Shown piece after piece: positions 1 through 64,000 of a stretch of DNA of 64,000 bases; the first letter of the stretch is position 1; the number at the start of each line of letters is the position of its first letter. The notes beneath the pieces are model-generated. The model was given only the letters and a program-made list of their open reading frames with translations, was not told the origin of the DNA and made no database searches. A program made the position numbers and the translations under genes. The stretch comes from Methylocystis echinoides (lineage in GTDB: Bacteria; Pseudomonadota; Alphaproteobacteria; Rhizobiales; Beijerinckiaceae), in the NCBI RefSeq assembly GCF_027923385.1, contig NZ_BSEC01000005.1:105361-169360 (forward strand), written 5' to 3'.

Positions 1-394
1 CTTTGATCATGTCTCCCGCAAGATCAGCGTGTTCGGACGATGAACAACGGGCGATACGCCGCCCGTCTTTTTCGCGCAAGGCGTTGCAGGAAACCCATTT
101 GTTGAGGGTCGCGTTTGTGAGCCACGCGATCGCGGCGACGCCGCATTGCCAGGGCTGGCGCCCAAGATTGGCGATCTGATCGCGCTGGCACGCATCGATG
201 CCAAAAAGGCGGAACACCCGCCCGGTCTCGATATCGCGAAACGTCACGCCGTCGATGACTTCAACGCGCATAGGGGTCGATTGCATCGGCGCCCTGGGCG
301 TGTAAACGCCTTCGGCCGACGTATTTTCGGCGCGCGCCGCACACGCCTGGAAACATAGGGCTGCGGCCAACAGGATTTTGTAAAGAAGACTCAC
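1..394 (-). CDS. Exported SNase-like (thermonuclease family) protein, 3' end outside window
   Basis: Starts at a GTG (392-394) and runs off the left edge after 131 codons. A hydrophobic signal peptide (about residues 1-23, LLAAALCFQACAARA) indicates export. Residues about 44-75 match the start of the staphylococcal nuclease fold (VEVIDGVTF...RVFRLFGIDACQ), followed by WQCGVAA and a RRIARC segment. In the family, DGDT, an Arg, and D..E build the Ca2+/catalytic site. Here DGDT reads DGVT and the acid after GIDA is Gln, so the Arg and one Asp remain but two acids are missing. The protein may therefore bind without cutting; that is inference. The start overlaps the ssb stop (GTGA), so the two are probably translated together. 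Proteins of this type are common on rhizobial plasmids. Confidence 0.75.
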   Translation of the reverse strand, partial: MSLLYKILLAAALCFQACAARAENTSAEGVYTPRAPMQSTPMRVEVIDGVTFRDIETGRVFRLFGIDACQRDQIANLGRQPWQCGVAAIAWLTNATLNKWVSCNALREKDGRRIARCSSSEHADLAGDMIK

Positions 395-750
395 GCAGCT
401 TCGTCGTCGGGAGCGCGGTCGGTTCGCGCGGGATGCGCGTCGAGGCGAGCGATCTCAAGGTCCATTGTGTAAATCTTTTCGCCATTTTTCTCGTAGCTGT
501 TGGCGCGGATATGGCCGTCGATGGTGATTTGATCGCCGATATTCACCTTGTCGACCAGGAAATCCCCGATCTTCGCATTGAAGGTGAAGGCCGTCAGGAA
601 TTCCGTGCGCTTTTTCCTCTCGCCCGATTGCCTGTCGGTCCAGAATTCGTCGACGGCGACGGTTACGACGGTTTTTGCGGCCTTGCCGGCGAATTGACGG
701 GGCTTTTGCGAGACATTGCCGGAGATGACGAAAAAATTACGGGAGGTCAT
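391..750 (-). CDS. ssb: Single-stranded DNA-binding protein (OB fold)
   Basis: A 119-residue OB-fold protein beginning MTSRNFFVISGNV, with the usual SSB landmarks: the NVSQKP strand, WTDRQSGERKKRTEF, FNAKIGDFLVDKVNIGDQITIDGHI and NGEKIYTMDLE. The acidic C-terminus (DDEAA) is shorter and lacks the DDDIPF-type tip that recruits partner proteins in chromosomal SSBs, which fits a plasmid-borne SSB. It would coat single-stranded DNA during replication, transfer or repair. The ATG at 750 is chosen over one 12 codons upstream because GGAG lies just before it and SSBs start at this point. The gene is followed by, and overlaps, the nuclease-like gene. Confidence 0.85.
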   Translation of the reverse strand: MTSRNFFVISGNVSQKPRQFAGKAAKTVVTVAVDEFWTDRQSGERKKRTEFLTAFTFNAKIGDFLVDKVNIGDQITIDGHIRANSYEKNGEKIYTMDLEIARLDAHPARTDRAPDDEAA

Positions 751-771
751 GGAGGGCTCCGTGTACGACGT

Positions 772-782
772 TATACCGTATA
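772..782 (-). promoter_or_regulatory. Short palindrome upstream of ssb
   Basis: TATACCGTATA is a perfect 5+1+5 palindrome 22-32 bases upstream of the ssb start. TATAAC next to it on the minus strand could be a -10 box, so the palindrome may be an operator over the promoter. No regulator can be assigned. Confidence 0.3.
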
Positions 783-1276
783 GCATAAATCAGCGCAATC
801 CGCGGCCGCGTCAAGGGGTCTCGAGATGGGCGGATCTTTTCGTGCTTCTTGACTTGAATGCATGACGGAGCTGGGACGCGACGAAAATGCGATGCGCCTC
901 GCTCGCGAACTTGGGGATTTCCAGGCAGACGCCGCTGTGACAAAACCTCTGCTACAACTTTTTATGGGCGAGGAAACATCACCGCCGATGACATCCACAA
1001 GCGCCCAGCGATTTCGGGCGCCGAATGATCGCGACCCCGCTGTCGGCTGGGCGCTCGGTCCGATCATCCCCGAATTCGGCGATCTCGCGCGGCCTATCAA
1101 GCGCACGATCAACCATGCAACGCGGCGCCGCCCCTCTCTTCCCGTCCAGTGCTTTTGGCTGGCGTCGCGCAAACGACCGCAAATCCCGCCATCCTAAACG
1201 CAGTAGCAACGACGCGTAGCCATTGATCATTTAATGGATTTTTGACCCGAATGGTTTTTGCACGATCGAGGAGCTG
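783..1276. other. Region without a supportable gene; decayed DNA
   Basis: About 490 bases in which the open frames look like chance frames. The part at about 1110-1201 resembles 16945-17040 (both contain CGTCCAG.GCTTTTGG, then GCGTC.CGCAAACGA and CC.ATCCT.AACGC). These two stretches therefore derive from one ancestral segment that was copied and has since diverged. I cannot name the parent gene. Confidence 0.4.
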
Positions 1277-1580
1277 TTAGTGACTCTCGTTCCACGGTGC
1301 AAGTTCTGCCGATCCACCACCGACGGCCGTAAACAGCGCAACAGAGTTAGCGAGGCGATTGGCCTCGATCTGGATTCGGACAATAGCGGTGGCGAGATAT
1401 GCGCGCTGGGCGTCGACGACGGCGAGCTGGGACACGGCGCCGGCGGTTCGTTGGGAACGGACCTTCGCGAGGTAGGCGCGCGCGGTCGTCTCAGCGGCGC
1501 GGGCTTCCTTGACAGTCCGGGCGTCGCCCTGCAGAGCACGCAGGACGTCGGCGACGTTCTGGAAGCCTATCGCTCGCAGT
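1277..1580 (-). pseudogene. TolC/NodT-type outer-membrane efflux protein, C-terminal fragment
   Basis: In the minus frame that ends with TAA at 1277-1279 the sequence reads FQNVADVLRALQ, then a long coiled-coil-like stretch (ARAAETTARAYLAKVRSQ, SQLAVVDAQRAYL), then LANSVALFTAVGGG. This is the typical last helical hairpin and end of NodT-type outer-membrane factors of RND pumps. Only about 95 residues remain. There is no start codon, signal peptide or first repeat. It sits beside another 3'-terminal fragment (TauE type, plus strand), so this is the edge of a rearranged block. Confidence 0.6.
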
Positions 1581-1593
1581 CAGCCTCCCGACA

Positions 1594-1803
1594 ATGATTG
1601 TCGGCTTCACCCGCTATAGCCGTGACCGCAGCTTCGCGATCTTGAGTCAAAGCCGGTCCTTCGTTCTGGTAATGGCGCTCGGCTCAGTTGTCGGAGCATT
1701 TATCGGCGGACGGCTCCTTGGGGTGATCCCAAGCGCGATTCTGATGCCGCTATTGGCGGGAATTCTCGTGATCTCTGCCGTAAAGGTCTGGCGGCACGGA
1801 TAA
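1594..1803 (+). pseudogene. TauE/SafE-type permease, C-terminal fragment
   Basis: The 69 residues GFTRYSRDRSF..., GAFIGGRLLGVIPSAIL, LPLLAGILVISAVKVW match the end of TSUP-family (TauE/SafE) membrane transporters, which export sulfur-containing anions or similar ions. A full protein has about 250 residues and 8 membrane spans; only the last two spans remain. A second, shorter fragment of the same end lies at 52924-53060 (GAFAGGRLLGIIPSAIL), next to the arsenite oxidase remnant. An intact gene of this kind probably once belonged to a duplicated arsenic block. Confidence 0.6.
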
Positions 1804-1822
1804 ATGAAACCGATCCTGGGCC

Positions 1823-1859
1823 TTGACGGCTCAGATATTTCTATCATATTTGAAATATG
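1823..1859 (+). promoter_or_regulatory. arsR promoter and palindromic operator
   Basis: TTGACG (1823-1828) and CATATT (1845-1850) are spaced 16 bases apart as possible -35 and -10 boxes. CATATTTGAAATATG (1845-1859) is a perfect 7+1+7 palindrome that covers the -10 box and ends in the arsR ATG. An ArsR dimer bound here would block RNA polymerase, giving autorepression released by As(III). No ribosome-binding site is visible, and transcription would start at about the ATG, so arsR may be leaderless. Confidence 0.55.
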
Positions 1860-2225
1860 GAAAAGCACGAAGCCATAGCCGCGCTTGTCGCGCTCGGTCA
1901 GGAGACCCGCCTCGATATTTTCCGGCTGCTCATGCAGGCGGGGCCCGAAGGGCTTCCTGCGGGGCAAATCGGCGAGCGGCTGGGTCTTCCGCCCGCGACG
2001 CTGTCCTTTCACCTTAGCCAGCTCAAACACGCGGACCTCATAACCTTCCGGCGCGAAAGTCGGTCGCTGATCTACTCGGCGGTCTATCCAGTCATGAACG
2101 CGCTGCTCGCTTACATGACCGAGAATTGCTGCCAGGGCGCAACCGCTTCTTGCGAAGCCGCCGCTCCTTCAACTTGCCAACCTAAGGTACCCCATGAAAC
2201 GCCTGCACGTGCACGTGTCCGTTGA
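1857..2225 (+). CDS. arsR: ArsR-family arsenic-responsive repressor
   Basis: A 122-residue winged-helix protein. Residues 5-75 form the ArsR/SmtB DNA-binding domain (ALGQETRLDIFRLL, LPPATLSFHLSQLKHADLI, then the wing RRESRSLIYS). Its metalloid site is not the CVC of plasmid R773 ArsR. Instead Cys91, Cys92, Cys99 and Cys107 lie near the C-terminus (ENCCQGATASC), like the C-terminal three-Cys As(III) site of Acidithiobacillus-type ArsR. It would repress the downstream operon until As(III) binds. Its last 32 bases overlap arsI, so it is the first gene of the transcript. The start codon lies inside the operator. Confidence 0.9.
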   Translation: MEKHEAIAALVALGQETRLDIFRLLMQAGPEGLPAGQIGERLGLPPATLSFHLSQLKHADLITFRRESRSLIYSAVYPVMNALLAYMTENCCQGATASCEAAAPSTCQPKVPHETPARARVR

Positions 2226-2694
2226 TGACCTTGCGGGGTCCATCCGCTTTTACAGCGCGCTTTTCGGGTCTGAGCCGACCGTCGCCAAACCTGACTACGC
2301 TAAATGGATGCTCGACGATCCGCATGTGAACTTTGCGATTTCGGCGCGCGGCGGGAAAGCAGGCGTCGATCATCTCGGAATTGAGGTCGAGACGCCCCAA
2401 GAGTTGACGGAAGTCTATGGCCGCCTGGAGCAGGCTCAACGGCCTGTGCTGGAAGAAGGCGCGGCAACCTGCTGCTACGCCAAGTCCGAGAAAGCCTGGA
2501 CCTCTGACCCGCAAGGGCTGTTGTGGGAGTCGTTCCTGACGACCGACGAAAGCACGATTTACGGCGACGATGAAAAGCTGGCGGGTTTCCGCACAAGCGG
2601 CGGGAAGGCGGAGTCCTCCCCCTGCTGCGGCGCGAACCCTGCGCCTGTCGTTGAAGCCGCTTGTTGTTCTGCAACGGGAGTTGACAATGACTGA
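2194..2694 (+). CDS. arsI: ArsI-type C-As lyase (vicinal oxygen chelate dioxygenase)
   Basis: A 166-residue glyoxalase/VOC-fold protein. ArsI enzymes use Fe(II) and O2 to break the C-As bond of trivalent methyl- or phenyl-arsenicals, releasing As(III). The residues expected for metal binding are present (His5, His60, Glu112). The vicinal pair Cys93-Cys94 in ATCCYAKSEKAW matches the substrate-binding pair of ArsI. The C-terminal 40 residues add further Cys pairs (SSPCCGANP, EAACCSATG). Some relatives are named CadI; the CCYAK motif and the ars context favour ArsI. It overlaps arsR by 32 bases and arsC by 8. Confidence 0.8.
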   Translation: MKRLHVHVSVDDLAGSIRFYSALFGSEPTVAKPDYAKWMLDDPHVNFAISARGGKAGVDHLGIEVETPQELTEVYGRLEQAQRPVLEEGAATCCYAKSEKAWTSDPQGLLWESFLTTDESTIYGDDEKLAGFRTSGGKAESSPCCGANPAPVVEAACCSATGVDND

Positions 2695-3220
2695 ACGCGT
2701 CTACAACGTCCTCTTTCTCTGCACCGGGAACACGGCGCGCTCGATTCTCGCGGAAGGCATTCTCCGCAAGGACGGCGCGGGCCGCTTCAACGCCTTCTCG
2801 GCGGGAAGCCACCCCAAGGGCGTGGTGAATCCTTACGCGCTCAAGACGCTTGAGGCCTACGACTACCCGACCGAGGGCTTCCGCTCGAAGAGCTGGGAAG
2901 AGTTTGCCGGACCCGACGCGCCCGTCATGGATTTCGTCTTCACCGTCTGCGACAACGCGGCGGGCGAAGCCTGTCCTGTCTGGCCGGGTCACCCGATGAC
3001 CGCGCATTGGGGCATCGAAGACCCTGCCGCCGTCGAGGGTTCGGACATGGAGAAGCAGAAGGCCTTCAATCTCGCCTTTCGCTACATGAAGACACGCATT
3101 TCCCTGCTGCTGGCGACGCCTATTCGTCGCCTCGACAAGCTGGCGCTGAGCAACCGCCTCCGCGAAATCGGCGAGGCCGAAGGCGCGTCTCACGGCCACA
3201 AAGCAGAGACCCAGTCGTGA
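2687..3220 (+). CDS. arsC: Arsenate reductase, low-molecular-weight phosphatase type
   Basis: A 177-residue enzyme that reduces As(V) to As(III) in the cytoplasm. The P-loop CTGNTARS starts at Cys12 (CX5R phosphatase motif). Two further cysteines, Cys88 (FTVCDNA) and Cys96 (GEACPVWPG), would form the disulfide relay used by thioredoxin-linked ArsC. The start at 2687 follows GGGAG and gives the canonical N-terminus MTERVYNVLFLC; a longer upstream frame is out of place because arsI occupies it. It overlaps arsI by 8 bases and the next arsC by TGATG. A decayed copy of its 3' end is found at 18213-18368. Confidence 0.9.
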   Translation: MTERVYNVLFLCTGNTARSILAEGILRKDGAGRFNAFSAGSHPKGVVNPYALKTLEAYDYPTEGFRSKSWEEFAGPDAPVMDFVFTVCDNAAGEACPVWPGHPMTAHWGIEDPAAVEGSDMEKQKAFNLAFRYMKTRISLLLATPIRRLDKLALSNRLREIGEAEGASHGHKAETQS

Positions 3221-3633
3221 TGATCACAATCTATCACAACCCCGCCTGTGGGACCTCGCGCAACACGCTGGCGATGATCCGCCAGAGCGACGAGGAGCCG
3301 CTCGTCGTCGAATATCTGCAGGACCCGCCGACGCGCGAGCGGCTCGTCGAGCTGCTCAAGGCGATGGGCATTCCCGCGCGCGAACTGCTGCGTCAAAAGG
3401 GAACGCCCTATGACGCGCTCGGCCTTGCCAATCCCAAATGGACGGACGACGAGCTGATCGGCTGCATGCTGGAACATCCGATCCTCATTAATCGGCCGAT
3501 CGCCGTGACGCCGAAGGGCGCGCGGCTATGCCGGCCTTCCGAGGCCGTGCTCGATATTCTGCCCAATCCCGACATTGGCCAATTTACCAAGGAAGATGGC
3601 GAAGTCGTCATCGGCAGGGCCGCTCACCCCTAA
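3220..3633 (+). CDS. arsC: Arsenate reductase, glutaredoxin type
   Basis: A 137-residue ArsC of the R773/glutaredoxin family (Spx/ArsC fold), a second and unrelated way to reduce arsenate. The catalytic Cys10 lies in IYHNPACGTSRNTL. Later signatures are VVEYLQDPP, GTPYDALGLANPKW, HPILINRPIAVTPKGARLCRPSE and VLDILPNPD, with the arginines that bind the oxyanion. Start ATG at 3220 overlaps the previous stop as TGATG, indicating coupled translation. A copy with a large in-frame internal deletion is found at 18371-18535. Confidence 0.9.
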   Translation: MITIYHNPACGTSRNTLAMIRQSDEEPLVVEYLQDPPTRERLVELLKAMGIPARELLRQKGTPYDALGLANPKWTDDELIGCMLEHPILINRPIAVTPKGARLCRPSEAVLDILPNPDIGQFTKEDGEVVIGRAAHP

Positions 3634-3649
3634 TACCGAAAGGACTCTC

Positions 3650-4006
3650 ATGGCGACCATTCAAGTTTTCGATCCCCCGCTTTGTTGCAGCACCGGCGTT
3701 TGCGGCGTCGAGACCGACCAGGCGCTTGTCACCTTCGCGGCGGATGTCGACTGGGCGAAGAAAAGCGGCGCGCAAATCGAGCGCTTCAATCTCGCCCAAC
3801 AGCCCATGGCCTTTGCCGAGAATGCGACGGTAAAAGGCTTTCTTGAGCGTTCCGGGCAGGAGGCGCTGCCGCTAATCCTCGTCAGTGGCGATATCGCTCT
3901 TGCCGGTCGCTATCCCAGCCGCGCGGAGCTGGCCCGTTGGGCGGGCGTCAAGGAAACCGCCGAAGCGCAACAGGGCTCATGCTGCGGCGGCAGTCGCTGC
4001 TGCTGA
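3650..4006 (+). CDS. arsD: ArsD arsenic metallochaperone
   Basis: A 118-residue protein that hands As(III) to ArsA and weakly represses ars operons in known cases. The required Cys12, Cys13 and Cys18 are present in PPLCCSTGVCG, and two further vicinal pairs end the protein (Cys111-112 and Cys117-118, in GSCCGGSRCC) as in the R773 protein. ATG at 3650 is used because it gives MATIQVFDPP, the family start; AAAGGA lies upstream. It is followed after 9 bases by arsA, its partner. Confidence 0.92.
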   Translation: MATIQVFDPPLCCSTGVCGVETDQALVTFAADVDWAKKSGAQIERFNLAQQPMAFAENATVKGFLERSGQEALPLILVSGDIALAGRYPSRAELARWAGVKETAEAQQGSCCGGSRCC

Positions 4007-4015
4007 GGGGGTAAC

Positions 4016-5785
4016 GTGAGATTTCTCGAAAACGCGCCTCGTTACCTTTTCTTCACCGGCAAGGGCGGCGTTGGCAAAACCTCGATTGCCTGCGCCACCG
4101 CGATCCAGCTCGCGGAAGCTGGACGTCGGGTGCTGCTGGTCAGCACCGATCCGGCGTCCAATGTCGGGCAAGTGCTTGGTGTCGAGATTGGCAATAAAAT
4201 TACCGCCATCCCGGCCGTGCCGCGCCTGTTCGCGCTTGAAATCGATCCGGAAGCGGCGGCGCAAGCCTATCGCGACCGCATCGTTGGTCCCGTGCGCGGC
4301 AAGTTGCCAGACGCTGTGGTGAAGGGCATTGAGGAGCAACTTTCCGGAGCCTGCACGACGGAGATCGCCGCCTTCGACGAATTCACGGCGCTGCTGACCG
4401 ACGCCGAAATTACGTCGGCTTACGACCACGTTGTTTTCGACACCGCGCCAACCGGCCACACCATAAGGCTGTTGCAGTTGCCCGTTGCGTGGAGCGGCTT
4501 CCTTGAAGCCGGAAAAGGCGACGCCTCGTGTCTCGGTCCGCTCGCCGGGCTCGAAAAGCAGCGCACGCAATACAATGCGGCTGTGCAGGCGCTCGCGGAT
4601 GGACAGCGCACCCGGCTGGTCCTCGTCGCCCGAGCCCAGAATTCTGCCCTGCGTGAAGCCGCGCGGACTCACGAGGAGCTAGCGGGGATCGGCCTCACTC
4701 AGCAGTTCCTGATCATCAACGGCCTTTTACCCGAGGAAGAAGCCCGGTTCGATCCGCTCGCCAAGGCGATTTATGGGCGCGAACAAGCGGCCTTGGCCGC
4801 CATGCCGGACGCGCTACGCGCCTTGCCACGTGATGACGTGCCGTTGAAGCCGTTCAACCTGGTTGGTCTCGGCGCCCTGCGCCAGCTCCTTGTTGAAACG
4901 GCGCCTCAAATGGACGCGCCCGGCGGGGACCCGGTCGAGCTGGACGCGCCAAGCCTCTCCAATCTCGTGGATGACATCGCCACCGACGGCCATGGGCTTG
5001 TCATGCTGATGGGCAAGGGCGGCGTCGGCAAGACGACGCTGGCGGCGACGGTCGCCGTCGAACTGGCGCGGCGCGGGCTACCGGTTCACCTCACCACTTC
5101 CGACCCTGCCGCGCATCTCGCTGAGACGCTGCATGGCTCCATGGAGCATCTGACGGTCAGCCGTATCGACCCCCACGCCGAAACGGAGCGCTACCGGCAG
5201 GAAGTGCTGCGGACGAAAGGCGCGAAGCTCGACGCCCAGGGGCGCGCTTTGCTCGAAGAGGATTTGCGCTCGCCCTGCACCGAGGAAATCGCCGTCTTTC
5301 AGGCCTTCTCGCGCATCATCCGCGAGGCGGGCGAGAAATTCGTCGTAATGGACACGGCGCCGACAGGCCACACCCTGCTGCTCTTGGACGCCACCGGCGC
5401 CTATCACCGCGAGGTCGCCCGGATGCTCGACCCCAAGGGCGGGCATTACACGACGCCCATGATGCAGCTTCAGGACGCCAAGCGGACGAAGGTCCTTCTG
5501 GTCACCTTGGCCGAGACCACGCCCGTCCTCGAAGCCGCGAACCTGCAAGCCGATCTGCGGCGCGCCGGGATCGAGCCATGGGCATGGGTCATCAATAACA
5601 GCGTCGCGGCGACGCGGCCGCGCTCGCCCCTCTTGCGTAAGCGCGCCCATAATGAGCTGGCGGAAGTGGAAAAGGTCGCGACAGCCCATGCTAGCCGCTA
5701 CGCCGTCGTGCCGCTTCTTCAGGAAGAACCGGTCGGCGTCGAACGCCTCCTCAAGCTGGCGGCGCCAGTCACCGAACTCGCCTGA
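4016..5785 (+). CDS. arsA: ArsA arsenite-stimulated ATPase
   Basis: A 589-residue duplicated ATPase that energises arsenite extrusion. Each half has a P-loop GKGGVGKT (residues 15-22 and 333-340) and a signature DTAPTGHT (142-149 and near 448). The As(III)-binding cysteines are conserved at Cys113 (GACTTEIA), Cys172 (ASCLGPL) and Cys421 (SPCTEEIA). The start is a GTG at 4016 preceded by GAGGGGG; no ATG fits the N-terminus. It lies between arsD and acr3. ArsA normally works with ArsB, but ArsDA-Acr3 pairings are also known. Confidence 0.93.
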   Translation: MRFLENAPRYLFFTGKGGVGKTSIACATAIQLAEAGRRVLLVSTDPASNVGQVLGVEIGNKITAIPAVPRLFALEIDPEAAAQAYRDRIVGPVRGKLPDAVVKGIEEQLSGACTTEIAAFDEFTALLTDAEITSAYDHVVFDTAPTGHTIRLLQLPVAWSGFLEAGKGDASCLGPLAGLEKQRTQYNAAVQALADGQRTRLVLVARAQNSALREAARTHEELAGIGLTQQFLIINGLLPEEEARFDPLAKAIYGREQAALAAMPDALRALPRDDVPLKPFNLVGLGALRQLLVETAPQMDAPGGDPVELDAPSLSNLVDDIATDGHGLVMLMGKGGVGKTTLAATVAVELARRGLPVHLTTSDPAAHLAETLHGSMEHLTVSRIDPHAETERYRQEVLRTKGAKLDAQGRALLEEDLRSPCTEEIAVFQAFSRIIREAGEKFVVMDTAPTGHTLLLLDATGAYHREVARMLDPKGGHYTTPMMQLQDAKRTKVLLVTLAETTPVLEAANLQADLRRAGIEPWAWVINNSVAATRPRSPLLRKRAHNELAEVEKVATAHASRYAVVPLLQEEPVGVERLLKLAAPVTELA

Positions 5786-5806
5786 ATACAAAGAAGGGTA
5801 GCAATC

Positions 5807-6889
5807 ATGAGTGAAGCCACCACCCTCACGCGCCCGCCTCAAACGAGCCAAGCGCCCACCATGGGCGTCTTCGAGCGTTATCTCACGCTCTGGGTCGCGC
5901 TCTGCATCGTGGCGGGCGTGGTCCTCGGTCAGACCGTCCCCGGGGTCTTCCACGCCATCGGCGCCGCCACGGTTGCCGAAGTCAATCTGCCGGTCGCCGT
6001 GCTGATCTGGCTGATGATCATTCCCATGCTGCTCAAGATCGACCTCGCCGCGCTCGGGCAGGTCAAGGAGCATTGGCGCGGGATCGCGGTGACGGTCGGG
6101 ATCAACTGGCTGGTGAAGCCGTTTTCGATGGCGCTGCTCGGCTGGATTTTCATCTCGCATCTGTTCAGGCCCTATCTGCCCGCGGATCAAATCGACAGCT
6201 ATATCGCCGGGCTGATCCTGCTCGCCGCCGCGCCCTGCACGGCCATGGTCTTCGTCTGGTCCAACCTCGTGGAGGGCGAGCCGCATTTCACGCTGTCGCA
6301 GGTGGCCCTCAATGACAGCATCATGGTGATCGCCTTCGCGCCGATTGTCGCGCTGCTGCTGGGGCTCTCGTCCATCACCGTGCCATGGAACACGCTGCTG
6401 CTGTCGGTTGTGCTCTACATCATCGTGCCGGTGATTGTCGCGCAACTGTGGCGGCGCGCGCTGCTGTCGCGAGGCGGGCAGGACGCCTTGCAGAAGACGC
6501 TCGGCGTGCTCGGCCCGCTGTCGCTTTCCGCCCTGCTGCTGACGCTCGTCATACTGTTCGGCCTGCAAGGCGAGCAGATCATCCGCCAGCCGCTCGTCAT
6601 TGGCCTGCTCGCCGTGCCGATCCTGATTCAAGTCTACTTCAATTCGAGCCTCGCTTACCTTCTCAACCGCGCCCTCGGCGTCGAATGGTGCGTCGCCGGC
6701 CCTTCTGCGCTCATCGGCGCGAGCAATTTCTTTGAGCTGGCGGTCGCAACCGCAATCGCGCTCTTTGGCTTCCAATCCGGCGCGGCGCTGGCGACGGTCG
6801 TCGGCGTCCTCGTCGAGGTGCCGGTCATGCTCTCCGTCGTCCATATCGTCCGCCGCACGCGCGGGTGGTATGAGCACAAGGCGGCTTAG
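5807..6889 (+). CDS. acr3: Acr3-type arsenite efflux permease
   Basis: A 360-residue inner-membrane protein with about ten hydrophobic spans. It belongs to the Acr3 (BASS-like) family, not ArsB (which is about 430 residues). Typical segments are FERYLTLWVALCIVAGVVLG near the N-terminus, AAPCTAMVFVWSNLV with the conserved Cys, FNSSLAYLLNR, and PSALIGASNFFELAVATAIA near the C-terminus. It exports As(III), probably coupled to the proton motive force or to ArsA. AAAGAAGGGT lies upstream of the start. It is the exit step of the operon. Confidence 0.93.
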   Translation: MSEATTLTRPPQTSQAPTMGVFERYLTLWVALCIVAGVVLGQTVPGVFHAIGAATVAEVNLPVAVLIWLMIIPMLLKIDLAALGQVKEHWRGIAVTVGINWLVKPFSMALLGWIFISHLFRPYLPADQIDSYIAGLILLAAAPCTAMVFVWSNLVEGEPHFTLSQVALNDSIMVIAFAPIVALLLGLSSITVPWNTLLLSVVLYIIVPVIVAQLWRRALLSRGGQDALQKTLGVLGPLSLSALLLTLVILFGLQGEQIIRQPLVIGLLAVPILIQVYFNSSLAYLLNRALGVEWCVAGPSALIGASNFFELAVATAIALFGFQSGAALATVVGVLVEVPVMLSVVHIVRRTRGWYEHKAA

Positions 6890-6913
6890 CTCTTAGCTGG
6901 AACGAGGCAATTC

Positions 6914-7105
6914 ATGTCCAAAAATCCACTTCGCCATCATACGCCTGACGACGACCCGGAAGCGGGCACTCCCGGCACGGGGGAGGACATTTGCCCCGAC
7001 TGCAATGGGACCGGCAAACAGGTCGACAAGAAATCCGGGCAACCCACGGAAGAGCCCTGTGAACGCTGCGACGGAGCCGGTCGCATCGTTGAGGGAATTG
7101 GCTAG
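6914..7105 (+). CDS. Small DnaJ-type zinc-finger protein of the ars operon
   Basis: A 63-residue soluble protein with two CxxCxGxG-type knuckles, CPDCNGTGKQ and CERCDGAGR. Together they could hold one Zn2+ as in the DnaJ cysteine-rich domain; there is no J-domain. It lies 24 bases downstream of acr3 and 5 bases upstream of the methyltransferase, so it is part of the operon. Its function is unknown; a thiolate site could bind Zn(II) or As(III). The ribosome-binding site is weak (GGAACGAGG). Confidence 0.7.
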   Translation: MSKNPLRHHTPDDDPEAGTPGTGEDICPDCNGTGKQVDKKSGQPTEEPCERCDGAGRIVEGIG

Positions 7106-7110
7106 ACCCA

Positions 7111-7915
7111 ATGACTGAACTCGAAGACGCGAAAGCCAAAGCGGCCGCCACCTACAACGCGGCGGCGGATCATTTTGACCATCCCGTCAGCTCGTTCTGG
7201 CATCGCTTTGGACGGCAGACTATCGAGCGCCTTGCCTTGCGCGAGGGTGAGACGGTTCTCGATGTTTGCTGCGGCAGCGGCGGATCGGCCTTGCCCGCCG
7301 CCGAGGCCGTCGGGCCGAACGGAAAGATTGTCGCGGTCGATCTGGCCGAACGCCTCGTCCAACTCGGCGAAGCGAAAGCGCGCGCCAAGGGCCTTTCTAA
7401 TATCGAGTTCAAGGCGGCGGACATGTTGTCGCTCGGCTATCCCGACGCCAGCTTCGATATCGTGGTCTGCGTCTTCGGGATTTTCTTTGTCCCTGACATG
7501 GTGGCGGCTGCCAAGGAGCTGTGGCGCATGCTGCGCCCCGGCGGGCGGCTGGCGATCACCACATGGGGGCCGGACCTCAGCCAGTAGCGGCTTTTGGGAA
7601 GCCATTTGCGCGGAACGCCCCGACCTCATGAAGGGGTTCAACCCGTGGGAGCGGATTTCCACGCCGGCGGGGCTGCGCGAGATGCTCGTTGAGGCCGAAA
7701 TCTCGAACGCGGACATCGTTGAAGAGGCCGGAAACCACCCACTCGCTTCCCCCGAGGATTGGTGGTTGGTAGCGATGGGAAGCGGCTATCGTGGCGCCCT
7801 CGACCAGCTTGATGCTGCATCGCTCGCTCGCGTGCACGAGAAGAACCTCGCGGCGATCGCTGAATGCAAGGCCATTGCGGCCAATGTCGTTTATGGAGTG
7901 GCAACGAAACGCTGA
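7111..7915 (+). pseudogene. Class I SAM-dependent methyltransferase, frameshifted
   Basis: The first 158 codons encode a Rossmann methyltransferase: AATYNAAADHFDHP, motif I VLDVCCGSGGSALP, a SAM-binding acid in IVAVDLAERLV, AADMLSLGYPDASFDIVVC and LRPGGRLAITTW. It stops at a TAG at 7585-7587. The rest of the family continues in the +1 frame (SSGFWEAICAERPDLMKGF ... LASPEDWWLVAMGSGY ... VYGVATKR) to the TGA at 7913-7915. A small deletion near 7575-7590 thus splits the gene. It looks like the unclassified methyltransferases found in ars operons rather than a canonical ArsM, because no ArsM cysteine set is visible. A sequencing error is possible. Confidence 0.7.
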
Positions 7916-7923
7916 ATAGGGCG

Positions 7924-8110
7924 TTAATGCGGGTAGCGCAGCGCATGCATGAGCGCATTGCGCGCCAGCCGCTTCTGCTTCACCAAGAGTTCCAGCGCGC
8001 GACAACGGCACCCGCCAGCGGGGATTTCGAACATGCCGGTCTCGCCGCCCTGATCGTCGAGGACCGGCCGCACGGTGATGCGGTGCGACACGTCGCTATC
8101 AGCTCTTCCC
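7924..8110 (-). pseudogene. ParB-like partition protein, internal fragment
   Basis: The minus frame ending at TAA (7924-7926) reads HRITVRPVLDDQGGETGMFEIPAGG followed by ALELLVKQKRLARNA. This is the nuclease/CTPase-type N-terminal domain of plasmid ParB proteins (usual form EIPAGGRRYRALELLVKQKRL). The GGRRY motif reads GGCRC. Both the N-terminus and the larger C-terminal part are absent. It is a plasmid relic. The stretch 8111-8339 upstream of it holds nothing else I can name. Confidence 0.55.
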
Positions 8111-8339
8111 GTATCAGACGACCACCGAGGGGTTGAAGCTCGCGGCGCAAATCTTTCCAAGGACGTGGAAGAGTTGCCGAATCCATACACTTTCCGTCTT
8201 CTGCTGGACCGTGACCGTCAACGACTGGCGACGGCCTACCGCGAGCGGAATAGGTCGCGGCCAGCGAGGGGGAGGGAGAAAGGCTTTTGCGGGCGGCGGT
8301 TTGTCATGGTAACTTCCACTGCCGTCGAGGTCTGCTAAC

Positions 8340-8654
8340 ATGCTGTGCAGGATGCGCTTGCTCATCTCCACGCTTCTCATCGCGGCGGCTTTAAGCGGCG
8401 CGATAGGCACTTGGTGCGCCGCTTCCGGCGCTCACTCGTGCGCGCACATGGCCATGGGCGATTGTCCTGACAGCCACGATAACGCTGCTATTCCGACTGA
8501 TTGCGATCCTCTCTTTTGTGGAGGGTGGCAGCTCCCCCCGTCGTTCATCGCGGTCTCGGCAATTTCTCCGACGTTCTCGCGTTTGGATTCGCGAGAAGAG
8601 CCGAGACCTCAAGGACTTTACCGGTCCCCTGAGCTTCGACCGCCGATTGCCTGA
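8340..8654 (+). CDS. Small exported Cys-rich protein, family 3 (copy 1)
   Basis: A 104-residue protein with a signal peptide (LLISTLLIAAALSGAIGTW). The mature part carries Cys-containing motifs (SCAHMAMGDCPDSHDNA, DCDPLFCGG) and ends PELRPPIA. Copies at 9607-9930 (107 residues) and, more divergent, 62543-62878 share the plan: signal peptide, Cys/His cluster, CDxLxCG-like motif, hydrophobic stretch, and a proline-rich final PPxRPP/PDLRPPI tail. I do not recognise the function. The Cys/His/Met content and the position beside metal efflux operons suggest periplasmic metal binding, which is inference. Start could also be the ATG at 8352. Confidence 0.55.
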   Translation: MLCRMRLLISTLLIAAALSGAIGTWCAASGAHSCAHMAMGDCPDSHDNAAIPTDCDPLFCGGWQLPPSFIAVSAISPTFSRLDSREEPRPQGLYRSPELRPPIA

Positions 8655-8815
8655 ATTACGGGCGCGTTACTCTCATCAAATGAAAAATTCCGGGTTGCGG
8701 GCATCGTGCGTGCGTGCGCTTGCTCGGCTGGATGCGACAAATTGAACTAAAGCCGCTTAAACGCGCCGAAGGGCGCAGAATCTACCGCAGGCTGACAGCC
8801 TAAAAGGAGTCAAAA

Positions 8816-9043
8816 ATGTCTAAAATCTCGCTCTTGATCGCCGCAGCGTTGCTCGCGACAAGTCTGCCCGCCATGGCGCAAAGCGAAGAACATCGCGAAC
8901 ATAGCGCCATGCAACATATTGGCGGACACTGGCGACATCAGCACCGAGACTGGAGCGGTTCGCAAGGTGAGCCCGCCCATGTGCATAACGTCTGCTGGGA
9001 TTGGGACGCTGCGCAGGGTTGGGTCTGGAATTGCAACCGTTGA
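8816..9043 (+). CDS. Small exported HRDW/WxWxC protein, family 1 (copy 1)
   Basis: A 75-residue protein with a clear signal peptide (LLIAAALLATSLPAMA) and AAAGGAG before the ATG. The mature part is rich in His and Trp: GGHWRHQHRDWS, then VCWDWDAAQGWVWNCNR, with two cysteines that could pair. Copies at 41329-41550 and 49246-49473 share GxHxRxQHRDWS and VCWxWxxxxxxWxWxC. All three lie next to metal-transport genes. Not recognised from any named family; a periplasmic metal-binding role is inference. A probable terminator follows at 9098-9127. Confidence 0.7.
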   Translation: MSKISLLIAAALLATSLPAMAQSEEHREHSAMQHIGGHWRHQHRDWSGSQGEPAHVHNVCWDWDAAQGWVWNCNR

Positions 9044-9097
9044 CCGGTCAAAGGGAATAGAGGCTAATTAGTCTCCGTTTCTCCTAAACACAAGCGG

Positions 9098-9127
9098 GGC
9101 TCGCCGGATTAATCTGGCGGGCCTTCT
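9098..9127 (+). terminator. Probable rho-independent terminator after family 1 gene
   Basis: GGCTCGCC and GGCGGGCC (one G-T wobble) flank a partly self-complementary GGATTAATCT, followed by TTCTT. The T-tract is short, so the call is moderate. Confidence 0.4.
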
Positions 9128-9210
9128 TCGCTATGGCAGGGTCGAGAGTCGCAGGGCTTGCCGCCGAATCAAAAATGATTGCGCGGTCAAAGTGAGTCAA
9201 ACCCATGTAG

Positions 9211-9504
9211 GGCGGCCTCGAAAAGCGATACCTATTTTTTGGCCTATGCCTGACCAGCGCATTGACGGGCGCGGCTTATGCCGACTGCCGATCGGACATC
9301 GAGAAGACGAAAAGCGACCGGACGGCTCTGAAGCTTGACCGGGGTGGTAGGCCGAGTTCGCTCTCAAAGGGCGTCGGCGGCCACGAACACATCCACGCCG
9401 CGATTACCTCCATGCTGCGCTGCCGGGAACGACCATGAAGCGTGCTACCGGAATTCCAGCCTCCGGCAAGCCATCACTATCTGTATCAGGATCAGAAGAA
9501 GTAG
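9211..9504 (+). pseudogene. Family 2 (ExxKTKSDW) exported protein, decayed copy
   Basis: The frame from 9211 has no start codon (TAG just upstream) and reads LFFGLCLTSALTGAAYADC, then RSDIEKTKSDRTALKL, SLSKGVGGHEHIHAAITSM, then hits TGA. The end of the family resumes in another frame as LPEFQPPASHHYLYQDQKK with a TAG at 9502-9504. About 80 bases of the middle are missing compared with the intact relatives at 26513-26860 and 27262-27621. Confidence 0.7.
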
Positions 9505-9606
9505 CGGTCCCGGCTTAAACACCGGTCAGCCTGGCGCGATCTTAGGCAGCGAAAGGCTTTTACAAGCCGGAGCTTGCCATGATATCCGTCGCTTCAGAGA
9601 AAGACA

Positions 9607-9930
9607 ATGAAGCTAAGCTGGCTACGCCATTTCGTCTCCGTCCTTATGATCGTTGCGGCATTGACCGGCGCGGCGTCAGGCTTCGCCGCGCCCATGGCTC
9701 ATTCCTGCGCAGGGATGACCGCGACGGATGATTGTCCCGATAGCCATAGCGATCATACGACCTTACCACGGCACTGCGACTCTCTCCTTTGCGGCGCTAT
9801 TCAGCTGGCGCCGTCCCTCTCCGTAGTGCCGGCGGTGACGGCGGATGTCGATTTCGTACCTCAGCCCTTCGATGACACGCTGCGTCGCGGACTCTCCGGT
9901 TCTCCCGACCTTCGCCCCCCAATCCCCTAA
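9607..9930 (+). CDS. Small exported Cys-rich protein, family 3 (copy 2)
   Basis: A 107-residue protein with a signal peptide (FVSVLMIVAALTGAASGFAA), a Cys/His segment (SCAGMTATDDCPDSHSDH), HCDSLLCGAIQLAPSLSVVP, and a tail PFDDTLRRGLSGSPDLRPPI. It is the better-preserved relative of the protein at 8340-8654 and resembles 62543-62878. AGAGAAAG lies upstream of the ATG. It is about 190 bases ahead of RND system A, so it could share its expression. Function unknown; periplasmic metal binding is inferred. Confidence 0.6.
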   Translation: MKLSWLRHFVSVLMIVAALTGAASGFAAPMAHSCAGMTATDDCPDSHSDHTTLPRHCDSLLCGAIQLAPSLSVVPAVTADVDFVPQPFDDTLRRGLSGSPDLRPPIP

Positions 9931-10121
9931 AGCTGCAAGCGCTTAGCCTTTGGCTTGGCGGGCGGTTTCTCGGAAGCGCTCCTGCCGACTTCGCCGGCGC
10001 CGTTTCCCATAATCACGCCTTGCTGGCCGGTCTGGCCATGTCCTCACGATCTCGCTCCGGATCGTGAACATGGACCTATTCCACGCAGCAGCGCTTCCGA
10101 AAGGAAGCTGGGGAGATTTTG

Positions 10122-10520
10122 ATGCCTATTACAAATTTGCGGATTGCCAGCGGGGCGCTGCTGGTTCTCGGCCTGCTGGGCGCTGCAAATGCTCATGCCG
10201 CCATAGCCGATTACGAATTTAAGCTGGTCGACGCGAATCTCAAGAAAGGCCGGACGGTAGCCGCCGTCCGCCTCATCCATAAGCCGGACGGAAAGCCCGT
10301 GCCGGACGCCGTGATTTTCGCGACGCGGCTCGATATGGCGCCAGACGATATGGAAGCGATGACGAGCGTGATCGAACAAGCGCCGAGCTCGGAACCCGGC
10401 GTCTATCGCTTCAAGGTTGATCTGACCGACGAGGGACGCTGGCGCATCTCGCTCGCGGCGAAGATCCAGGGGGAGAGCGAAACGCTGCAAAGTCGCCTGG
10501 TGCTACAGGCGACGCCATGA
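10122..10520 (+). CDS. Exported FixH/YtkA-like protein of RND system A
   Basis: A 132-residue protein with a signal peptide (ASGALLVLGLLGAANAHAA) and one beta-sandwich domain of the FixH/YtkA type (ADYEFKLVDANLKKG, TVAAVRLIHKPDGKPVPDAVI, GVYRFKVDLTDEGRWRISLAAKIQGES). Such domains appear alone or fused to CusB adaptors, as in system C of this window. They are thought to work in the periplasm with copper pumps; the detailed role is not known. Its stop overlaps the tolC start (ATGA). An in-frame TTG lies just before the ATG chosen. Confidence 0.7.
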   Translation: MPITNLRIASGALLVLGLLGAANAHAAIADYEFKLVDANLKKGRTVAAVRLIHKPDGKPVPDAVIFATRLDMAPDDMEAMTSVIEQAPSSEPGVYRFKVDLTDEGRWRISLAAKIQGESETLQSRLVLQATP

Positions 10521-11761
10521 AGTGGCTATGCCGTCTTGCCTTCTTGGTTGTGACCGTAGTCGCTGCGGGCCTGACCGTCGGGCCTGTTTCAGCGGGCGAA
10601 AGGGACATGCCGGGCGCGACGGTCGAAAGCGCCGTGGCGCTGGCTAGGCGACTGAGCCCGGAGCTTGCGGCGTCTGTCCTCAACGCGGACGCCGCGGCGC
10701 ATCGCGTCGGCGCCGCGGGCGTCCAACCCGATCCGACAGTTACTCTCCAGGCGTGGGACGTGAATAGCCGCGGCGTTGGCCAGCGCTGGATCGGCGTCGA
10801 GCAGCAATTCAGACTGTGGGGGAAGACCGATCTGGAAAAGGGCATTGCCCAGGCGGACGCCGATGCGGCTCGGCGCCAGAGCGAGGCGATCGAGGTCGAT
10901 CTCGGCGCGCGCGTGAAGACGGCCTATGCCCTATATGGCGCCGCCCAGCGCGCCGTTGACCTCTCGAAGTCGCTCAAGCAGCGCGTCGACGACCTGCTGG
11001 CGCTGCTTCGGCTGCGCTATGGCGCGAGTTCAGTCGATCAGCAGGAAGTCATCAAGGCGGAGATCGAAGCAGCCAATGCCGCTGCCGATGTCGCCCGCCG
11101 GGAGGGAGACGCCAAATCGGCGGCGGCTCGATTGAACGCACTGATCGGCCGCGCGGCCCGTACGCCGCTCGCCGCGCCGAAAGGTTTCCGGCCGCTGAAG
11201 ACGAAGCTCACCCTCGCCGGCGTTCAGGACCTCGCCCGGTCGTCAAACTCGCAGCTTGCGGCGACACATGCTCAGGTGCGCGCCGCCACGGGCGCCAAGG
11301 AGCTGACCGACCTCAACTACTATCCGGACATTACCGCCGGCGCGACCTTCGTGCAGCGACCGACAGGGGAAAACAGCGGTCAGTTCCTGCTCGGGTTCAA
11401 GGTGCCGCTTCAATATGAGGCCAAAGACGCCGAGCAGCGCGCGGCGAGCGCCAGTCTCGGAGCTGCACACGCTCGCAATGAGGCGCTCCGCATCCGCCTC
11501 GACGGCGATGTCGCCGAGGCGTGGTTTCGCCTGGAGGCCGTTCGCAAGGCCATCAAGATATTCGAACAGCGGCAGCTGCCGCCCGCGCGCCTATCGGTGG
11601 AAACCGCGCGCAAGGGATTCGACGCGGGAACGACTGATTTAGCGACCCTTCTGGAATCGGAACGTCGCCTTCGCGCGATCGAATTGGAGCTCCTCGCCTA
11701 CAAGGTCGAGGAGCAGAGCAAATACGCCGACCTCGAACGCCTCGCGGGAGGCTCCCTATGA
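10517..11761 (+). CDS. TolC-family outer-membrane channel, RND system A
   Basis: A 414-residue protein with a signal peptide (LAFLVVTVVAAGLTVGPVSA) and the two coiled-coil repeats of outer-membrane factors (ATVESAVALARRLSPELAAS ... GVQPDPTVTLQ ... GARVKTAYALYGAAQRAVDLS; second repeat QDLARSSNSQLAATHAQV ... VETARKGFDAGTTDLATLLESERRL). It would give metal ions a route across the outer membrane. There is no lipobox, so it is probably not lipidated. ATGA overlaps on both sides tie it to the FixH-like gene and cusB. Confidence 0.88.
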   Translation: MKWLCRLAFLVVTVVAAGLTVGPVSAGERDMPGATVESAVALARRLSPELAASVLNADAAAHRVGAAGVQPDPTVTLQAWDVNSRGVGQRWIGVEQQFRLWGKTDLEKGIAQADADAARRQSEAIEVDLGARVKTAYALYGAAQRAVDLSKSLKQRVDDLLALLRLRYGASSVDQQEVIKAEIEAANAAADVARREGDAKSAAARLNALIGRAARTPLAAPKGFRPLKTKLTLAGVQDLARSSNSQLAATHAQVRAATGAKELTDLNYYPDITAGATFVQRPTGENSGQFLLGFKVPLQYEAKDAEQRAASASLGAAHARNEALRIRLDGDVAEAWFRLEAVRKAIKIFEQRQLPPARLSVETARKGFDAGTTDLATLLESERRLRAIELELLAYKVEEQSKYADLERLAGGSL

Positions 11762-13146
11762 AACGCGCTCAAATCGTTCTCGTTACTGCCCTCGCACTGG
11801 TGGCGCTGAGTGGCGCTGGATTCGTGCTGCTGTGGCGCGCCAACTGGTCGGGTGGCAAAGCAACTACCGAAACGCACGCGCACATCGGGGCCGGTCCAAT
11901 CATTTATTATCGCGATCCCGACGGCCCTTTCTTCTCCATTGCCCCTAAGAAGAATGATGCGGGAAAGGATTATGTCGGCGTGCGCGCGAGCGAAGACGTC
12001 GCTTTCGAAGACAAACCACCGCCACCCACGCCGAACCCAACCTCGGGTCGCCGCATCCGCTACTACCGCAACCCAATGGGCCTCCCCGACACCTCGCCAG
12101 TCCCGAAGAAGGACGCGATGGGGATGGATTATGTCCCGGTTTACGAGGACGAGTCTCAGGACGCCTCAACGGTCACGCTCAGTCTTGGGAAGATGCAGAA
12201 AACGGGCGTCCGCTCGGAGCCTGTCGAGCGGCGGACACTGACCGTTCCCATTCGCGCCTCTGGCCGCGTGGATTTCGACCCGCGGCGCACAGCGGTCGTC
12301 TCACTGCGCTTCGAAGGTTTCATTGAATCCGTCGGGAAAGTTGCGGAAGGCAATTATGTGCGCAAAGGGCAGCCGCTCATGCGCGTCTATGGGCCGGACC
12401 TTTCCAATGCCGCGGCTGAATATGTGGCGGTGCTGAATTCGCGGGCCGCAGCACGCGTCGAAGGGGCCAAACGTCGCCTCGTCAATCTTGGCCTCGATGA
12501 AGCGACAATCGCTTCCATCGCGCGCAGCCGCCAGGTGCCCCGCGTCATAACCTGGCTCGCGCCGCAAGGCGGCCATATCATTGAACGCGCCGCCTTGAGC
12601 GGCATGCGCGCGGCCCCGGGCGAGACGCTGTTTCGTATCGTCGACCACAGCGTCGTCTGGGTGCTTGCCGATATTCCCGAGCGGGATGTTTCGTCGATCG
12701 CGCCGGGTCAGACAGCCATCATTCGCGCGAGGTCGTATCCCGACCGACCTTTCGAGGGGCGCGTCGCCGTCGTCTATCCGCATCTGAACGCGGAAACGCG
12801 CACGGCGCGCGTGCGCATCGAACTTCCCAATCCCGGCGGCATGCTGCTCGGCGACATGTTCGCGGATGTCGAGATCGCCGCCGGTGGAACCGACAAGGTT
12901 CTTGCGACGCCCGAAAGCGCCATCATCGACGCGGGCAAGCGACAGGTCGTGATCCTCGATAAGGGGGAAGGGCGGTTCGAGCCACGCGAGGTCAAGATTG
13001 GCCGGCGCGGCGACGGGTTTGCGGAAATTACTAGCGGCATCGGCGAAGGCGACCGTGTCGTGACCTCGGCCAATTTCCTCATCGACGCCGAGAGCAATCT
13101 CAAAGCGGCGCTGCGAACGCTGGATCAGAGCGGGGCAGGCAAATGA
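11758..13146 (+). CDS. cusB: CusB-type periplasmic adaptor with two heavy-metal-binding domains, RND system A
   Basis: A 462-residue membrane-fusion protein anchored by an N-terminal span (VLVTALALVALSGAGFVLLW). Before the adaptor core it carries two copies of the short heavy-metal-binding domain: YYRDPDGPFFSIAPKKND...GKDYV (about 50-80) and YYRNPMGLPDTSPVPKKD...GMDYVPVY (about 101-130). The core follows: a barrel-sandwich hybrid (ASGRVDFDPRR...VRKGQPLMRVYGPDL), helical hairpin, ERAALSGMRAAPGETLFRI, and EITSGIGEGDRVVTSANFLIDAES at the end. It links CusA to the outer channel and delivers Cu/Ag. ATGA overlaps join it to both neighbours. Confidence 0.9.
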   Translation: MKRAQIVLVTALALVALSGAGFVLLWRANWSGGKATTETHAHIGAGPIIYYRDPDGPFFSIAPKKNDAGKDYVGVRASEDVAFEDKPPPPTPNPTSGRRIRYYRNPMGLPDTSPVPKKDAMGMDYVPVYEDESQDASTVTLSLGKMQKTGVRSEPVERRTLTVPIRASGRVDFDPRRTAVVSLRFEGFIESVGKVAEGNYVRKGQPLMRVYGPDLSNAAAEYVAVLNSRAAARVEGAKRRLVNLGLDEATIASIARSRQVPRVITWLAPQGGHIIERAALSGMRAAPGETLFRIVDHSVVWVLADIPERDVSSIAPGQTAIIRARSYPDRPFEGRVAVVYPHLNAETRTARVRIELPNPGGMLLGDMFADVEIAAGGTDKVLATPESAIIDAGKRQVVILDKGEGRFEPREVKIGRRGDGFAEITSGIGEGDRVVTSANFLIDAESNLKAALRTLDQSGAGK

Positions 13147-16100
13147 TCGGCCGGCTCATCGCGTGGTCAGCCCGCAACCTTGTGCTGATCTTCATCGGAA
13201 CAGTCTTCGCGATCGCCACCGGCGTCTATGCGGTGAGAACCTTGCCGCTCGACGCCATTCCCGATCTCTCGGACGTGCAGGCGATCGTCTACACGGAATA
13301 TCCGGGCCAGGCTCCGCAGGTGGTCGAGGACCAGGTCACCTATCCGCTTGCGAGCGCGATGCTCACCGTGCCGCGGTCGAAGGTGGTCCGTGGCTTTTCC
13401 TTCTTCGGGGTCTCTTTCGTCTATGTGATTTTCGATGACGGGGTCGACGTCTATTGGGCGCGTTCGCGCGTGCTGGAATATCTCAGCGCCGCGACCAAGC
13501 GCTTACCGGCTGGCGCGTCGCCGGTCCTCGGTCCCGACGCCACGGGCGTGGGCTGGGTCTATCAATACGCCCTCGTCGCTAAGCAAATGACGCTCGCCGA
13601 GCTCCGCTCGCTCCAGGACTGGACGATCCGCTATGGCCTCGCCAAAGCCGAAGGCGTCGCCGAAGTCGCGAGCGTCGGCGGCTTCGTCAAGCAATACAAT
13701 GTCGTCGTCGATCCGAACCGGCTGCGCGCGCTCAATATTCCGCTCTCCAGGATTCGCGAGGTCATCCGCGCCAACAACGCCGATGTCGGCGGCCGGACGG
13801 TCGAACTCTCGGAATTTGAGTTTATCGTTCGCGGGCGCGGCTATCTGAGAGGCGTAGCTGATCTCGAAAACATCGTGCTGCGCGCGAGCGGCGGGACGCC
13901 GCTGCTGCTGAAGGACGTCGCCCGTATCGAGCTCGGGCCTGACGAGCGGCGGGGGATCACAGAGCTGAACGGCGAAGGCGAGGTCGTAAGCGGCATTGCG
14001 TTGCAGCGCTATGGCGCGAATGCGCTGACGGTCATCGACAATATCAAGGGGGCTCTTGCGCAGATTGGGCCGAGCCTGCCCAAAGGCGTCGAAATCATCC
14101 CGGTCTACGATCGTTCGCAACTGATCCACGCGGCGATCGAGACCTTGCGCAGCACGCTGGTCGAAGAAAGCGTCATCGTCGCGCTGGTCTGCGTCGTCTT
14201 TCTGTTGCATCTGCGGAGCGCCCTTGTCGCCATCATCATGCTGCCGGTCGGCGTGCTCATGGCTTTTTCGGCCATGAAGGCCTTGGGCCTCGGCTCCAAC
14301 ATCATGAGCCTGGGAGGCATCGCGATCGCCATCGGCGCCATGGTCGACGCCGCCATTGTCATGATCGAGAACGCCCACAAACGGCTGGAGAAGGCACCGC
14401 TAGAGGCGTCGCGCATCGACATTTTGATCGAAGCCGCGACCGAAGTCGGGCCGGCGCTGTTCTTCAGCCTGCTGATCATTACGGTGTCCTTCCTGCCAAT
14501 CTTCACGCTCGAATCCCAGGAAGGACGACTGTTCAGCCCGCTCGCTTATACCAAGACCTTCTCCATGGCGGCGGCGGCCCTACTCTCGGTGACGCTGGTG
14601 CCGGCGTTGATGGTGGTCTTCGTCCGCGGGAAAATCATTTCGGAGAAGCGGAATCCGATCAATCGGGCGCTGATCTTCATCTATCGTCCCGTCATCCATT
14701 TGGTGATGCGTTTTAAGATCCTCACCATATTGCTGGCGGTCGCGGCGCTCGGGATCACGATGCTCCCTGCGCGCCAGCTTGGCTCTGAATTCATGCCCGC
14801 CCTCAACGAAGGCGCGTTGCTCTACATGCCGACGACTCTGCCTGGCCTTTCGGTGACAAAGGCCGCGCAATTGCTGCAGACGCAGGATCGGATCATCAAA
14901 TCCTTCCCCGAGGTGGAGTCCGTATTTGGCAAGGCCGGGCGCGCCTCGACGGCGACCGATCCCGCGCCGCTCGAAATGTTCGAAACCATCATCAATTTGA
15001 AGCCAAAGGAAGAATGGCGGCGGGGAGTGACCGTAGACAGCTTGGTCGCTGAAATGGACGCGGCGCTGCAATTCCCAGGTGTTTCAAACGCCTGGACCAT
15101 GCCTATCCGTAACAGGATTGACATGCTCGCCACCGGCATCAGGACGCCGGTCGGGATCAAGATATTCGGCCGCGACCTGGCGCAGATGGAAAGCCTCGCG
15201 CGGCAAGTTGAGAAGGTGGTGAAGGGTGTCCGCGGCGCCTCCTCGGCCTACGCGGAACGCGTGATGGGCGGCTATTATCTCGACATTATGCCCGATCGCT
15301 CGGCGCTTGCCCGCTACGGCCTGATGATCGACGACATGCAGACGACGATCGCGACGGCGCTCGGCGGCGAGACCGTCACCACCACAGTCGAAGGACGCGA
15401 ACGCTATGGCGTCAATGTGCGCTACCCGCGCGATTTTCGGTCGAGCCCCAAAGCGATCGCCAGCGAGGTGCTTATTTCGCTTCCAGGCGGTGGAACGATA
15501 CCCCTCGGCGAGGTCGCGAAGGTGGAGCTCGTCCGCGGCCCGACCTCCATTCGCACCGAAAACGGCCAGCTCGCCGTCTACATCTTCGTCGACATCCGCG
15601 ACCGCGACATCGGCGGCTTCGTGATTGAGGCGCGTAAGGCCGTCAATGAGGCCATCGATTTCCCGTCCGGCTCTTATGTCGTCTGGAGCGGGCAGTTCGA
15701 ATATCTCGAACGCGCGGAGGCCCGTATGCGCATCGTCGTGCCGGTGACGCTCTTCATCATCTTCCTGCTGCTCTACCTGAATTTCCGAAAAATTACTGAA
15801 ACGCTGATCGTCATGCTGTCTTTGCCCTTCGCCCTCGTCGGCGGCGTGTGGCTGATGTGGCTCCTGAACTTCAACATGTCGATCGCCGTCGGCGTAGGCT
15901 TCATCGCGCTTGCCGGCGTCGCCGCGGAAACGGGCGTCGTCATGCTGATCTATCTGGAGGCGGCGATGCAGGAGGTCGCGGAAGCGCGGGCTGCCGAAGG
16001 GAAGCCGTTCACAAAGACCGATCTGCGCGAGGCGATCATGCTGGGCGCCGTCGAGCGCGTACGGCCCAAGATGATGACGGTCGTCGCGATCATGGCGGGC

Positions 16101-16331
16101 CTCGTGCCGATCCTCTGGAGCACGGGCGCGGGGTCGGAAGTCATGCAGCGCATCGCCGTCCCGATGATCGGCGGCATGGTGTCGTCCACGCTGCTGACGC
16201 TTGTCGTCATCCCCGCTATCTATGCGCTGATCAAGGGGATTGGGTTGTCCGCGGGCCAAGACGACGGCGGCTCAACGCACGAGGAAGCAGGCGCAGTTGG
16301 AAGCGGATCGCCGCAGGTGACCGTTCGATAA
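13143..16331 (+). CDS. cusA: CusA/CzcA-type RND metal efflux pump, system A
   Basis: A 1062-residue heavy-metal RND transporter with 12 membrane spans and two large periplasmic loops. The span-4 motif GGIAIAIGAMVDAAIVMIENAHKRLE is the form seen in Cu(I)/Ag(I) CusA proteins rather than in divalent-cation CzcA. It starts MIGRLIAWSARNLVLIF and ends with a soluble tail. It takes metal from the periplasm or cytoplasm and drives it out using protons. It is the last of four genes joined by ATGA overlaps. The exact metal is inferred; the three-Met relay was not verified by alignment. Confidence 0.9.
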   Translation: MIGRLIAWSARNLVLIFIGTVFAIATGVYAVRTLPLDAIPDLSDVQAIVYTEYPGQAPQVVEDQVTYPLASAMLTVPRSKVVRGFSFFGVSFVYVIFDDGVDVYWARSRVLEYLSAATKRLPAGASPVLGPDATGVGWVYQYALVAKQMTLAELRSLQDWTIRYGLAKAEGVAEVASVGGFVKQYNVVVDPNRLRALNIPLSRIREVIRANNADVGGRTVELSEFEFIVRGRGYLRGVADLENIVLRASGGTPLLLKDVARIELGPDERRGITELNGEGEVVSGIALQRYGANALTVIDNIKGALAQIGPSLPKGVEIIPVYDRSQLIHAAIETLRSTLVEESVIVALVCVVFLLHLRSALVAIIMLPVGVLMAFSAMKALGLGSNIMSLGGIAIAIGAMVDAAIVMIENAHKRLEKAPLEASRIDILIEAATEVGPALFFSLLIITVSFLPIFTLESQEGRLFSPLAYTKTFSMAAAALLSVTLVPALMVVFVRGKIISEKRNPINRALIFIYRPVIHLVMRFKILTILLAVAALGITMLPARQLGSEFMPALNEGALLYMPTTLPGLSVTKAAQLLQTQDRIIKSFPEVESVFGKAGRASTATDPAPLEMFETIINLKPKEEWRRGVTVDSLVAEMDAALQFPGVSNAWTMPIRNRIDMLATGIRTPVGIKIFGRDLAQMESLARQVEKVVKGVRGASSAYAERVMGGYYLDIMPDRSALARYGLMIDDMQTTIATALGGETVTTTVEGRERYGVNVRYPRDFRSSPKAIASEVLISLPGGGTIPLGEVAKVELVRGPTSIRTENGQLAVYIFVDIRDRDIGGFVIEARKAVNEAIDFPSGSYVVWSGQFEYLERAEARMRIVVPVTLFIIFLLLYLNFRKITETLIVMLSLPFALVGGVWLMWLLNFNMSIAVGVGFIALAGVAAETGVVMLIYLEAAMQEVAEARAAEGKPFTKTDLREAIMLGAVERVRPKMMTVVAIMAGLVPILWSTGAGSEVMQRIAVPMIGGMVSSTLLTLVVIPAIYALIKGIGLSAGQDDGGSTHEEAGAVGSGSPQVTVR

Positions 16332-16437
16332 ATTCCAGAAGGAGGCGGGAATAAAAAGGAAGCGAAACAGTCGCTGCTGGTGGTCGTTGCGATTGCCGGA
16401 TTGGCCATGGCCGGCGTAGCCCCTCGGCAGCTCAGGC

Positions 16438-16940
16438 TCAGGACCGCCCGGAGGTCGGGGGGGCAGGGCAGCCGACGCCGCGAAACCGCGCGTTGACGAG
16501 CGCCACATCACCCTCGAAATTTACCCATGAAGTCGGGGTATAGTGGTTTGCAATTTCGATACCGTAACGTCGGCTGGGGCGACCGAAGATCGTCGTGCCA
16601 GTGTCGCCGTCGAACTGGGTTTCCGAGTCGAAATTCAGCCCCAAAACGCAATCGACGAATCCAGGCCTTCTGTCGCCTTGGCGCGCGCACCGATTTCAGC
16701 GCCGCGTGATTTCAACAATAAGGGAGCAGGCGCGAGCGTCGAACCATCCACAGGCGACTGTGTGGTGACAGTGCCGCGTGCGTCGATCGAATGGAATCCT
16801 TCGCCAAAATTGAGAAACAGTTCCGTCTTGGCATACGGACCGACGACCATACTCGCCTTGGGGCTCGTTATTCCAGCGTCCTTCCTTCCGGAGTTCCACG
16901 GCCAGGTCCATATCGGGAAGCCATTTTCGTCTCTCGGGGC
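16438..16940 (-). pseudogene. TonB-dependent receptor, C-terminal fragment with frameshift
   Basis: The minus strand reads NSGRKDAGITSPKASMVVG, PYAKTELFLNFGEGFHSID and LLLKSRGAEIGARAKATEG. After a one-base loss near 16640 it continues LNFDSETQFDGDTGT, RPSRRYGIEIANHYTP and WVNFEGDVALVNARFRG. These are the final barrel strands of outer-membrane siderophore or metal receptors, which are normally about 700 residues. The N-terminal plug, the TonB box and the last strand are missing. The stretch 16332-16437 before it contains only a possible leftover signal-like sequence (SLLVVVAIAGLAMAG). Confidence 0.6.
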
Positions 16941-16944
16941 TGTT

Positions 16945-17126
16945 CAACCACGCAGCCGTTGCGGCGCTGCCTATCTCGTTCCGTCCAGCGCTTTTGGTGG
17001 GCGTCTCGCAAACGATCACCAATCCCCCCATCCTCAACGCTGTTCGGGACGAGACGATCCTAGGGGGACGAAGAGCATTCGAACGCCTATGGGAGACGGC
17101 CCGGCTTTAAGCTCAAACGACGAGGC
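16945..17126. repeat. Diverged copy of the segment at 1110-1201, plus unassigned DNA
   Basis: Bases 16945-17040 resemble 1110-1201 over about 90 bases. The parent element is unknown. 17041-17126 shows nothing I can name. Confidence 0.35.
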
Positions 17127-17198
17127 AAAGCCATCAAATGTGAGAATATCTTTTTGTCGATATTCTCACATTTGATGGCTTTTTGAGCGATATTCTCA
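17127..17198. repeat. Long perfect inverted repeat with an extra half-site
   Basis: Bases 17127-17150 are exactly complementary to 17159-17182 (24-base arms, 8-base loop TTTTTGTC). The inner part of each arm contains TGAGAATATC. A third copy in the right-arm orientation, GATATTCTCA, lies at 17189-17198. On the plus strand the right arm is followed by TTTT. It could be a protein-binding site array, a stable RNA hairpin, or a mobile-element end. It lies outside the neighbouring gene and the separate terminator at 17316-17351. Confidence 0.6.
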
Positions 17199-17315
17199 AG
17201 CCAAGATGGCCCCCAACAATGGGCCCTTTTCGATAGGTCAGCCTGCGGCGCTACATGCCTTAAATTTTTGCACTCACTTCGACCACATTTTCTCGCATTA
17301 GGCTTGGAAAGCGCG

Positions 17316-17351
17316 AAAAAAAGCCTCCCGCCCGGCACCGAACGCGAGGCT
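17316..17351 (-). terminator. Rho-independent terminator of the Spy-like gene
   Basis: On the minus strand AGCCTC and GAGGCT form a stem with a GC-rich interior and are followed directly by seven T. It lies 20 bases after the stop of the gene at 17372-18112. Confidence 0.65.
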
Positions 17352-17371
17352 GATTTTTTGAGACGATTGCG

Positions 17372-18112
17372 TCAGTGCTGCATGCCGCCCATGCCGCCAC
17401 CCATGCCGCCACCCTGGCCCATTCCCCCATGGCCCATGCTACCCATTCCCCCCATGCCGCCGCCCTCTCGCTGCATACTGCCCATCCCGCCGCGACCCAT
17501 CGACATGCCGACTTTCATCACACTCGTCAGCGTCTCGTTCGCGGCCTCCTTCTGATCGTCGCTCAGAGCGTTAAACAAGGGTTCGAGAGCAGCCTTCTGC
17601 GCCCGAACAACTTCGAGATGGTCGACCATATGGGTCCCCATCATTGAGAGCTGACCAAGAACGTCGTGCTTTCCGTCCATCTGATGCTCGTCGGCCGAGG
17701 CGCATTTCGCTGACGCCTTCTGGGCGATGGCGCGCCACGCATCGGCAAAGGCGTTCCATTGCGGCGTCTGTTGGTCAGTGATTTTCAGTTCCGTCCTGAG
17801 ATAAGCAAGCCGCGCGTCGAGATGTTCAGTGAATCCGCACATCATTTGCTTCATCATGTCGCCACCGCCACCGCCATGGTCCATGCCGCCCATGCCACCA
17901 TCGCCCATTCCCCCATGGCCCATGCCACCCATGCCACCCATGCCACCGTGGCCCATACCGCTGTGATCGGTGACCTTCGGCTGCGCCGGGGCGGGAGGAG
18001 GCGTTGGCGCTGCTTTCTGAGCCTGGGCTGTGCTGACCGCGCCGGCAACGAGGAAGAGGGCGGCGGCGCTTGTAATCAGCCAGCGCGAAGCAAATTTCTT
18101 CGTGTTTTTCAT
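17372..18112 (-). CDS. Exported Spy/CpxP-like (LTXXQ) protein with Met/His/Gly-rich repeats
   Basis: A 246-residue protein with a signal peptide (WLITSAAALFLVAGAVSTAQA). Two low-complexity blocks of GMGHGGMGGM-type repeats (about residues 48-85 and the last 40) flank a helical core: FTEHLDARLAYLRTELKITDQQTPQWNAF, AQKASAKCAS, LEPLFNALSDDQKEAANETL. The helical core is of the Spy/CpxP class of periplasmic chaperones and metal sensors. Met/His-rich repeats of this kind bind Cu(I)/Ag(I). The ATG at 18112 is preceded by GGAGGAG. It has its own terminator. A role in periplasmic copper buffering is inference. Confidence 0.7.
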   Translation of the reverse strand: MKNTKKFASRWLITSAAALFLVAGAVSTAQAQKAAPTPPPAPAQPKVTDHSGMGHGGMGGMGGMGHGGMGDGGMGGMDHGGGGGDMMKQMMCGFTEHLDARLAYLRTELKITDQQTPQWNAFADAWRAIAQKASAKCASADEHQMDGKHDVLGQLSMMGTHMVDHLEVVRAQKAALEPLFNALSDDQKEAANETLTSVMKVGMSMGRGGMGSMQREGGGMGGMGSMGHGGMGQGGGMGGGMGGMQH

Positions 18113-18212
18113 TGGATTGTCTCCTCCTGTTACGCCAGTCGCGTAATTACTTATCAGCGCGCGAACACTGCAACGATGGTGCTCGCAGCCTATAATTCGA
18201 TACCTGGCCGCA

Positions 18213-18368
18213 AAAGAGAAGGCTTTCAACCTCGCCTTCCGCTACATGAAAACTCGAATTTCCTTTCTCCTGGCGAATCCCATTCACCGCCTCGACAATT
18301 TGGCGCTGAAAAACCGCCTACCTGAAATCAGCGAAGCCGAAGGCGCAACCCACAAAGCGGAAGCATAA
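18213..18368 (+). pseudogene. arsC (phosphatase type), 3' fragment duplicate
   Basis: Reads KEKAFNLAFRYMKTRISFLL...RLDNLALKNRLPEISEAEGA, closely matching the last 50 residues of the arsC at 2687-3220. The P-loop and all three cysteines are absent. It begins abruptly after the promoter region of the Spy-like gene, which marks a recombination junction near 18210. Confidence 0.8.
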
Positions 18369-18370
18369 TC

Positions 18371-18535
18371 GTGACAATCACGATCTATCACAACCCTGCT
18401 TGCCGGCCAATCGTCGTAACGCCGAAGGGCGCGCGACTGTGCCGTCCTTCCGAGGCCGTGCTCGACATTCTGCCCAACCCGGACATTGGCGAGTTCACTA
18501 AGGAAGACGGGGGCCTATCGGGCACAGCCCCCTAA
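18371..18535 (+). pseudogene. arsC (glutaredoxin type) with internal deletion
   Basis: GTG start 2 bases after the previous fragment, in the same arrangement as the intact pair. The 54 residues VTITIYHNPAC then jump to RPIVVTPKGARLCRPSEAV and PNPDIGEFTKEDG. About 80 residues (GTSRNTL to LIN) are deleted in frame, so the catalytic Cys remains but most of the domain is gone. Ends at TAA 18533-18535. A short product could be made, but it is unlikely to reduce arsenate. Confidence 0.75.
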
Positions 18536-18665
18536 AATCCGAAAAAAAGGCTTTTTCGCATGTCGCTTCCTACGGGCTGACCTACATTAATCAACGGTCC
18601 GCGACCGATGCTTCTGCCCGTGCCAAGTTTAAAGGCGCACGAGGCCCAAAGGCGCTTCGTTCCCT

Positions 18666-19667
18666 ATGAAAATCGTGGCCTTCGAGATCCAACCCCGGGA
18701 GGTGAGTTCTTTTGAGCGCTTGAGGGCGGAGCATGAGGTTGTTCTGCTTGACGAGCCCCTGCGCGCGGCTAACTCAAAACAGTTTCGAGACGCGGAAGTT
18801 ATATGTCCCTTTCTCTATTCCGAGCTCAGCGCCCACGTTTTGCAAGACATGCCGCAGATCAAAATGATTGCTACACGGTCGACTGGCTATGACCACATCA
18901 ACCTGAAATACTGCAAAGAAAAAGGAATCGTGGTCTCCAATGTTCCGAGCTACGGCGAGGCTACGGTTGCCGAACATGTGTTCGCTTTATTACTCACGAT
19001 TAGTCACAATTTGCGCGAGGCCATCGACCGCGCTCGCAACGGCGAATTCAGCCCCATTGGCCTCGAGGGGTTTGACTTGGCTGGGAAGACACTCGGCGTC
19101 ATTGGTGTCGGATCTATCGGCCGACACGTCGTCCGGATTGCCCGCGGATTCGAGATGAACGTAATAGCCTTTGACCTCAAACCAGACGCTCGCCTCGCAG
19201 CCGAACTTGGCTTCCGTTATATGCCGCTTAATGCCGTGTTCGAGCAAGCCGACATCTTGACGTTGCATGTACCGGCTATGCCGGTAACCAACAACATGAT
19301 CTCTACGGGTGAGTTTGCAAGGATGAAGGACGGCGTAGTTCTGATAAATACCGCCCGCGGAAGCTTGATTGAGCCGAGAGCGTTGATCCAAGCCCTACAT
19401 AGTCGAAAAGTCGCAGCAGCCGGCCTAGATGTCATGCCTGACGAGCCGATGATTCGGGAGGAAGCCGAACTGATCTGTTCGTTTTTCTGCGAGCGACATG
19501 ATCTGCGAAATCTGGTCGCTGACCATATCCTGCTGAGAATGTCGAACGTGGTTATAACGCCACACAGCGCCTTTAACACCGTAGAAGCGATGGGGCGGAT
19601 TCTGAAAACGACAATCGCCAATATCGAAGCTTTCGCAGCGGGAACCGCTCAAAACGTAGTGAACTGA
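18666..19667 (+). CDS. D-isomer-specific 2-hydroxyacid dehydrogenase (D-lactate dehydrogenase-like)
   Basis: A 333-residue NAD-dependent dehydrogenase that would interconvert a 2-oxoacid (pyruvate or similar) and its D-2-hydroxyacid. The NAD-binding Rossmann motif is KTLGVIGVGSIGRHVVRIA. Catalytic residues expected in the family are present: Arg in NTARGSLIE, Glu in the DEP segment (MPDEPMI), and His in ITPHSAFNT. Position and sequence give no link to arsenic. With PPK2, the glycosidases and the N-ATPase it may belong to an energy or fermentation stress set. Substrate is not known. Confidence 0.85.
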   Translation: MKIVAFEIQPREVSSFERLRAEHEVVLLDEPLRAANSKQFRDAEVICPFLYSELSAHVLQDMPQIKMIATRSTGYDHINLKYCKEKGIVVSNVPSYGEATVAEHVFALLLTISHNLREAIDRARNGEFSPIGLEGFDLAGKTLGVIGVGSIGRHVVRIARGFEMNVIAFDLKPDARLAAELGFRYMPLNAVFEQADILTLHVPAMPVTNNMISTGEFARMKDGVVLINTARGSLIEPRALIQALHSRKVAAAGLDVMPDEPMIREEAELICSFFCERHDLRNLVADHILLRMSNVVITPHSAFNTVEAMGRILKTTIANIEAFAAGTAQNVVN

Positions 19668-19871
19668 AGTCGCCCGATCGAACAATCCTGTGAGTGAACG
19701 CGCACGCTTGCTCTTATAGGGGCACGATGACGACGGCGGTGGCGAGGAGAAGGCTAGCCACATCTGAGCTTCGTCGTTCTGGAAAAACGGGATGGCCCAG
19801 CAAGCTACCTCCCCTCTGTAAAAGCCTTGCATTGACAAAGTTTGGGCTAGCGCAGTCGGCACGGCGATGGA

Positions 19872-20125
19872 TCATTTCTGTTGAAAGAGGTAGTGATGGC
19901 TCTTCGGGTCGCTTCCGGCTGCGTACAAGCTTTCGGCTTTTCTTGCAGTGGAACCGCATAGACGTGGCTGCGGCTTGGATATGGTCATGGCTGGCAACGC
20001 CCTTGAATATGGAGCTTGCTCTTTGGCTTAAGCATCAGCGCTTTCAAATGAGTTTTGGTTTTTTGAATTTCGGAACGGCAATCACTAAAGGTAGCCCCAG
20101 TGAGTGCGGCGGAAAAGCCTAGGTG
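19872..20125 (-). pseudogene. Family 2 (ExxKTKSDW) exported protein, second decayed copy
   Basis: The minus strand reads FSAALTGATFSDCRSEIQKTKTHLKAL. After frame changes it continues GVASHDHIQAAATSMRFH and finally SHHYLFQQK with a TGA at 19872-19874. The order of segments matches the intact proteins at 26513-26860 and 27262-27621, but the segment between the TSMRxH helix and the SHxYLY end is mostly lost, as in the copy at 9211-9504. The stretch 20126-20359 up to the IS66 end holds nothing else I can support. Confidence 0.55.
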
Positions 20126-20351
20126 TGGGTTCTGATCAGCTCGTTCTGACGAGGGCGTGAAGCGCGATCGTCGATTGAGGCCTGAATTCGGTCTGTGCCT
20201 TGGGAGACAGCCGGGAACCACATCAACTCTGCAGCCGCCTTTGGGCGCTCCATGCATCTCCCGGCTACCTGGCGGACAGCAGCAATTTAAATTTGCCGGC
20301 ACCCGCTTACTTAAGAGTCATCTGGGTCCAACGGAAAGGGGAGGCTAGTCA

Positions 20352-20359
20352 CACCCTCC
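20352..20359. repeat. Target-site duplication of IS66, left copy
   Basis: CACCCTCC, identical to 22910-22917; 8 bp is the usual IS66 duplication length. Confidence 0.8.
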
Positions 20360-20400
20360 GTAAGCCTACGCCGTAGGCCGCAGGGGGAGGTCCGGCTCGC

Positions 20401-22011
20401 CTACGCGGCCAGGGCCGAGGCGGCCTGATCTTTTTTGCGCCAGTTCCACGGCAGCAGTTCATCGAGCCGATGCGCGGGGTGCGCGGCGATGCGGGCGAGG
20501 ACGTCGGCGAGCCAGACCTGCGGATCGACGCCGTTCATCTTCGCCGTGACGATGAGGCTGTACATCGCCGCGGCGCGTTGACCGCCGCGGTCGGAGCCGC
20601 AGAACAACCAGCTCTTCCGGCCAAGGGCGATGCCTCTCAGGCCGCGTTCCGCGGCATTGTTCGACAAGCACACGCGCCCGTCGCCGAGGAACAGCGTGAA
20701 GGCCGGCCAGCGCTTCAGCATGTACTGGATCGCCTTGGCGAGATCGTGCCCGCGCGAGAGTTTGGCGAGTTGTTCGCGCAGATAGCTTTCCAGCGCGTCG
20801 ACGAGCGGGCGGCTCGACGCCTGTCGAACGACGAGACGTTCCTCCGCGCTCTTGCCGTTGATCGACCGCTCGATCGCAAACAGCGCGTCGATCCGGCGCA
20901 CAATTTCGATGGCGATCGGCGACAGCGGGATCTCCTTTTTCCCCGCCGCCTTGCGCCGGGCATTCTCGTCGATGTCCGCCATTGCGAAGAACGGGCGCCG
21001 CGCATGGACCCAACACGCGGCCTCGCGGATCGGGCCGGGCTTGCGCCCCGCCAGATACAGCTTGTTGTAGCCCTCATAGGCGTCTGCTTGCAGGATGCCG
21101 GAATAAGTCGCCAGATGGCCTTGCGGATGTTCGCCGCGCCGGTCACGCGAGTAATAGAACATCGCCGCCGGCGGCCCGGCGCCGCCGAAGGGCGCATCGT
21201 CGCGGACATAGACCCAACAGCGCCCGGTGTCGGTCTTGCCCTTGGCCAGCACGGGAACCGTCGTGTCGTCCCCATGCAGCCTCTCCGCCGCCAGCACATG
21301 CGCCTCGACGCGGCGCCGCAGCGGGGCGAGCGCGGCGCAGATGGAGCCGACGGCGTCGGCCATGGTCGACAAGGCAATCGGCGCGCCTTCGAGCGCATAG
21401 CGCTCGGCCTGACGGTTCAGCGGCTGATGCTGGCCGAACTTCTCGAAGGCGATCATCGCCAAAAGGCTCGGCCCCGCCCAGCCGCGCGCGACGACATGAA
21501 ACGGCGCCGGCGCCTGTGTGACCTTCTCGCAGTCCCGGCAGGTGAACTTCTCCCGCACGGTCTCCACGACCTTCCACTGGCGCGGCGTCGTCTCCAGCGT
21601 CCGCGTCACATCCTCGCCGAGCTTGCGCAGGCGCGGGCCGCCGCAGCAGGCGCAGGCCTTCGGCGCCTCGATCACCACGCGTTCGCGCGGCAGATGGTCG
21701 GGGAAGGTGTTGCGCTCCGGTCGCTTGCGCTCGAAACTGGCGACAGTGGTCGTTTTGGCGACGGCGCGCTCCGCGGCGAGTTCGTCTTCCGTCGCGCTCG
21801 CTTCCAGCTCTTCGAGTTCGAGCGACAACTGATCGAACAGCCGCGCCGAGCGCTCCGACTTTTGCCCGTAGATCTGGCGCTGCAATTTGGCGATCTGGAG
21901 CTTTTGCGCGGCGATCAGCGCCATGTCTTCCGACGCCTTCGCAAGCGCGACGGCGAGCTGCGCTTTCAGCACGGCGTTTTCGTCGAGAAGAGCTTTGGCC
22001 GCAGCGTCCAT
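20401..22011 (-). CDS. tnpC: IS66 transposase TnpC
   Basis: A 536-residue IS66 transposase. An N-terminal leucine-rich/helical region (LLDENAVLKAQL, LQRQIYGQKSERSARL) is followed by a zinc-finger-like segment (CACCGGPRLRKLGEDVT ... FTCRDCEKV), the catalytic domain (LHGDDTTVPVLAKG with the first Asp, TGRCWVYVRDD, LQADAYEGYNKLY), and the C-terminal IS66 domain (NNAAERGLRGIALGRKSWLFCGSDRGG). Catalyses cut-and-paste or copying of the element. Intact. A long open frame on the opposite strand is its shadow. Confidence 0.93.
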   Translation of the reverse strand: MDAAAKALLDENAVLKAQLAVALAKASEDMALIAAQKLQIAKLQRQIYGQKSERSARLFDQLSLELEELEASATEDELAAERAVAKTTTVASFERKRPERNTFPDHLPRERVVIEAPKACACCGGPRLRKLGEDVTRTLETTPRQWKVVETVREKFTCRDCEKVTQAPAPFHVVARGWAGPSLLAMIAFEKFGQHQPLNRQAERYALEGAPIALSTMADAVGSICAALAPLRRRVEAHVLAAERLHGDDTTVPVLAKGKTDTGRCWVYVRDDAPFGGAGPPAAMFYYSRDRRGEHPQGHLATYSGILQADAYEGYNKLYLAGRKPGPIREAACWVHARRPFFAMADIDENARRKAAGKKEIPLSPIAIEIVRRIDALFAIERSINGKSAEERLVVRQASSRPLVDALESYLREQLAKLSRGHDLAKAIQYMLKRWPAFTLFLGDGRVCLSNNAAERGLRGIALGRKSWLFCGSDRGGQRAAAMYSLIVTAKMNGVDPQVWLADVLARIAAHPAHRLDELLPWNWRKKDQAASALAA

Positions 22012-22083
22012 GAGGCGAAGTGAATCACAATTCCCGTGATTTGTGGCGCCTCAAAATGCAGTCGACCCCAGCTTTTTTGCGTC

Positions 22084-22431
22084 TCACCCCGCGCTTTGCG
22101 GCCTGAAGGTGAGTTGCGGGTTTCGCCAATCGATTCCTTCCAGCATATAGGCCATCTGCCCGGCCGAGATCGACACCGCGCCCGCGCTCGCCGTGGGCCA
22201 GATGAACTTTCCGCGGTCGAGCCGCTTGGCGTAAAGCGACAGGCCGATCCCGTCGTGCCAGAGGATTTTCGCGAGATCGCCGCGGCGTCCCCGAAAAATG
22301 TAAAGGTCGCCCGCGTGCGGGTCGCGCTTCAACTGCTCCTGCACCTGCAGCGCCAGACCCTGCATGCCGCGCCGCATGTCGGTATGGCCGGTCGCGATCC
22401 AGACCCGGCAGCCCGCCGGCAGCGGGATCAT
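22084..22431 (-). CDS. tnpB: IS66 accessory protein TnpB
   Basis: A 115-residue IS66 Orf2 protein (MIPLPAGCRVWIATGHTDMR, QGLALQVQEQLKRDPHAG, YIFRGRRGDLAKILWHDGIG, LSLYAKRLDRGKF). Needed for IS66 transposition in studied cases; the molecular role is unclear. It overlaps tnpA by 4 bases (ATGA). Confidence 0.92.
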   Translation of the reverse strand: MIPLPAGCRVWIATGHTDMRRGMQGLALQVQEQLKRDPHAGDLYIFRGRRGDLAKILWHDGIGLSLYAKRLDRGKFIWPTASAGAVSISAGQMAYMLEGIDWRNPQLTFRPQSAG

Positions 22432-22799
22432 CGGCGCAGCGCCTTCACGACCCGAGACAGCGCGGCAGTCTCCACATCAGCCCACACAATGATCCGATCA
22501 CCCTCGGCGAGCACGATCTCCATCTGGCCGATAGACCCTGGAGCGGAATATTCCGCCGTCGCGTCCGGCGTGATCGTTACGGGCAGGATCGGCGCGAGTT
22601 CCTGCGGCGCGGCCAGCTCGACGCCGAACTGCCGGCGCCAGGTGAAGAGCTGGTTGGCGTTGAGGTCGTGCCGGCGCGCCACCTCGGCGATCGAAGCTCC
22701 GTCCTCGAGGCTCTCGTCGACGATCCGGCGTTTCTCATCGAGAGACCATGATCGACGCTTGCGCCTGAGCGCCGCCGGATCTGCATCGTTGCCCGACAT
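22428..22799 (-). CDS. tnpA: IS66 accessory protein TnpA
   Basis: A 123-residue IS66 Orf1 protein with a helix-turn-helix (RRSWSLDEKRRIVDESLEDG, SIAEVARRHDLNANQLFTWR). The ATG at 22799 gives MSGNDADPAALRRKRR; a longer frame to 22868 is possible but lacks family similarity. Probably binds the element ends. Confidence 0.88.
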   Translation of the reverse strand: MSGNDADPAALRRKRRSWSLDEKRRIVDESLEDGASIAEVARRHDLNANQLFTWRRQFGVELAAPQELAPILPVTITPDATAEYSAPGSIGQMEIVLAEGDRIIVWADVETAALSRVVKALRR

Positions 22800-22909
22800 C
22801 AGCGATAGTGTCCGCTTGTATCTGAAGTGGACACGATCATCGCGCCACCCGTCAGGCAGATATCTCAAAAACTGAGATCAATGCCAGGCGGCCGCTCCCG
22901 GAGGAATAC

Positions 22910-22917
22910 CACCCTCC
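22910..22917. repeat. Target-site duplication of IS66, right copy
   Basis: CACCCTCC, identical to 20352-20359. Confidence 0.8.
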
Positions 22918-22945
22918 CAACACCCTAGGGGCTTAAAAGACGGCA

Positions 22946-23281
22946 ATGGAAGAATCATACGGCGCCCCTGCGGAACGCATCATGGTCCCGGCTCCTCGCG
23001 GCGGGGTCAACCGAGGCGACCTGCTCATCATCAAAAAGCTCTGTGGCGTAGCGGTAAGTGCGGCAGATGAAGGAGAAGAAGTCGAGATTATGGTCGAAGG
23101 GTGCTTCGATTTCCCAAAAGCTGCCTGCGCTTTGACTCTTGGCTCCCCAGCTTACTGGGACATGGCGGCGAAGCAGATTACCGCAAACGCGCACGGTAAT
23201 CCACGGATCGGCGTCGCAATCGGGGCCGCACCGTTGGAAGCGCAAATCGTTCGGGTTCGGCTCGATGGATTTATTGCATGA
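22946..23281 (+). CDS. DUF2190-type (capsid-cement-like) protein
   Basis: A 111-residue beta-rich protein that follows the DUF2190 pattern: GGVNRGDLLIIKKLCGVAVSAADEGEEVEIMVEGCFDFPKA, then a GSPAYWDMAAKQITANAHGN segment and a final RIGVAIGAAPLEAQIVRVRLDG. In phages such proteins decorate capsids. No other phage gene is in the window, so this is either a prophage leftover or a co-opted protein. There is no clear ribosome-binding site. The IS66 insertion sits only 28 bases upstream and may have removed its promoter. Confidence 0.6.
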   Translation: MEESYGAPAERIMVPAPRGGVNRGDLLIIKKLCGVAVSAADEGEEVEIMVEGCFDFPKAACALTLGSPAYWDMAAKQITANAHGNPRIGVAIGAAPLEAQIVRVRLDGFIA

Positions 23282-23395
23282 TCGATCGCATGCTTTGCTA
23301 TCGTCACGGCAGGCATCCCTGCTTCTCCTGTACTAAACGTAAACTGCAGAAAACAGCGAAATACCTGGGCCGCGTGCTAGAAGGAGGAGCAGGAG

Positions 23396-23581
23396 ATGAA
23401 AAAGGGTTTTCGCGAGGATTACGCGTGGTTGTGCCCGATAGGATCCCTTTTGCTAGCGAGCCTTATCCTGATCGCCTTTGGTCTCACTTGGTGGGACACC
23501 CTTCTTTTGGTCGGGATGTTAGCATGTCCTCTTAACTGGCTTTGGCTTTTGTTCTTTGGTGAGAAACGACAGCGATCGTAA
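23396..23581 (+). CDS. Small two-span membrane protein
   Basis: A 61-residue protein with a very strong ribosome-binding site (AGGAGGAGCAGGAG) and two membrane spans (IGSLLLASLILIAFGLTWW and TLLLVGMLACPLNWLWLLFF) flanked by charged ends. The LACPL turn is shared with the DUF2933-type protein at 44192-44401. Function unknown. It stands alone between DUF2190 and the convergent ppk2. Confidence 0.6.
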   Translation: MKKGFREDYAWLCPIGSLLLASLILIAFGLTWWDTLLLVGMLACPLNWLWLLFFGEKRQRS

Positions 23582-23628
23582 GGCGCTTCTGCGAACTATC
23601 CCCGCTCATTGCGCCGCCCGCATGTCCT

Positions 23629-24405
23629 CTATGGCGCCATCACGCCTCTGGTAAGAAGCGTTTCATCAAAGAGGAAAACCCTATTCGGATCGGGAAATTC
23701 GGCGTGGCCCTTCTTGCCGTGATAGGTACAACGAGACAATAAATCGCGTATCACATTAAGACGAGTGGACGGTTTATCGTCAGCTTTCACGACAGTCCAA
23801 GGCGCAAAAACACTATGGGTTCTTCTCAGCATTTCGTCACGAGCCTTCGAATAGGCGTCCCAGTGTTCTAGCGCTGTCTCATCAATCGGGCTAACTTTCC
23901 ATTGGCGCAAAGGGTCGCTTCGACGGCGTTCAAGACGTTTCTTCTGTTCATCCTGGCTGATATCGAGGTAATATTTGATCAGGGTGAAACCGCAGTGGAC
24001 GAGTAACTGTTCGAACATCGGCACAGTTCGCATAAACTGCTCATATTCGTCATCTGTGCAAAAGCCCATGACGCGCTCCACCCCCGCGCGATTATACCAA
24101 CTGCGATTAAAAATGACGATTTCGCCACTGGTGGGCAGATAGGGCGTATAGCGCTGGAAATACCACGCTTTCTGATCGCGATCTGAGGGCTTGCCGAGCG
24201 CTCCGATACGAGATTCGCGCGGGGATAAATGTTCCGTGATACGCTTTGCAGTTCCATCTTTGCCGGCTGCGTCACGCCCTTCAAGAATCACCAAGACTTT
24301 TTGTTCGCCTTTGATCACGTGCTTGTGGAATCTTACGAGCTCCACTTGCGCGTTGTGCATCGCTTCGGCGTAGGCCTCGTCTTGTTTTTCTGATTTCTTG
24401 CCCAT
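23629..24405 (-). CDS. ppk2: Polyphosphate kinase 2
   Basis: A 258-residue PPK2 enzyme that moves phosphate between polyphosphate and nucleotides. Walker A is GRDAAGKDG (residues 43-51). The lid and Walker B regions are visible as GKPSDRDQKAWYFQRY, PTSGEIVIFNRSWYNRAGVERVMGF and KRLERRRSDPLRQWKVSPID. The C-terminus DPNRVFLFDETLLTRG is of the long single-domain type. Direction (ADP or GDP as acceptor) cannot be told. Its neighbourhood includes a glycosidase and, further away, the N-ATPase, consistent with energy stress. Confidence 0.9.
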   Translation of the reverse strand: MGKKSEKQDEAYAEAMHNAQVELVRFHKHVIKGEQKVLVILEGRDAAGKDGTAKRITEHLSPRESRIGALGKPSDRDQKAWYFQRYTPYLPTSGEIVIFNRSWYNRAGVERVMGFCTDDEYEQFMRTVPMFEQLLVHCGFTLIKYYLDISQDEQKKRLERRRSDPLRQWKVSPIDETALEHWDAYSKARDEMLRRTHSVFAPWTVVKADDKPSTRLNVIRDLLSRCTYHGKKGHAEFPDPNRVFLFDETLLTRGVMAP

Positions 24406-24475
24406 GCTGATTTCCCGCTAAATGCAATACCTACAAAATAGGCTCGCTTTGCTGAGCCTGCAGCCGAAACACGGC

Positions 24476-25705
24476 CTAGGCGCAGCATGGCCCCAGCGGC
24501 ACCATCATGCAGACACTCCCGGTCCGCATGGCCTCGTTCCACTCAGCAATCAGCTCCTTATACGCCCGGCCTACCGCTCGTGGTCTACGATTAAGGTCGT
24601 AAAGCCCCAGCAGGTTAATCTGCTTGTTATCCTCCCGGAGCGCGGTGTCCCAGTCGACTTGGTCAGTTAGAGAGTACCAGGTGAACCCTAAAATCGGCAC
24701 CCCACTGCTGCGAACATGTAGAACATTCGCCCATTCCTTATATAGCCAGCGAACTGCTTCGTAGCCTTTTGGGCCTTCCTCAAAGTTGGTCTCAGTATGC
24801 ATGACGGGTATCCGGTACCGCCAGTAGTATTGACCGGTGATCTCATTGTAACCGAAGATTTCTCCTGAGAAGGAATCTTTTCCATCTGCTGCTACGTAAT
24901 GCTCATTCGAGCCATAGTAGTCATTGCCCATAATACAGTGTCGCTTCAAGTCCTGACGCATGAAAAAATCATATTCGGCCTCGGTCATACCGTTGTCCAT
25001 GAGGAACCGGAAAATCTCGGTGTCAACGGAGTGACCGTAGTTCAAATCGAGAGAAAGAAATCGTCTCTCGTTTAAGAGATGCGCTCTCGGTACCGCCTTT
25101 GGGCTACTCGGATGAAAATACTCGGAAGATTCGCTCTGTATGAAGATTGCGTCCGGCCGCACGGACAGAATCGCTTTCATCGCAAGCACGTTAGCTTTGA
25201 CGATGTGCTTGACCGCTGTCACAAAAGCTTCGTCAGTATGAAGTTGCTCATTCCACCATCCATAGGCCGCCGAAAACGTCGCGCAGACAAACATTTCATT
25301 GATTGGCGTGAACATCTGCACCCAGGGATAACGCTGAGCGAACGCCTTTGCATAGCTCGCGAAGAGTTCGGGAAAGTCAGGGTTCTGGAAGTCGCCGATC
25401 CAGTCCGGAACCCCAAAATGGCACAGGTCAGCAATAGGGATCAGTCCGCACTTATTCAATTCTGCGAAGGCAAGGTCGGCGAGTTCCCAGTCAAACCGGT
25501 CGGGCCCCAAAAATGTCCTGTATAGAGGCGGTCCGTACCGCAACGCGCCTACCCCAAGTTCCTGGGCCAATGCGAAATCTTCACGCCAAAGCTCATAATG
25601 CCGGCAGGAGGCCATTTCATCGACGCGCTTGCGACCGTTGTTAACGGTCGGGCTACTATTCTCTATCCCGGTGGCGAACAAGAACTGTGGCACGGCAGGA
25701 CCCAC
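24476..25705 (-). CDS. Family 1-type glycoside hydrolase
   Basis: A 409-residue (beta/alpha)8 glycosidase related to GH1 beta-glucosidases. The acid/base Glu lies in MFTPINEMFVCA and the nucleophile Glu in VMHTETNFEEGP. FALAQELGVGALRYGPPLY near the N-terminus and WYSLTDQVDWDTALRED near the C-terminus are also typical. The start is the GTG at 25705; a stop lies 10 codons upstream, so little can be missing. There is no signal peptide. The tail (SVCMMVPLGPCCA) has an unusual Cys cluster. Substrate unknown; relatives often sit in sugar-nucleotide or trehalose clusters. Confidence 0.75.
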   Translation of the reverse strand: MGPAVPQFLFATGIENSSPTVNNGRKRVDEMASCRHYELWREDFALAQELGVGALRYGPPLYRTFLGPDRFDWELADLAFAELNKCGLIPIADLCHFGVPDWIGDFQNPDFPELFASYAKAFAQRYPWVQMFTPINEMFVCATFSAAYGWWNEQLHTDEAFVTAVKHIVKANVLAMKAILSVRPDAIFIQSESSEYFHPSSPKAVPRAHLLNERRFLSLDLNYGHSVDTEIFRFLMDNGMTEAEYDFFMRQDLKRHCIMGNDYYGSNEHYVAADGKDSFSGEIFGYNEITGQYYWRYRIPVMHTETNFEEGPKGYEAVRWLYKEWANVLHVRSSGVPILGFTWYSLTDQVDWDTALREDNKQINLLGLYDLNRRPRAVGRAYKELIAEWNEAMRTGSVCMMVPLGPCCA

Positions 25706-25799
25706 GGAGCCTTGGCCAACGCTTATCTATGGAGCTTTCGGAGGAAAGGGAAGCGACCTCACCTGACATTGCCGAGTCCCCGGCAAAGCTTTCGGCTTT

Positions 25800-26423
25800 C
25801 TACCCAACTGGCGTCGGCCGGGCGCAACCCTGGTAGAAATAGGTGAAGATACGAGGCCCTTGCACATACTGCAGGTGAAGATCTTCAAGCTCAAAACCTG
25901 CCGCCTGGATTAGATCGTCAACCTTGCGATCGAGATGGCAGCCTCCCGAGACGCAACGCCACAGAGGCGTCAGCCGCCGCTGCCAGCGCTCCACCTGATG
26001 ATGGGGCGCAAGGCCATGTTCAACAAACAAGAGCTTGCCTTGTTGTTTTAAAACTCTTCTGATTTCCTTGAGTGCGGCGAGAGGGTCGGGCACGGAGCAG
26101 AGCGTCCAGGTCATCACGACGCTGTCCATGACTTTGTCAGCAAACGGCAGGGTCACCGCGGTGCCTTGGACCAGCCAAGCTGAAACCCCCGCCTCCTTGG
26201 CGCGCTTACGCGCCATTGAGAGCAATCGTGGCGAGGGGTCGAGGCCGATGACGGCGTTAACTTGCTTGCCATATCGTGTGAAATTCAGACCAGAACCGAC
26301 CCCGATTTCCAGGACGCGTCCATAAGCTTGGCCAGCAACTTTCCGGCGATAATCGTCAAGCTGGCTCTGACGCATCGCCAGATCCAACAGCGTAGGGAGC
26401 ACATGACGTTCGTAAAAATTCAT
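25800..26423 (-). CDS. Class I SAM-dependent methyltransferase
   Basis: A 207-residue methyltransferase with motif I VLEIGVGSGLNFTRYG, the SAM-contacting acid in VIGLDPSPRLL, GTAVTLPFADKVMDSVVMTWTLCSVP and LKQQGKLLFVEHGLAPHH. The pattern resembles UbiE/phospholipid methyltransferase-like enzymes that act on membrane substrates. No substrate can be inferred from the context. Translation start ATG at 26423 gives MNFYERHVLPTLLDLAM, the usual start of this group. Confidence 0.8.
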   Translation of the reverse strand: MNFYERHVLPTLLDLAMRQSQLDDYRRKVAGQAYGRVLEIGVGSGLNFTRYGKQVNAVIGLDPSPRLLSMARKRAKEAGVSAWLVQGTAVTLPFADKVMDSVVMTWTLCSVPDPLAALKEIRRVLKQQGKLLFVEHGLAPHHQVERWQRRLTPLWRCVSGGCHLDRKVDDLIQAAGFELEDLHLQYVQGPRIFTYFYQGCARPTPVG

Positions 26424-26512
26424 GATTGCCTCGGCTTCCTCAGCTGAAGGCGCCGTGTCGGAAGCTCAAGACAGGAGTTGGGTGCGGCGCGCTGGCGCCG
26501 CACCTCCGGGAT

Positions 26513-26860
26513 TTATTGTTTCTTACCGCCGTTATAGAGATAAAGGTGGCTTTTCGGGTGTTGGAACTCTGGCAAGTCGAGGAAGGCGCGAATAACATTT
26601 AGATGAAGCAGGGCTTCGTGTTCGTTTCCAGCCTTGCAAAGGTCCTCGGCCTTTTCAAGATGGATTCGCATCGACGTCACTGCCGCCGTTATGTGCTCGT
26701 GACCGCCGATTCCTTTCTCCATAGAACTCGGCTTGCTGCCAGGCTCAAGCTTAAGCGCCGCCCAGTCGCTCTTTGTTTTCTCGATCTCCGCGTTACAGTC
26801 CGCGGCCGCCGTCCCGGCAGTGGCGACGATGATTGCCGCCGCAAAAAGGATAGTCCTCAT
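26513..26860 (-). CDS. Small exported helical protein, family 2 (copy 3)
   Basis: A 115-residue protein with a signal peptide (TILFAAAIIVATAGTAAA). The mature part is helical: DCNAEIEKTKSDWAALKL, GIGGHEHITAAVTSMRIHLEKAEDLCKAGNE, HEALLHLNVIRAFLDLP, then EFQHPKSHLYLYNGGKK. Two cysteines and four to five His are conserved in the relatives. The nearest relative is the next gene (27262-27621); decayed copies lie at 9211-9504 and 19872-20125. I do not recognise a named family. Location near a Cu-type RND pump suggests a periplasmic accessory protein (inference). Confidence 0.65.
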   Translation of the reverse strand: MRTILFAAAIIVATAGTAAADCNAEIEKTKSDWAALKLEPGSKPSSMEKGIGGHEHITAAVTSMRIHLEKAEDLCKAGNEHEALLHLNVIRAFLDLPEFQHPKSHLYLYNGGKKQ

Positions 26861-27261
26861 CCCTATGCGCCCCTCTTTAAATCTCGTGGTTATTGACTAG
26901 GCTACGCATAGGAACCTAGCACCCGGCGCAGCGGGAACAAGCCCAATTGTAAGGCGCCCACCCCGCGGTCTTAATGCATCGAGCCCTTCCATGAGCTGAC
27001 GGAGAGCGATCATGAGATAAGGATCCCGGGGGGGGGTCGGTCACCCAGCTTTTCGATCCGCTCGACTCGTCACTATTCGAGGAAGGCCGGTGTCGACCAC
27101 CCGGGGGCTCGGTAGTCCGCGAGAGGCAACCTTTACGATCGTCGTTGAAACGCGCGTTTGATCCGTTTTAGCATTTATAACCTCAGCTCGCGTGAAGCCG
27201 AGGCGCAACGTAAAGTCTCGAGCTGTTGAACTCTTGCAAGGGCTTCTTGCGCAAGCAAGAC
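26861..27261. other. Intergenic region, no gene seen
   Basis: About 400 bases with no supportable frame. It contains an eight-G run (27028-27035) and, near 27230-27258, a small hairpin-like CTTGCAAGGGCTTCTTGCG sequence just downstream of the operon end; this may terminate the system B transcript, but the T-tract is poor. Confidence 0.35.
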
Positions 27262-27621
27262 TTACCTTTTGCCGCCTTTATAGAGGTAAAAATGGCTCGT
27301 CGGATGCTGGAGTTCAGGAAGGTCTAGGAATGCCCTGATGATGTTGACATGCAGCAGGGCCTCATGTTCGTTCCCCACATTGCAGAGATCCTCCGCTTCA
27401 CCTAAATGGAACCTCATCGAGGAGAGCGCAGCGGTGAAGTGCTCATGGCCACGGATCCCTTTGGATGACGCGCCGGGTTTGCTCGGCGTCAGCTTTAGCG
27501 CCGCCCAGTCTCTCTTTGTCTTCTCGATTTCAGCGTAACAGTCCGCGACCGCCGTCCCGGTGGTAAAGGCGACGATCGCCGCCGCAAGAAGGATTGCTGG
27601 CATCGCTAACGCCCGTTTCAT
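27262..27621 (-). CDS. Small exported helical protein, family 2 (copy 4), last gene of RND operon B
   Basis: A 119-residue protein with a signal peptide (AILLAAAIVAFTTGTAVA) and the family pattern DCYAEIEKTKRDWAALKL, GIRGHEHFTAALSSMRFHLGEAEDLCNVGNE, HEALLHVNIIRAFLDLP, ELQHPTSHFYLYKGGKR. Its ATG overlaps the cusA stop (ATGA at 27618-27621), so it is translated with the pump. This coupling is the strongest hint to its role: a periplasmic partner of the Cu/Ag pump. Not recognised as a named family. Confidence 0.72.
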   Translation of the reverse strand: MKRALAMPAILLAAAIVAFTTGTAVADCYAEIEKTKRDWAALKLTPSKPGASSKGIRGHEHFTAALSSMRFHLGEAEDLCNVGNEHEALLHVNIIRAFLDLPELQHPTSHFYLYKGGKR

Positions 27622-30600
27622 ACCCGTTCCGGTGCGCTAACCGCTGTGCTACGCACCTCCGCCCACCATTTCCAAATCACGTAGATCGCCGGATAGATCA
27701 GCAACTCCAGAATGAAACTCGTGATTACGCCGCCGACCATCGGAGCGGCGATCCGTTTCATGACATCGGAACCGGCGCCGCCGCCCCACATGATCGGCAA
27801 TAGACCCATGAGGATGGCGAGGACGGTCATCATTTTCGGGCGCACGCGCTGCACGGCGCCCTCCATCACCGAGCCTTCGAGATCGGCAAGGCTATTCATT
27901 CGGTTCTCGCGCTTCCAACGATCGAAGGCGACGTCCAAATAAAGCAGCATCACCATGCCCGTTTCCGCATCCACGCCTGCGAGGGCGATAATTCCGACCC
28001 AGACGGCGACGCTGAGGTTGTAGCCCAGCGCCCAAAGCAACAGGAACGCGCCCACAAGCGAGAAGGGCACCGCCGCCATGACGATAAGCACCTTAGGGAG
28101 CGAGCGGGCGTTTAAGTAGAGAAGCACCGCGATCAAAAACAGCGTGATCGGGATGACGTATTTCAACATCTGCCCGGAGCGCTGCATGCCTTCGAAGGAT
28201 CCGCTCCACTCGAGCCGATAACCGGATGGAAGCTTCACCATTTCGGCGACAGCCTTTCTCGCATCATCCAAGTAACTGCCCGTGTCGCGGCCTGCGATGT
28301 CGACATAAACGTAGCCAACGAGTTGGGCCGCTTCGCTTTTGATCAGAGTCGGGCCATCAACGAAGCGGATATCTGCAAGCTCCTCCAACGGAACCTGCGC
28401 TCCGGTGGGGGTGGAGACGAGCACCCGCCGGAGTTTGTTGATGTCATCGCGCAGTTCGCGCCCATAACGGACATTTACCGGGAAGCGCTGGCGTCCTTCG
28501 ATGGTCTGAGTCAAATTCGAGCCGCCGACCGCCGCAACGATGACGTCCTGCACGTCCATCACCGAGAGGCCGTAGCGCGCAATTGCCGCGCGATTGATGT
28601 CGAAGTCCAAGTAATAGCCCTGGCTCACGCGCTCAGCGAAAGCGCTGCGCGTTCCTGGCACCGTGTTAACCGCCGCTTCGACTTCGGATAGAATGCGGCC
28701 AATCTCAGTCAGCTTCGGCCCATAGACCTTCACGCCAATGGGCGTTCGTATGCCGGTCGAAAGCATGTCGATGCGCGCCTTGATGGGCATCGTCCAGCTG
28801 TTGGAAAATCCCGGCACACTCGCCTTCATCACCGCATTCATCTCGGCAATCAGTTTCTCTGGAGTCATCCCAGCCCGCCACTGATCCGCCGGCTTCAGGT
28901 TGATGACGGTCTCGACCATCTCCAGCGGTGCGGGGTCGGTTGCGCTGTTGGAGCGACCCGCCTTGGCGAACACGCTCGCCACTTCGGGGAAGCCCATCAG
29001 AATCTTGTCTTGCTCCTGGATAGTTTCTTTCATGGTCTGGATCGACGACCCTGGCAGCGTCGCCGGCATGAAGAGGAGCGACTCTTCCCATAACGGCGGC
29101 ATAAACTCACTGCCCAGACTGGCGTAGATTGGGGCTATTGACGCGATCGCAAGCAGCCCCAGAACCACCATCCCATATCGAAATTTGAGCGCCATCCGCG
29201 CGACCGGGCGGTAGAGCCAGATTAGCAGGCGGTTGACCGGGTTCGCTTCCTCCGGCGGCACTCGACCTCGAATTAGGAGGGTCATGAGGAACGGCGTGAC
29301 GGTGATTGACAGTATCGCCGCGAAAAACATGCTAAAGGATTTCGTATAGGCGAGCGGCTTGAACATTCGCCCTTCCTGATCCTGAAGGGCGAAGACCGGC
29401 AGGAAGCTGACGGTGATGATCAGCAACGAGAAGAACAGCGACGGCCCAACCTCACGCCCTGCCGCAATTAGAACCTCGAGGCGAGGCAGGCGCTCAGCCG
29501 GGGGTTTGGCGTCCTCGCGCTCAATGTGTTTAAGAGCATTTTCGATCATCACAATGGCGGCGTCGACCATGGCGCCAATGGCGATCGCGATGCCGCCGAG
29601 GCTCATGATATTGCTCGTGAGCCCGATCCATTGCATCGCCACCAAGGCCATCAATACCGCGAGCGGCAGCGTGATGATGGCGACGAGCGCGCTCCGTACA
29701 TGAAACAAAAATACTAGACAAACTAGGCTGACAATGACGCTCTCCTCGATCAGCCTATCGCGGAGCGTCTTGACAGAATGTGCTATGAGTTCGGAGCGGT
29801 CATAGGTTATGACAAGTTCGACGCCTTCCGGCAGTGAGGGCTGAACAGTGGTCTTGATCGCCTCTTTGACGCGGTCCAATACGCCGTAGACGCTCTCGCC
29901 AAACCGAACGACGACGATCCCACCGGCCACATCGCCCATGCCATTTAGATCGGCGACGCCCCGGCGGATGTCAGGGCCGATCTGGACAAAGCCGATGTCG
30001 CGGACGAGAATGGGCGTGCCATCGGCTTGCGCCCCGACAGCGATGTTTTCAATATCAATGGGCGTCTGAATATAGCCTCTGCCGCGGACCATGTACTCGC
30101 GGCCGGTGAATTCAAGCACGCGCCCGCCGACCTCCTGGTTGCTGCGGCGAACCTGGTCGACAACTTTGTTGATGGGGATCTTGTAGGCGAGGAGTTTATC
30201 TGGATCGATCGTGACTTGGTATTGTTTGACCAGACCGCCGATCGGCGCGACCTCAGCGACGCCGGGAACAGCGCGCAATTGGTATTGCACCTGCCAGTCC
30301 TGCAGCGTCCGCAAGTCAGCTAACGAATGTTTGCCTGTTTTGTCGATAAGCGCATATTCCAGCGCCCAACCGACGCCGGTGGCGTCCGGTCCGAGCTTTG
30401 GCGAAACCCCCTGCGGCAGCTTGTCCGCCATGCCACTGAGATACTCTAGCACGCGGGTGCGCGCCCAGTAGAGATCCGTGCCATCTTCGAAGATCACGTA
30501 CACCAGCGACTCGCCATAAAAGCTGCTCGCGCGTACGGCTTTGACATGCGACGTCGACAACAACTGCGTCACGATGGGGTAGGTGATCTGGTCCTCGACG

Positions 30601-30779
30601 ATGTTCGGACTGCGGTCCTCCCATTGAGTAGCGACGATCACCTGCACATCAGAGACGTCCGGTAGCGCGTCAAGCGGCGTCTTGACGATCGCCCATAAGC
30701 CAGCGCCCAGAATTGCAAGCGCCATCAGGAGAATCAGGAAGGCGTTGCGGGCGCTAAATTCGATTATTCGGGCAATCAT
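27618..30779 (-). CDS. cusA: CusA/CzcA-type RND metal efflux pump, system B
   Basis: A 1053-residue heavy-metal RND pump. Start at the ATG 30779 (MIARIIEFSARNAFLILLM); the open frame extends 48 codons further upstream, but that part reads into the cusB-cusA gap and is not pump-like. The span-4 motif GGIAIAIGAMVDAAIVMIENALKHIE again fits Cu/Ag pumps. Other landmarks: PLDALPDVSDVQVIVATQWEDRSP, GSEFMPPLWEESLLFMPATLPG, and RVRPKMMTVLAILMGLLPIMWGGGAGSDVMKR. Proton-driven metal export with the adaptor and channel upstream. Confidence 0.9.
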   Translation of the reverse strand: MIARIIEFSARNAFLILLMALAILGAGLWAIVKTPLDALPDVSDVQVIVATQWEDRSPNIVEDQITYPIVTQLLSTSHVKAVRASSFYGESLVYVIFEDGTDLYWARTRVLEYLSGMADKLPQGVSPKLGPDATGVGWALEYALIDKTGKHSLADLRTLQDWQVQYQLRAVPGVAEVAPIGGLVKQYQVTIDPDKLLAYKIPINKVVDQVRRSNQEVGGRVLEFTGREYMVRGRGYIQTPIDIENIAVGAQADGTPILVRDIGFVQIGPDIRRGVADLNGMGDVAGGIVVVRFGESVYGVLDRVKEAIKTTVQPSLPEGVELVITYDRSELIAHSVKTLRDRLIEESVIVSLVCLVFLFHVRSALVAIITLPLAVLMALVAMQWIGLTSNIMSLGGIAIAIGAMVDAAIVMIENALKHIEREDAKPPAERLPRLEVLIAAGREVGPSLFFSLLIITVSFLPVFALQDQEGRMFKPLAYTKSFSMFFAAILSITVTPFLMTLLIRGRVPPEEANPVNRLLIWLYRPVARMALKFRYGMVVLGLLAIASIAPIYASLGSEFMPPLWEESLLFMPATLPGSSIQTMKETIQEQDKILMGFPEVASVFAKAGRSNSATDPAPLEMVETVINLKPADQWRAGMTPEKLIAEMNAVMKASVPGFSNSWTMPIKARIDMLSTGIRTPIGVKVYGPKLTEIGRILSEVEAAVNTVPGTRSAFAERVSQGYYLDFDINRAAIARYGLSVMDVQDVIVAAVGGSNLTQTIEGRQRFPVNVRYGRELRDDINKLRRVLVSTPTGAQVPLEELADIRFVDGPTLIKSEAAQLVGYVYVDIAGRDTGSYLDDARKAVAEMVKLPSGYRLEWSGSFEGMQRSGQMLKYVIPITLFLIAVLLYLNARSLPKVLIVMAAVPFSLVGAFLLLWALGYNLSVAVWVGIIALAGVDAETGMVMLLYLDVAFDRWKRENRMNSLADLEGSVMEGAVQRVRPKMMTVLAILMGLLPIMWGGGAGSDVMKRIAAPMVGGVITSFILELLIYPAIYVIWKWWAEVRSTAVSAPERV

Positions 30780-30822
30780 CGATGACCCCTGAAGTCTGGC
30801 TGCGGGCAACCGTTGGAGCGGC

Positions 30823-32088
30823 TCAATGGCCCATTCTTGAGTGGTCGGGCGCTGGCGGCGCCGCCTTGCCGTCGCCAAGCTGTTCGGGCGGCTTGGGCGC
30901 GTTTTGCTCGCCGCCTCCGCCATGCTGCATCCCGGCCATGCTCCCCCCGCCAGCTCGCAGCCTGCTTTCCGAGTCGATGAGGAAATTTGCGGACGTGACC
31001 ACTTCCTCCCCTTCCCTCAGACCTTGGAGAACTTGAAACCGGCTGTCGAACGGGAGCGGACTAATCTTCACTTCCACCGGAGCGAAGCGGTCGACGGAGA
31101 CCGCCTTGAACGCTATGTCACGCTCGCCCGTTCGAATAACCGCGGATGTCGGCACGGTTAGACCCGTCCCCATTGAGTGCGAGATAAAGACATTGGAAAA
31201 CATGCCAGGTTTGATAATGCCGTCAGGGTTTTTGAGTTCGACTCGAACCTGAACGGTGCGCGCAGCCTCTTCCACGACGGGTTCAATAAACACGACCTTG
31301 CCGTCGAAAGACCGGTCCACCAAAGAGGGAAACGTCACTTTGGCCGGCATCCCCAATTCGATGTGCGGCAACTCATACGCGAATACTTTCGCCTGCACCC
31401 AGACCGTTGACAAGTCTGCGACGACGTAGAGTTCTGCCTGAGGCATCACATATTGGCCCTCAAACGCCTTCTTTTCGAGAATGGTGCCGGAGATTGGGCT
31501 TCTCAGGATAAGCGATTTGCTGGGCCTGCCAGTTCGCTCCAACTCGTCGATGGTCGATTTCGGAACATCCCATAACGCTAAGCGTTGTCGTGTGGTTTCC
31601 ACGACTGTACGCTGGGCCTCAGAAGGGGCAGTCCGGCTGTATTGCAACGCGGCGAGGAACTCTCGTTGGGCAGCGAAAAAAGCAGGGCTGTAGATTGAAA
31701 GCATCGGGTCCCCGGCTTTGACTTTCTGCCCGGTGACGGCGATGAACAGCTTCTCGACCCAGCCCTCGGTTTTTATATGGATATGGGCGATCTTTGTTTC
31801 ATTCGGTCGGACGATTCCAACCGTGCGAATGTTCATCATCAACTGGGTTTTTTCGACGCGGCCAATCGTGACGCCGATCCGCTGTTGGACTTCCTGCGCG
31901 ATTTGGACCTCGGCATATCCGGAAGGCAGTGGAGGGCCGGACGATGGGGGAGCGCTGGTTGGTGGCATGCTCATCCCCGGCATTTGATGCCCGCTATGGT
32001 CCTGCGCCCCCCCGATGGTGGCGGCTACAATCGCCAACAGCACAACCGCTAACCCGCCGAGGCTTAGATATCGCGTCAATGGCAGCAT
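30823..32088 (-). CDS. cusB: CusB-type periplasmic adaptor, system B
   Basis: A 421-residue membrane-fusion protein starting at the ATG 32088 (MLPLTRYLSLGGLAVVLLAI). After the membrane anchor comes a short His/Met-rich segment (DHSGHQMPGMSMPP) likely to bind Cu(I). The adaptor core follows: EVQQRIGVTIGRVEKTQLMMNIRTVG, TEGWVEKLFIAVTGQKVKAGDPMLSIYSPA, LILRSPISGTILEKKAFEGQYV, VQVRVELKNPDGIIKPGMFSNV, EEVVTSANFLIDSESRL. A second His/Met/Gly-rich stretch (GGGSMAGMQHGGGG) ends the protein. No separate heavy-metal-binding domains, unlike system A. Confidence 0.9.
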   Translation of the reverse strand: MLPLTRYLSLGGLAVVLLAIVAATIGGAQDHSGHQMPGMSMPPTSAPPSSGPPLPSGYAEVQIAQEVQQRIGVTIGRVEKTQLMMNIRTVGIVRPNETKIAHIHIKTEGWVEKLFIAVTGQKVKAGDPMLSIYSPAFFAAQREFLAALQYSRTAPSEAQRTVVETTRQRLALWDVPKSTIDELERTGRPSKSLILRSPISGTILEKKAFEGQYVMPQAELYVVADLSTVWVQAKVFAYELPHIELGMPAKVTFPSLVDRSFDGKVVFIEPVVEEAARTVQVRVELKNPDGIIKPGMFSNVFISHSMGTGLTVPTSAVIRTGERDIAFKAVSVDRFAPVEVKISPLPFDSRFQVLQGLREGEEVVTSANFLIDSESRLRAGGGSMAGMQHGGGGEQNAPKPPEQLGDGKAAPPAPDHSRMGH

Positions 32089-32101
32089 CAAAGCCTCGCT
32101 T

Positions 32102-33499
32102 CTACGGCTTGTATTGTGGCGCCACGGGCTGCGGCTCGGTCGTCGCGATAAGCGCCGGCCTTCCGAGCGTTTCAATATCGACGCCTGCGATCGCTTCGAT
32201 CTCGGCGAGCCGCCTTTCCCGCTCGATTCTTGCTTCCGCGACGAGCCGGCGGATGCTGATATAGGTTCGCTTACTGTCGATCAGGTCGGCGAAGGCGACA
32301 GTGCCAGCGGCATAGGCTTCTCGCGAGCTGTTGAGCAATTGATCAACGAGGGGAGTCAAACGCCGATGGAAGAAGCTCGTCTGGCGCTCGGCGTTGCGCA
32401 TGAAATAGAGCGCCGCGACAAAGCTGGCGGCTCGGTCCTTCTCTGTCTGGCGAATCACGGCCTGAGCAGAGCGAACCATTGCCTCGGCGTTGTCAATGGA
32501 GGCTTGGATCTGTGGCAAAGTGGTCGGCAGCATCACCATCGCCCCAACTGTCTGCGAAATGCTGCCGTTGACGCTGAACGTTGGGCTGATGTCTGGCAAA
32601 TAGGCGAGAAGCGCCTGCTCTACCGCGTTTTGGCGTCCAGCGACCTGGCGGGCGAGAGCCGCTAATTCTGGATTGCGGTCAACCGCGATAGCAATCAGCC
32701 GCGCATCGTCACGAATTACCGAGCGTGGCGGCGGCAAACCGGCAACCTCGAGCGGCGCATTGGGGTCGCGGGCGAGAAGACCGTTCAGCACGCTACGCGC
32801 CGCACGGACCTCCGCCTCCAAGTTGCGCAGGTTGTTTTTCGCCAACTCTGAGTCCGTCTCTACCTTCAACAAATCCTGCAGCGGCGCGCCGGCTTGCGCG
32901 CGAGCTGCCGCGGACGCGGAGAGTTGCTTGAGCAGATTGATATTATCTCGCTCGATACGAGCTCGCTCTGCGGCGAGGGCGAGATCGAGATAGGCATTAA
33001 GGACGCGCCTTTGAAGATCAAATTTAGCGGTTCTGAACCTTTCGCCGGTCTCTCTCGCCGCCTCGAACGCCACCCGTCCCGCAGCCTCCACTTTTATGGG
33101 AAGCTGCAAATTCATCGACGGATCGAAACCCGCGCTGATCGTCATGCGATCCCAGGCTTTCATGTTCTCCCGCGAGAACATGTAGCTATAGCTAAGCGCT
33201 ACCCTGCTGTTGGGCCAGGCCGCTGCCTGATTGACCTGGATCAGCGCCCCTTTCCAGTTGAAATAAGCCGACTCGAGGTCGCCATTGGCGAGAAAGGCCC
33301 GACAAAGCATGTCTTGCCAGCTTGGCCGAAGCGGCAACTCGGGAAGCTCCCGCAGTTCCTGAGGAATTTCGAACGCCGCGCCGGTCGCCGCCAGCTTTTC
33401 CTGCTCTTCGACGATCCCCGGCGGCGCAAGAACGCACCCGCTCAGGGCCGGCAGGCTGCCTAGGAAGCAGATCAGAAGAGCAACGCGGCAGGGAAGCAT
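32102..33499 (-). CDS. cusC: TolC-family outer-membrane lipoprotein channel, system B
   Basis: A 465-residue outer-membrane factor. The signal peptide ends in LSGC, a lipobox, so the protein is probably lipidated like CusC. Helical repeats: RFRTAKFDLQRRVLNAYLDLALAAERARIE, ARAQAGAPLQDLLKVETDSELAKNN, and later AVDRNPELAALARQVAGRQNAVEQ, REAYAAGTVAFADLIDSKRTYIS. It is the first gene of the operon cusC-cusB-cusA-family 2. The 216-base gap to atpG upstream should hold the promoter; no clear box was assigned. Confidence 0.87.
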   Translation of the reverse strand: MLPCRVALLICFLGSLPALSGCVLAPPGIVEEQEKLAATGAAFEIPQELRELPELPLRPSWQDMLCRAFLANGDLESAYFNWKGALIQVNQAAAWPNSRVALSYSYMFSRENMKAWDRMTISAGFDPSMNLQLPIKVEAAGRVAFEAARETGERFRTAKFDLQRRVLNAYLDLALAAERARIERDNINLLKQLSASAAARAQAGAPLQDLLKVETDSELAKNNLRNLEAEVRAARSVLNGLLARDPNAPLEVAGLPPPRSVIRDDARLIAIAVDRNPELAALARQVAGRQNAVEQALLAYLPDISPTFSVNGSISQTVGAMVMLPTTLPQIQASIDNAEAMVRSAQAVIRQTEKDRAASFVAALYFMRNAERQTSFFHRRLTPLVDQLLNSSREAYAAGTVAFADLIDSKRTYISIRRLVAEARIERERRLAEIEAIAGVDIETLGRPALIATTEPQPVAPQYKP

Positions 33500-33715
33500 T
33501 TCAACTGTATCGCCGAGGCGGCGGCGCCCTGTCTAGCGCAAGAGGAGCTTTTCAGGCGGCGCGGAAGCGGATCTCCACAAGATGCGGCGGGCGCCACGCA
33601 AAAGCTGCAACCCCGGTCAGACCCTCGCCGACGTTCTCGACGCATGGCGGCGTTTCGCCGAAGAAGTTGCAGAGCACCTCCCGGGCAAACCCGATCCTTC
33701 AATATCGGTCTCGGT

Positions 33716-34561
33716 TCAGCTCTTTGCCAACGCGTCAGATCCCGTGATCAGCTCCAGGAGCTCAGTCGTTATTTCGCCTTGCCGCGCGACCCCCTCCTGT
33801 TGCTTGAGCTGTTGGAGCTTTTTCTCGACATTTCCATGGGCCGATTCCATGGCCGCAAAACGTTCGGCGTTCTCGCTCGCAATTGATTCGACCGCGGCCT
33901 CCGTCAGCATGGCGAAGACATATTCGGCCATCAGCGATTCATGCAGGGCGACCGGCTTCAAATTGAAGAGCGGCGGCTGGCGTGGTTGCTTAGCTGCAAG
34001 CGCCTTCAGGTCGAGAGGCAACACCAAACGTGTTTCAATCGCAGGCGCGCCACCCTGGCGGTGGCGCGCATATACTGCCTCTACGCGCGATACTTCGCCA
34101 TTCGCGATCAAAGCGTAAAGTTTATTCACAAGGCGATAGATGATCTCCGGCGCCCCGGCTAAACGCGTCGCCATCGGCGCCTTCCAGGCCATTTCTCTGC
34201 CCCGCTCCGTCACCAGCGCCGACCCGCGCGATCCCAGCACGAACAACAAGTCTGTTTGACCTAGCACCCCCTCTGCAGCCTCGAGTAGCCGCGCGTTGAA
34301 GCTCCCAACAAAGCTGTGCTCCGCCATATAGAGGACCGCGGCTTTCTTTGCAGGGCCTTCTTGCCTCTCGGCGACCGGCTCCGCCATGAGCGGCAGAGTA
34401 CTGGCCAACGCCGCGCCGACGGCTTCGGTGTAGCGAGCTGCGGCGGGGAGCGCGTGTAGGGTTTCTTGCAGCCTCATCCCCGCAAGCGAGCGCATAGCCC
34501 CAACGATCTCGCTCAACTCGTGGATGCTCCCGATGTGCGCCTGGATCTCAGCGAGCCGCAT
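33716..34561 (-). CDS. atpG: N-type ATPase gamma subunit
   Basis: A 281-residue gamma subunit, the central shaft of the F1 part. N-terminal helix MRLAEIQAHIGSIHELSEIVGAMRSLAGMR matches the usual gamma start, and the C-terminal helix (LLELITGSDALAKS) is shorter and diverged, as expected for N-ATPases. It is the last gene of atpDCQRBEFAG. Its ATG overlaps the atpA stop (TAATG). Confidence 0.85.
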   Translation of the reverse strand: MRLAEIQAHIGSIHELSEIVGAMRSLAGMRLQETLHALPAAARYTEAVGAALASTLPLMAEPVAERQEGPAKKAAVLYMAEHSFVGSFNARLLEAAEGVLGQTDLLFVLGSRGSALVTERGREMAWKAPMATRLAGAPEIIYRLVNKLYALIANGEVSRVEAVYARHRQGGAPAIETRLVLPLDLKALAAKQPRQPPLFNLKPVALHESLMAEYVFAMLTEAAVESIASENAERFAAMESAHGNVEKKLQQLKQQEGVARQGEITTELLELITGSDALAKS

Positions 34562-36090
34562 TACTTCTCATCCTGTAGCTCCGGAGCGCCGGCCAATAAT
34601 TCCAGCGCATGGAGGAGGCGATTACGCAGATCTTCTGATAGAGCCTCAGACTTCTCATCTAGCGATAGGGCTTCTGGGCAATGCTGAGCCAACCAAGGAC
34701 CGAGTCGGCTTCGGAATTTTTTAACCTCTTCAGGACGTAGCCTGTCCAGAACACCAGCATTCAAGGCTAAAAGGAGCGCCACCTCTTCGCCGAGCGCTAG
34801 CGGAGCAAACTGAGCCTGCGCGAGCACGGCGCGTATCCTTCGCCCGTGTTCGATGGTCTTTCGGGTCCGCTCATCCACCATTGTGCCAAAGCGGGTGAAG
34901 ACCTCGAGCTCCAGAAACTGGGCGTATTCGAGCCGCAAGCTTGCCGATAGCCCTTTCAGCACCGGGGCCTGGGTCTTGCCGCCGACGCGGGAAACGCTCT
35001 TGCCAATGTCGACTGCAGGCTTTTGATCTTCATAAAACAGACGTGGGTCAAGATAGATCTGCCCGTCGGTAATCGAGATGAGATTCGTTGGTATGTAGGC
35101 GCTGATGTTGCCGGCCTGTGTCTCGGCGATCGGCAAGGCTGTCAACGAGCCGCCCCCACGCTCTGGCGCGAGCTTCGCCGCCCGCTCGAGAAGCCGGGAA
35201 TGAATGTAGAAAACGTCTCCGGGGTAGGCCTCGCGGCCAGGCGGCCGCCTGAGCAGGAGTGAGATCTGCCGGTAGGCCGCCGCATGTTTTGTCAGATCGT
35301 CGATTACAAGCAACACATCGGCGCCGCGCTCGACAAAATATTCGGCCATCGTGCAGGCTGAATACGGCGTGAGCCATTGAAGACCAGGCGAGGAATTGGC
35401 TTCACCCACGACAAATAGGCAGCGTTCCGGCGCGCCGTAACGTCGAATGGCGTCAATCACCTGGGCGACCGACGACGCTTTTTGCCCAATCGACGCATAA
35501 ATACACAACACGCTGCTATTGCGTTGGTTTATCATGGTGTCGACGGCAATCGCCGTCTTACCTGTTCCCCGGTCCCCGATAATGAGCTCGCGCTGCCCTC
35601 GCCCTATCGGGATCATGGCGTCGATCGCCAATAACCCTGTCGCGAGCGGACGAGTGACCAGCGCGCGGTCAATGATCGTCGGCGCCCGCCGTTCGGTCGG
35701 CGCCGCCGAAGTATCAGCGATGGGGCCCTTGTCATCTAGCGGCGCGCCGAGGGCGTCGACAATGCGGCCGAGCAGCGAATAACCGACAGGCGTGCGCGCG
35801 ACCTCTCCGGTTCCGCGGACGATGCTGCCTGAAGTGATGGGACCCATGTCGCCGAGCAGCATGCAACCTATCAGATCTTCACCGAGATCGACCGCCAGTC
35901 CCCGCACGCCGCCCTCAAAAATCAGAAGTTCGTCGAGGCGCGTGTGCGGTAGCCCTGAGACCGTAGCGACTCCGTCGCCGACCTTTTCTACGCGGCCGAT
36001 TTGCTCGAGCCGTGGCTCCAGCTCGATCTGCTGGATTTTGGCGCGGCTGATTTTTGCCCAATCACGCAAGTCCGCCGAAAGCTCGGTCAT
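34561..36090 (-). CDS. atpA: N-type ATPase alpha subunit
   Basis: A 509-residue alpha subunit with a P-loop GDRGTGKT in IPIGRGQRELIIGDRGTGKTA and the non-catalytic site pattern of alpha subunits. Other landmarks: VEKVGDGVATVSGLPHTRLDELL, CIYASIGQKASSVAQVI, and AYPGDVFYIHSRLLERAAKL. The ATG at 36090 gives MTELSADLRDWA and overlaps the atpF stop (ATGA); a start 15 codons upstream would overlap atpF more. It forms the hexamer with beta. Confidence 0.93.
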   Translation of the reverse strand: MTELSADLRDWAKISRAKIQQIELEPRLEQIGRVEKVGDGVATVSGLPHTRLDELLIFEGGVRGLAVDLGEDLIGCMLLGDMGPITSGSIVRGTGEVARTPVGYSLLGRIVDALGAPLDDKGPIADTSAAPTERRAPTIIDRALVTRPLATGLLAIDAMIPIGRGQRELIIGDRGTGKTAIAVDTMINQRNSSVLCIYASIGQKASSVAQVIDAIRRYGAPERCLFVVGEANSSPGLQWLTPYSACTMAEYFVERGADVLLVIDDLTKHAAAYRQISLLLRRPPGREAYPGDVFYIHSRLLERAAKLAPERGGGSLTALPIAETQAGNISAYIPTNLISITDGQIYLDPRLFYEDQKPAVDIGKSVSRVGGKTQAPVLKGLSASLRLEYAQFLELEVFTRFGTMVDERTRKTIEHGRRIRAVLAQAQFAPLALGEEVALLLALNAGVLDRLRPEEVKKFRSRLGPWLAQHCPEALSLDEKSEALSEDLRNRLLHALELLAGAPELQDEK

Positions 36091-36833
36091 GTCGCTATTA
36101 GCTCCGATCTGATCGCGCCGAAAGCGCTTCGCCACGAATAGCCCAAGGTCGCGTTACGAAAATGGAGTTCGGCGCCAGCGACGAGGTTGGGATCGACATT
36201 GAATTCAAAGCTGACCTGTGCTCCCAGCGACCCACGAAGGCGCGCGCACCAGATTTCTTTGGTGTTGTTGTCTAAAGGCAACGGGGTGACGATCGTCACA
36301 GCAGGGTCACCGCCATGCTCACTATCGACGAGCGCGGCTCTTTCAGTCTCTGGAAGGGAAGCGAGCTGTCCTTCTAATTTTGCAAACCAAGGCTCTGTTC
36401 TCACATCGGTAGGCATCTCCCCTAATAGACGCTCTGCAACCTGGTCCGTTAAATCGAGCGATATGCTCCGGGCTGCTAAAGCCGCTTGCGCGCGCTCATC
36501 CGCGAGCGTTTTGCGCCCCTCTTCAAGAATAGCCTCGGCGTCGCTTTCGGCTTGTGCCCGTCGGGCCTGGGAAGCCTGCTCAGCTGCAGCCGAGGCCGTT
36601 TTTAACATGGCTTCCCGTTCCCCAGAGACGGCAAGTCGTTCGGCTTCCGTCGCAGCGAGTAACCGCTTCGCTTCTTCTGCGGCTGCATTCGCTTCCGAAG
36701 ATTGTTTCTCCATTTCCTGCCGCCGCGCATCAATCATATTGAGCGTCGGCTTGTACAACAGGCGATGGAGCAGCCACACGAGGATGGCGAAGTTGATCGT
36801 CTGCAGGCCGAGTGTCCACCAATCGAAGGTCAT
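36087..36833 (-). CDS. atpF: N-type ATPase b subunit
   Basis: A 248-residue stator subunit. One N-terminal membrane span (FDWWTLGLQTINFAILVWLL) is followed by a long Ala/Glu/Arg-rich coiled coil (residues about 35-140) and a C-terminal domain unlike short b subunits (SFEFNVDPNLVAGAELHFRN). That end resembles the delta-like tail typical of N-ATPase b subunits, which lack a separate delta gene. Indeed, no atpH-like gene is in the operon. Confidence 0.85.
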   Translation of the reverse strand: MTFDWWTLGLQTINFAILVWLLHRLLYKPTLNMIDARRQEMEKQSSEANAAAEEAKRLLAATEAERLAVSGEREAMLKTASAAAEQASQARRAQAESDAEAILEEGRKTLADERAQAALAARSISLDLTDQVAERLLGEMPTDVRTEPWFAKLEGQLASLPETERAALVDSEHGGDPAVTIVTPLPLDNNTKEIWCARLRGSLGAQVSFEFNVDPNLVAGAELHFRNATLGYSWRSAFGAIRSELIAT

Positions 36834-36836
36834 GGA

Positions 36837-37079
36837 TCACCCGGAATAGGGATTGGCGAATAGCAGCAGCAGCGCGATGACAAGGCAATAGATCGCCGTT
36901 GTTTCGATCATCGCCAGGCCGACAAAAAGCGTCCGCGAAATCACCCCGGCGGCCTCTGGCTGTCGGGCGATCGCTTCCATGGCCGCCGCGATCGCTCGCC
37001 CTTCAGCGAGCGCGGGGCCCACGGCCCCCATGGAAACAGCGACTGAGGCGCCGATGATGCTGATGATTTTGGGGTCCAT
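36837..37079 (-). CDS. atpE: N-type ATPase c subunit (rotor ring)
   Basis: An 80-residue two-helix proteolipid. Loop AIARQPE (Q40) and the C-terminal helix with Glu59 ([10 protein letters not shown]) are conserved. Glu26 in the first helix lies where Na+-driven c subunits have Gln or Glu, so each site has two carboxylates (Glu26, Glu59) plus Thr60/Thr61/Tyr64. This pattern is reported for N-ATPase and some Na+-ATPase rings; whether the ion is H+ or Na+ cannot be decided from sequence alone. Confidence 0.93.
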
Positions 37080-37088
37080 AGAGCCTCC

Positions 37089-38669
37089 TTAGCCTTTCTC
37101 AACGCTTCCGATCGCGGCGCCGATAAAAACTGTCGCGAGAACAGTGAAGATATATGCCTGAATGATGCCGAGCAGTCCTTCCAGCAACATGAGGGGCACT
37201 GGGACGAAAAGCCCGGCAAGCGCTACAACCAGGCCGATCATAAACTCTCCGCTCATCACATTGCCGAACAGGCGCACCATGAGCGAAAACGTGCGCGTCA
37301 CTTCGGAAACGATATTAAGCGGCAGCATGATGAGCTTCGGCTCAGCGAAACTCGAGAGATACTTGAGAAATCCACGGCTTCTTATCCCGAAGTAATGCAC
37401 GGAGAAGAATACAATGAGCGCAAGCGCCGCCGGCGTTTCCAGTTTACTTGTCGGCGCTTCAGCTCCCGGGACCAAAGAGGATAGATTCGCAGCCACGAGA
37501 AATATGAATAGGGTCCCGAGCAAAGAGAGGTAGGGTCTGGGATCTTTCTGCAGGACGTCCTCAATTTGCTGCATAACGCCCATGACGATGAGCTCCAGCA
37601 CAGCCGCGCGTCTATCGGGGACGGAAGGCAAGCTGCGGGTTACAAGCCACGAGCCGATGGCTAACGCCAGCATGATAGCCCAGGTCGTCACGACTGGGCG
37701 GGTGATGGGGACCGGTCCTATCTGGAAAATAACCGCACTCTCGAGCGGGGAATGTTTTCGAGCCGGCGCCCGGGTAGTTTTCTGTCCTTCAACAAGCTTA
37801 GAGAGCCTATCAGACGCCTCAACGGCCGGGCGAAAATGAGGATCGAGCCTGAGTGCTGCCTCGAGATCCTGCCGGGCAAGCGGTAAATTGCCTTGCGCGC
37901 GATATACATCGGCGCGGTCGACGCGGGCTTGGAGAAATTCCGGATTGAGCTGGATCGCCTCCGACAAGTCCCGGAGCGCGTTGTCGAGGTCTCCCTTCGA
38001 ACGGAAGAGCGTCCCACGCTTCCAGTGAAGCTCAGCCGATTTTGGGTCCCGCCTGATGGCCTCGGTGATGTCCGTGAGCGCCCGGTCGACGTCACCATTC
38101 GCAAGGTAAGCGTCGCCGCGGCCAACGTAGGCTTTGACTAAATCAGGATCGATCTCCAGAACCCGCCCATAATCGGCGATGGCGGCGTCCCATTCCTTTC
38201 GGGCTTGAAAAGCCTCTGCTCGGCCGAGGAGCGCGAGGACGAAGTGCGGTTGCGACGCTAGCGCTCGAGTGTAGTCCGCTATGGCGCGATCATAGCCTTG
38301 CTTATCATATAACACGGCCGCCCGAGTGGCGTAGGCAGCAGCCGATCTTGGGTCAAGTTGCAGCGCATGTTCCACATCGGCGATGGCGCGGTCGAGGTCT
38401 CCCCGCGCGCGATAGGCTTCGCCGCGATTTAGGTACGCCGCAATCCGGTTGCTTTTGCTCTCACGCCGCCCTTTGACAATGATTTTGCTGCAGCCTTCGA
38501 TTCGGCGTTCTAGTTTGGAACTGAAACACTCCCCAATTTGGCCAGACTGGGAGAAGCTCGCCGCCGCCGACATTAATAGGACCGCCACGGCGAGAGCGGA
38601 GAAAATCCCCGGTCGCAGGTTTACGACGTAACGCAAAAGAGAGGGGCCGGCTGCCCAAGTAAGGGCCAT
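37089..38669 (-). CDS. atpB: Exported six-TPR domain fused to N-type ATPase subunit a
   Basis: A 526-residue protein, more than twice the usual length of subunit a (about 220-240). Residues 1-40 contain a signal-like span (GIFSALAVAVLLMSAAA). Residues 41-65 carry CFSSKLERRIEGCSKII, typical of exported TPR proteins. Six 34-residue TPRs follow (about 75-276; e.g. AYRARGDLDRAIADVEHALQ). A linker (about 277-307) leads to a complete subunit a (308-526) with AANLSSLVPGAE, the essential Arg466 in MVRLFGNVMSGEF, and QAYIFTVLATVFIGAAI. No stop or in-frame ATG lies between the parts. The ATG at 38669 follows the atpR stop by one base; a start 18 codons earlier is less likely. The TPRs would lie in the periplasm, where subunit a N-termini are. 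No precedent known to me. Confidence 0.88.
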   Translation of the reverse strand: MALTWAAGPSLLRYVVNLRPGIFSALAVAVLLMSAAASFSQSGQIGECFSSKLERRIEGCSKIIVKGRRESKSNRIAAYLNRGEAYRARGDLDRAIADVEHALQLDPRSAAAYATRAAVLYDKQGYDRAIADYTRALASQPHFVLALLGRAEAFQARKEWDAAIADYGRVLEIDPDLVKAYVGRGDAYLANGDVDRALTDITEAIRRDPKSAELHWKRGTLFRSKGDLDNALRDLSEAIQLNPEFLQARVDRADVYRAQGNLPLARQDLEAALRLDPHFRPAVEASDRLSKLVEGQKTTRAPARKHSPLESAVIFQIGPVPITRPVVTTWAIMLALAIGSWLVTRSLPSVPDRRAAVLELIVMGVMQQIEDVLQKDPRPYLSLLGTLFIFLVAANLSSLVPGAEAPTSKLETPAALALIVFFSVHYFGIRSRGFLKYLSSFAEPKLIMLPLNIVSEVTRTFSLMVRLFGNVMSGEFMIGLVVALAGLFVPVPLMLLEGLLGIIQAYIFTVLATVFIGAAIGSVEKG

Positions 38670-38670
38670 A

Positions 38671-38952
38671 TTAGCCGTCTCTTTGATGCCGCAGCGCAAG
38701 CTGGCGAGCAATAAGAAGGCCAATAAAGGTGGCGAGCAAGGGCATGGCCCCCATGCGCGCCATGAAAAACAACAGGGTCGTCACCCCAATTATTCGGGCC
38801 GCTGTGAGGGTTGAAGGGACCATCCAGCCCGAACCCGCGGCAATGTGCGCCACTGTTGCACGCATGGCCGCGAAATACGCGAGCCCAAAAACGAAGCCCG
38901 ATAGGGCTGCAGCGGCTGCCGGTAAAGCGATCGAAACAAGCTCGAGAGTCAT
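38671..38952 (-). CDS. atpR: N-type ATPase-specific membrane protein AtpR
   Basis: A 93-residue protein with three membrane spans, found only in N-ATPase operons. The pattern ALSGFVFGLAYFAAMRATV, ARIIGVTTLLFFMARMGAMPLL, FIGLLIARQLALRH includes charged Arg residues inside spans, as reported for AtpR. Thought to help assemble or stabilise the c ring. The ATG at 38952 overlaps the atpQ stop (ATGA). Confidence 0.82.
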   Translation of the reverse strand: MTLELVSIALPAAAAALSGFVFGLAYFAAMRATVAHIAAGSGWMVPSTLTAARIIGVTTLLFFMARMGAMPLLATFIGLLIARQLALRHQRDG

Positions 38953-39228
38953 TCGCTTTGCATCCTCTTCCAGGCTAGCGCGCATCCAAGCGCGAGGCCG
39001 ATTGCGAGCAAGCTCAAAGTCCAAAAAATACCGGAAGCGAGACGGCTATCTAGCCAGCGCCCAACAAAGACGCCGATCAACGTAGGCGTCACAATTGTCC
39101 AGCCTAAAGCGCCGATAAGCGCGAGGTTGCGGCCGAGCGGACGCTCCCCTTCATGCTGGCCAAGCGCGCGGCGGCGCCGCCGTAACCTGACGGCTTCCTC
39201 AAGATTTTCGTGGTTCTCTCGCTTTCCC

Positions 39229-39236
<8 letters not shown>
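38949..39236 (-). CDS. atpQ: N-type ATPase AtpQ (AtpI-like) membrane protein
   Basis: A 95-residue AtpI-like protein with two spans (LALIGALGWTIVTPTLIGVFVG and IFWTLSLLAIGLALGCALAW) after a basic N-terminus (EEAVRLRRRRRALGQHEGE). Likely an assembly factor for the c ring. The ATG at 39236 gives MNEGKREN and overlaps atpC by 8 bases. Confidence 0.82.
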
Positions 39237-41328
<2,092 letters not shown>

Positions 41329-41550
41329 TTAGCATTGCCACTCCCACTGGCCCATGTAATCGTTCCATTCCCAGCAGACGCCCGGGTTGAGGGGACGCCA
41401 AGGCCGGCTCCAATCGCGGTGCTGGTATCGCCAGTGCGCGCCGTAATTCTGCATGTTCCCGTCACCAGGAAACTGGCCGGCGCGTTGGGCCTGAGCCACG
41501 GGTGCGGCGAAGAACAATCCTGCCAGGGTGAGGAGAGCAAGTTTACGCAT
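41329..41550 (-). CDS. Small exported HRDW/WxWxC protein, family 1 (copy 2)
   Basis: A 73-residue protein with a signal peptide (ALLTLAGLFFAAPVAQA). Mature part: NYGAHWRYQHRDWSRPW, then GVCWEWNDYMGQWEWQC at the very end. Same plan as 8816-9043 and 49246-49473. It is followed by copA downstream of it on the same strand after a 330-base gap. Function unknown. Confidence 0.7.
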   Translation of the reverse strand: MRKLALLTLAGLFFAAPVAQAQRAGQFPGDGNMQNYGAHWRYQHRDWSRPWRPLNPGVCWEWNDYMGQWEWQC

Positions 41551-41881
41551 TTCACTGCCTCCAATTCAGGGCCGTGCCGCCAGGTTTGCCTTTTCGGGCT
41601 GATCCGCGGCGTCCTTGTTGTCAGAGGAAGAAATGTAGGGTGTTCAAGCTTCGAGGGAACGATCCATTCTGGCGGGTTTATAGAACGACGAGGGCGCTCC
41701 CAGGCGAATACAGTCACAGGGGCGCGTTCGTAAATGCCGTTGGAACTGAAGGCCGCAAGCATTGATTGCTTAGCGCCTCATCCTACCTTCAGCGTCTTTG
41801 GCTGCTAGGGCCACACACAGGCATGAGCTTGGAGCCGACCAACAAGCCGACCGGCGCCAAGATGGAGCAATTCCCTGTTGT
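41551..41881. other. Intergenic region between family 1 gene and copA, no gene seen
   Basis: About 330 bases with only chance frames. No IS end or tRNA was found. Confidence 0.4.
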
Positions 41882-44164
41882 CTAAGTGATTCCAGGAAAC
41901 GGCGGCATGATTGGCAGACGCTTAGGCTCGATCCGGGCCCGCCGGAGCCTCAGTGAATTGGCGACGACGCTGACAGAGGACAGCGCCATGGCCGCCGCAG
42001 CGATTGTGGGCGACAGCAAAAGACCGAAGGCGGGATACAGCGCGCCTGCAGCGACAGCCACGCCCGCTGCATTGTAGATAAAAGCGAAAAAGAGGTTTTC
42101 TCGGATATTTCGCATGGTCGCCTTTGACAGACGTCGCCCGCGCACGATGCCGCGCAGGTCCCCTTTTAGCAGAGTGACGCCTGCACTCTCGATCGCCACA
42201 TCGGTTCCCGTACCCATGGCGATACCCACATCCGCCGCCGCTAACGCTGGGGCGTCGTTCACGCCATCTCCCGCCATAGCGACAATCCGGCCGGATCGAC
42301 GCAAACGGGCGACAACCTCGCTCTTATCCTGCGGTAGTATTTCTGCCTCGACCTCGGAAATGCCCAGCCGTCTCGCGACCGCTCGCGCCGATGTCCAATT
42401 GTCGCCTGTGAGCATGACCACGGAGATTCCATCAGCAATGAGCGACTGCAGCGCGTCCTGCGTCGTCTCCTTGATCGGATCGGCGATTGCGATGACCCCG
42501 GCCGGGCGGCCATCTATAGCGACGAAAATCGCCGTCGCCCCATCCTGACGCAGCCGCTCGGCAACGGCATCGAGCGCCGCGGCGTTTACGCCGAGCTCTT
42601 CCATAAAGCGCCGATTGCCAATGGCGACAGCGAGCCCGCCGATGCGACCGGTCACGCCCTTTCCGACGGGCGAGTCAAAATCCGTGGCCTCGGTGAGGAT
42701 TACGTTTCGTTCATAGGCCGCCTGAACAATCGCCTGCGCTAGTGGATGCTCGCTTGCGCGCTCAAGGCTTGCCGCGACTCTCAGAAGCTCGTTTTCTGTT
42801 ACTTCTGCGACCGGGCGGATGGCCGTTACCCGCGGCTTGCCCTCCGTCAGCGTGCCAGTCTTGTCGATGACGAGCGTGTCAACTTTTTCCAGACGCTCAA
42901 GCGCTTCGGCGTTCTTGATCAGGACGCCCGATTGCGCTCCGCGCCCGACGCCGACCATGATAGACATTGGGGTCGCGAGGCCAAGGGCGCAGGGACAGGC
43001 GATGATGAGCACCGAGACAGCTGCGATTAGCCCATAACTCATTCTAGGCTCAGGCCCCCAAATCGCCCAGGCGGCAAAGGCGATGATCGCGACGAGGATC
43101 ACCAGAGGCACGAACCAGCCGGAGACCTGATCAGCGAGACGTTGAATCGGCGCGCGGCTTCTTTGGGCGGAAGCGACCATGTCTACAATGCGAGAGAGGA
43201 TCGTATCGCTGCCAACCTTGTCAGCCCTCATCACGAAGCTGCCGGTCTGGTTGAGAGTGCCGCCGATGACATTGTCTCCAACGCTTTTGGTCACCGGCAT
43301 GGACTCGCCCGTCACCATGGACTCGTCCACCGAGCTTCGACCCTCGACAAGGGCCCCATCGACTGGGACCTTCTCTCCAGGGCGCACACGCAAGCGGTCG
43401 CCAACACGGACCTGCTCCAGAGCGACCTCCTCGTCCGAACCATCATCCCGAACACGCTTCGCCGTGACCGGCGCAAGGTTGAGCAGGGCGCGAATAGCCC
43501 CGCCCGTCCGTTCCCGCGCGCGCAGTTCGAGAACTTGTCCAAGGAGCACCAGCACTGTGATAACAGCCGCGGCCTCGAAATAGACAGGAACAGAACCGTT
43601 CGCGCTACGAAACGTCTCTGGAAAGATTGAAGGGACAAAGACTGCGATAACGCTATAAATCCATGCGACGCCCGTACCCATCGCGATGAGCGTGAACATG
43701 TTGAGGTTTCGAGTCAGGAGCGACTGCGCGCCTCTGACAAAGAAGGGCCAACCTCCCCACAGAACCACCGGGGTTGCCAAGGCAAACTGCAACCAACCGG
43801 ATTCTTCCGGCGAGAAATAATCGTGGAGATTGAGGAAGTGGCCGCCCATCTCCAGTAGGAAAACAGGCACCGTTAGCGTCAGCCCAACCCAGAATCGCCG
43901 CGTCATATCTGTAAGTTCGGCGCTTGGTCCCTCCTCCACGGTCGAAACGACGGGCTCCAGCGCCATCCCGCAAATTGGGCAGTTCCCGGGCCCGACCTGG
44001 CGAATTTGCGGATGCATGGGGCATGTGTAGATCACCCCTCCTTCGGGAGGAGTATCGCTCTGCCCAGGCTTTACAGGCTGGCCGGGAGAGGCATGCGAAG
44101 GGTGCGGATGAGAATGCGTCGTATGTTCAGCCGGGTCTGAGTGATGATGATGTTCGTGACCCAT
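41882..44164 (-). CDS. copA: CopA-type Cu(I)-exporting P1B-ATPase
   Basis: A 760-residue P1B-1 ATPase. The N-terminus is His-rich ([23 protein letters not shown]) and instead of a ferredoxin-like CxxC domain carries one heavy-metal-binding domain, [26 protein letters not shown] (46-72). Core motifs: TGES (285-288), CPC (390-392), DKTGT (434-438), SEHPLA (471-476), GDGVNDAP (632-639). YN (697-698) and [13 protein letters not shown] near the end fit Cu(I) selectivity. It pumps Cu(I) into the periplasm, where the Cus systems could take over. The ATG is preceded by CCGGAGGAAACA. A truncated second copy lies at 50246-51168. Confidence 0.93.
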
Positions 44165-44191
44165 TGTTTCCTCCGGCTGAGCTTAACCTGA

Positions 44192-44401
44192 TCAGACTTC
44201 GCGGCTCTCTGACTTATCAGTCGGCGGCGTGTCCTGGCGGTGGCCATGTCCATGGTGCATGAAGAGATGCATCAGCGGGCATGCGAGCACGACTAAAAAC
44301 GGGAGGGCGTCAAGGATATGCCTCCAATGCCAATAAATGAGGAATGCGGCTGCTATTGCGTAGAGAAATAGGATGGGCGTTCTTGGGAGTGAAAATCTCA
44401 T
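44192..44401 (-). CDS. DUF2933-type small membrane protein
   Basis: A 69-residue two-span protein (ILFLYAIAAAFLIYWHW, ALPFLVVLACPLMHLFMHH) with a His-rich tail (HHGHGHRQDTPP). DUF2933 proteins commonly accompany copper P-ATPases. GAGAGGCG lies before the ATG at 44401; a start 7 codons upstream is possible. It is 27 bases upstream of copA on the same strand, so probably cotranscribed. Function unknown; the His cluster may bind metal. Confidence 0.78.
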   Translation of the reverse strand: MRFSLPRTPILFLYAIAAAFLIYWHWRHILDALPFLVVLACPLMHLFMHHGHGHRQDTPPTDKSESREV

Positions 44402-45281
44402 GTTTCGCCTCTCGGGTCTCATTCAGATTCCATTTGGGACTTCATTACTTAATCACAGGCTATTCCCGGGACCAATCGCTGGCTTAACGGATCCTCCTTT
44501 CCAAGCTTTCTGCGCCAAATGACCGGCTCGTAAGGGGTGCAGCCTCGCTAATTAAATGGCTGCGCGCCGAGATAAGGCGCTCTCCTTCACTCACAAACCT
44601 AAGCGCCGACGCACCGAACCGGCAGGTTTTAGCAGAGCCTTCAGGCTCCCTTCTTCGAGTGTGTCAGGGGCTGCCGGCACTCCATTCATCAGAGCTAGCT
44701 TTTTCCACTTGTTTCGTTCGTGCCGAACCCTCCAAAGCCGAGCTTACTCTATCTGCCAAGAGAGGCGCTCTTCGGCGCAAGGTCATCCCGACCCCAAAGA
44801 TTGGAGACACCGCCAATCCTTCCCGCTCGAACACAGCCCACTTTCACCATACACCACGGCCCGCCAGGACAATTTCGACAAATATGCACTCTTCATCGAG
44901 CGGGCGTTGACGCTGATCCGCCCAGGCGATCCCAGGTAAGATTCGGTCCTCTCACGGCCTGTGCCGCCGCGATAAGATTGAGCTCGCCGACTTTTTCTTC
45001 AAGGGTCATAATGCCCCGAATGGGAGTCGGCGTGATTCATGGCGACGCTCGACTTTGTTTTGGGCGACCCAATCTTCCCCTTGATCTTGTCGGTCAGGGC
45101 GAGAGTGGTGATATACCCCAAATAGAGATGCCGGGCGCTTTTGCGAAAGGCTGTTCGAACTCCCTCCCATAAAACTCGGTCTTATCGTTACTGGCGCCAA
45201 ACGATGGGGGTACGAGCATGCCGCTTTCGCGAGCCCGTACTAACGCGACAGGACCGCAAGGGCCGAACAGGAATCTCGACG
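44402..45281. other. Region of decayed or chance frames
   Basis: About 880 bases. Open frames on both strands show no family I recognise. A short QDNFDKYALFIERALTLIRPG at 44864-44932 resembles the motif before the PG of DNA methylases, but the similarity is too short to call. No rRNA, tRNA or IS end was found. Confidence 0.35.
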
Positions 45282-46634
45282 ATGACAACCGCTCGGGAAT
45301 GTGAAGACTCCGGACGAGAAGAGTCGACCTTGTCAGATGCGGCGTTGCTCGAGCTCGTGCAGCGACAGACGTTTCTCTACTTCTGGGAGGGAGCGCATCC
45401 GGTCAGCGGCCTCGCGCGCGACAACGTCGGCGTTCTTTCGAATCTTGAAAACGACATCGTCGCGATTGGCGGATCAGGATTCGGCGTCATGGCCATTATC
45501 GTTGCGGCATCGCGGGCGTGGATTTCCCGTGAGAGCGCAGCGACGCGCCTGACGCTCATGCTCGATCTGCTGGAGCGCGCGACCTGTTTTCACGGCCATT
45601 TTCCGCACTTCATGAATGGAAGCACTGGCGCCGTTATACCTTTCAGCCGGAAGGACGATGGCGGCGACATCGTCGAGACCTCGCTGCTCTTTCAAGGCTT
45701 GCTGTGTGCGCGGCAGTATTTCGATCAGGACAACGAGGCTGAAAAACGTCTGCGCGAGCGCATCACCTGTTTGTGGCGTGATGTGGAGTGGAGCTGGCAC
45801 ACTCGAGATGGACGCAGCGTGTTGAACTGGCATTGGAGCCCCAATAATGGTTTCAGCCTCGTGCACGAAATACGCGGCTGGAATGAATGCCTAGTGACTT
45901 ATGTGCTTGCTGCGGCGTCACCACGCTATGCAATCGACGCGTCCGTCTATCACGACGGCTGGGCGCAGGGCCGCAGCTTTTTGAACGGCAAAAGCTACTA
46001 TGGCGTCGAGCTACCGCTCGGCCCCCCTTATGGCGGACCGCTGTTTTTCAGCCATTATTCATTTTGCGGCCTCGATCCGCGGGGGCTTAAGGACATCTAT
46101 GCCGATTACTGGCGACAGAATACCCATCATGTGCAAATCAATTTTGAACATTGCGTTCACAATCCGGGACAACACAAGGGTTACGGCCCGTCCTGCTGGG
46201 GACTTACGGCGAGTGACGACCCAGAGGGCTATAATGTGCATACGCCTGATGAATTCACTTGCGCTTGTGGTTACGGATGCGGAAATGTCGCAGGGCGGTG
46301 TTGCAGGCGGCATGCGCCCGACGAAGACAACGGCGTCATTTCGCCGACCGCGGCTTTGTCCAGCTTTCCATATGCACCCGATGCGGCGCTTCGCGCCATG
46401 CGGTATTTTTACGACCGACTTGGCGACCAACTTTGGGGTCGTTTCGGCTTCGCCGATGCATTCAGCCAGGATATCAACTGGTTTTCGAAGAGTTATTCCG
46501 CGATTAATCAGGGCCCTATCGTTGCGATGATCGAAAATTATCGAACAGGCCTGTTATGGAGCCTATTCATGAAAGATCCCGACGTGCAGGCGGGTTTGCG
46601 CCGACTGGGATTTCGCAGCCCAGATTTGTCCTGA
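45282..46634 (+). CDS. Glucoamylase-like (PF10091-type) glycan hydrolase
   Basis: A 450-residue (alpha/alpha)6-barrel protein of the glucoamylase-like family, whose known members hydrolyse beta-1,2-glucans. Landmarks: LELVQRQTFLYFWEGAHPVSGLARD, GGSGFGVMAIIVAASRAWISR, FHGHFPHFMNGSTG, DIVETSLLFQGLLCARQYF, WNECLVTYVLAAASPRYAI, WGLTASDDPEGYNVHTPDE, GVISPTAALSSFPYAPD, and INQGPIVAMIENYRTGLLW. It has no signal peptide at the chosen ATG (45282, preceded by AGGAA). An unusual Cys-rich insertion (EFTCACGYGCGNVAGRCCRR, residues about 323-345) interrupts the region before ISPTAALSS. Confidence 0.82.
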   Translation: MTTARECEDSGREESTLSDAALLELVQRQTFLYFWEGAHPVSGLARDNVGVLSNLENDIVAIGGSGFGVMAIIVAASRAWISRESAATRLTLMLDLLERATCFHGHFPHFMNGSTGAVIPFSRKDDGGDIVETSLLFQGLLCARQYFDQDNEAEKRLRERITCLWRDVEWSWHTRDGRSVLNWHWSPNNGFSLVHEIRGWNECLVTYVLAAASPRYAIDASVYHDGWAQGRSFLNGKSYYGVELPLGPPYGGPLFFSHYSFCGLDPRGLKDIYADYWRQNTHHVQINFEHCVHNPGQHKGYGPSCWGLTASDDPEGYNVHTPDEFTCACGYGCGNVAGRCCRRHAPDEDNGVISPTAALSSFPYAPDAALRAMRYFYDRLGDQLWGRFGFADAFSQDINWFSKSYSAINQGPIVAMIENYRTGLLWSLFMKDPDVQAGLRRLGFRSPDLS

Positions 46635-46642
46635 GGCTTGAT

Positions 46643-46945
46643 ATGGGAGCGTCGCAAGTTTCGGTGGCCAACCAACACAGCGTGCTTTCCGAGTGGATGG
46701 CACGCCAATACCGATTTTCCGCCGCAGCCATGCTTCGAGCCGTTTCGGCGACGGATCTCCTCAAGGATCGCTGTGAGGGCCATTCGTCCGCGCTGCACGC
46801 CTTCGCGCAAGACATCGAAGGATCGACGACGTCCTGGCCCGCCAAACAGGCCCAATCGACCAAGACGGTTGCCTTTTTTCCGTTTATCGGAAGCGCGGGC
46901 GACGACGCGAAGCCGTTTGAGCAGCTGCGTTCAAGAGGAGCTAAA
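46643..46945 (+). pseudogene. Possible N-terminal fragment of a GH15-type glucoamylase
   Basis: From an ATG 9 bases after the previous stop the frame reads VANQHSVLSEWMARQYRFSA, AAMLRAVSATDLLKDR. That resembles the start of proteobacterial GH15 proteins, from memory. After about 45 residues the similarity is lost, and the frame continues through the CusF-like start without a stop. If right, it is a truncated second glycan hydrolase after the gene at 45282. Confidence 0.3.
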
Positions 46946-46951
46946 CAGACG

Positions 46952-47397
46952 ATGAAAACCCTAAAATCTCCGGCTCTCGGGGGCACCATCCTGATGTGGA
47001 CGTCCCTATACGGCCTCGGTATGTCGCAGGCGCAAAATCACGGTGGCTGCTACGTGACGCTTAGCCCTACGGACGCCACACGCGGCATCCGTTATTGGCG
47101 GCCGCGTCCTCATGCGTCGACTGGTACAAACGTATCGAAAAACTGCGGTCAACCCAAGCGGACACTGGGGAAGTGCCCTGGGTGCATGTCGTCGTGCGGA
47201 AGATCAACCTTCTCGCGAGTCGCATCACGGTTTCGCATGCGGCCATCCCGCAAATCCATATGCCGGCGATGACGATAAACTTCCCGGTCGCCGATACGAC
47301 CCGTCTCGCCACGCTGCATGAGGGCGATGAGGTCGATATCCAATGCGAGCATCGCGGTGGTGCGGTGGGAGTCGTCAACTTCCGCATGTGGCGGTGA
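46952..47397 (+). pseudogene. CusF-like exported protein, frameshifted
   Basis: Starts with a signal peptide after AAGAGGAG (MKTLKSPALGGTILMWTSLY), then GGCYVTLSPTDATRGIRYWR. Near 47100 the frame breaks, and the rest continues two bases over as SSCVDWYKRIEKLRSTQADTGE, WVHVVVRKINLL, RITVSHAAIPQIHMPAMTI, NFPVAD, LHEGDEVDIQCEHRGG to TGA at 47395-47397. The intact relative is at 61714-62199 (about 75% identical by eye in the second half). The break may be real decay or a sequencing error. 47398-47566 shows no gene. Confidence 0.7.
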
Positions 47398-47566
47398 GTT
47401 TCGGACTTGGTGAAATGGCTATAATTATGGTTGTCGATTGTGGCCGGTTCCTCGGCGAAGGAGCCGCGCGCGCCCCTCCACCCCATATGATCGCTGCCGA
47501 GATCGTGTGAATTGGCGGGTACGGTCGCAATGCAGGAGAATCGAGCATGTCGCAGGACCATGATCA

Positions 47567-49010
47567 TTACGTCACTGATAACCGGACATAAGCCGGATGC
47601 AAAGGTCGCAGCGCATTGGCGATGACCAATAGCGACGCGCCGACATCGGCGGCGATGGTGCCCCAAAGGGTGGCCAAGCCGGCGAAAGTGAGTGCCATGA
47701 AGATTGCCTTGACGCCGAGCGAGAACGCAATGTTTTGCCGGATAATAGCAAGTGTACGTTTCGCGGGGTGAACCAGCCAGGGCAACCTTGAGATGTCGTC
47801 GGTCATCAGCGCGATGTCGGCTGTTTCGATCGCGGCGTCGGAGCCAATTGCGCCCATGGCGATGCCGAGACTGGCGCGTGCTAGCGCAGGCGCATCATTT
47901 ACGCCGTCGCTAACCATTGCGACGACGCCATAACGGCCGACCAGCTCGTCAATCTTCTTAACTTTGTCCTCTGGCAACAATTCCGCATATACCTCGTCGA
48001 CGCCGACTTCACGCGCAATGGCTTCGGCTGTGACCCGGTTGTCTCCCGTTAGCATGACAATATGCAAGAGCCGGCAGCATGCAGCCGCCGGACGATTTCG
48101 CCCGCCTCGGGCCGAATGGTGTCGGCCACGGCGATGAGTCCGCAGATATGCCTCGCATTGCCGACGACGATCACGGTCTTGCCACCCCCTCCAATGCTTC
48201 CGCCAGTTCTGCAGACTGGGGCGTATCCTGGCCGCGTTCGACGACATAACGATGGGAGCCGAGCCAGAACGGCTCGCCATCAAACATGCCTGTCAGGCCC
48301 TTTCCTTTGAGCGCCTGGACCTCCGTCGCTGGCGCGGTGCCGCCCACCCGCTCTTGCGCCTTGTGCAGAATGGCGCGCGCCAGCGGGTGCGTGGAACGGG
48401 CCTCGAGCGCCGCCGCACGCGTCAACAATTCAGCGTCCGTATGCGTTCCGAACGGCGCAACACGGACGACCTCCGGCTCGCCGCGCGTGATCGTTCCCGT
48501 CTTGTCCATGGCTATGGCTTTCAGCCGGGCGGGAAGCTCGAGATAAGCCCCGCCCTTGATCAGCACGCCGGCTCAAGCCGATGAAGCGAGCGCCGCGACA
48601 ACGGACACGGGCGTAGAGATCGCTAAGGCGCAGGGACAGGCGATCACCAGCAGGACAAGCGCGCGATAGAACCAATCATCCCATGCTCCCCCGAACGCCA
48701 GTGGCGGCCCGAGAAAAACGACAAGGGCGAACACCATGACCGACGGAGTATAAACGCGGGCAAATTGTTCCACCCATTGCTCCGAGGGAGCGCGCCGAGC
48801 ATGCGCCTCTTCCACCATGCGGATAATGCGGGCGAGCATGGTTAGCGCGCCGTCACCGTTTATCGTGCCGGCAAAGACTTCGGCGCCCGGTTCCTTTTCC
48901 ACAGGCACACTTTCACCAGTGATCGGCGCCTGATTTACGGCGCTGACGCGGCCGTCGAGCGCAATACGCTCGCCGCCGCGAACGACGAACCGGTCGCCGC
49001 GGGATTGACG
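47567..49010 (-). pseudogene. Zn/Cd/Pb-type P1B-ATPase, truncated with frameshifts
   Basis: Three open pieces on the minus strand add up to most of a P1B-2 ATPase. First: DRFVVRGGERIALDGRVSAV, ITGESVPVEKEPGAEVFAGTING, RAPSEQWVEQFARVYTPSVM, IACPCALAISTPVSVVAAL (to about 48573). Second: IKGGAYLELPARLKAIAMDKTGTIT ... STHPLARAILHKAQE (48171-48566). Third: [43 protein letters not shown] (47567 to about 48060). Junctions are frameshifts near 48570, 48180 and 48060. The metal-binding N-terminus and first two spans are missing. GDGVNDAP reads SDGVNDAP. No ATPase can be made. Confidence 0.82.
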
Positions 49011-49245
49011 TTGCGCGTGGCGTCGGGGCGATGGCGGGGCCGGTCCTCGGAACGGCTTAGGCGGCGATCGTCTGGAGGGGCGTCTCACGGACTTCCGAGA
49101 CGGCGTTGCTGGAGACCTCCTCGGTAGTGCTCGGACTACGACGCACGAGCCTCCAGAGCGGTTGAAAGGCAGCGCGACGCAGACAGCTCGCCATGCCCGC
49201 GAGACGGCCGCGCTTTTAATCAATCAACCAGTTTACGGAGGTTCC
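49011..49245. other. Unassigned DNA
   Basis: About 235 bases after the P-ATPase break with only chance frames; the point where the similarity stops (about 49010) is a rearrangement junction. Confidence 0.35.
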
Positions 49246-49473
49246 TCATTCATTACAGGTCCACTGCCAGCCTTCGAGGATGTCCCAATCCCAGCAGACG
49301 CCGGGCTCGTGCTTAGTGGGAGTGCTCCAGTCGCGGTGCTGATACCGAAAATGGCCGCCATAATCCGGCCGGGTGGTCCCATGGAGGGGATGGCCCGCAG
49401 CATCATGGGCTAGAGCCAACGGCGTAGCTGTAAGAAACGCTGCTACTGTCAGAAGCGTGAGTTTTTTATGCAT
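49246..49473 (-). CDS. Small exported HRDW/WxWxC protein, family 1 (copy 3)
   Basis: A 75-residue protein with a signal peptide (LTLLTVAAFLTATPLALA). Mature part: HDAAGHPLHGTTRPDYGGHF, RYQHRDWSTPTKHEPGVCWDWDILEGWQWTCNE. ATG at 49473 has an excellent ribosome-binding site (GGGAGGTG). It lies between a P-ATPase remnant and an IS21 remnant. See 8816-9043 for the family. Confidence 0.72.
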   Translation of the reverse strand: MHKKLTLLTVAAFLTATPLALAHDAAGHPLHGTTRPDYGGHFRYQHRDWSTPTKHEPGVCWDWDILEGWQWTCNE

Positions 49474-49679
49474 GTGGCACCTCCCTGCCGGCGCGATACC
49501 GATGATGAACATGGATACTTAGCGCAACGCGGCCGACGCGAATGCCGAGACGCCAATTTTTTTCTCTCGACTCGTTTTGGGTGCCCCGATCGCCAACCTG
49601 TCAATTGCTTCAATTCCAGCGCCTCAATTCGCATTTGCTCTGCACGCGGCCCTGACCTTCATCGACGTCTTCTCCGCGC

Positions 49680-50241
<562 letters not shown>

Positions 50242-50245
50242 TTCT

Positions 50246-51168
50246 CCCAAAAAACGCCGGTTGCCAATCGCAACTGCAAGCCCGCCGACTCGACCCGTCA
50301 CGCCCTTTCCGACGGGCGCGTCAAAATCCGTGGCTTCGGTAAGGATCAAGTTGTGCTCGTTCGCCGCCTGAACAATCGCCTGCGCGAGCGGATGTTCGCT
50401 TGCCCGTTCGAGGCTTGCGGCGACTCTCAGGAGCTCGTTTTCTGTTATTTCTGCCAGGGGGCGGATCGCTGTCACACGAGGTTTGCCTTCCGTCAGCGTG
50501 CCAGTCTTGTCGATGACGAGCGTGTCAACCTTTTCCAGCCGCTCGAGCGCTTCGGCGTTTTTGATCAGGACGCCCGATTGCGCGCCGCGCCCGACGCCGA
50601 CCATGATCGACATTGGCGTGCCGAGGCCAAGGGCGCAAGGACAGGCGATGATGAGCACCGAGACCGCAGCGATCAGCCCGTAACTCATGCTCGGCTCAGG
50701 CCCCCAAATCACCCAGGCGGCAAAGGCGGCGATCCCGACGAGGATCACCAGAGGCACAAACCAGCCCGAGACCTGATCAGCAAGGCGTTGAATGGGCGCT
50801 CGGCTCCTCTGCGCGGAAGTGATCATTTCTACAATGCGAGAGAGCATTGTATCGCTTCCCACCTTGTCGGCGCTCATCACGAATCTGCCGGTCTTTGAGC
50901 GTGCCGCCGATCACATTATCTCCAACGCTCTTGATCACTGGCATGGACTCGCCCGTCACCATGGACTCATCCACCGAACTCCGGCCCTCGACAAGGGCTC
51001 CATCGACTGGGACCTTCTCCCCAGGGCGAACGCGCAAGCGGTCGCTGACGCGAACTTGCTCCAGAGCGACTTCCTCGTCCGAACCGTCATCTCGAACACG
51101 CTTCGCCGTGACCGGGGCGAGGTTAAGCAGGGCGCGAATAGCCCCGCCCGTCTGTTCCCGAGCGCGGA
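50246..51168 (-). pseudogene. copA: Truncated second copy of copA
   Basis: On the minus strand it spans residues about 217-520 of Cop[43 protein letters not shown], then a frameshift near 50890, [55 protein letters not shown], and [11 protein letters not shown]. It is about 90% identical to the intact copA at 41882-44164 by eye. The 3' side is cut by the IS21 remnant (about 50245) and the 5' side by the transposon remnant (51169). A short insertion or deletion at about 50890 further breaks it. Confidence 0.85.
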
Positions 51169-51700
51169 TGTCGATTTCGGTTTCAAATGAGACTATATCG
51201 GCAAATTTTCGGTTTCAATTGAGATTGATCGACCGGTCGATCGACCGTACTATAGCGACATGACTGGTCTGGATCGACGATCCAAACGATTCGCGTTGGC
51301 AGGAGGCCGAACGCCGAGACCAATTTCTGCGCGAACTGTTGAAGGCAACTGGATGGAAAGCAACCCGCGACGTCGTCGATGCCGCGCGCATGACCTTTGG
51401 TGTCAACCGCTCGACGGTATACAGAATAATCAGTCGATTTCTTGCGACGCGAAGGACCTCAAGCCTGGTGCCTGCCGATCGCGGAACTCCGCGAGGAGTC
51501 AAGCGCGTTGATAGCAGGGTCGAGCGCGTCATTGCTGAAATGTCGAGCGCTGGAAGCCAACGCTTGAACGTGAAGCGGTCTTTGCTTGAACGCGTCCGAT
51601 TTTCGGTTTCAATTGAGACTCAAATTGACATCCAGTCTCAAATGAAACCGAAAAAGCGCGCCGGATACCCTTCGGTCTCACTTTGAAACCGAAATCGACA
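51169..51700. mobile_element. 532-bp TG...CA transposon remnant with five transposase-site-like repeats
   Basis: TGTCGATTTCGGTTTCAAA at 51169-51187 recurs as an inverted repeat ending at 51700, giving 19-bp terminal repeats with TG...CA ends. Inside are further TTTCGGTTTCAA(T/A)TGAGA motifs: 51207 (plus), 51601 (plus) and 51634-51651 (minus). Multiple end sites and TG...CA ends fit Mu/Tn7/Tn5053-type elements (TnsB/TniA/MuA transposases). A 16-bp palindrome GATCGACCGGTCGATC lies at 51227-51242. Flanking 5-mers differ (GCGGA and ACGGC), so no target duplication remains. Left flank is truncated copA, right flank truncated pstS. Confidence 0.6.
51264..51560 (+). pseudogene. TniA/TnsB-like transposase, N-terminal fragment
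   Basis: Frame reads WQEAERRDQFLRELLKATGW, VVDAARMTFGVNRSTVYRIISRF, SLVPADRGTPRGVKRVDSRVERVIAEM, a helix-turn-helix type start seen in TnsB/TniA-like (Mu C-terminal domain) transposases. No in-frame start codon exists (a TGA precedes the frame), and the catalytic DDE domain is absent. Only the DNA-binding part is left between the end repeats. Confidence 0.5.
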
Positions 51701-52189
51701 ACGGCGGTCGAATGGCCCGCTGGCCTCGGAGCCAAGGGCAACGAAGGCGTCGCCAACAACGTCATCAACACCAAAGGAGCGATCGGCTACGTCGAATATG
51801 CTTACGTGAAGCAGAACAAGTTGACATTCGCCAAGGTCGTCAACAAAGCGGGCAACGTCGTTTCGCCGGACGCAAACAGCTTCCAGGCGGCTGCTGCAAG
51901 CGCGGATTGGGCGCATTCTCACAGTTTCTACGTAATTCTGACCAATCAGCCCGGCGCTAAGGCATGGCCGATTGCCGGTGCGACTTTCATCCTGATGCAC
52001 AAGAAGCCTGCTGATCCTGTCGCGACGGAGGCGGCTTTGAAGTTCTTTTCGTGGGCTTACGAAAAGGGGGACAAGCTTGCTGAAGAGCTCGAATATGTTC
52101 CCATGCCTGACGCGGTAGTCGCTCAGGTCAAGAAGACATGGGCCACGGAATTCGTTGGTCCTGAAGGCAAGCCGCTGGCTGCCCAGTAA
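51701..52189 (+). pseudogene. PstS-like phosphate-binding protein, C-terminal fragment
   Basis: Reads AVEWPAGLGAKGNEGVANNVINTKGAIGYVEYAYVKQNKLTF and KFFSWAYEKGDKLAEELEYVPMPDAVVAQVKKTWA to TAA at 52187-52189. This is the second half of a high-affinity phosphate-binding protein of the Pst ABC system. The first half and signal peptide are lost at the transposon end. Because the frame opens directly from the element, no product is expected. Confidence 0.8.
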
Positions 52190-52238
52190 GACTTGATAGA
52201 GACGCCGGTTCAATCCAACTGGCGTCACACATCTGGCC

Positions 52239-52883
52239 CTACGTTTGGTCGATGACTAAATCCGTGGCGCACTGCGCGATTTTTGCGAAGGAAGCCAAAA
52301 CCTTCCTCAAGCTCGAATAAATTTCAGATTGAGCGAGGAAGCCTATCGGATCGCTCTCTCGATGTTCCAAAAAAAGCTTCTTTAGCCCCTGCTCTCTAAT
52401 GACTTCGGAATGCTCTCCAAGCGCTGAAACTTGTTTTTCGTAATCGTTTAGGCGCTCGGCGTTTTTCCGGGCCGATCTTAACAACGGCATGGCTTCTTGG
52501 GTGAGCTCAGCCGCTTGCACGATGAGGTTCCCAATCGCCTGCATTTCAGCGTCAAATCGAGAAATCTCGTAAATGGAAGCCTTTTTTGAAAGCTGATTTA
52601 TATGATCAATCACGTCATCCATCGCGTTGATGAGCGCAGAAATGTCGCTTCGAAAAAAGGGAGCAATCAGTGTCTTGCGTATTTGTTCTAACGTTGATCG
52701 AGTAATAAGATCGCCGTCTGCTTCTAATCGTCTTATCTCTTGGCCGAAGCTCTCGCAATTTTTGTCTCCATCTAACATTTTACGGAGCGCTCGTGCCGCC
52801 TCGGAAATATTGACGGATTGCCGCTCGAAAGCGTCAAAGAAACGGTTCTTTCGAGGTGTAAACATTTGCAGCCACTCAGACAT
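52239..52883 (-). CDS. DUF47-type PhoU-like protein
   Basis: A 214-residue helical protein of the DUF47 (PhoU-like) family that commonly accompanies Pit-type phosphate transporters. FFDAFERQSVNISEAARALRKML, FGQEIRRLEADGDLITRSTLEQIRK, ALINAMDDVIDHINQLSKKASIYEI fit the family start. ATG at 52883 gives MSEWLQMFTPRKNRFF, the family start; one 12 codons upstream is possible. It lies convergent to the pstS fragment. A partner pit gene is absent here. Confidence 0.82.
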   Translation of the reverse strand: MSEWLQMFTPRKNRFFDAFERQSVNISEAARALRKMLDGDKNCESFGQEIRRLEADGDLITRSTLEQIRKTLIAPFFRSDISALINAMDDVIDHINQLSKKASIYEISRFDAEMQAIGNLIVQAAELTQEAMPLLRSARKNAERLNDYEKQVSALGEHSEVIREQGLKKLFLEHRESDPIGFLAQSEIYSSLRKVLASFAKIAQCATDLVIDQT

Positions 52884-52923
52884 CGGCGCCTTCTCGTAAC
52901 TTCTGACGCGGTCACGCATGCCT

Positions 52924-53060
52924 CTAGATTCTACCCGCAGAGACAAGGGCTTTTGCCAACAACGGAAACAAGATCGCACTTGGGATAATCCCGAGCAGCC
53001 GTCCGCCGGCAAATGCCCCGAAAATGGAGCTGAGCGCCATTATAGGACAAAGGGGCGGCT
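52924..53060 (-). pseudogene. TauE/SafE-type permease, second C-terminal fragment
   Basis: Reads MALSSIFGAFAGGRLLGIIPSAILFPLL on the minus strand, almost the same as residues in 1594-1803. Only one and a half membrane spans remain. Confidence 0.5.
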
Positions 53061-53102
53061 TTGCCGCAACACGGCGAATTGGGGGATTAAGCGCCGAGTT
53101 CG

Positions 53103-54095
53103 TCAACCCGGCGCGTATTCCATTGATTTGAAGGTGAGGCGCCTGACCCGTTCCGGCGCGTCGGCAATCTTGCGGATTGCGCCCCACGTCTGCTTGAAGT
53201 TCGGAATGAGCAATTCGTTGACGCCGGGCGATACGACATTGCCCTCAACGCCATTCGGATAGCCGAACAGCATAAATGTCTGCTTACGCTTGGCGGTTGG
53301 AGTCGGGTAGGCGATCGCTTGAGTTGAGCCGTTGTCGTTATAGATTTCGACGAGAGCGCCGGCTTCGAGCTTCAGCTCCACCATGTCCCGCGGGTTCATT
53401 TCGATGAAGGGGTATGGCCAGCGGTCCATGACAAAGTCGTATTGCTGATCAAGATAGGCGGTCTGCCAAACGTGATTCGTGCGGCCGCTATTGATAAGGA
53501 ACGGCCATTTCTTGCGCTCGGCCCGTTTATCGGCGAGCTGTAGGCCGCGCCACTTCGTGGGCATGAAGACGGCCTTGCCATCCTTGGTGTCGAATCTGCC
53601 GTCAACATAGAGGCGCATAGAGCCGATGATCTTGCCGTCCGCAAATGCGGTCGCCGGCTCTTGGAAACCATTCGTGCCCATCGCGCGCAGCCGCTCGTAG
53701 GTGACGAATTGGCCGCCCTTCTTATGAGCATGGTAGCCGTCCATGAAGGCGTCTTCCTCCTTCTTCCAGTCGAACCCTTTGAAGTGGTCGGCGTATTTAT
53801 TGTTGCCCTGCTCGCGCAGCACCCGCTCCATATGGTTGGCGATGCGCGCGGCGATCAGGCAGTCAGGCAGAGCCTGGCCGGGTCGGTCCATGTAACGCTC
53901 GGTGAGCCGCATGCGACGCTCGCCGTTCATCGAGGTAAGGTTCATCTCTCCCGAAGTCGCCGCCGGTAGCCAAACATGACAGGCCTGCCCGATCTTAGTC
54001 GGCACGATGTCGACGTCGACGGCGAAGAGCCCCCCTTCTTGATCGCCGCCATGATTGTCTTCACAAGCTGCGATCGATCGCCGTAAGGCGCGCCG
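53103..54095 (-). pseudogene. aioA: Arsenite oxidase large subunit, C-terminal fragment
   Basis: The frame from 54005 encodes DVDIVPTKIGQACHVWLPAA, TSGEMNLTSMNGERRMRLTERYMD, ALPDCLIAARIANHMERVL, FVTYERLRAMGTNGFQEPATAF, VWQTAYLDQQYDFVMDRWPYPFIEMNPRDMVELKL, and NVVSPGVNELLIPNFKQTWGAIRKI. These are typical of AioA, the molybdopterin subunit that oxidises As(III) to As(V) in the periplasm. Upstream, after a frame change in a G-run near 54036, KLSGAPYGDRSQLVKTIMAA continues the similarity to about 54095. About 300 of about 825 residues are present. The Fe-S cluster region is missing, and no aioB is seen. Confidence 0.85.
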
Positions 54096-54229
54096 CTAAG
54101 CTTCTATTTTAATTTTCTGGCAAGCATTTCTAAAATTTTGGCGCTCGCGTTGGATTTGCCCCTTGGCGCCGGCGCGGGAATCTCCGATGCTAATAGACAG
54201 GCGGCCGTCATCAAATCTTATGCGATCAC

Positions 54230-54811
54230 ATGAATAAAAGGCGGGTGGCAGGGGGAGCTCGAGGTCGGAAGACGACGAAGCCGACGGATGAACATCATCG
54301 ACTGATGGTGATTTCGATGGAGGATCGGCTCGCCTCTCCGCACCTGGAGCGGTTAGCGAAGAACCTGATTGCGCATTTGGAAAAGAGCGGGATGACAAAA
54401 CCCCAATTTGCCGAGTCGATCGGCATGTCCGGCTCTCAGTTTCGTTATGTTCGCAGTCGGGCCGCGAATCCCTCCATCGAGATGCTTGCAAAGATTTCCG
54501 CCAAGCTGAAGACCCCTCTTTACGAGCTCTTAGAGGACTGCCAACTTGGACATCGTCGCAACTTGTCCGCGAAGCAGATGTCGAAAAACCTTTCGGTGAT
54601 CGTGAAGAGAAAGTACGTTGAGAGCGGATTGGATAAGGAGCAATTCGCGAAAATTATTGGCGTTTCCCTCCCGCAGTTGTATTTGATGCTACGGGGAGAC
54701 TCGAACCCATCGCTCCTCGCTGTCGTCGAGATCGCGAGACGACTAGGCATTGGAATGTGGGAGCTGTTGGGAGTGAAACTGATGCAGATCGAAAAACCCC
54801 TGGCTCGTTAG
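54230..54811 (+). CDS. Two-domain HTH (XRE-type) regulator
   Basis: A 193-residue protein with two helix-turn-helix domains: LAKNLIAHLEKSGMTKPQFAESIGMSGSQFRYVRSRAANPSIEML (about 43-88) and LSVIVKRKYVESGLDKEQFAKIIGVSLPQLYLMLRGDSNPSLLAV (about 122-168). A basic N-terminal tail precedes them (MNKRRVAGGARGRKTTK). Tandem XRE repeats can act as one-polypeptide dimers. No target is known; it is divergent from the aioA fragment. Start could also be the ATG at 54305 or 54317. Confidence 0.7.
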   Translation: MNKRRVAGGARGRKTTKPTDEHHRLMVISMEDRLASPHLERLAKNLIAHLEKSGMTKPQFAESIGMSGSQFRYVRSRAANPSIEMLAKISAKLKTPLYELLEDCQLGHRRNLSAKQMSKNLSVIVKRKYVESGLDKEQFAKIIGVSLPQLYLMLRGDSNPSLLAVVEIARRLGIGMWELLGVKLMQIEKPLAR

Positions 54812-55019
54812 GGCGGGTCGAGGGATCGACGAAATCACGCGTCTTCCGCGCACCCAATGCGCGTGGAGCACTACGCTACCGGTCGCCCTTAGGCAAGCTG
54901 CCTCTGAGACGGCCGCGCGAGCCCCAATTAGATGTATCGGACGCCGTCTCTTGGGTCGAGGGGGCTGGCTTGTGAGTGCGTCTCAGGCTTCCCATATGGG
55001 TCACGAGGGGAATGTCGCA

Positions 55020-55220
55020 ATGTCTGAAAAAGCCAAACGCTACGCCTTCCTGACCGCGGGTTTTGCGGTGATACTGTTCGCCAATTTCTACATCGGCGAG
55101 ACGCCGCTCGGGTGGGCGACGCTCTTTGCGGGGCTCGGCATTTACTACTGCGGCTGGCGTGGCGTTTGTCCGGCCTGCGAGGCCGGGCGTTGCGGGGTCG
55201 AGTCGCACTCCCGAGTGTGA
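55020..55220 (+). CDS. Small two-span membrane protein with a Cys-rich tail
   Basis: A 66-residue protein: MSEKAKRYAFLTAGFAVILFANFYIGETPLGWATLFAGLGIYYCGW followed by GVCPACEAGRCG. The tail has three cysteines in CPACEAGRC, a possible metal site in the cytoplasm or periplasm depending on topology. GAGGGG lies about 9 bases before the chosen ATG; longer starts exist at 54951 and 54996. Not recognised. It ends only 36 bases from the end of convergent cusA C. Confidence 0.55.
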   Translation: MSEKAKRYAFLTAGFAVILFANFYIGETPLGWATLFAGLGIYYCGWRGVCPACEAGRCGVESHSRV

Positions 55221-55256
55221 ATCGGCATGCGGGCTTGTCTTGGCACCTCTGCACCC

Positions 55257-58200
55257 TCACATATCCGCATCTTCCGGAAGAAATAGCTTCCCTTGCCGCA
55301 GGGCGCGCGCCTTCATCATCACGAAGAAGACGGGAACCAAAATCAGCACGTGAATCGTCGAGGTGATCATGCCCCCGACGATCGGCGCGGCGATCGGTTT
55401 CATCACATCCGAGCCCACGCCGGTCTCCCAGAGGATCGGCGCAAGGCTCGCCAGAACAACCACGACGGTCATCAGTTTTGGGCGCAAGCGTTGGACCGCG
55501 CCCTCGATGGCGGCCTGCTCGATATCGACGCGCTGCACGGCGGAGCCGGCGGCAAGCTTGCGGTCGAGCGCTTCATGTAAATAGACGACCATCACGACGC
55601 CCGTCTCGACCGCGACGCCAAACAGGGCGATGTAGCCAACCCAAACTGCAACGCTGAAATTATAGCCAAGGAACCACTGGAGAAGGATGCCGCCCGTCAT
55701 CGCATAGACCGTCGGAAAGATCAGAACCAGCGCTTCGGCCACGGATCGGAACACCATATACAGCAGCATGAAGATCGCGATGAAGACGATCGGCAGAATG
55801 ATCTTCAGGCGCTCTTTGGCGCGCAGCTCGAATTCATATTCGCCCGACCACTTGAGGTTGTAGCCCGCCGGCAGGTGGAGCTTCTCCTTCAGGAGCCTGT
55901 CGGCCCTGGAGACGAAGCCGCCATAATCACGGGTGCTCAGATCCAAGTAGACGTATCCTGTGAGCGCCCCGTCCTCGTCGCGGATCATCGCGGGCCCCTT
56001 CGAAAACGAAATCTTGGCGAGTTCCCCGAGCGGAACCTGCGCGGCTGAAGGCGTCGCAATCACCACCCGCTCGAGCTTTTGGACGTCGTCGCGAAAATCG
56101 GGCGCATAGCGGATGGAGATGGGATAGCGTTCGCGGCCCTCGATGTTCTCGGCGATGTTCTCGCCGCCAATGCCAGAAGTGATCGCGCGCTGCACGTCTC
56201 CGACGGTCAATCCATAACGCGCCGCTTCCGACCTGTTCACTTCCACATTGAGATAAAACCCCTGCGCGACCCGCTCGGCGAAGATCGAGCGCATCTCCGG
56301 CAGCGTTCCCAGAATCTGCTGGACGCGCGCGCCCACCTGCTCGATTCCGTCTAGGCTCGGACCTTGGATCTTTATGCCGACCGGGGTCTTGATTCCAGTG
56401 AGCTCCATGTCGAGGCGATTCTCGATCGGCATGGTCCAGGTGTTGGTCAAGCCAGGGAACTGGAGTTTGGCGTCCATTTCCGAGATCAACTTTTCGTAGG
56501 TCATGCCCGGGCGCCATTGGCTGCGGGGTTTGAGCATCACCGTCGTGTCATACATGTCGAGGGGCGCATTGTCGGTCGCGCTGTCGGAGCGGCCGATGGA
56601 GCCGAACACGGTGTCGACCTCGGGAAACGTGCGAAGAACCCGGTCCTGCTCCTGTAGGAGCTGCGTCGCCTGGCCGATCGAGATTCCCGGAAGCGCCGTT
56701 GGCATGTAAAGAGCCGCCCCCTCGAATAGCGGCGGCATGAACTGACTGCCCAGCTTGAAGGCGAGAGGAAAGGTCACGACGAGGAAGACGAGATTCACCA
56801 GCACGGTGGTTTTTGGGAATCGAAGACAGAGCTTCAAGACGGGCAGATAGAGCGCCTGCGTGACGCGCGACACCGGATTGCTCGATTCCGGCCGCAGCCG
56901 GCCGCGGATGAACAGGATCATCAGCGGCGGCACCAGCGTAATGGCGAGCAGCGACGAAAAGCCGACAGCCAGGGTCTTGGTCCAGGCGAGCGGCCGGAAC
57001 ATCCGTCCTTCCTGCGCTTCGAGCAAGAAGACTGGGAGGAACGAGACCACGATGATCAGAAGCGAAAAGAAGAGCGCCGGTCCGACCTGCTTGGCCGCCT
57101 CAAGAAGGATTCGTCGTCTCTCGCGGAAAGAGAGCGGCTCATCGCCGGCGTTTGCGTGCTGCGCTTCGGATAGGCGGCGATAGCCGTTTTCGACCATCAC
57201 GATCGCCGCGTCGACCAAGACGCCAATCGCCAGCGCCAGGCCTCCCAAAGACATGATGTTCGAACTGACCTTGAGATAGTACATCGGAATGAACGTCGCG
57301 ATTACGGCGACCGTCATGGCCAAGATCGGAATCAGCGCGGAGCGGAAATGAAACAGGAAAATTATGATCACGAGGCTGACGATGACCGCTTCTTCGATCA
57401 GGTCGCGCTGAAGGGTGTCGACCGACGCCTTGATCAGCTCGGATCGATCATAGCCAGAGACGACCTCGACCCCTGCGGGTAATGATCCAGAGATTTCGGC
57501 AAGCTTTTTCTTGACGCCAGCGATCACATTCAGCGCGTTCAAGCCGTCGCGCATGACGACAATGCCGGCGACGGTTTCGCCCTCGCCGTTCCATTCGGCG
57601 ACGCCGCGACGCATATCTGGCCCGAACGAGACTGTTCCCAGGTCGCGGACGAGAACCGGCGTGCCATTCTTGGCTCCGACCGGAACCGTCTCCAGATCGG
57701 CAAGCGACCGCAAATAGCCCAAGCCCCGAACCATATATTCGGCGCCCTGCAACTCGATCAATCTCCCGCCGACCTCATTGGTGCTGTCGCGAACCTTCTC
57801 GATCACCGTGGAGAGCGGAATGTTGAACGCGCGTAACCTGTCGGGGTCCACCCGGACTTGGTACTGCCGGACGAAACCGCCGATGCTGGCGACTTCCGCC
57901 ACCCCTGGAACGGTCTCGATTTGATAGCGCAGGAACCAATCCTGCAGGCTGCGCAAATCGGCGAGACTGTGGCGATGATTATGATCCACGATGAGGTATT
58001 CATACACCCAGCCGGCGCCAGTCGCGTCGGGCCCGATCGTCGGGTGGACATTGGCGGGAAGGCGACCAGCGATCTGCTGCAAATATTCCAGCACGCGCGA
58101 TCGCGCCCAGTAAAGATCGGTATTATCCTCGAAGACGACGAACACATAGGAATCGCCCAACATGGTCTGGGCGCGCACAGCCTTGACGTTCGGCGCCGCA

Positions 58201-58421
58201 AGCAGGGCGGTGACGATCGGATAGGTGACCTGATCCTCGATGACGTTGGGCGGCTCTCCGTTCCAGCTCGTGTGAATGATCACCTGCACATCGGAAATGT
58301 CCGGCAGGGCGTCCAGCGGCATCCGGCGCTCCGCCCAGACGCCGGCTAGCGCCAGGAACAGCGTCCCAGCAAAGACGAGGAAGCGATTGCCGGCGCACCA
58401 GTCGATCCAGCGAGCAATCAC
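55257..58421 (-). CDS. cusA: CusA/CzcA-type RND metal efflux pump, system C
   Basis: A 1054-residue heavy-metal RND pump starting at a GTG (58419-58421) directly after the cusB stop. Landmarks: MPLDALPDISDVQVIIHTSWNGEPPNVIEDQ, the span-4 motif GGLALAIGVLVDAAIVMVENGYRRLSE, GSQFMPPLFEGAALYMPTALPG, RLRPKLMTVVVVLASLAPILWETGVGSDVMKPI. The span-4 motif differs from systems A and B (GAMVDAAIVMIEN), so its metal range may differ. The system has a CusB with a fused FixH-like domain. Confidence 0.9.
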   Translation of the reverse strand: MIARWIDWCAGNRFLVFAGTLFLALAGVWAERRMPLDALPDISDVQVIIHTSWNGEPPNVIEDQVTYPIVTALLAAPNVKAVRAQTMLGDSYVFVVFEDNTDLYWARSRVLEYLQQIAGRLPANVHPTIGPDATGAGWVYEYLIVDHNHRHSLADLRSLQDWFLRYQIETVPGVAEVASIGGFVRQYQVRVDPDRLRAFNIPLSTVIEKVRDSTNEVGGRLIELQGAEYMVRGLGYLRSLADLETVPVGAKNGTPVLVRDLGTVSFGPDMRRGVAEWNGEGETVAGIVVMRDGLNALNVIAGVKKKLAEISGSLPAGVEVVSGYDRSELIKASVDTLQRDLIEEAVIVSLVIIIFLFHFRSALIPILAMTVAVIATFIPMYYLKVSSNIMSLGGLALAIGVLVDAAIVMVENGYRRLSEAQHANAGDEPLSFRERRRILLEAAKQVGPALFFSLLIIVVSFLPVFLLEAQEGRMFRPLAWTKTLAVGFSSLLAITLVPPLMILFIRGRLRPESSNPVSRVTQALYLPVLKLCLRFPKTTVLVNLVFLVVTFPLAFKLGSQFMPPLFEGAALYMPTALPGISIGQATQLLQEQDRVLRTFPEVDTVFGSIGRSDSATDNAPLDMYDTTVMLKPRSQWRPGMTYEKLISEMDAKLQFPGLTNTWTMPIENRLDMELTGIKTPVGIKIQGPSLDGIEQVGARVQQILGTLPEMRSIFAERVAQGFYLNVEVNRSEAARYGLTVGDVQRAITSGIGGENIAENIEGRERYPISIRYAPDFRDDVQKLERVVIATPSAAQVPLGELAKISFSKGPAMIRDEDGALTGYVYLDLSTRDYGGFVSRADRLLKEKLHLPAGYNLKWSGEYEFELRAKERLKIILPIVFIAIFMLLYMVFRSVAEALVLIFPTVYAMTGGILLQWFLGYNFSVAVWVGYIALFGVAVETGVVMVVYLHEALDRKLAAGSAVQRVDIEQAAIEGAVQRLRPKLMTVVVVLASLAPILWETGVGSDVMKPIAAPIVGGMITSTIHVLILVPVFFVMMKARALRQGKLFLPEDADM

Positions 58422-59987
58422 TTACATGCCTCCTTCAGCGGTCACGGAAAACTGTTTCTGGGCGAGGGTCTGACCCGCCTTGGTGGCGAGGACGGTGACC
58501 TGCCAGGTTCCGCCCATCGGCACGTCGCCCGATCCCTCGTAGACGCCGCCGCCTTTTTCTTTGAGCGTCGCGACGCTGCGCATGGCGGCCATGCCCATCG
58601 CCGGCATGGCGGGCATGAAGAAAGTGACGGTGACCTCGGCGCCGAGGACAGGCGCGCCATCGCCGTCGGTGAGCTCGACGCGAAAATCGTTGCTTCCCGT
58701 GCGGGGGATTGGCGGCTTCGATGAATATTCGAGCGTCGCCCCCTTCGGTGCGTTGATTGCCGCCGCCGCTCCGACGCCCGGCGGCGGAGGCGCGAACGAC
58801 CCCAGGGCGGCCGCGAGCTGGCTCTCGGAATCGATGAGGAAATTGGCCGAGGTGACGACTCTTTCGCCGGCGGCAAGGCCTTTCAGCACGACGAAATCGT
58901 CGCCGGCGCGGGCGCCGACTTCGATATCGCGAGGCTCGAAGTAGCCGCCGCCGCGATCTACGAAGGCGATCTGACGCGCGCCCGATTGAAACACCCCCGA
59001 ACTTGGAATCGCCAAGCGGTCGCCGCGCGGCAAGCCGAGTTGGACACTGACGTACATGCCGAGCAGAAGCTTCAGTTCGGGATTGGGAATCTCGAGGCGC
59101 ACGCGAGCCCGCCGCGTCGTCTGATCGACCTCCGGCCAAATGAAACTCACGCGCGCTGGGAATGTCTGTCCCGGATAGGCGTCCACGCTGACCGTCGCCG
59201 GGTCTCCCACCTTCACCCGGCCGATTTCATTCTGGAAAATATGAGCGTAGACCCACACGGTCGACAAATCCGCTACGGAATACAATTTCGTGCCCGGTTC
59301 GGCGTAGGTGTTCGGAAAAGCTTTCCTCTCGATGATTAAACCCGACGACGGGGAATCGATCTCGATCTCTTGGGCGACCTTACCGCTTTTCTTCAGCCGG
59401 GCGATCTCTCTGTCGGGGATTTGCCAGTGCTTCAGGCGTTCGGCCGCTGCACGCAGTAGCAATCGCGATCCGTGGAAATCCGTCGTCCCTCCCGGACTGG
59501 TCGTCTGCGCCAAAAGCTCCCTGGCCACCAAATACTCTCGCTCGGCCGTCACCAGCTCCGGGCTGTAGACGGTCAGGAGCGGCTGGCCCCGCCGCACCTG
59601 CTTGTACATTGCGTCGGCATAAACCTTCCGCACCCATCCAGCGAAACGGACATTCACGTCGGAAATTCGCGCTTCATCCGCCTCGATCGTCCCCACCGTG
59701 CGAAGCTCGTCGTGAACCGCTCGAACCTCCACGACGCCGGTTTTCACCCCGATGCGCTGCATGCGCTCAGGGGTCAGCGTGACAGGCGCCAGACTGGGTT
59801 CGGACGATGCGGCGGGCGGGCTCGCTGCGCGCGCATCTTCCAGCGGCGCCGGCTGCAAAGCACGTACTGCAAATGACGACGGTGCGGACTCGCGCCTGAA
59901 CTGACCGAGATAGTATCCGCCGACCCCCGCCGCTGTGAGAGCCGCCAGACCTACACCTGTCGCCAGAAGTTTCATGGCTCGTCTCAT
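58422..59987 (-). CDS. cusB: CusB-type adaptor with a C-terminal FixH/YtkA-like domain, system C
   Basis: A 521-residue membrane-fusion protein. Start at 59987 (GGGAGCG upstream; MRRAMKLLATGVGLAALTAAGVGGYYLG). Core: VTLTPERMQRIGVKTGVVEVRAV, RFAGWVRKVYADAMYKQVRRGQPLLTVYSPEL, EIDSPSSGLIIERKAFPNTYAEPGTKLYSVAD, GERVVTSANFLIDSESQL. The last about 110 residues form a FixH/YtkA-like domain (FRVELTDGDGAPVLGAEVTVTFFMPAMPAMGMAAM ... GGTWQVTVLATKAGQ) with several Met residues that could bind Cu. In system A this domain is a separate protein. A longer start at 60110 would overlap tolC by 11 bases. Confidence 0.87.
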   Translation of the reverse strand: MRRAMKLLATGVGLAALTAAGVGGYYLGQFRRESAPSSFAVRALQPAPLEDARAASPPAASSEPSLAPVTLTPERMQRIGVKTGVVEVRAVHDELRTVGTIEADEARISDVNVRFAGWVRKVYADAMYKQVRRGQPLLTVYSPELVTAEREYLVARELLAQTTSPGGTTDFHGSRLLLRAAAERLKHWQIPDREIARLKKSGKVAQEIEIDSPSSGLIIERKAFPNTYAEPGTKLYSVADLSTVWVYAHIFQNEIGRVKVGDPATVSVDAYPGQTFPARVSFIWPEVDQTTRRARVRLEIPNPELKLLLGMYVSVQLGLPRGDRLAIPSSGVFQSGARQIAFVDRGGGYFEPRDIEVGARAGDDFVVLKGLAAGERVVTSANFLIDSESQLAAALGSFAPPPPGVGAAAAINAPKGATLEYSSKPPIPRTGSNDFRVELTDGDGAPVLGAEVTVTFFMPAMPAMGMAAMRSVATLKEKGGGVYEGSGDVPMGGTWQVTVLATKAGQTLAQKQFSVTAEGGM

Positions 59988-60099
59988 GCTCGACGCTCCC
60001 GGATAGTCGGCGTCGTCTGTTTGTTGGCGCCAGCCTTCGGCCCAAGGGGCAGCGACCGCCACGCCGCCGGCTGGAGGAGTCGTTCCGTAACCTGACAGC

Positions 60100-61371
60100 T
60101 CAAAGGTCACCCCCGATTAACCGTTCGATAGCGGCGAGCATCGTCTGCTCGGCCAACTGCAACTGGAGAAGCTTGAGCTCGAGCTCGCGGGTCCGGTGCT
60201 GCGCTTCGAGCACGGCGGCAAGATCGCCGCGCCCTTGGGCATAATCCGCGGCAGTCGACTTCAACGCCGCCCGGGATTCCGGCAGGGCTTTTCGCGCCAC
60301 CAGGGCGGCGCCGTTCCGCGCCGCCTTGAGCCGCGCGGCCGCCTCCCCGAGCGCGCTTTGGATATCGAGCACAGCCGTTTCGTGACGTTGTTCGGCGGCG
60401 CCCAATTGCGCTTTGGCGGCTTGCTCCTCGGAGGCCTCCTTGCCCCAAGGCAAAGGGATATTCAGGCCGACCGTGGCCGCGACCCCCGGCGGACGATTAT
60501 TGGTCTGGATCAAAGGCCCGGCGCCGACAGTCAGGTCGGGATACCAGGCCTTCTCCGCCAGTTCCGCCCGCGTGCGCGCCGCGCTGATCTCGGCGCCGCT
60601 CGCGGCCAGTGCGGGACTGCCGCCGCGGGCGCGCTCCACGAGCAGGGGAACCGCGATGTTCCCGGCAGGGATGGACCGGAGCTTTGAAGGCTCCGCCAAA
60701 GGCGCGCCAGCGGGACGCGCGAGGAGAGCATTGAGTATTTCTCGCGCAGCGGCGCGATCGCCTTCGAGGCGGGCGCCCTCGATCTCCGACGCGGTCTTTT
60801 CGCCGAGCGCTTTGATAACTTCCGACTGATTGCTGCGTCCGGTCGCATAGCGCGCCTCGGCGGCGACATGAATGCCGCCCGCCAAGGCAATTACCTCACG
60901 ATTAACCGCCACGGCGCGGCTCGCCACATAATATTGCGCGAAGGCGACCTTGATGCGCTCGTCGAGAGTGTCCTGCGCGGCCCGTTCGCGTCCACGCGCG
61001 GCGTCCAACTCCGCCAGCGCCGCCTCACGCCGCAGGGTCCGCTTTCCCCACAGCGGGAACGCCTGCGTCACCACGATCGCGTGCCCGCTGAAAACGTTAG
61101 GATCCCGCCAATATTGATAGCTGTCAGAGATTACCGGATCGTCGAGGGCGTCGGCGCCGGCGGCCTTGGCCGCGGCGGCCGAAGTCTCAAGCGCCGCCGC
61201 GCGCAAAGCCGGATTGAGTCCCCGACCCGCCGCGAGCACGCTCTCGACCGTCGCGCCGAGCCGACCACGCTGCTCCGTGTGACGCTCTTTCGCCGTGATC
61301 GGAGACGACCACAGCGACGCCGCGGCCGCCGCAATCGCGGCGAATTGAATAACGCAGCTCGTCCGGTTCAT
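60100..61371 (-). CDS. TolC-family outer-membrane channel, system C
   Basis: A 423-residue outer-membrane factor with a signal peptide (CVIQFAAIAAAAASLWSSPITA). Repeats include LNPALRAAALETSAAAAKAAGADALDDPVISD, FAQYYVASRAVAVNREVIALAGGIHVAAEARYATGRSNQSEVIKA, and QSALGEAAARLKAARNGAALV ... YAQGRGDLAAVLEAQHRTRELELKLLQLQ. First gene of tolC-cusB-cusA. Its ATG overlaps the stop of the broken FixH-like gene (ATGA). Confidence 0.87.
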   Translation of the reverse strand: MNRTSCVIQFAAIAAAAASLWSSPITAKERHTEQRGRLGATVESVLAAGRGLNPALRAAALETSAAAAKAAGADALDDPVISDSYQYWRDPNVFSGHAIVVTQAFPLWGKRTLRREAALAELDAARGRERAAQDTLDERIKVAFAQYYVASRAVAVNREVIALAGGIHVAAEARYATGRSNQSEVIKALGEKTASEIEGARLEGDRAAAREILNALLARPAGAPLAEPSKLRSIPAGNIAVPLLVERARGGSPALAASGAEISAARTRAELAEKAWYPDLTVGAGPLIQTNNRPPGVAATVGLNIPLPWGKEASEEQAAKAQLGAAEQRHETAVLDIQSALGEAAARLKAARNGAALVARKALPESRAALKSTAADYAQGRGDLAAVLEAQHRTRELELKLLQLQLAEQTMLAAIERLIGGDL

Positions 61372-61586
61372 GACGAGGCCTTCGGGATCAACCTATTTTT
61401 ACACGCTCCGCTCGCGCCATGGACCTTGGCCCTCAGTGAAAATCGCCCGCCGCGCTTCATTGTCGGTTTGGATTTGAACCGATAGACGCGAGACCGCTCT
61501 CCCGACACCGGCTCGACTGTGGTCTTCATCGTCGCCATGCCCTGAAGCGCCATGCTCGACTGTCCTGTATCTGGGCTCATCGCCAA
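61368..61586 (-). pseudogene. FixH-like protein, truncated
   Basis: Reads MAMSPDTGQSSMALQGMATM, VYRFKSKPTMKRGGRFSLRAKVHGASGACKNRLIPKAS. Compared with the protein at 10122-10520 (MAPDDMEAMTSV, GVYRFKVDLTDEGRWRISLAAKIQGES) it keeps only the second half and lacks the signal peptide. The ATGA overlap with tolC repeats the arrangement of system A. 61587-61713 shows no gene. Confidence 0.6.
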
Positions 61587-61713
61587 GTCAAAATTCTAGC
61601 AGCGGCTATGCGGAACAAAGGGGGTGGCTTGCGTCTTTCCGCAAGGAGCGCCGGCTATGATCTTCGGCCTCAATCATAGCCGGCATCGGTTTGAGTTTAT
61701 TCGACGTTCAGCG

Positions 61714-62199
61714 TCACATGCGAAAATTGAGCACTTTCACCACACCCCCACGATGATCGCACTGGATATCGACTTCGTCGCCCTTGTGGAGTGCAGCGAG
61801 TTGAGCCGCATCGGCGACCGGGAAGTTTATCGTCATCGCTGGCATACGGATTTGCGGGATGGCCCCATGCGACACCGTGATGCGACTCGCGGGAAGGTCG
61901 ATTTTCCGAACGACGACATGCACCCACGGCGCTTCCCCCGGGTCAGCCTGGGTCGGCCGTAGCTTTTCGATACGTTTATACCAGTCGACACATGACGGCC
62001 GCCAGTGGCGGATGCCCTTTGTGGCTTCGACCGGGCTAAGCGTTACAAAGCAGCCATCGCTATCTGACGTTTGCCGCGCAGCATAAGAACTCGGCCGCGC
62101 GCCGAAATCGGTCGCGCCTGCGTAAGCGCGACCAGAAAGCGGAGCCGCCACTAGCAGCACGACACCCGCCAGAGCGAGAGAGTTTAGGATCTTGGTCAT
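61714..62199 (-). CDS. Exported CusF-like copper-binding protein
   Basis: A 161-residue protein with a signal peptide (LALAGVVLLVAAPLSGRAYAG). The C-terminal OB-like part, VHVVVRKIDLPASRITVSHGAIPQIRMPAMTINFPVAD ... ALHKGDEVDIQC, has the CusF pattern with His (VSHGAIPQI) and the two Met (RMPAMT), which bind Cu(I)/Ag(I) in CusF. A Cys-containing N-terminal extension (GCFVTLSPVEATKGIRHWRPSCVDWYKRIEKL) is not found in CusF and is shared with the broken relative at 46952-47397. Start at 62199 is preferred (AAGGA upstream, 9 bases); 62208 is possible. Confidence 0.78.
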   Translation of the reverse strand: MTKILNSLALAGVVLLVAAPLSGRAYAGATDFGARPSSYAARQTSDSDGCFVTLSPVEATKGIRHWRPSCVDWYKRIEKLRPTQADPGEAPWVHVVVRKIDLPASRITVSHGAIPQIRMPAMTINFPVADAAQLAALHKGDEVDIQCDHRGGVVKVLNFRM

Positions 62200-62542
62200 G
62201 CGCTCCATTCCTTGTCAGTTCCGCCGTTCACACGGGATAAAGATGTGAACAGGTTATCGTTCTATGGTTTTTGCCTACACGCAGCGATACCGCGAACATC
62301 GCTGATGTATTGATAACCACATAACAATTCAAGACATGTAATTGTGAAAATGTGTTAAATAAACTTATGTATAAAATGAACGCACACCTTCGATACCATG
62401 AGCTTTTTATTGCGCACGGGAGATATTTACACGCTTTGCGATATTCGGAGGATTTTTTGGATTCGGTCCGGCAAGGCGCCGTCGCGAGGCGTCGCACCGC
62501 CCTGCACTCGGGGAAACCCGAGCGGCGCGCGCGTCCGATATC
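62200..62542. promoter_or_regulatory. AT-rich intergenic region upstream of the CusF-like gene
   Basis: About 340 bases; 62270-62400 is markedly AT-rich for this window. On the minus strand TTGAAT and a TATCAAT-like box about 17 bases apart (around 62310-62335) could drive the CusF-like and RND system C genes. No gene seen. Confidence 0.35.
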
Positions 62543-62878
62543 CTAGATTCGGGGTGGTCTTTCCGGAGGAGAGCTACCGATGCTAATCACGAGGGCGTCG
62601 TCGAATGGAGGCAGCACCTCGAGGCTCTCGATGCGCTTAGCCGCGTAGGCAGAAATAGCCCCCGCCGGAAGGCTTGCGGCGAAACACATGATCGCCAAAG
62701 GACAACCCTTGGCGCAATCCGGCGCTTTGTCGCCGTGACAACATGGCATGTCGCCAGCCATGGTCACGGCCGTCGAATCGACGATCTTAGCCTGCACCGG
62801 CGCAACAAAAGAGCCGACGATCAATCCAAGGACCGCCAGCGTCGCGAGAACTCGTGTCATCGCAAACCATCGAGACAT
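62543..62878 (-). CDS. Small exported Cys-rich protein, family 3 (copy 3)
   Basis: A 111-residue protein with a signal peptide (MTRVLATLAVLGLIVGSFVAPVQA). Mature part: DMPCCHGDKAPDCAKGCPLAIMCFAASLPAG and a tail LPPFDDALVISIGSSPPERPPRI. The Cys spacing is not identical to copies 1 and 2, but the order (Cys/His cluster, hydrophobic part, PFDDAL, SxPxxRPP end) is the same. Six Cys in 30 residues suggest metal binding in the periplasm (inference). Start at 62878; 62860 is possible. Confidence 0.6.
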   Translation of the reverse strand: MSRWFAMTRVLATLAVLGLIVGSFVAPVQAKIVDSTAVTMAGDMPCCHGDKAPDCAKGCPLAIMCFAASLPAGAISAYAAKRIESLEVLPPFDDALVISIGSSPPERPPRI

Positions 62879-63101
62879 GCCGCATAACTTACAGAAGAAG
62901 GCTGAAATGACAAGACGTCGTGCGACAGAGCGCGCTGAAGGCGTGCGAGGCAAAACGCCAAATACGGCCCGCGCGGCCGGATACTGCCCGCCCCTTGACG
63001 ATGGGCTGCGCATGCTTGCGACTCGCTATACGCGCGGCCCATTGGCCGCGGGCGATCACGTGCGGGCCGCGTAAACGCAAAATCTTACCGCTGTCCGCGC
63101 A

Positions 63102-63390
63102 TCAGGCCGATGCTGCGGATGCATCAAAAAGAGCGTCGATGACAGCGCACTTGGGCGCTCGTCCTCCGCTGCACTGCGCCGCCATTTCCTCCATCACCCT
63201 TTTGAGTCGCTTCAAATCCGCGATCTTATGGCGAATTTCCGCGACATGGTTCAGCGTCAGCTCGCCAACTTGCGCGCAGGTGTCGGCGTGTCCATCGACG
63301 AGGCGAAGAAGGCCGCGGATTTCGTCGAGGCTAAAATCAAGTTCGCGGCTGCGCCGCACGAAGCTCAAGCGCTTGAGATGCTTGACCATC
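63102..63390 (-). pseudogene. MerR-family regulator, C-terminal fragment
   Basis: Reads VKHLKRLSFVRRSRELDFSLDEIRGLLRLVDG, CAQVGELTLNHVAEIRHKIADLKRLKRVMEEMAAQCSGG, CAVIDALFDASAA. This is the second half of the MerR DNA-binding domain plus the dimerisation helix and a Cys-containing metal site (Cys at DTCAQ, QCSGG, KCAVI), as in ZntR/CueR/MerR-like proteins that sense Zn, Cu or Hg. The first helix-turn-helix is replaced by transposase sequence near 63390, so it is not functional. Confidence 0.65.
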
Positions 63391-63394
63391 TCAT

Positions 63395-64000
63395 CTGCTG
63401 CTTTTTGACCATGCGGCGGGCGGCCACTGAATTGACCGCGGATTCCGCCAGCGCTGAGGCAATCCGTCGTCCCGACCGATATCGAGCTCCGTAATCGACG
63501 ATCGCCATCTTGTTCTGACGAATGTAGGTCAGGAGAACTTGCGCGAGTTGCCATATGCGCCCCGCGCTCAAGTCGCCTTGTTCGCGTAGCATAGCCATGA
63601 CGGCGAGCAGTCCGTCCGGTTGCTGGATCGCTCGATCGACCTGTCCGTGCCAAAGCTTCCATTTAAGGGCGCGAATCTCCTCGTCCAGGATGACCGTTTC
63701 TTGGTCCACTCGTCGTCGCGACAGTGCACGATTTGATCGGCGACTTGCTGTAGGGGCTGGATTTTCATGGCGATGTGGAACCAATCGACGAAATGCCTGC
63801 TTGGGCGCGGCAAACCGCGTGGCAGCCGCTTCATAATCTCGGCGCCGTCGGACAGCACGGTAATTTCCCCGCGACCCGCGTAGCCCTCGCGCTGAAGCGC
63901 TTGGAGTGCTCGAAGTCGCAATCCTTTTTTCGAGATGTCCGCCGTCACGAAATAGTGACCGGGGCGTTAGCCGCGTCGGCCGCGTCCACATCGAGCAACC
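63395..64000 (-). mobile_element. ISKra4-type transposase fragment
   Basis: Two frames on the minus strand match an ISKra4-like transposase, cut at the right edge of the window and at 63390. First (63948 to about 63705): LQALQREGYAGRGEITVLSDGAEIMKRLP, RPSRHFVDWFHIAMKIQPLQQVADQIVHCRDDE. Then, after a frameshift: LKWKLWHGQVDRAIQQPDGL, YIRQNKMAIVDYGARYRSGRRIASALAESAVNSVAARRMVKKQQMRW. The catalytic DDE order (SDGA, DWFH, E in AESA) is visible but split. Confidence 0.7.

Follow-up and report, generated by a model that had tools for sequence, protein, structure and literature searches.

A cysteine-capped TPR module fused to subunit a of a Methylocystis N-ATPase and shared with other membrane proteins

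Few membrane proteins are as conserved as subunit a of rotary ATPases, and no domain of the kind described here is known to us on it. How, then, should one read a gene of Methylocystis echinoides that stands in the atpB position of an N-ATPase operon and encodes, ahead of subunit a and in the same frame, a signal-like span and six tetratricopeptide repeats (TPRs)? The gene lies in a stretch of 64,000 nucleotides (the window) on a contig of 169,360 bases (C5 of genome G000), and an earlier note had singled it out. Is the fusion real, on which side of the membrane do the repeats lie, and what might they be for? We favour, with some reservation, a two-part subunit a carrying a Cys-capped six-TPR docking or clustering platform that would lie in the periplasm, and whose module is shared with about ten other families; the same qualified preference extends to the view that a secreted TPR protein without a fusion partner is either the ancestor of this module family or its sister.

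As the earlier note had stated, the operon is complete, all nine genes being in place in the order beta-epsilon-Q-R-a-c-b-alpha-gamma (atpDCQRBEFAG; Table 1), and no delta gene was found among the nine operon genes scanned. Gene order, lack of delta in the operon and an N-type subunit a identify the fusion and its operon, as judged from sequence, as an N-ATPase. Subunit b is long (248 aa) and is matched by TIGR03321 across 239 residues, under the cut-off. The stop of atpR lies one base upstream of the fusion ATG, a gap of the size that coupled translation would lead one to expect. A distant AtpB in the same genome (G000:C1:3562993, 33% identity) resembles that of a regular F-ATPase, as far as its subunit a gene alone can tell. 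The gene order and the subunit a family are shared with the N1No N-ATPase of Burkholderia pseudomallei (PMC5376962), and subunit c has, by eye, two carboxylates, as reported there for the N1No c-subunit. The accessible text of that paper gives nine open reading frames for the N-type operon and an H+ specific rotor ring, and it makes no mention of an extra domain on subunit a.

Table 1. Coordinates in the window of the N-ATPase genes and of the parts of the TPR-AtpB fusion.
Feature	Position	Strand	Basis
atpD (beta)	39645..41078	-	open frame, profile match
atpC (epsilon)	39229..39648	-	open frame, profile match
atpQ	38949..39263	-	TIGR02230, above cut-off
atpR	38671..39024	-	TIGR03165, below cut-off
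TPR-AtpB fusion gene, 526 aa + stop	37089..38669	-	sequence, reading frame
Leader, residues 1-44: two Arg, then hydrophobic span	38538..38669	-	sequence by eye, hydropathy, dN/dS
N-terminal cap, residues 45-76, with Cys48 and Cys60	38442..38537	-	alignments; AlphaFold2 helix 53-65
Six 34-residue TPRs, residues 77-280	37830..38441	-	Pfam, repeat register, AlphaFold2
C-terminal helix and short linker, residues 281-307, without membrane span	37749..37829	-	hydropathy, AlphaFold2
N-ATPase subunit a, complete, residues 308-526	37092..37748	-	Pfam, NCBIfam, alignments
Arg466 codon (motif RLFGN)	37272..37274	-	alignment
atpE (c)	36837..37079	-	open frame, profile match
atpF (b, 248 aa)	36087..36833	-	open frame, profile match
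atpA (alpha)	34561..36135	-	open frame, profile match
atpG (gamma)	33716..34561	-	open frame, profile match

The frame runs from an ATG at 38669 to its single stop, ending at 37089, and the parts described in the earlier note were recovered. Pfam places TPRs from about residue 77 to 283 and ATP-synt_A at 327-516, a strict 34-residue register gives six repeats, and NCBIfam NF009955 identifies residues 306-524 as F0 subunit A (319 bits, cut-off 302), the match to TIGR03306 (alternate F1F0 subunit A) staying under its cut-off (219 against 302). Arg466, the stator Arg of subunit a, does not vary among 40 aligned sequences. By eye the leader is like a Sec signal or a signal anchor, with a best hydropathy of 1.88 in its hydrophobic span, and the two cap cysteines are invariant in 12 modules and in 20 fusions (two alignments).

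The TPR fold itself is predicted with high model confidence. An AlphaFold2 model built with 40 aligned sequences gives six hairpins, with the cap helix on the N-terminal side and a further helix from residue 280 on the C-terminal side, at a pLDDT of 95-98 per ten-residue block over residues 51-290; such 34-residue helix-turn-helix repeats forming a solenoid are what defines a TPR domain. The subunit a part reaches mostly 59-87, and residues 300-310 fall below 50, so that the placing of the two parts relative to each other is undefined in the model. An earlier model (20 sequences) had the same TPRs (pLDDT 89-98 over 51-290) and a poor subunit a; submitted to Foldseek, it found designed TPR proteins and the TPRs of O-GlcNAc transferase as top matches. 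Among the best 60 of 74 PDB matches none covers both TPRs and subunit a, each part being matched separately.

Could the same gene also yield an ordinary AtpB? In the window copy the next in-frame ATG after codon 33 is codon 333, within subunit a, in agreement with the earlier note's statement that no ATG separates the parts, and neither GTG nor TTG occurs between 45 codons upstream and 22 codons downstream of the start of AtpB homology. A separate full-length AtpB therefore cannot start at the junction, and an internal start was rejected for this copy. Other copies differ in their codons: L042-L044 have a TTG two codons upstream of the AtpB homology, and the ninth and tenth codons of that homology are GTG and TTG; in L059 and L041 there are TTG codons about 18 and 34 codons upstream, and in L040 there is one about 42 codons upstream, so a short AtpB form made from an internal start is conceivable in L040-L044 and L059.

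The fusion recurs. A whole-protein search of 61 genomes (37 of the genus and 24 from other families of the order) found seven uninterrupted copies, which lie in six of 39 genus genomes (G010, G016, G019, G026, G029 and, twice, the window genome). The second copy of the window genome belongs to another complete N-ATPase operon, on contig C2, and is 43% identical to the window copy over residues 35-249 and 66% over residues 182-526. One fused copy, annotated 'F0F1 ATP synthase subunit A', is carried by plasmid pGW6_1 of Methylocystis rosea GW6. The other 33 of the 39 genomes have no such fusion, and at least seven genus genomes hold a plain N-type AtpB (G002, G007, G011, G025, G026, G033, G034). 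A protein database search scored on residues 300-526, with candidates of 0.55-1.75 times the fusion length, returned 321 hits, the best 120 of which include 20 clusters (P0001-P0020) with TPRs and ATP-synt_A; the only other TPR carrier among these 120, P0045, joins TPRs to a broken AtpB end. Named carriers in that database are Methylocystis sp. WRRC1 and Methylosinus sp. LW3. In a scan of named genomes with six peptide patterns, which missed the fusions of G010, G019 and G026, two of 59 subunit a loci were fused, both from Methylocystis and matching G016 and G029, and TPRs were absent from the other 57. Nearly all 59 loci have the N-ATPase gene order, though not L117. The fusion differs from the 57 unfused loci in its exported-type six-TPR domain. 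On a plasmid of Methylocystis rosea BRCS1 (L183), the N-ATPase genes, including the fusion, look split, through decay or assembly errors.

A rapidly built tree of 92 subunits a needs no more than one change of state to account for its 26 fused rows, and a single origin of the fusion is likely, though the tree gives no support to the fork that parts these rows from L062 and L064, and its branches to two distant rows are very long. Selection was estimated for the one pair compared that was divergent enough, the window copy and that of G010. In this pair dN/dS is 0.048 for AtpB (218 codons), 0.46 for the linker (25 codons), 0.31 for cap and TPRs (237 codons), which indicates purifying selection, and 1.13 for the leader (45 codons, residues 1-45), which has evolved fast. 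The value of 0.31 suggests that the TPR fold is kept, under weaker constraint than AtpB. With recurrence in genomes and protein clusters and with purifying selection, chance read-through or a frameshift was discarded as the source of the open frame, and the single frame without a stop between the parts stands as first described.

Is the domain then a peculiarity of subunit a? It is not: close copies of the module occur on some ten further families of membrane proteins, within the Methylocystis group and among metagenome proteins, namely ZntA-, CopA-, MgtA- and P2-type ATPases, CPA2 and NhaD-like antiporters, VIT1, TerC, a b561/molybdopterin protein and a cupredoxin, so that the partners, as assigned by family, are mostly transporters of metals or other cations. 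A model of the cap and two TPRs (A1) finds 23 places in 14 of the 39 genus genomes at E < 1e-30, leaving 25 without the module. These comprise seven AtpB, two ZntA-like, three CopA-like (one truncated where its contig ends, the partner being assigned from its opening residues), three MgtA, two P2-type cation ATPases, one b561/molybdopterin oxidoreductase, four cupredoxins (PF13473 being checked on one of the four) and one module without a partner. Two database searches, one taken as the best 120 of 1385 hits, many of them ordinary TPR proteins, gave further ZntA, CopA, MgtA-like and P2 fusions and added the CPA2 antiporters (P0184, P0250-P0252), VIT1 (P0186), TerC/Alx (P0224) and the NhaD-like antiporters (P0243, P0244, P0247, P0249; Pfam CitMHS_2 for P0243, JGI name NhaD). 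In a sample of 385 genomes of the class, A1 matched 22 at E < 1e-10, the window genome included, and the best match outside the genus had E = 4.9e-16, scoring being limited to 14 candidates in each genome. More weakly related sequences, about 40% identical, occur in one Bradyrhizobium and one Methylobacterium plasmid record. Among named genomes the module family proper was seen in the Methylocystis group only. On the window's contig but outside the window, a TPR module is fused to a Zn/Cd-type P1B ATPase (G000:C5:4691-7981, L177). For the MgtA fusion of pGW6_1 (L184:13386-17252) the annotated start (locus 14622) lies downstream of the TPR module, which is thereby left unannotated although it shares one open frame with MgtA.

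This variety of partners bears on the side of the membrane. The linker lacks a membrane span in 23 of 23 AtpB rows (two of them identical) and in all four CPA2 and all four NhaD-like rows, and one span follows the TPRs in the fusions to CopA (4/4), ZntA (4/4), P2 (3/3), cupredoxin (3/3), VIT1 (1), b561 (1) and MgtA (1/1 in the linker survey, 3/3 in a separate look at hydropathy). The N-terminus is held to be cytoplasmic in P-type ATPases, VIT1 and b561, and periplasmic in subunit a, CPA2 and NhaD-like antiporters, least surely in the last. Lys and Arg are commoner after than before the first span following the TPRs in 39 of 49 rows; four rows tie (P0008, P0009, P0184, P0244) and six show the opposite bias (L059, P0006, P0010, P0011, TerC, VIT1), five of them with an unsuitable span chosen: a later span was taken as the first in L059, P0010 and P0011, and for VIT1 the counted stretch reached into a Pro/Ala stretch. 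TerC is ambiguous, its linker having a best hydropathy of 1.19 and its span being read as the partner's own first one. In the cupredoxin fusion the charges would put the cupredoxin inside; cupredoxins are usually periplasmic. Since an extra span occurs only on partners whose N-terminus is held to lie inside, and given the charge bias, the Sec-like leader and the invariant Cys pair, the TPRs of the AtpB fusion most likely lie in the periplasm, as the earlier note had supposed, and a periplasmic module in every fusion is the simplest reading. The cap cysteines would then probably form a disulfide. As carried by partners of both orientations, the module offers a natural test of topology.

The Sec-type leader would thus carry the Cys-capped solenoid across the membrane, and the short linker would lead directly, from the periplasmic side, into the first span of an unchanged subunit a, no extra span being needed because the N-terminus of subunit a itself faces the periplasm. 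The solenoid would hang from the periplasmic face of the N-ATPase stator, beside the rotor, where it could bind partners without touching rotation. Attachment of the same module to some ten more inner-membrane families, mostly cation pumps and exchangers, suggests a common periplasmic docking partner or mutual clustering, and the TPRs of the fusions probably serve as a docking platform. Going by family names only, the ions concerned would be H+ or Na+, K+, Mg, Ca, Zn, Cu, Fe and Mn.

Where did the module come from, and has it moved between partners? A tree was built from 46 modules of some 110 residues each (L041, L043 and L044 stand outside it), and in it fused and partnerless modules are split from free-standing TPR proteins with support of 99/98. 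Partner types are interleaved, but AU tests do not reject single partner clades (p 0.059, 0.0595 and 0.0655; 0.059 for the AtpB-linked clade), so that swapping of modules between partners is only suggested, and it was dropped as an established claim. In the MgtA and ZntA fusions the modules are 55-67% identical against 85-91% for the ATPase parts, a difference that faster evolution of the module could cause as well as swapping. A P2-type fusion (L056) has, by eye, a stretch like the start of a cupredoxin between the extra span and the ATPase, and the CopA, ZntA, P2 and b561 fusions have spans similar to the one in the cupredoxin fusions; a gene of the form TPR-span-cupredoxin is therefore a possible donor of the module. 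The free-standing Cys-capped TPR proteins of the same genus (L178, L179, L180) have cap and repeats as in the fusion and, unlike the fused modules, no membrane protein attached, the 99/98 branch lying between them.

From one fusion to another, the stretch between the first cap Cys and the end motif grows or shrinks by whole multiples of 34 residues, giving two to seven repeats (P0246, L053 (MgtA), L168 and L057, none of them an AtpB fusion, stand outside this count). The leaders of P0004, P0006, P0008 and P0045 resemble subunit a itself: that of P0004 is identical at 33 of 60 residues to AtpB positions 128-187 (score 132, maximum 62 in 200 shuffles), and the other three score 63, 64 and 95 against shuffle maxima of 46, 45 and 47. 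The remaining leaders tested (P0016 was not part of this set) lie at or just over the 95% shuffle point, none over the maximum. In that branch, it thus seems, atpB was duplicated and the module came to lie within or next to a copy, a fragment of AtpB now acting as signal or anchor.

How far does the docking idea extend? It is possible, and for us only a tentative extension, that the mobile exported module is a common periplasmic plug that gathers the ion-homeostasis machines of the Methylocystis group or binds one shared partner, a reading that would cover the stator of a rotary ATPase, four kinds of P-type ATPase, antiporters and metal transporters. Some findings weigh against the docking platform as such: the range from two to seven repeats speaks against a single fixed binding geometry; the 33 genomes without the fusion, the 25 without the module and the seven plain AtpB mean that the module is dispensable; and the b561/molybdopterin and cupredoxin partners mean that ion pumps are not the whole rule. 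The low model confidence between TPRs and subunit a, together with the free-standing relatives of the module, would also suit a polyprotein whose cleavage in the linker sets the TPR part free in the periplasm and leaves subunit a in its usual form. We think this unlikely: the linker of the window copy is short (27 residues) and partly helical, and on other partners the module runs into a membrane span that would anchor it.

Or the module might be a mere leader or hitch-hiker, aiding insertion or carried along without a binding role of its own, as its attachment to unrelated proteins, variable repeat number, faster evolution than AtpB and many relatives lacking it would allow. We doubt this, as the dN/dS of 0.31 and the intact 34-residue register argue for a kept fold, and unfused subunits a show that insertion is possible without it. 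Metal-efflux genes around the locus and partners that mostly transport metals and cations might instead speak for a putative metal-binding or sensing domain, in which the Cys pair or the solenoid binds periplasmic metal and gates the pump; in an exported domain, however, a pair of cysteines with a spacing of 12 residues suggests a disulfide, and the free-standing relatives share the Cys cap, which makes sensing quite improbable. An artefact of sequencing or assembly, or a fused pseudogene, brought to mind by the broken-up version on the BRCS1 plasmid, deserves next to no credence in view of the seven uninterrupted copies in six genomes (two of them paralogues in one), the 20 protein clusters and the purifying selection. 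The two-part subunit a with a periplasmic docking platform thus remains our preferred reading. If it is true that one periplasmic domain serves rotary pumps, P-type pumps and antiporters, it would be a natural adaptor tag for membrane proteins, and through it one could investigate whether ion pumps of unrelated families are physically grouped.

Searches of an open-access library listed no paper that describes TPRs joined to a subunit of a rotary ATPase, and on this reach the earlier note's remark that none is known for any F-ATPase subunit holds good. In the accessible text of PMC4154653 the word 'fusion' turns up once, and neither 'tetratricopeptide' nor 'Methylocystis' is present. MamA, the magnetosome TPR scaffold, is described in the available part of PMC3905215 as free and self-assembling around magnetosomes; the TPRs of the fusion are instead joined to membrane proteins and probably exported, and the fusion scores 68.8 bits with the NCBIfam MamA model, against a cut-off of 200.

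The surroundings of the gene are rich in metal transport. Within the window are three RND pumps of the CusA/CzcA type and also a P1B ATPase of the copper type, and pGW6_1 brings fused AtpB, ZntA, MgtA and cupredoxin modules together on one plasmid. An RND-pump cluster, so named from its CusA/CzcA genes, lies near module genes in 10 of 22 loci, which are not independent (near copies, a shared plasmid); apart from RND efflux parts and other P-type pumps, no dedicated conserved neighbour of the fused genes was found in these 22 non-independent loci. Elsewhere in the window, several short frames at 48171-50880 (-) resemble fragments of a metal-transporting P1B ATPase, like the remains of one broken gene, and an IS66 family transposase lies at 20401-22011 (-) amid metal-efflux genes.

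Within another N-ATPase branch of the genus, one with plain AtpB, three genomes have an alpha subunit of 837-861 aa (L049:11244-13829, L050:6290-8863 and L051:11232-13745, from G034, G033 and G025, respectively), in which a CusB/HlyD-type adaptor domain (PF16576) follows the ATPase part, with a hydrophobic span before the domain in L051. Such adaptor domains are normally periplasmic, and on its profile match the one on the long alpha subunit is a second kind of normally periplasmic domain fused to an N-ATPase subunit. Another HlyD/CusB adaptor domain forms the C-terminal part of a P-type ATPase on pGW6_1 (L053:15368-18841), and, throughout the genus, many frames 1000-1600 aa long have matches to this HlyD part.
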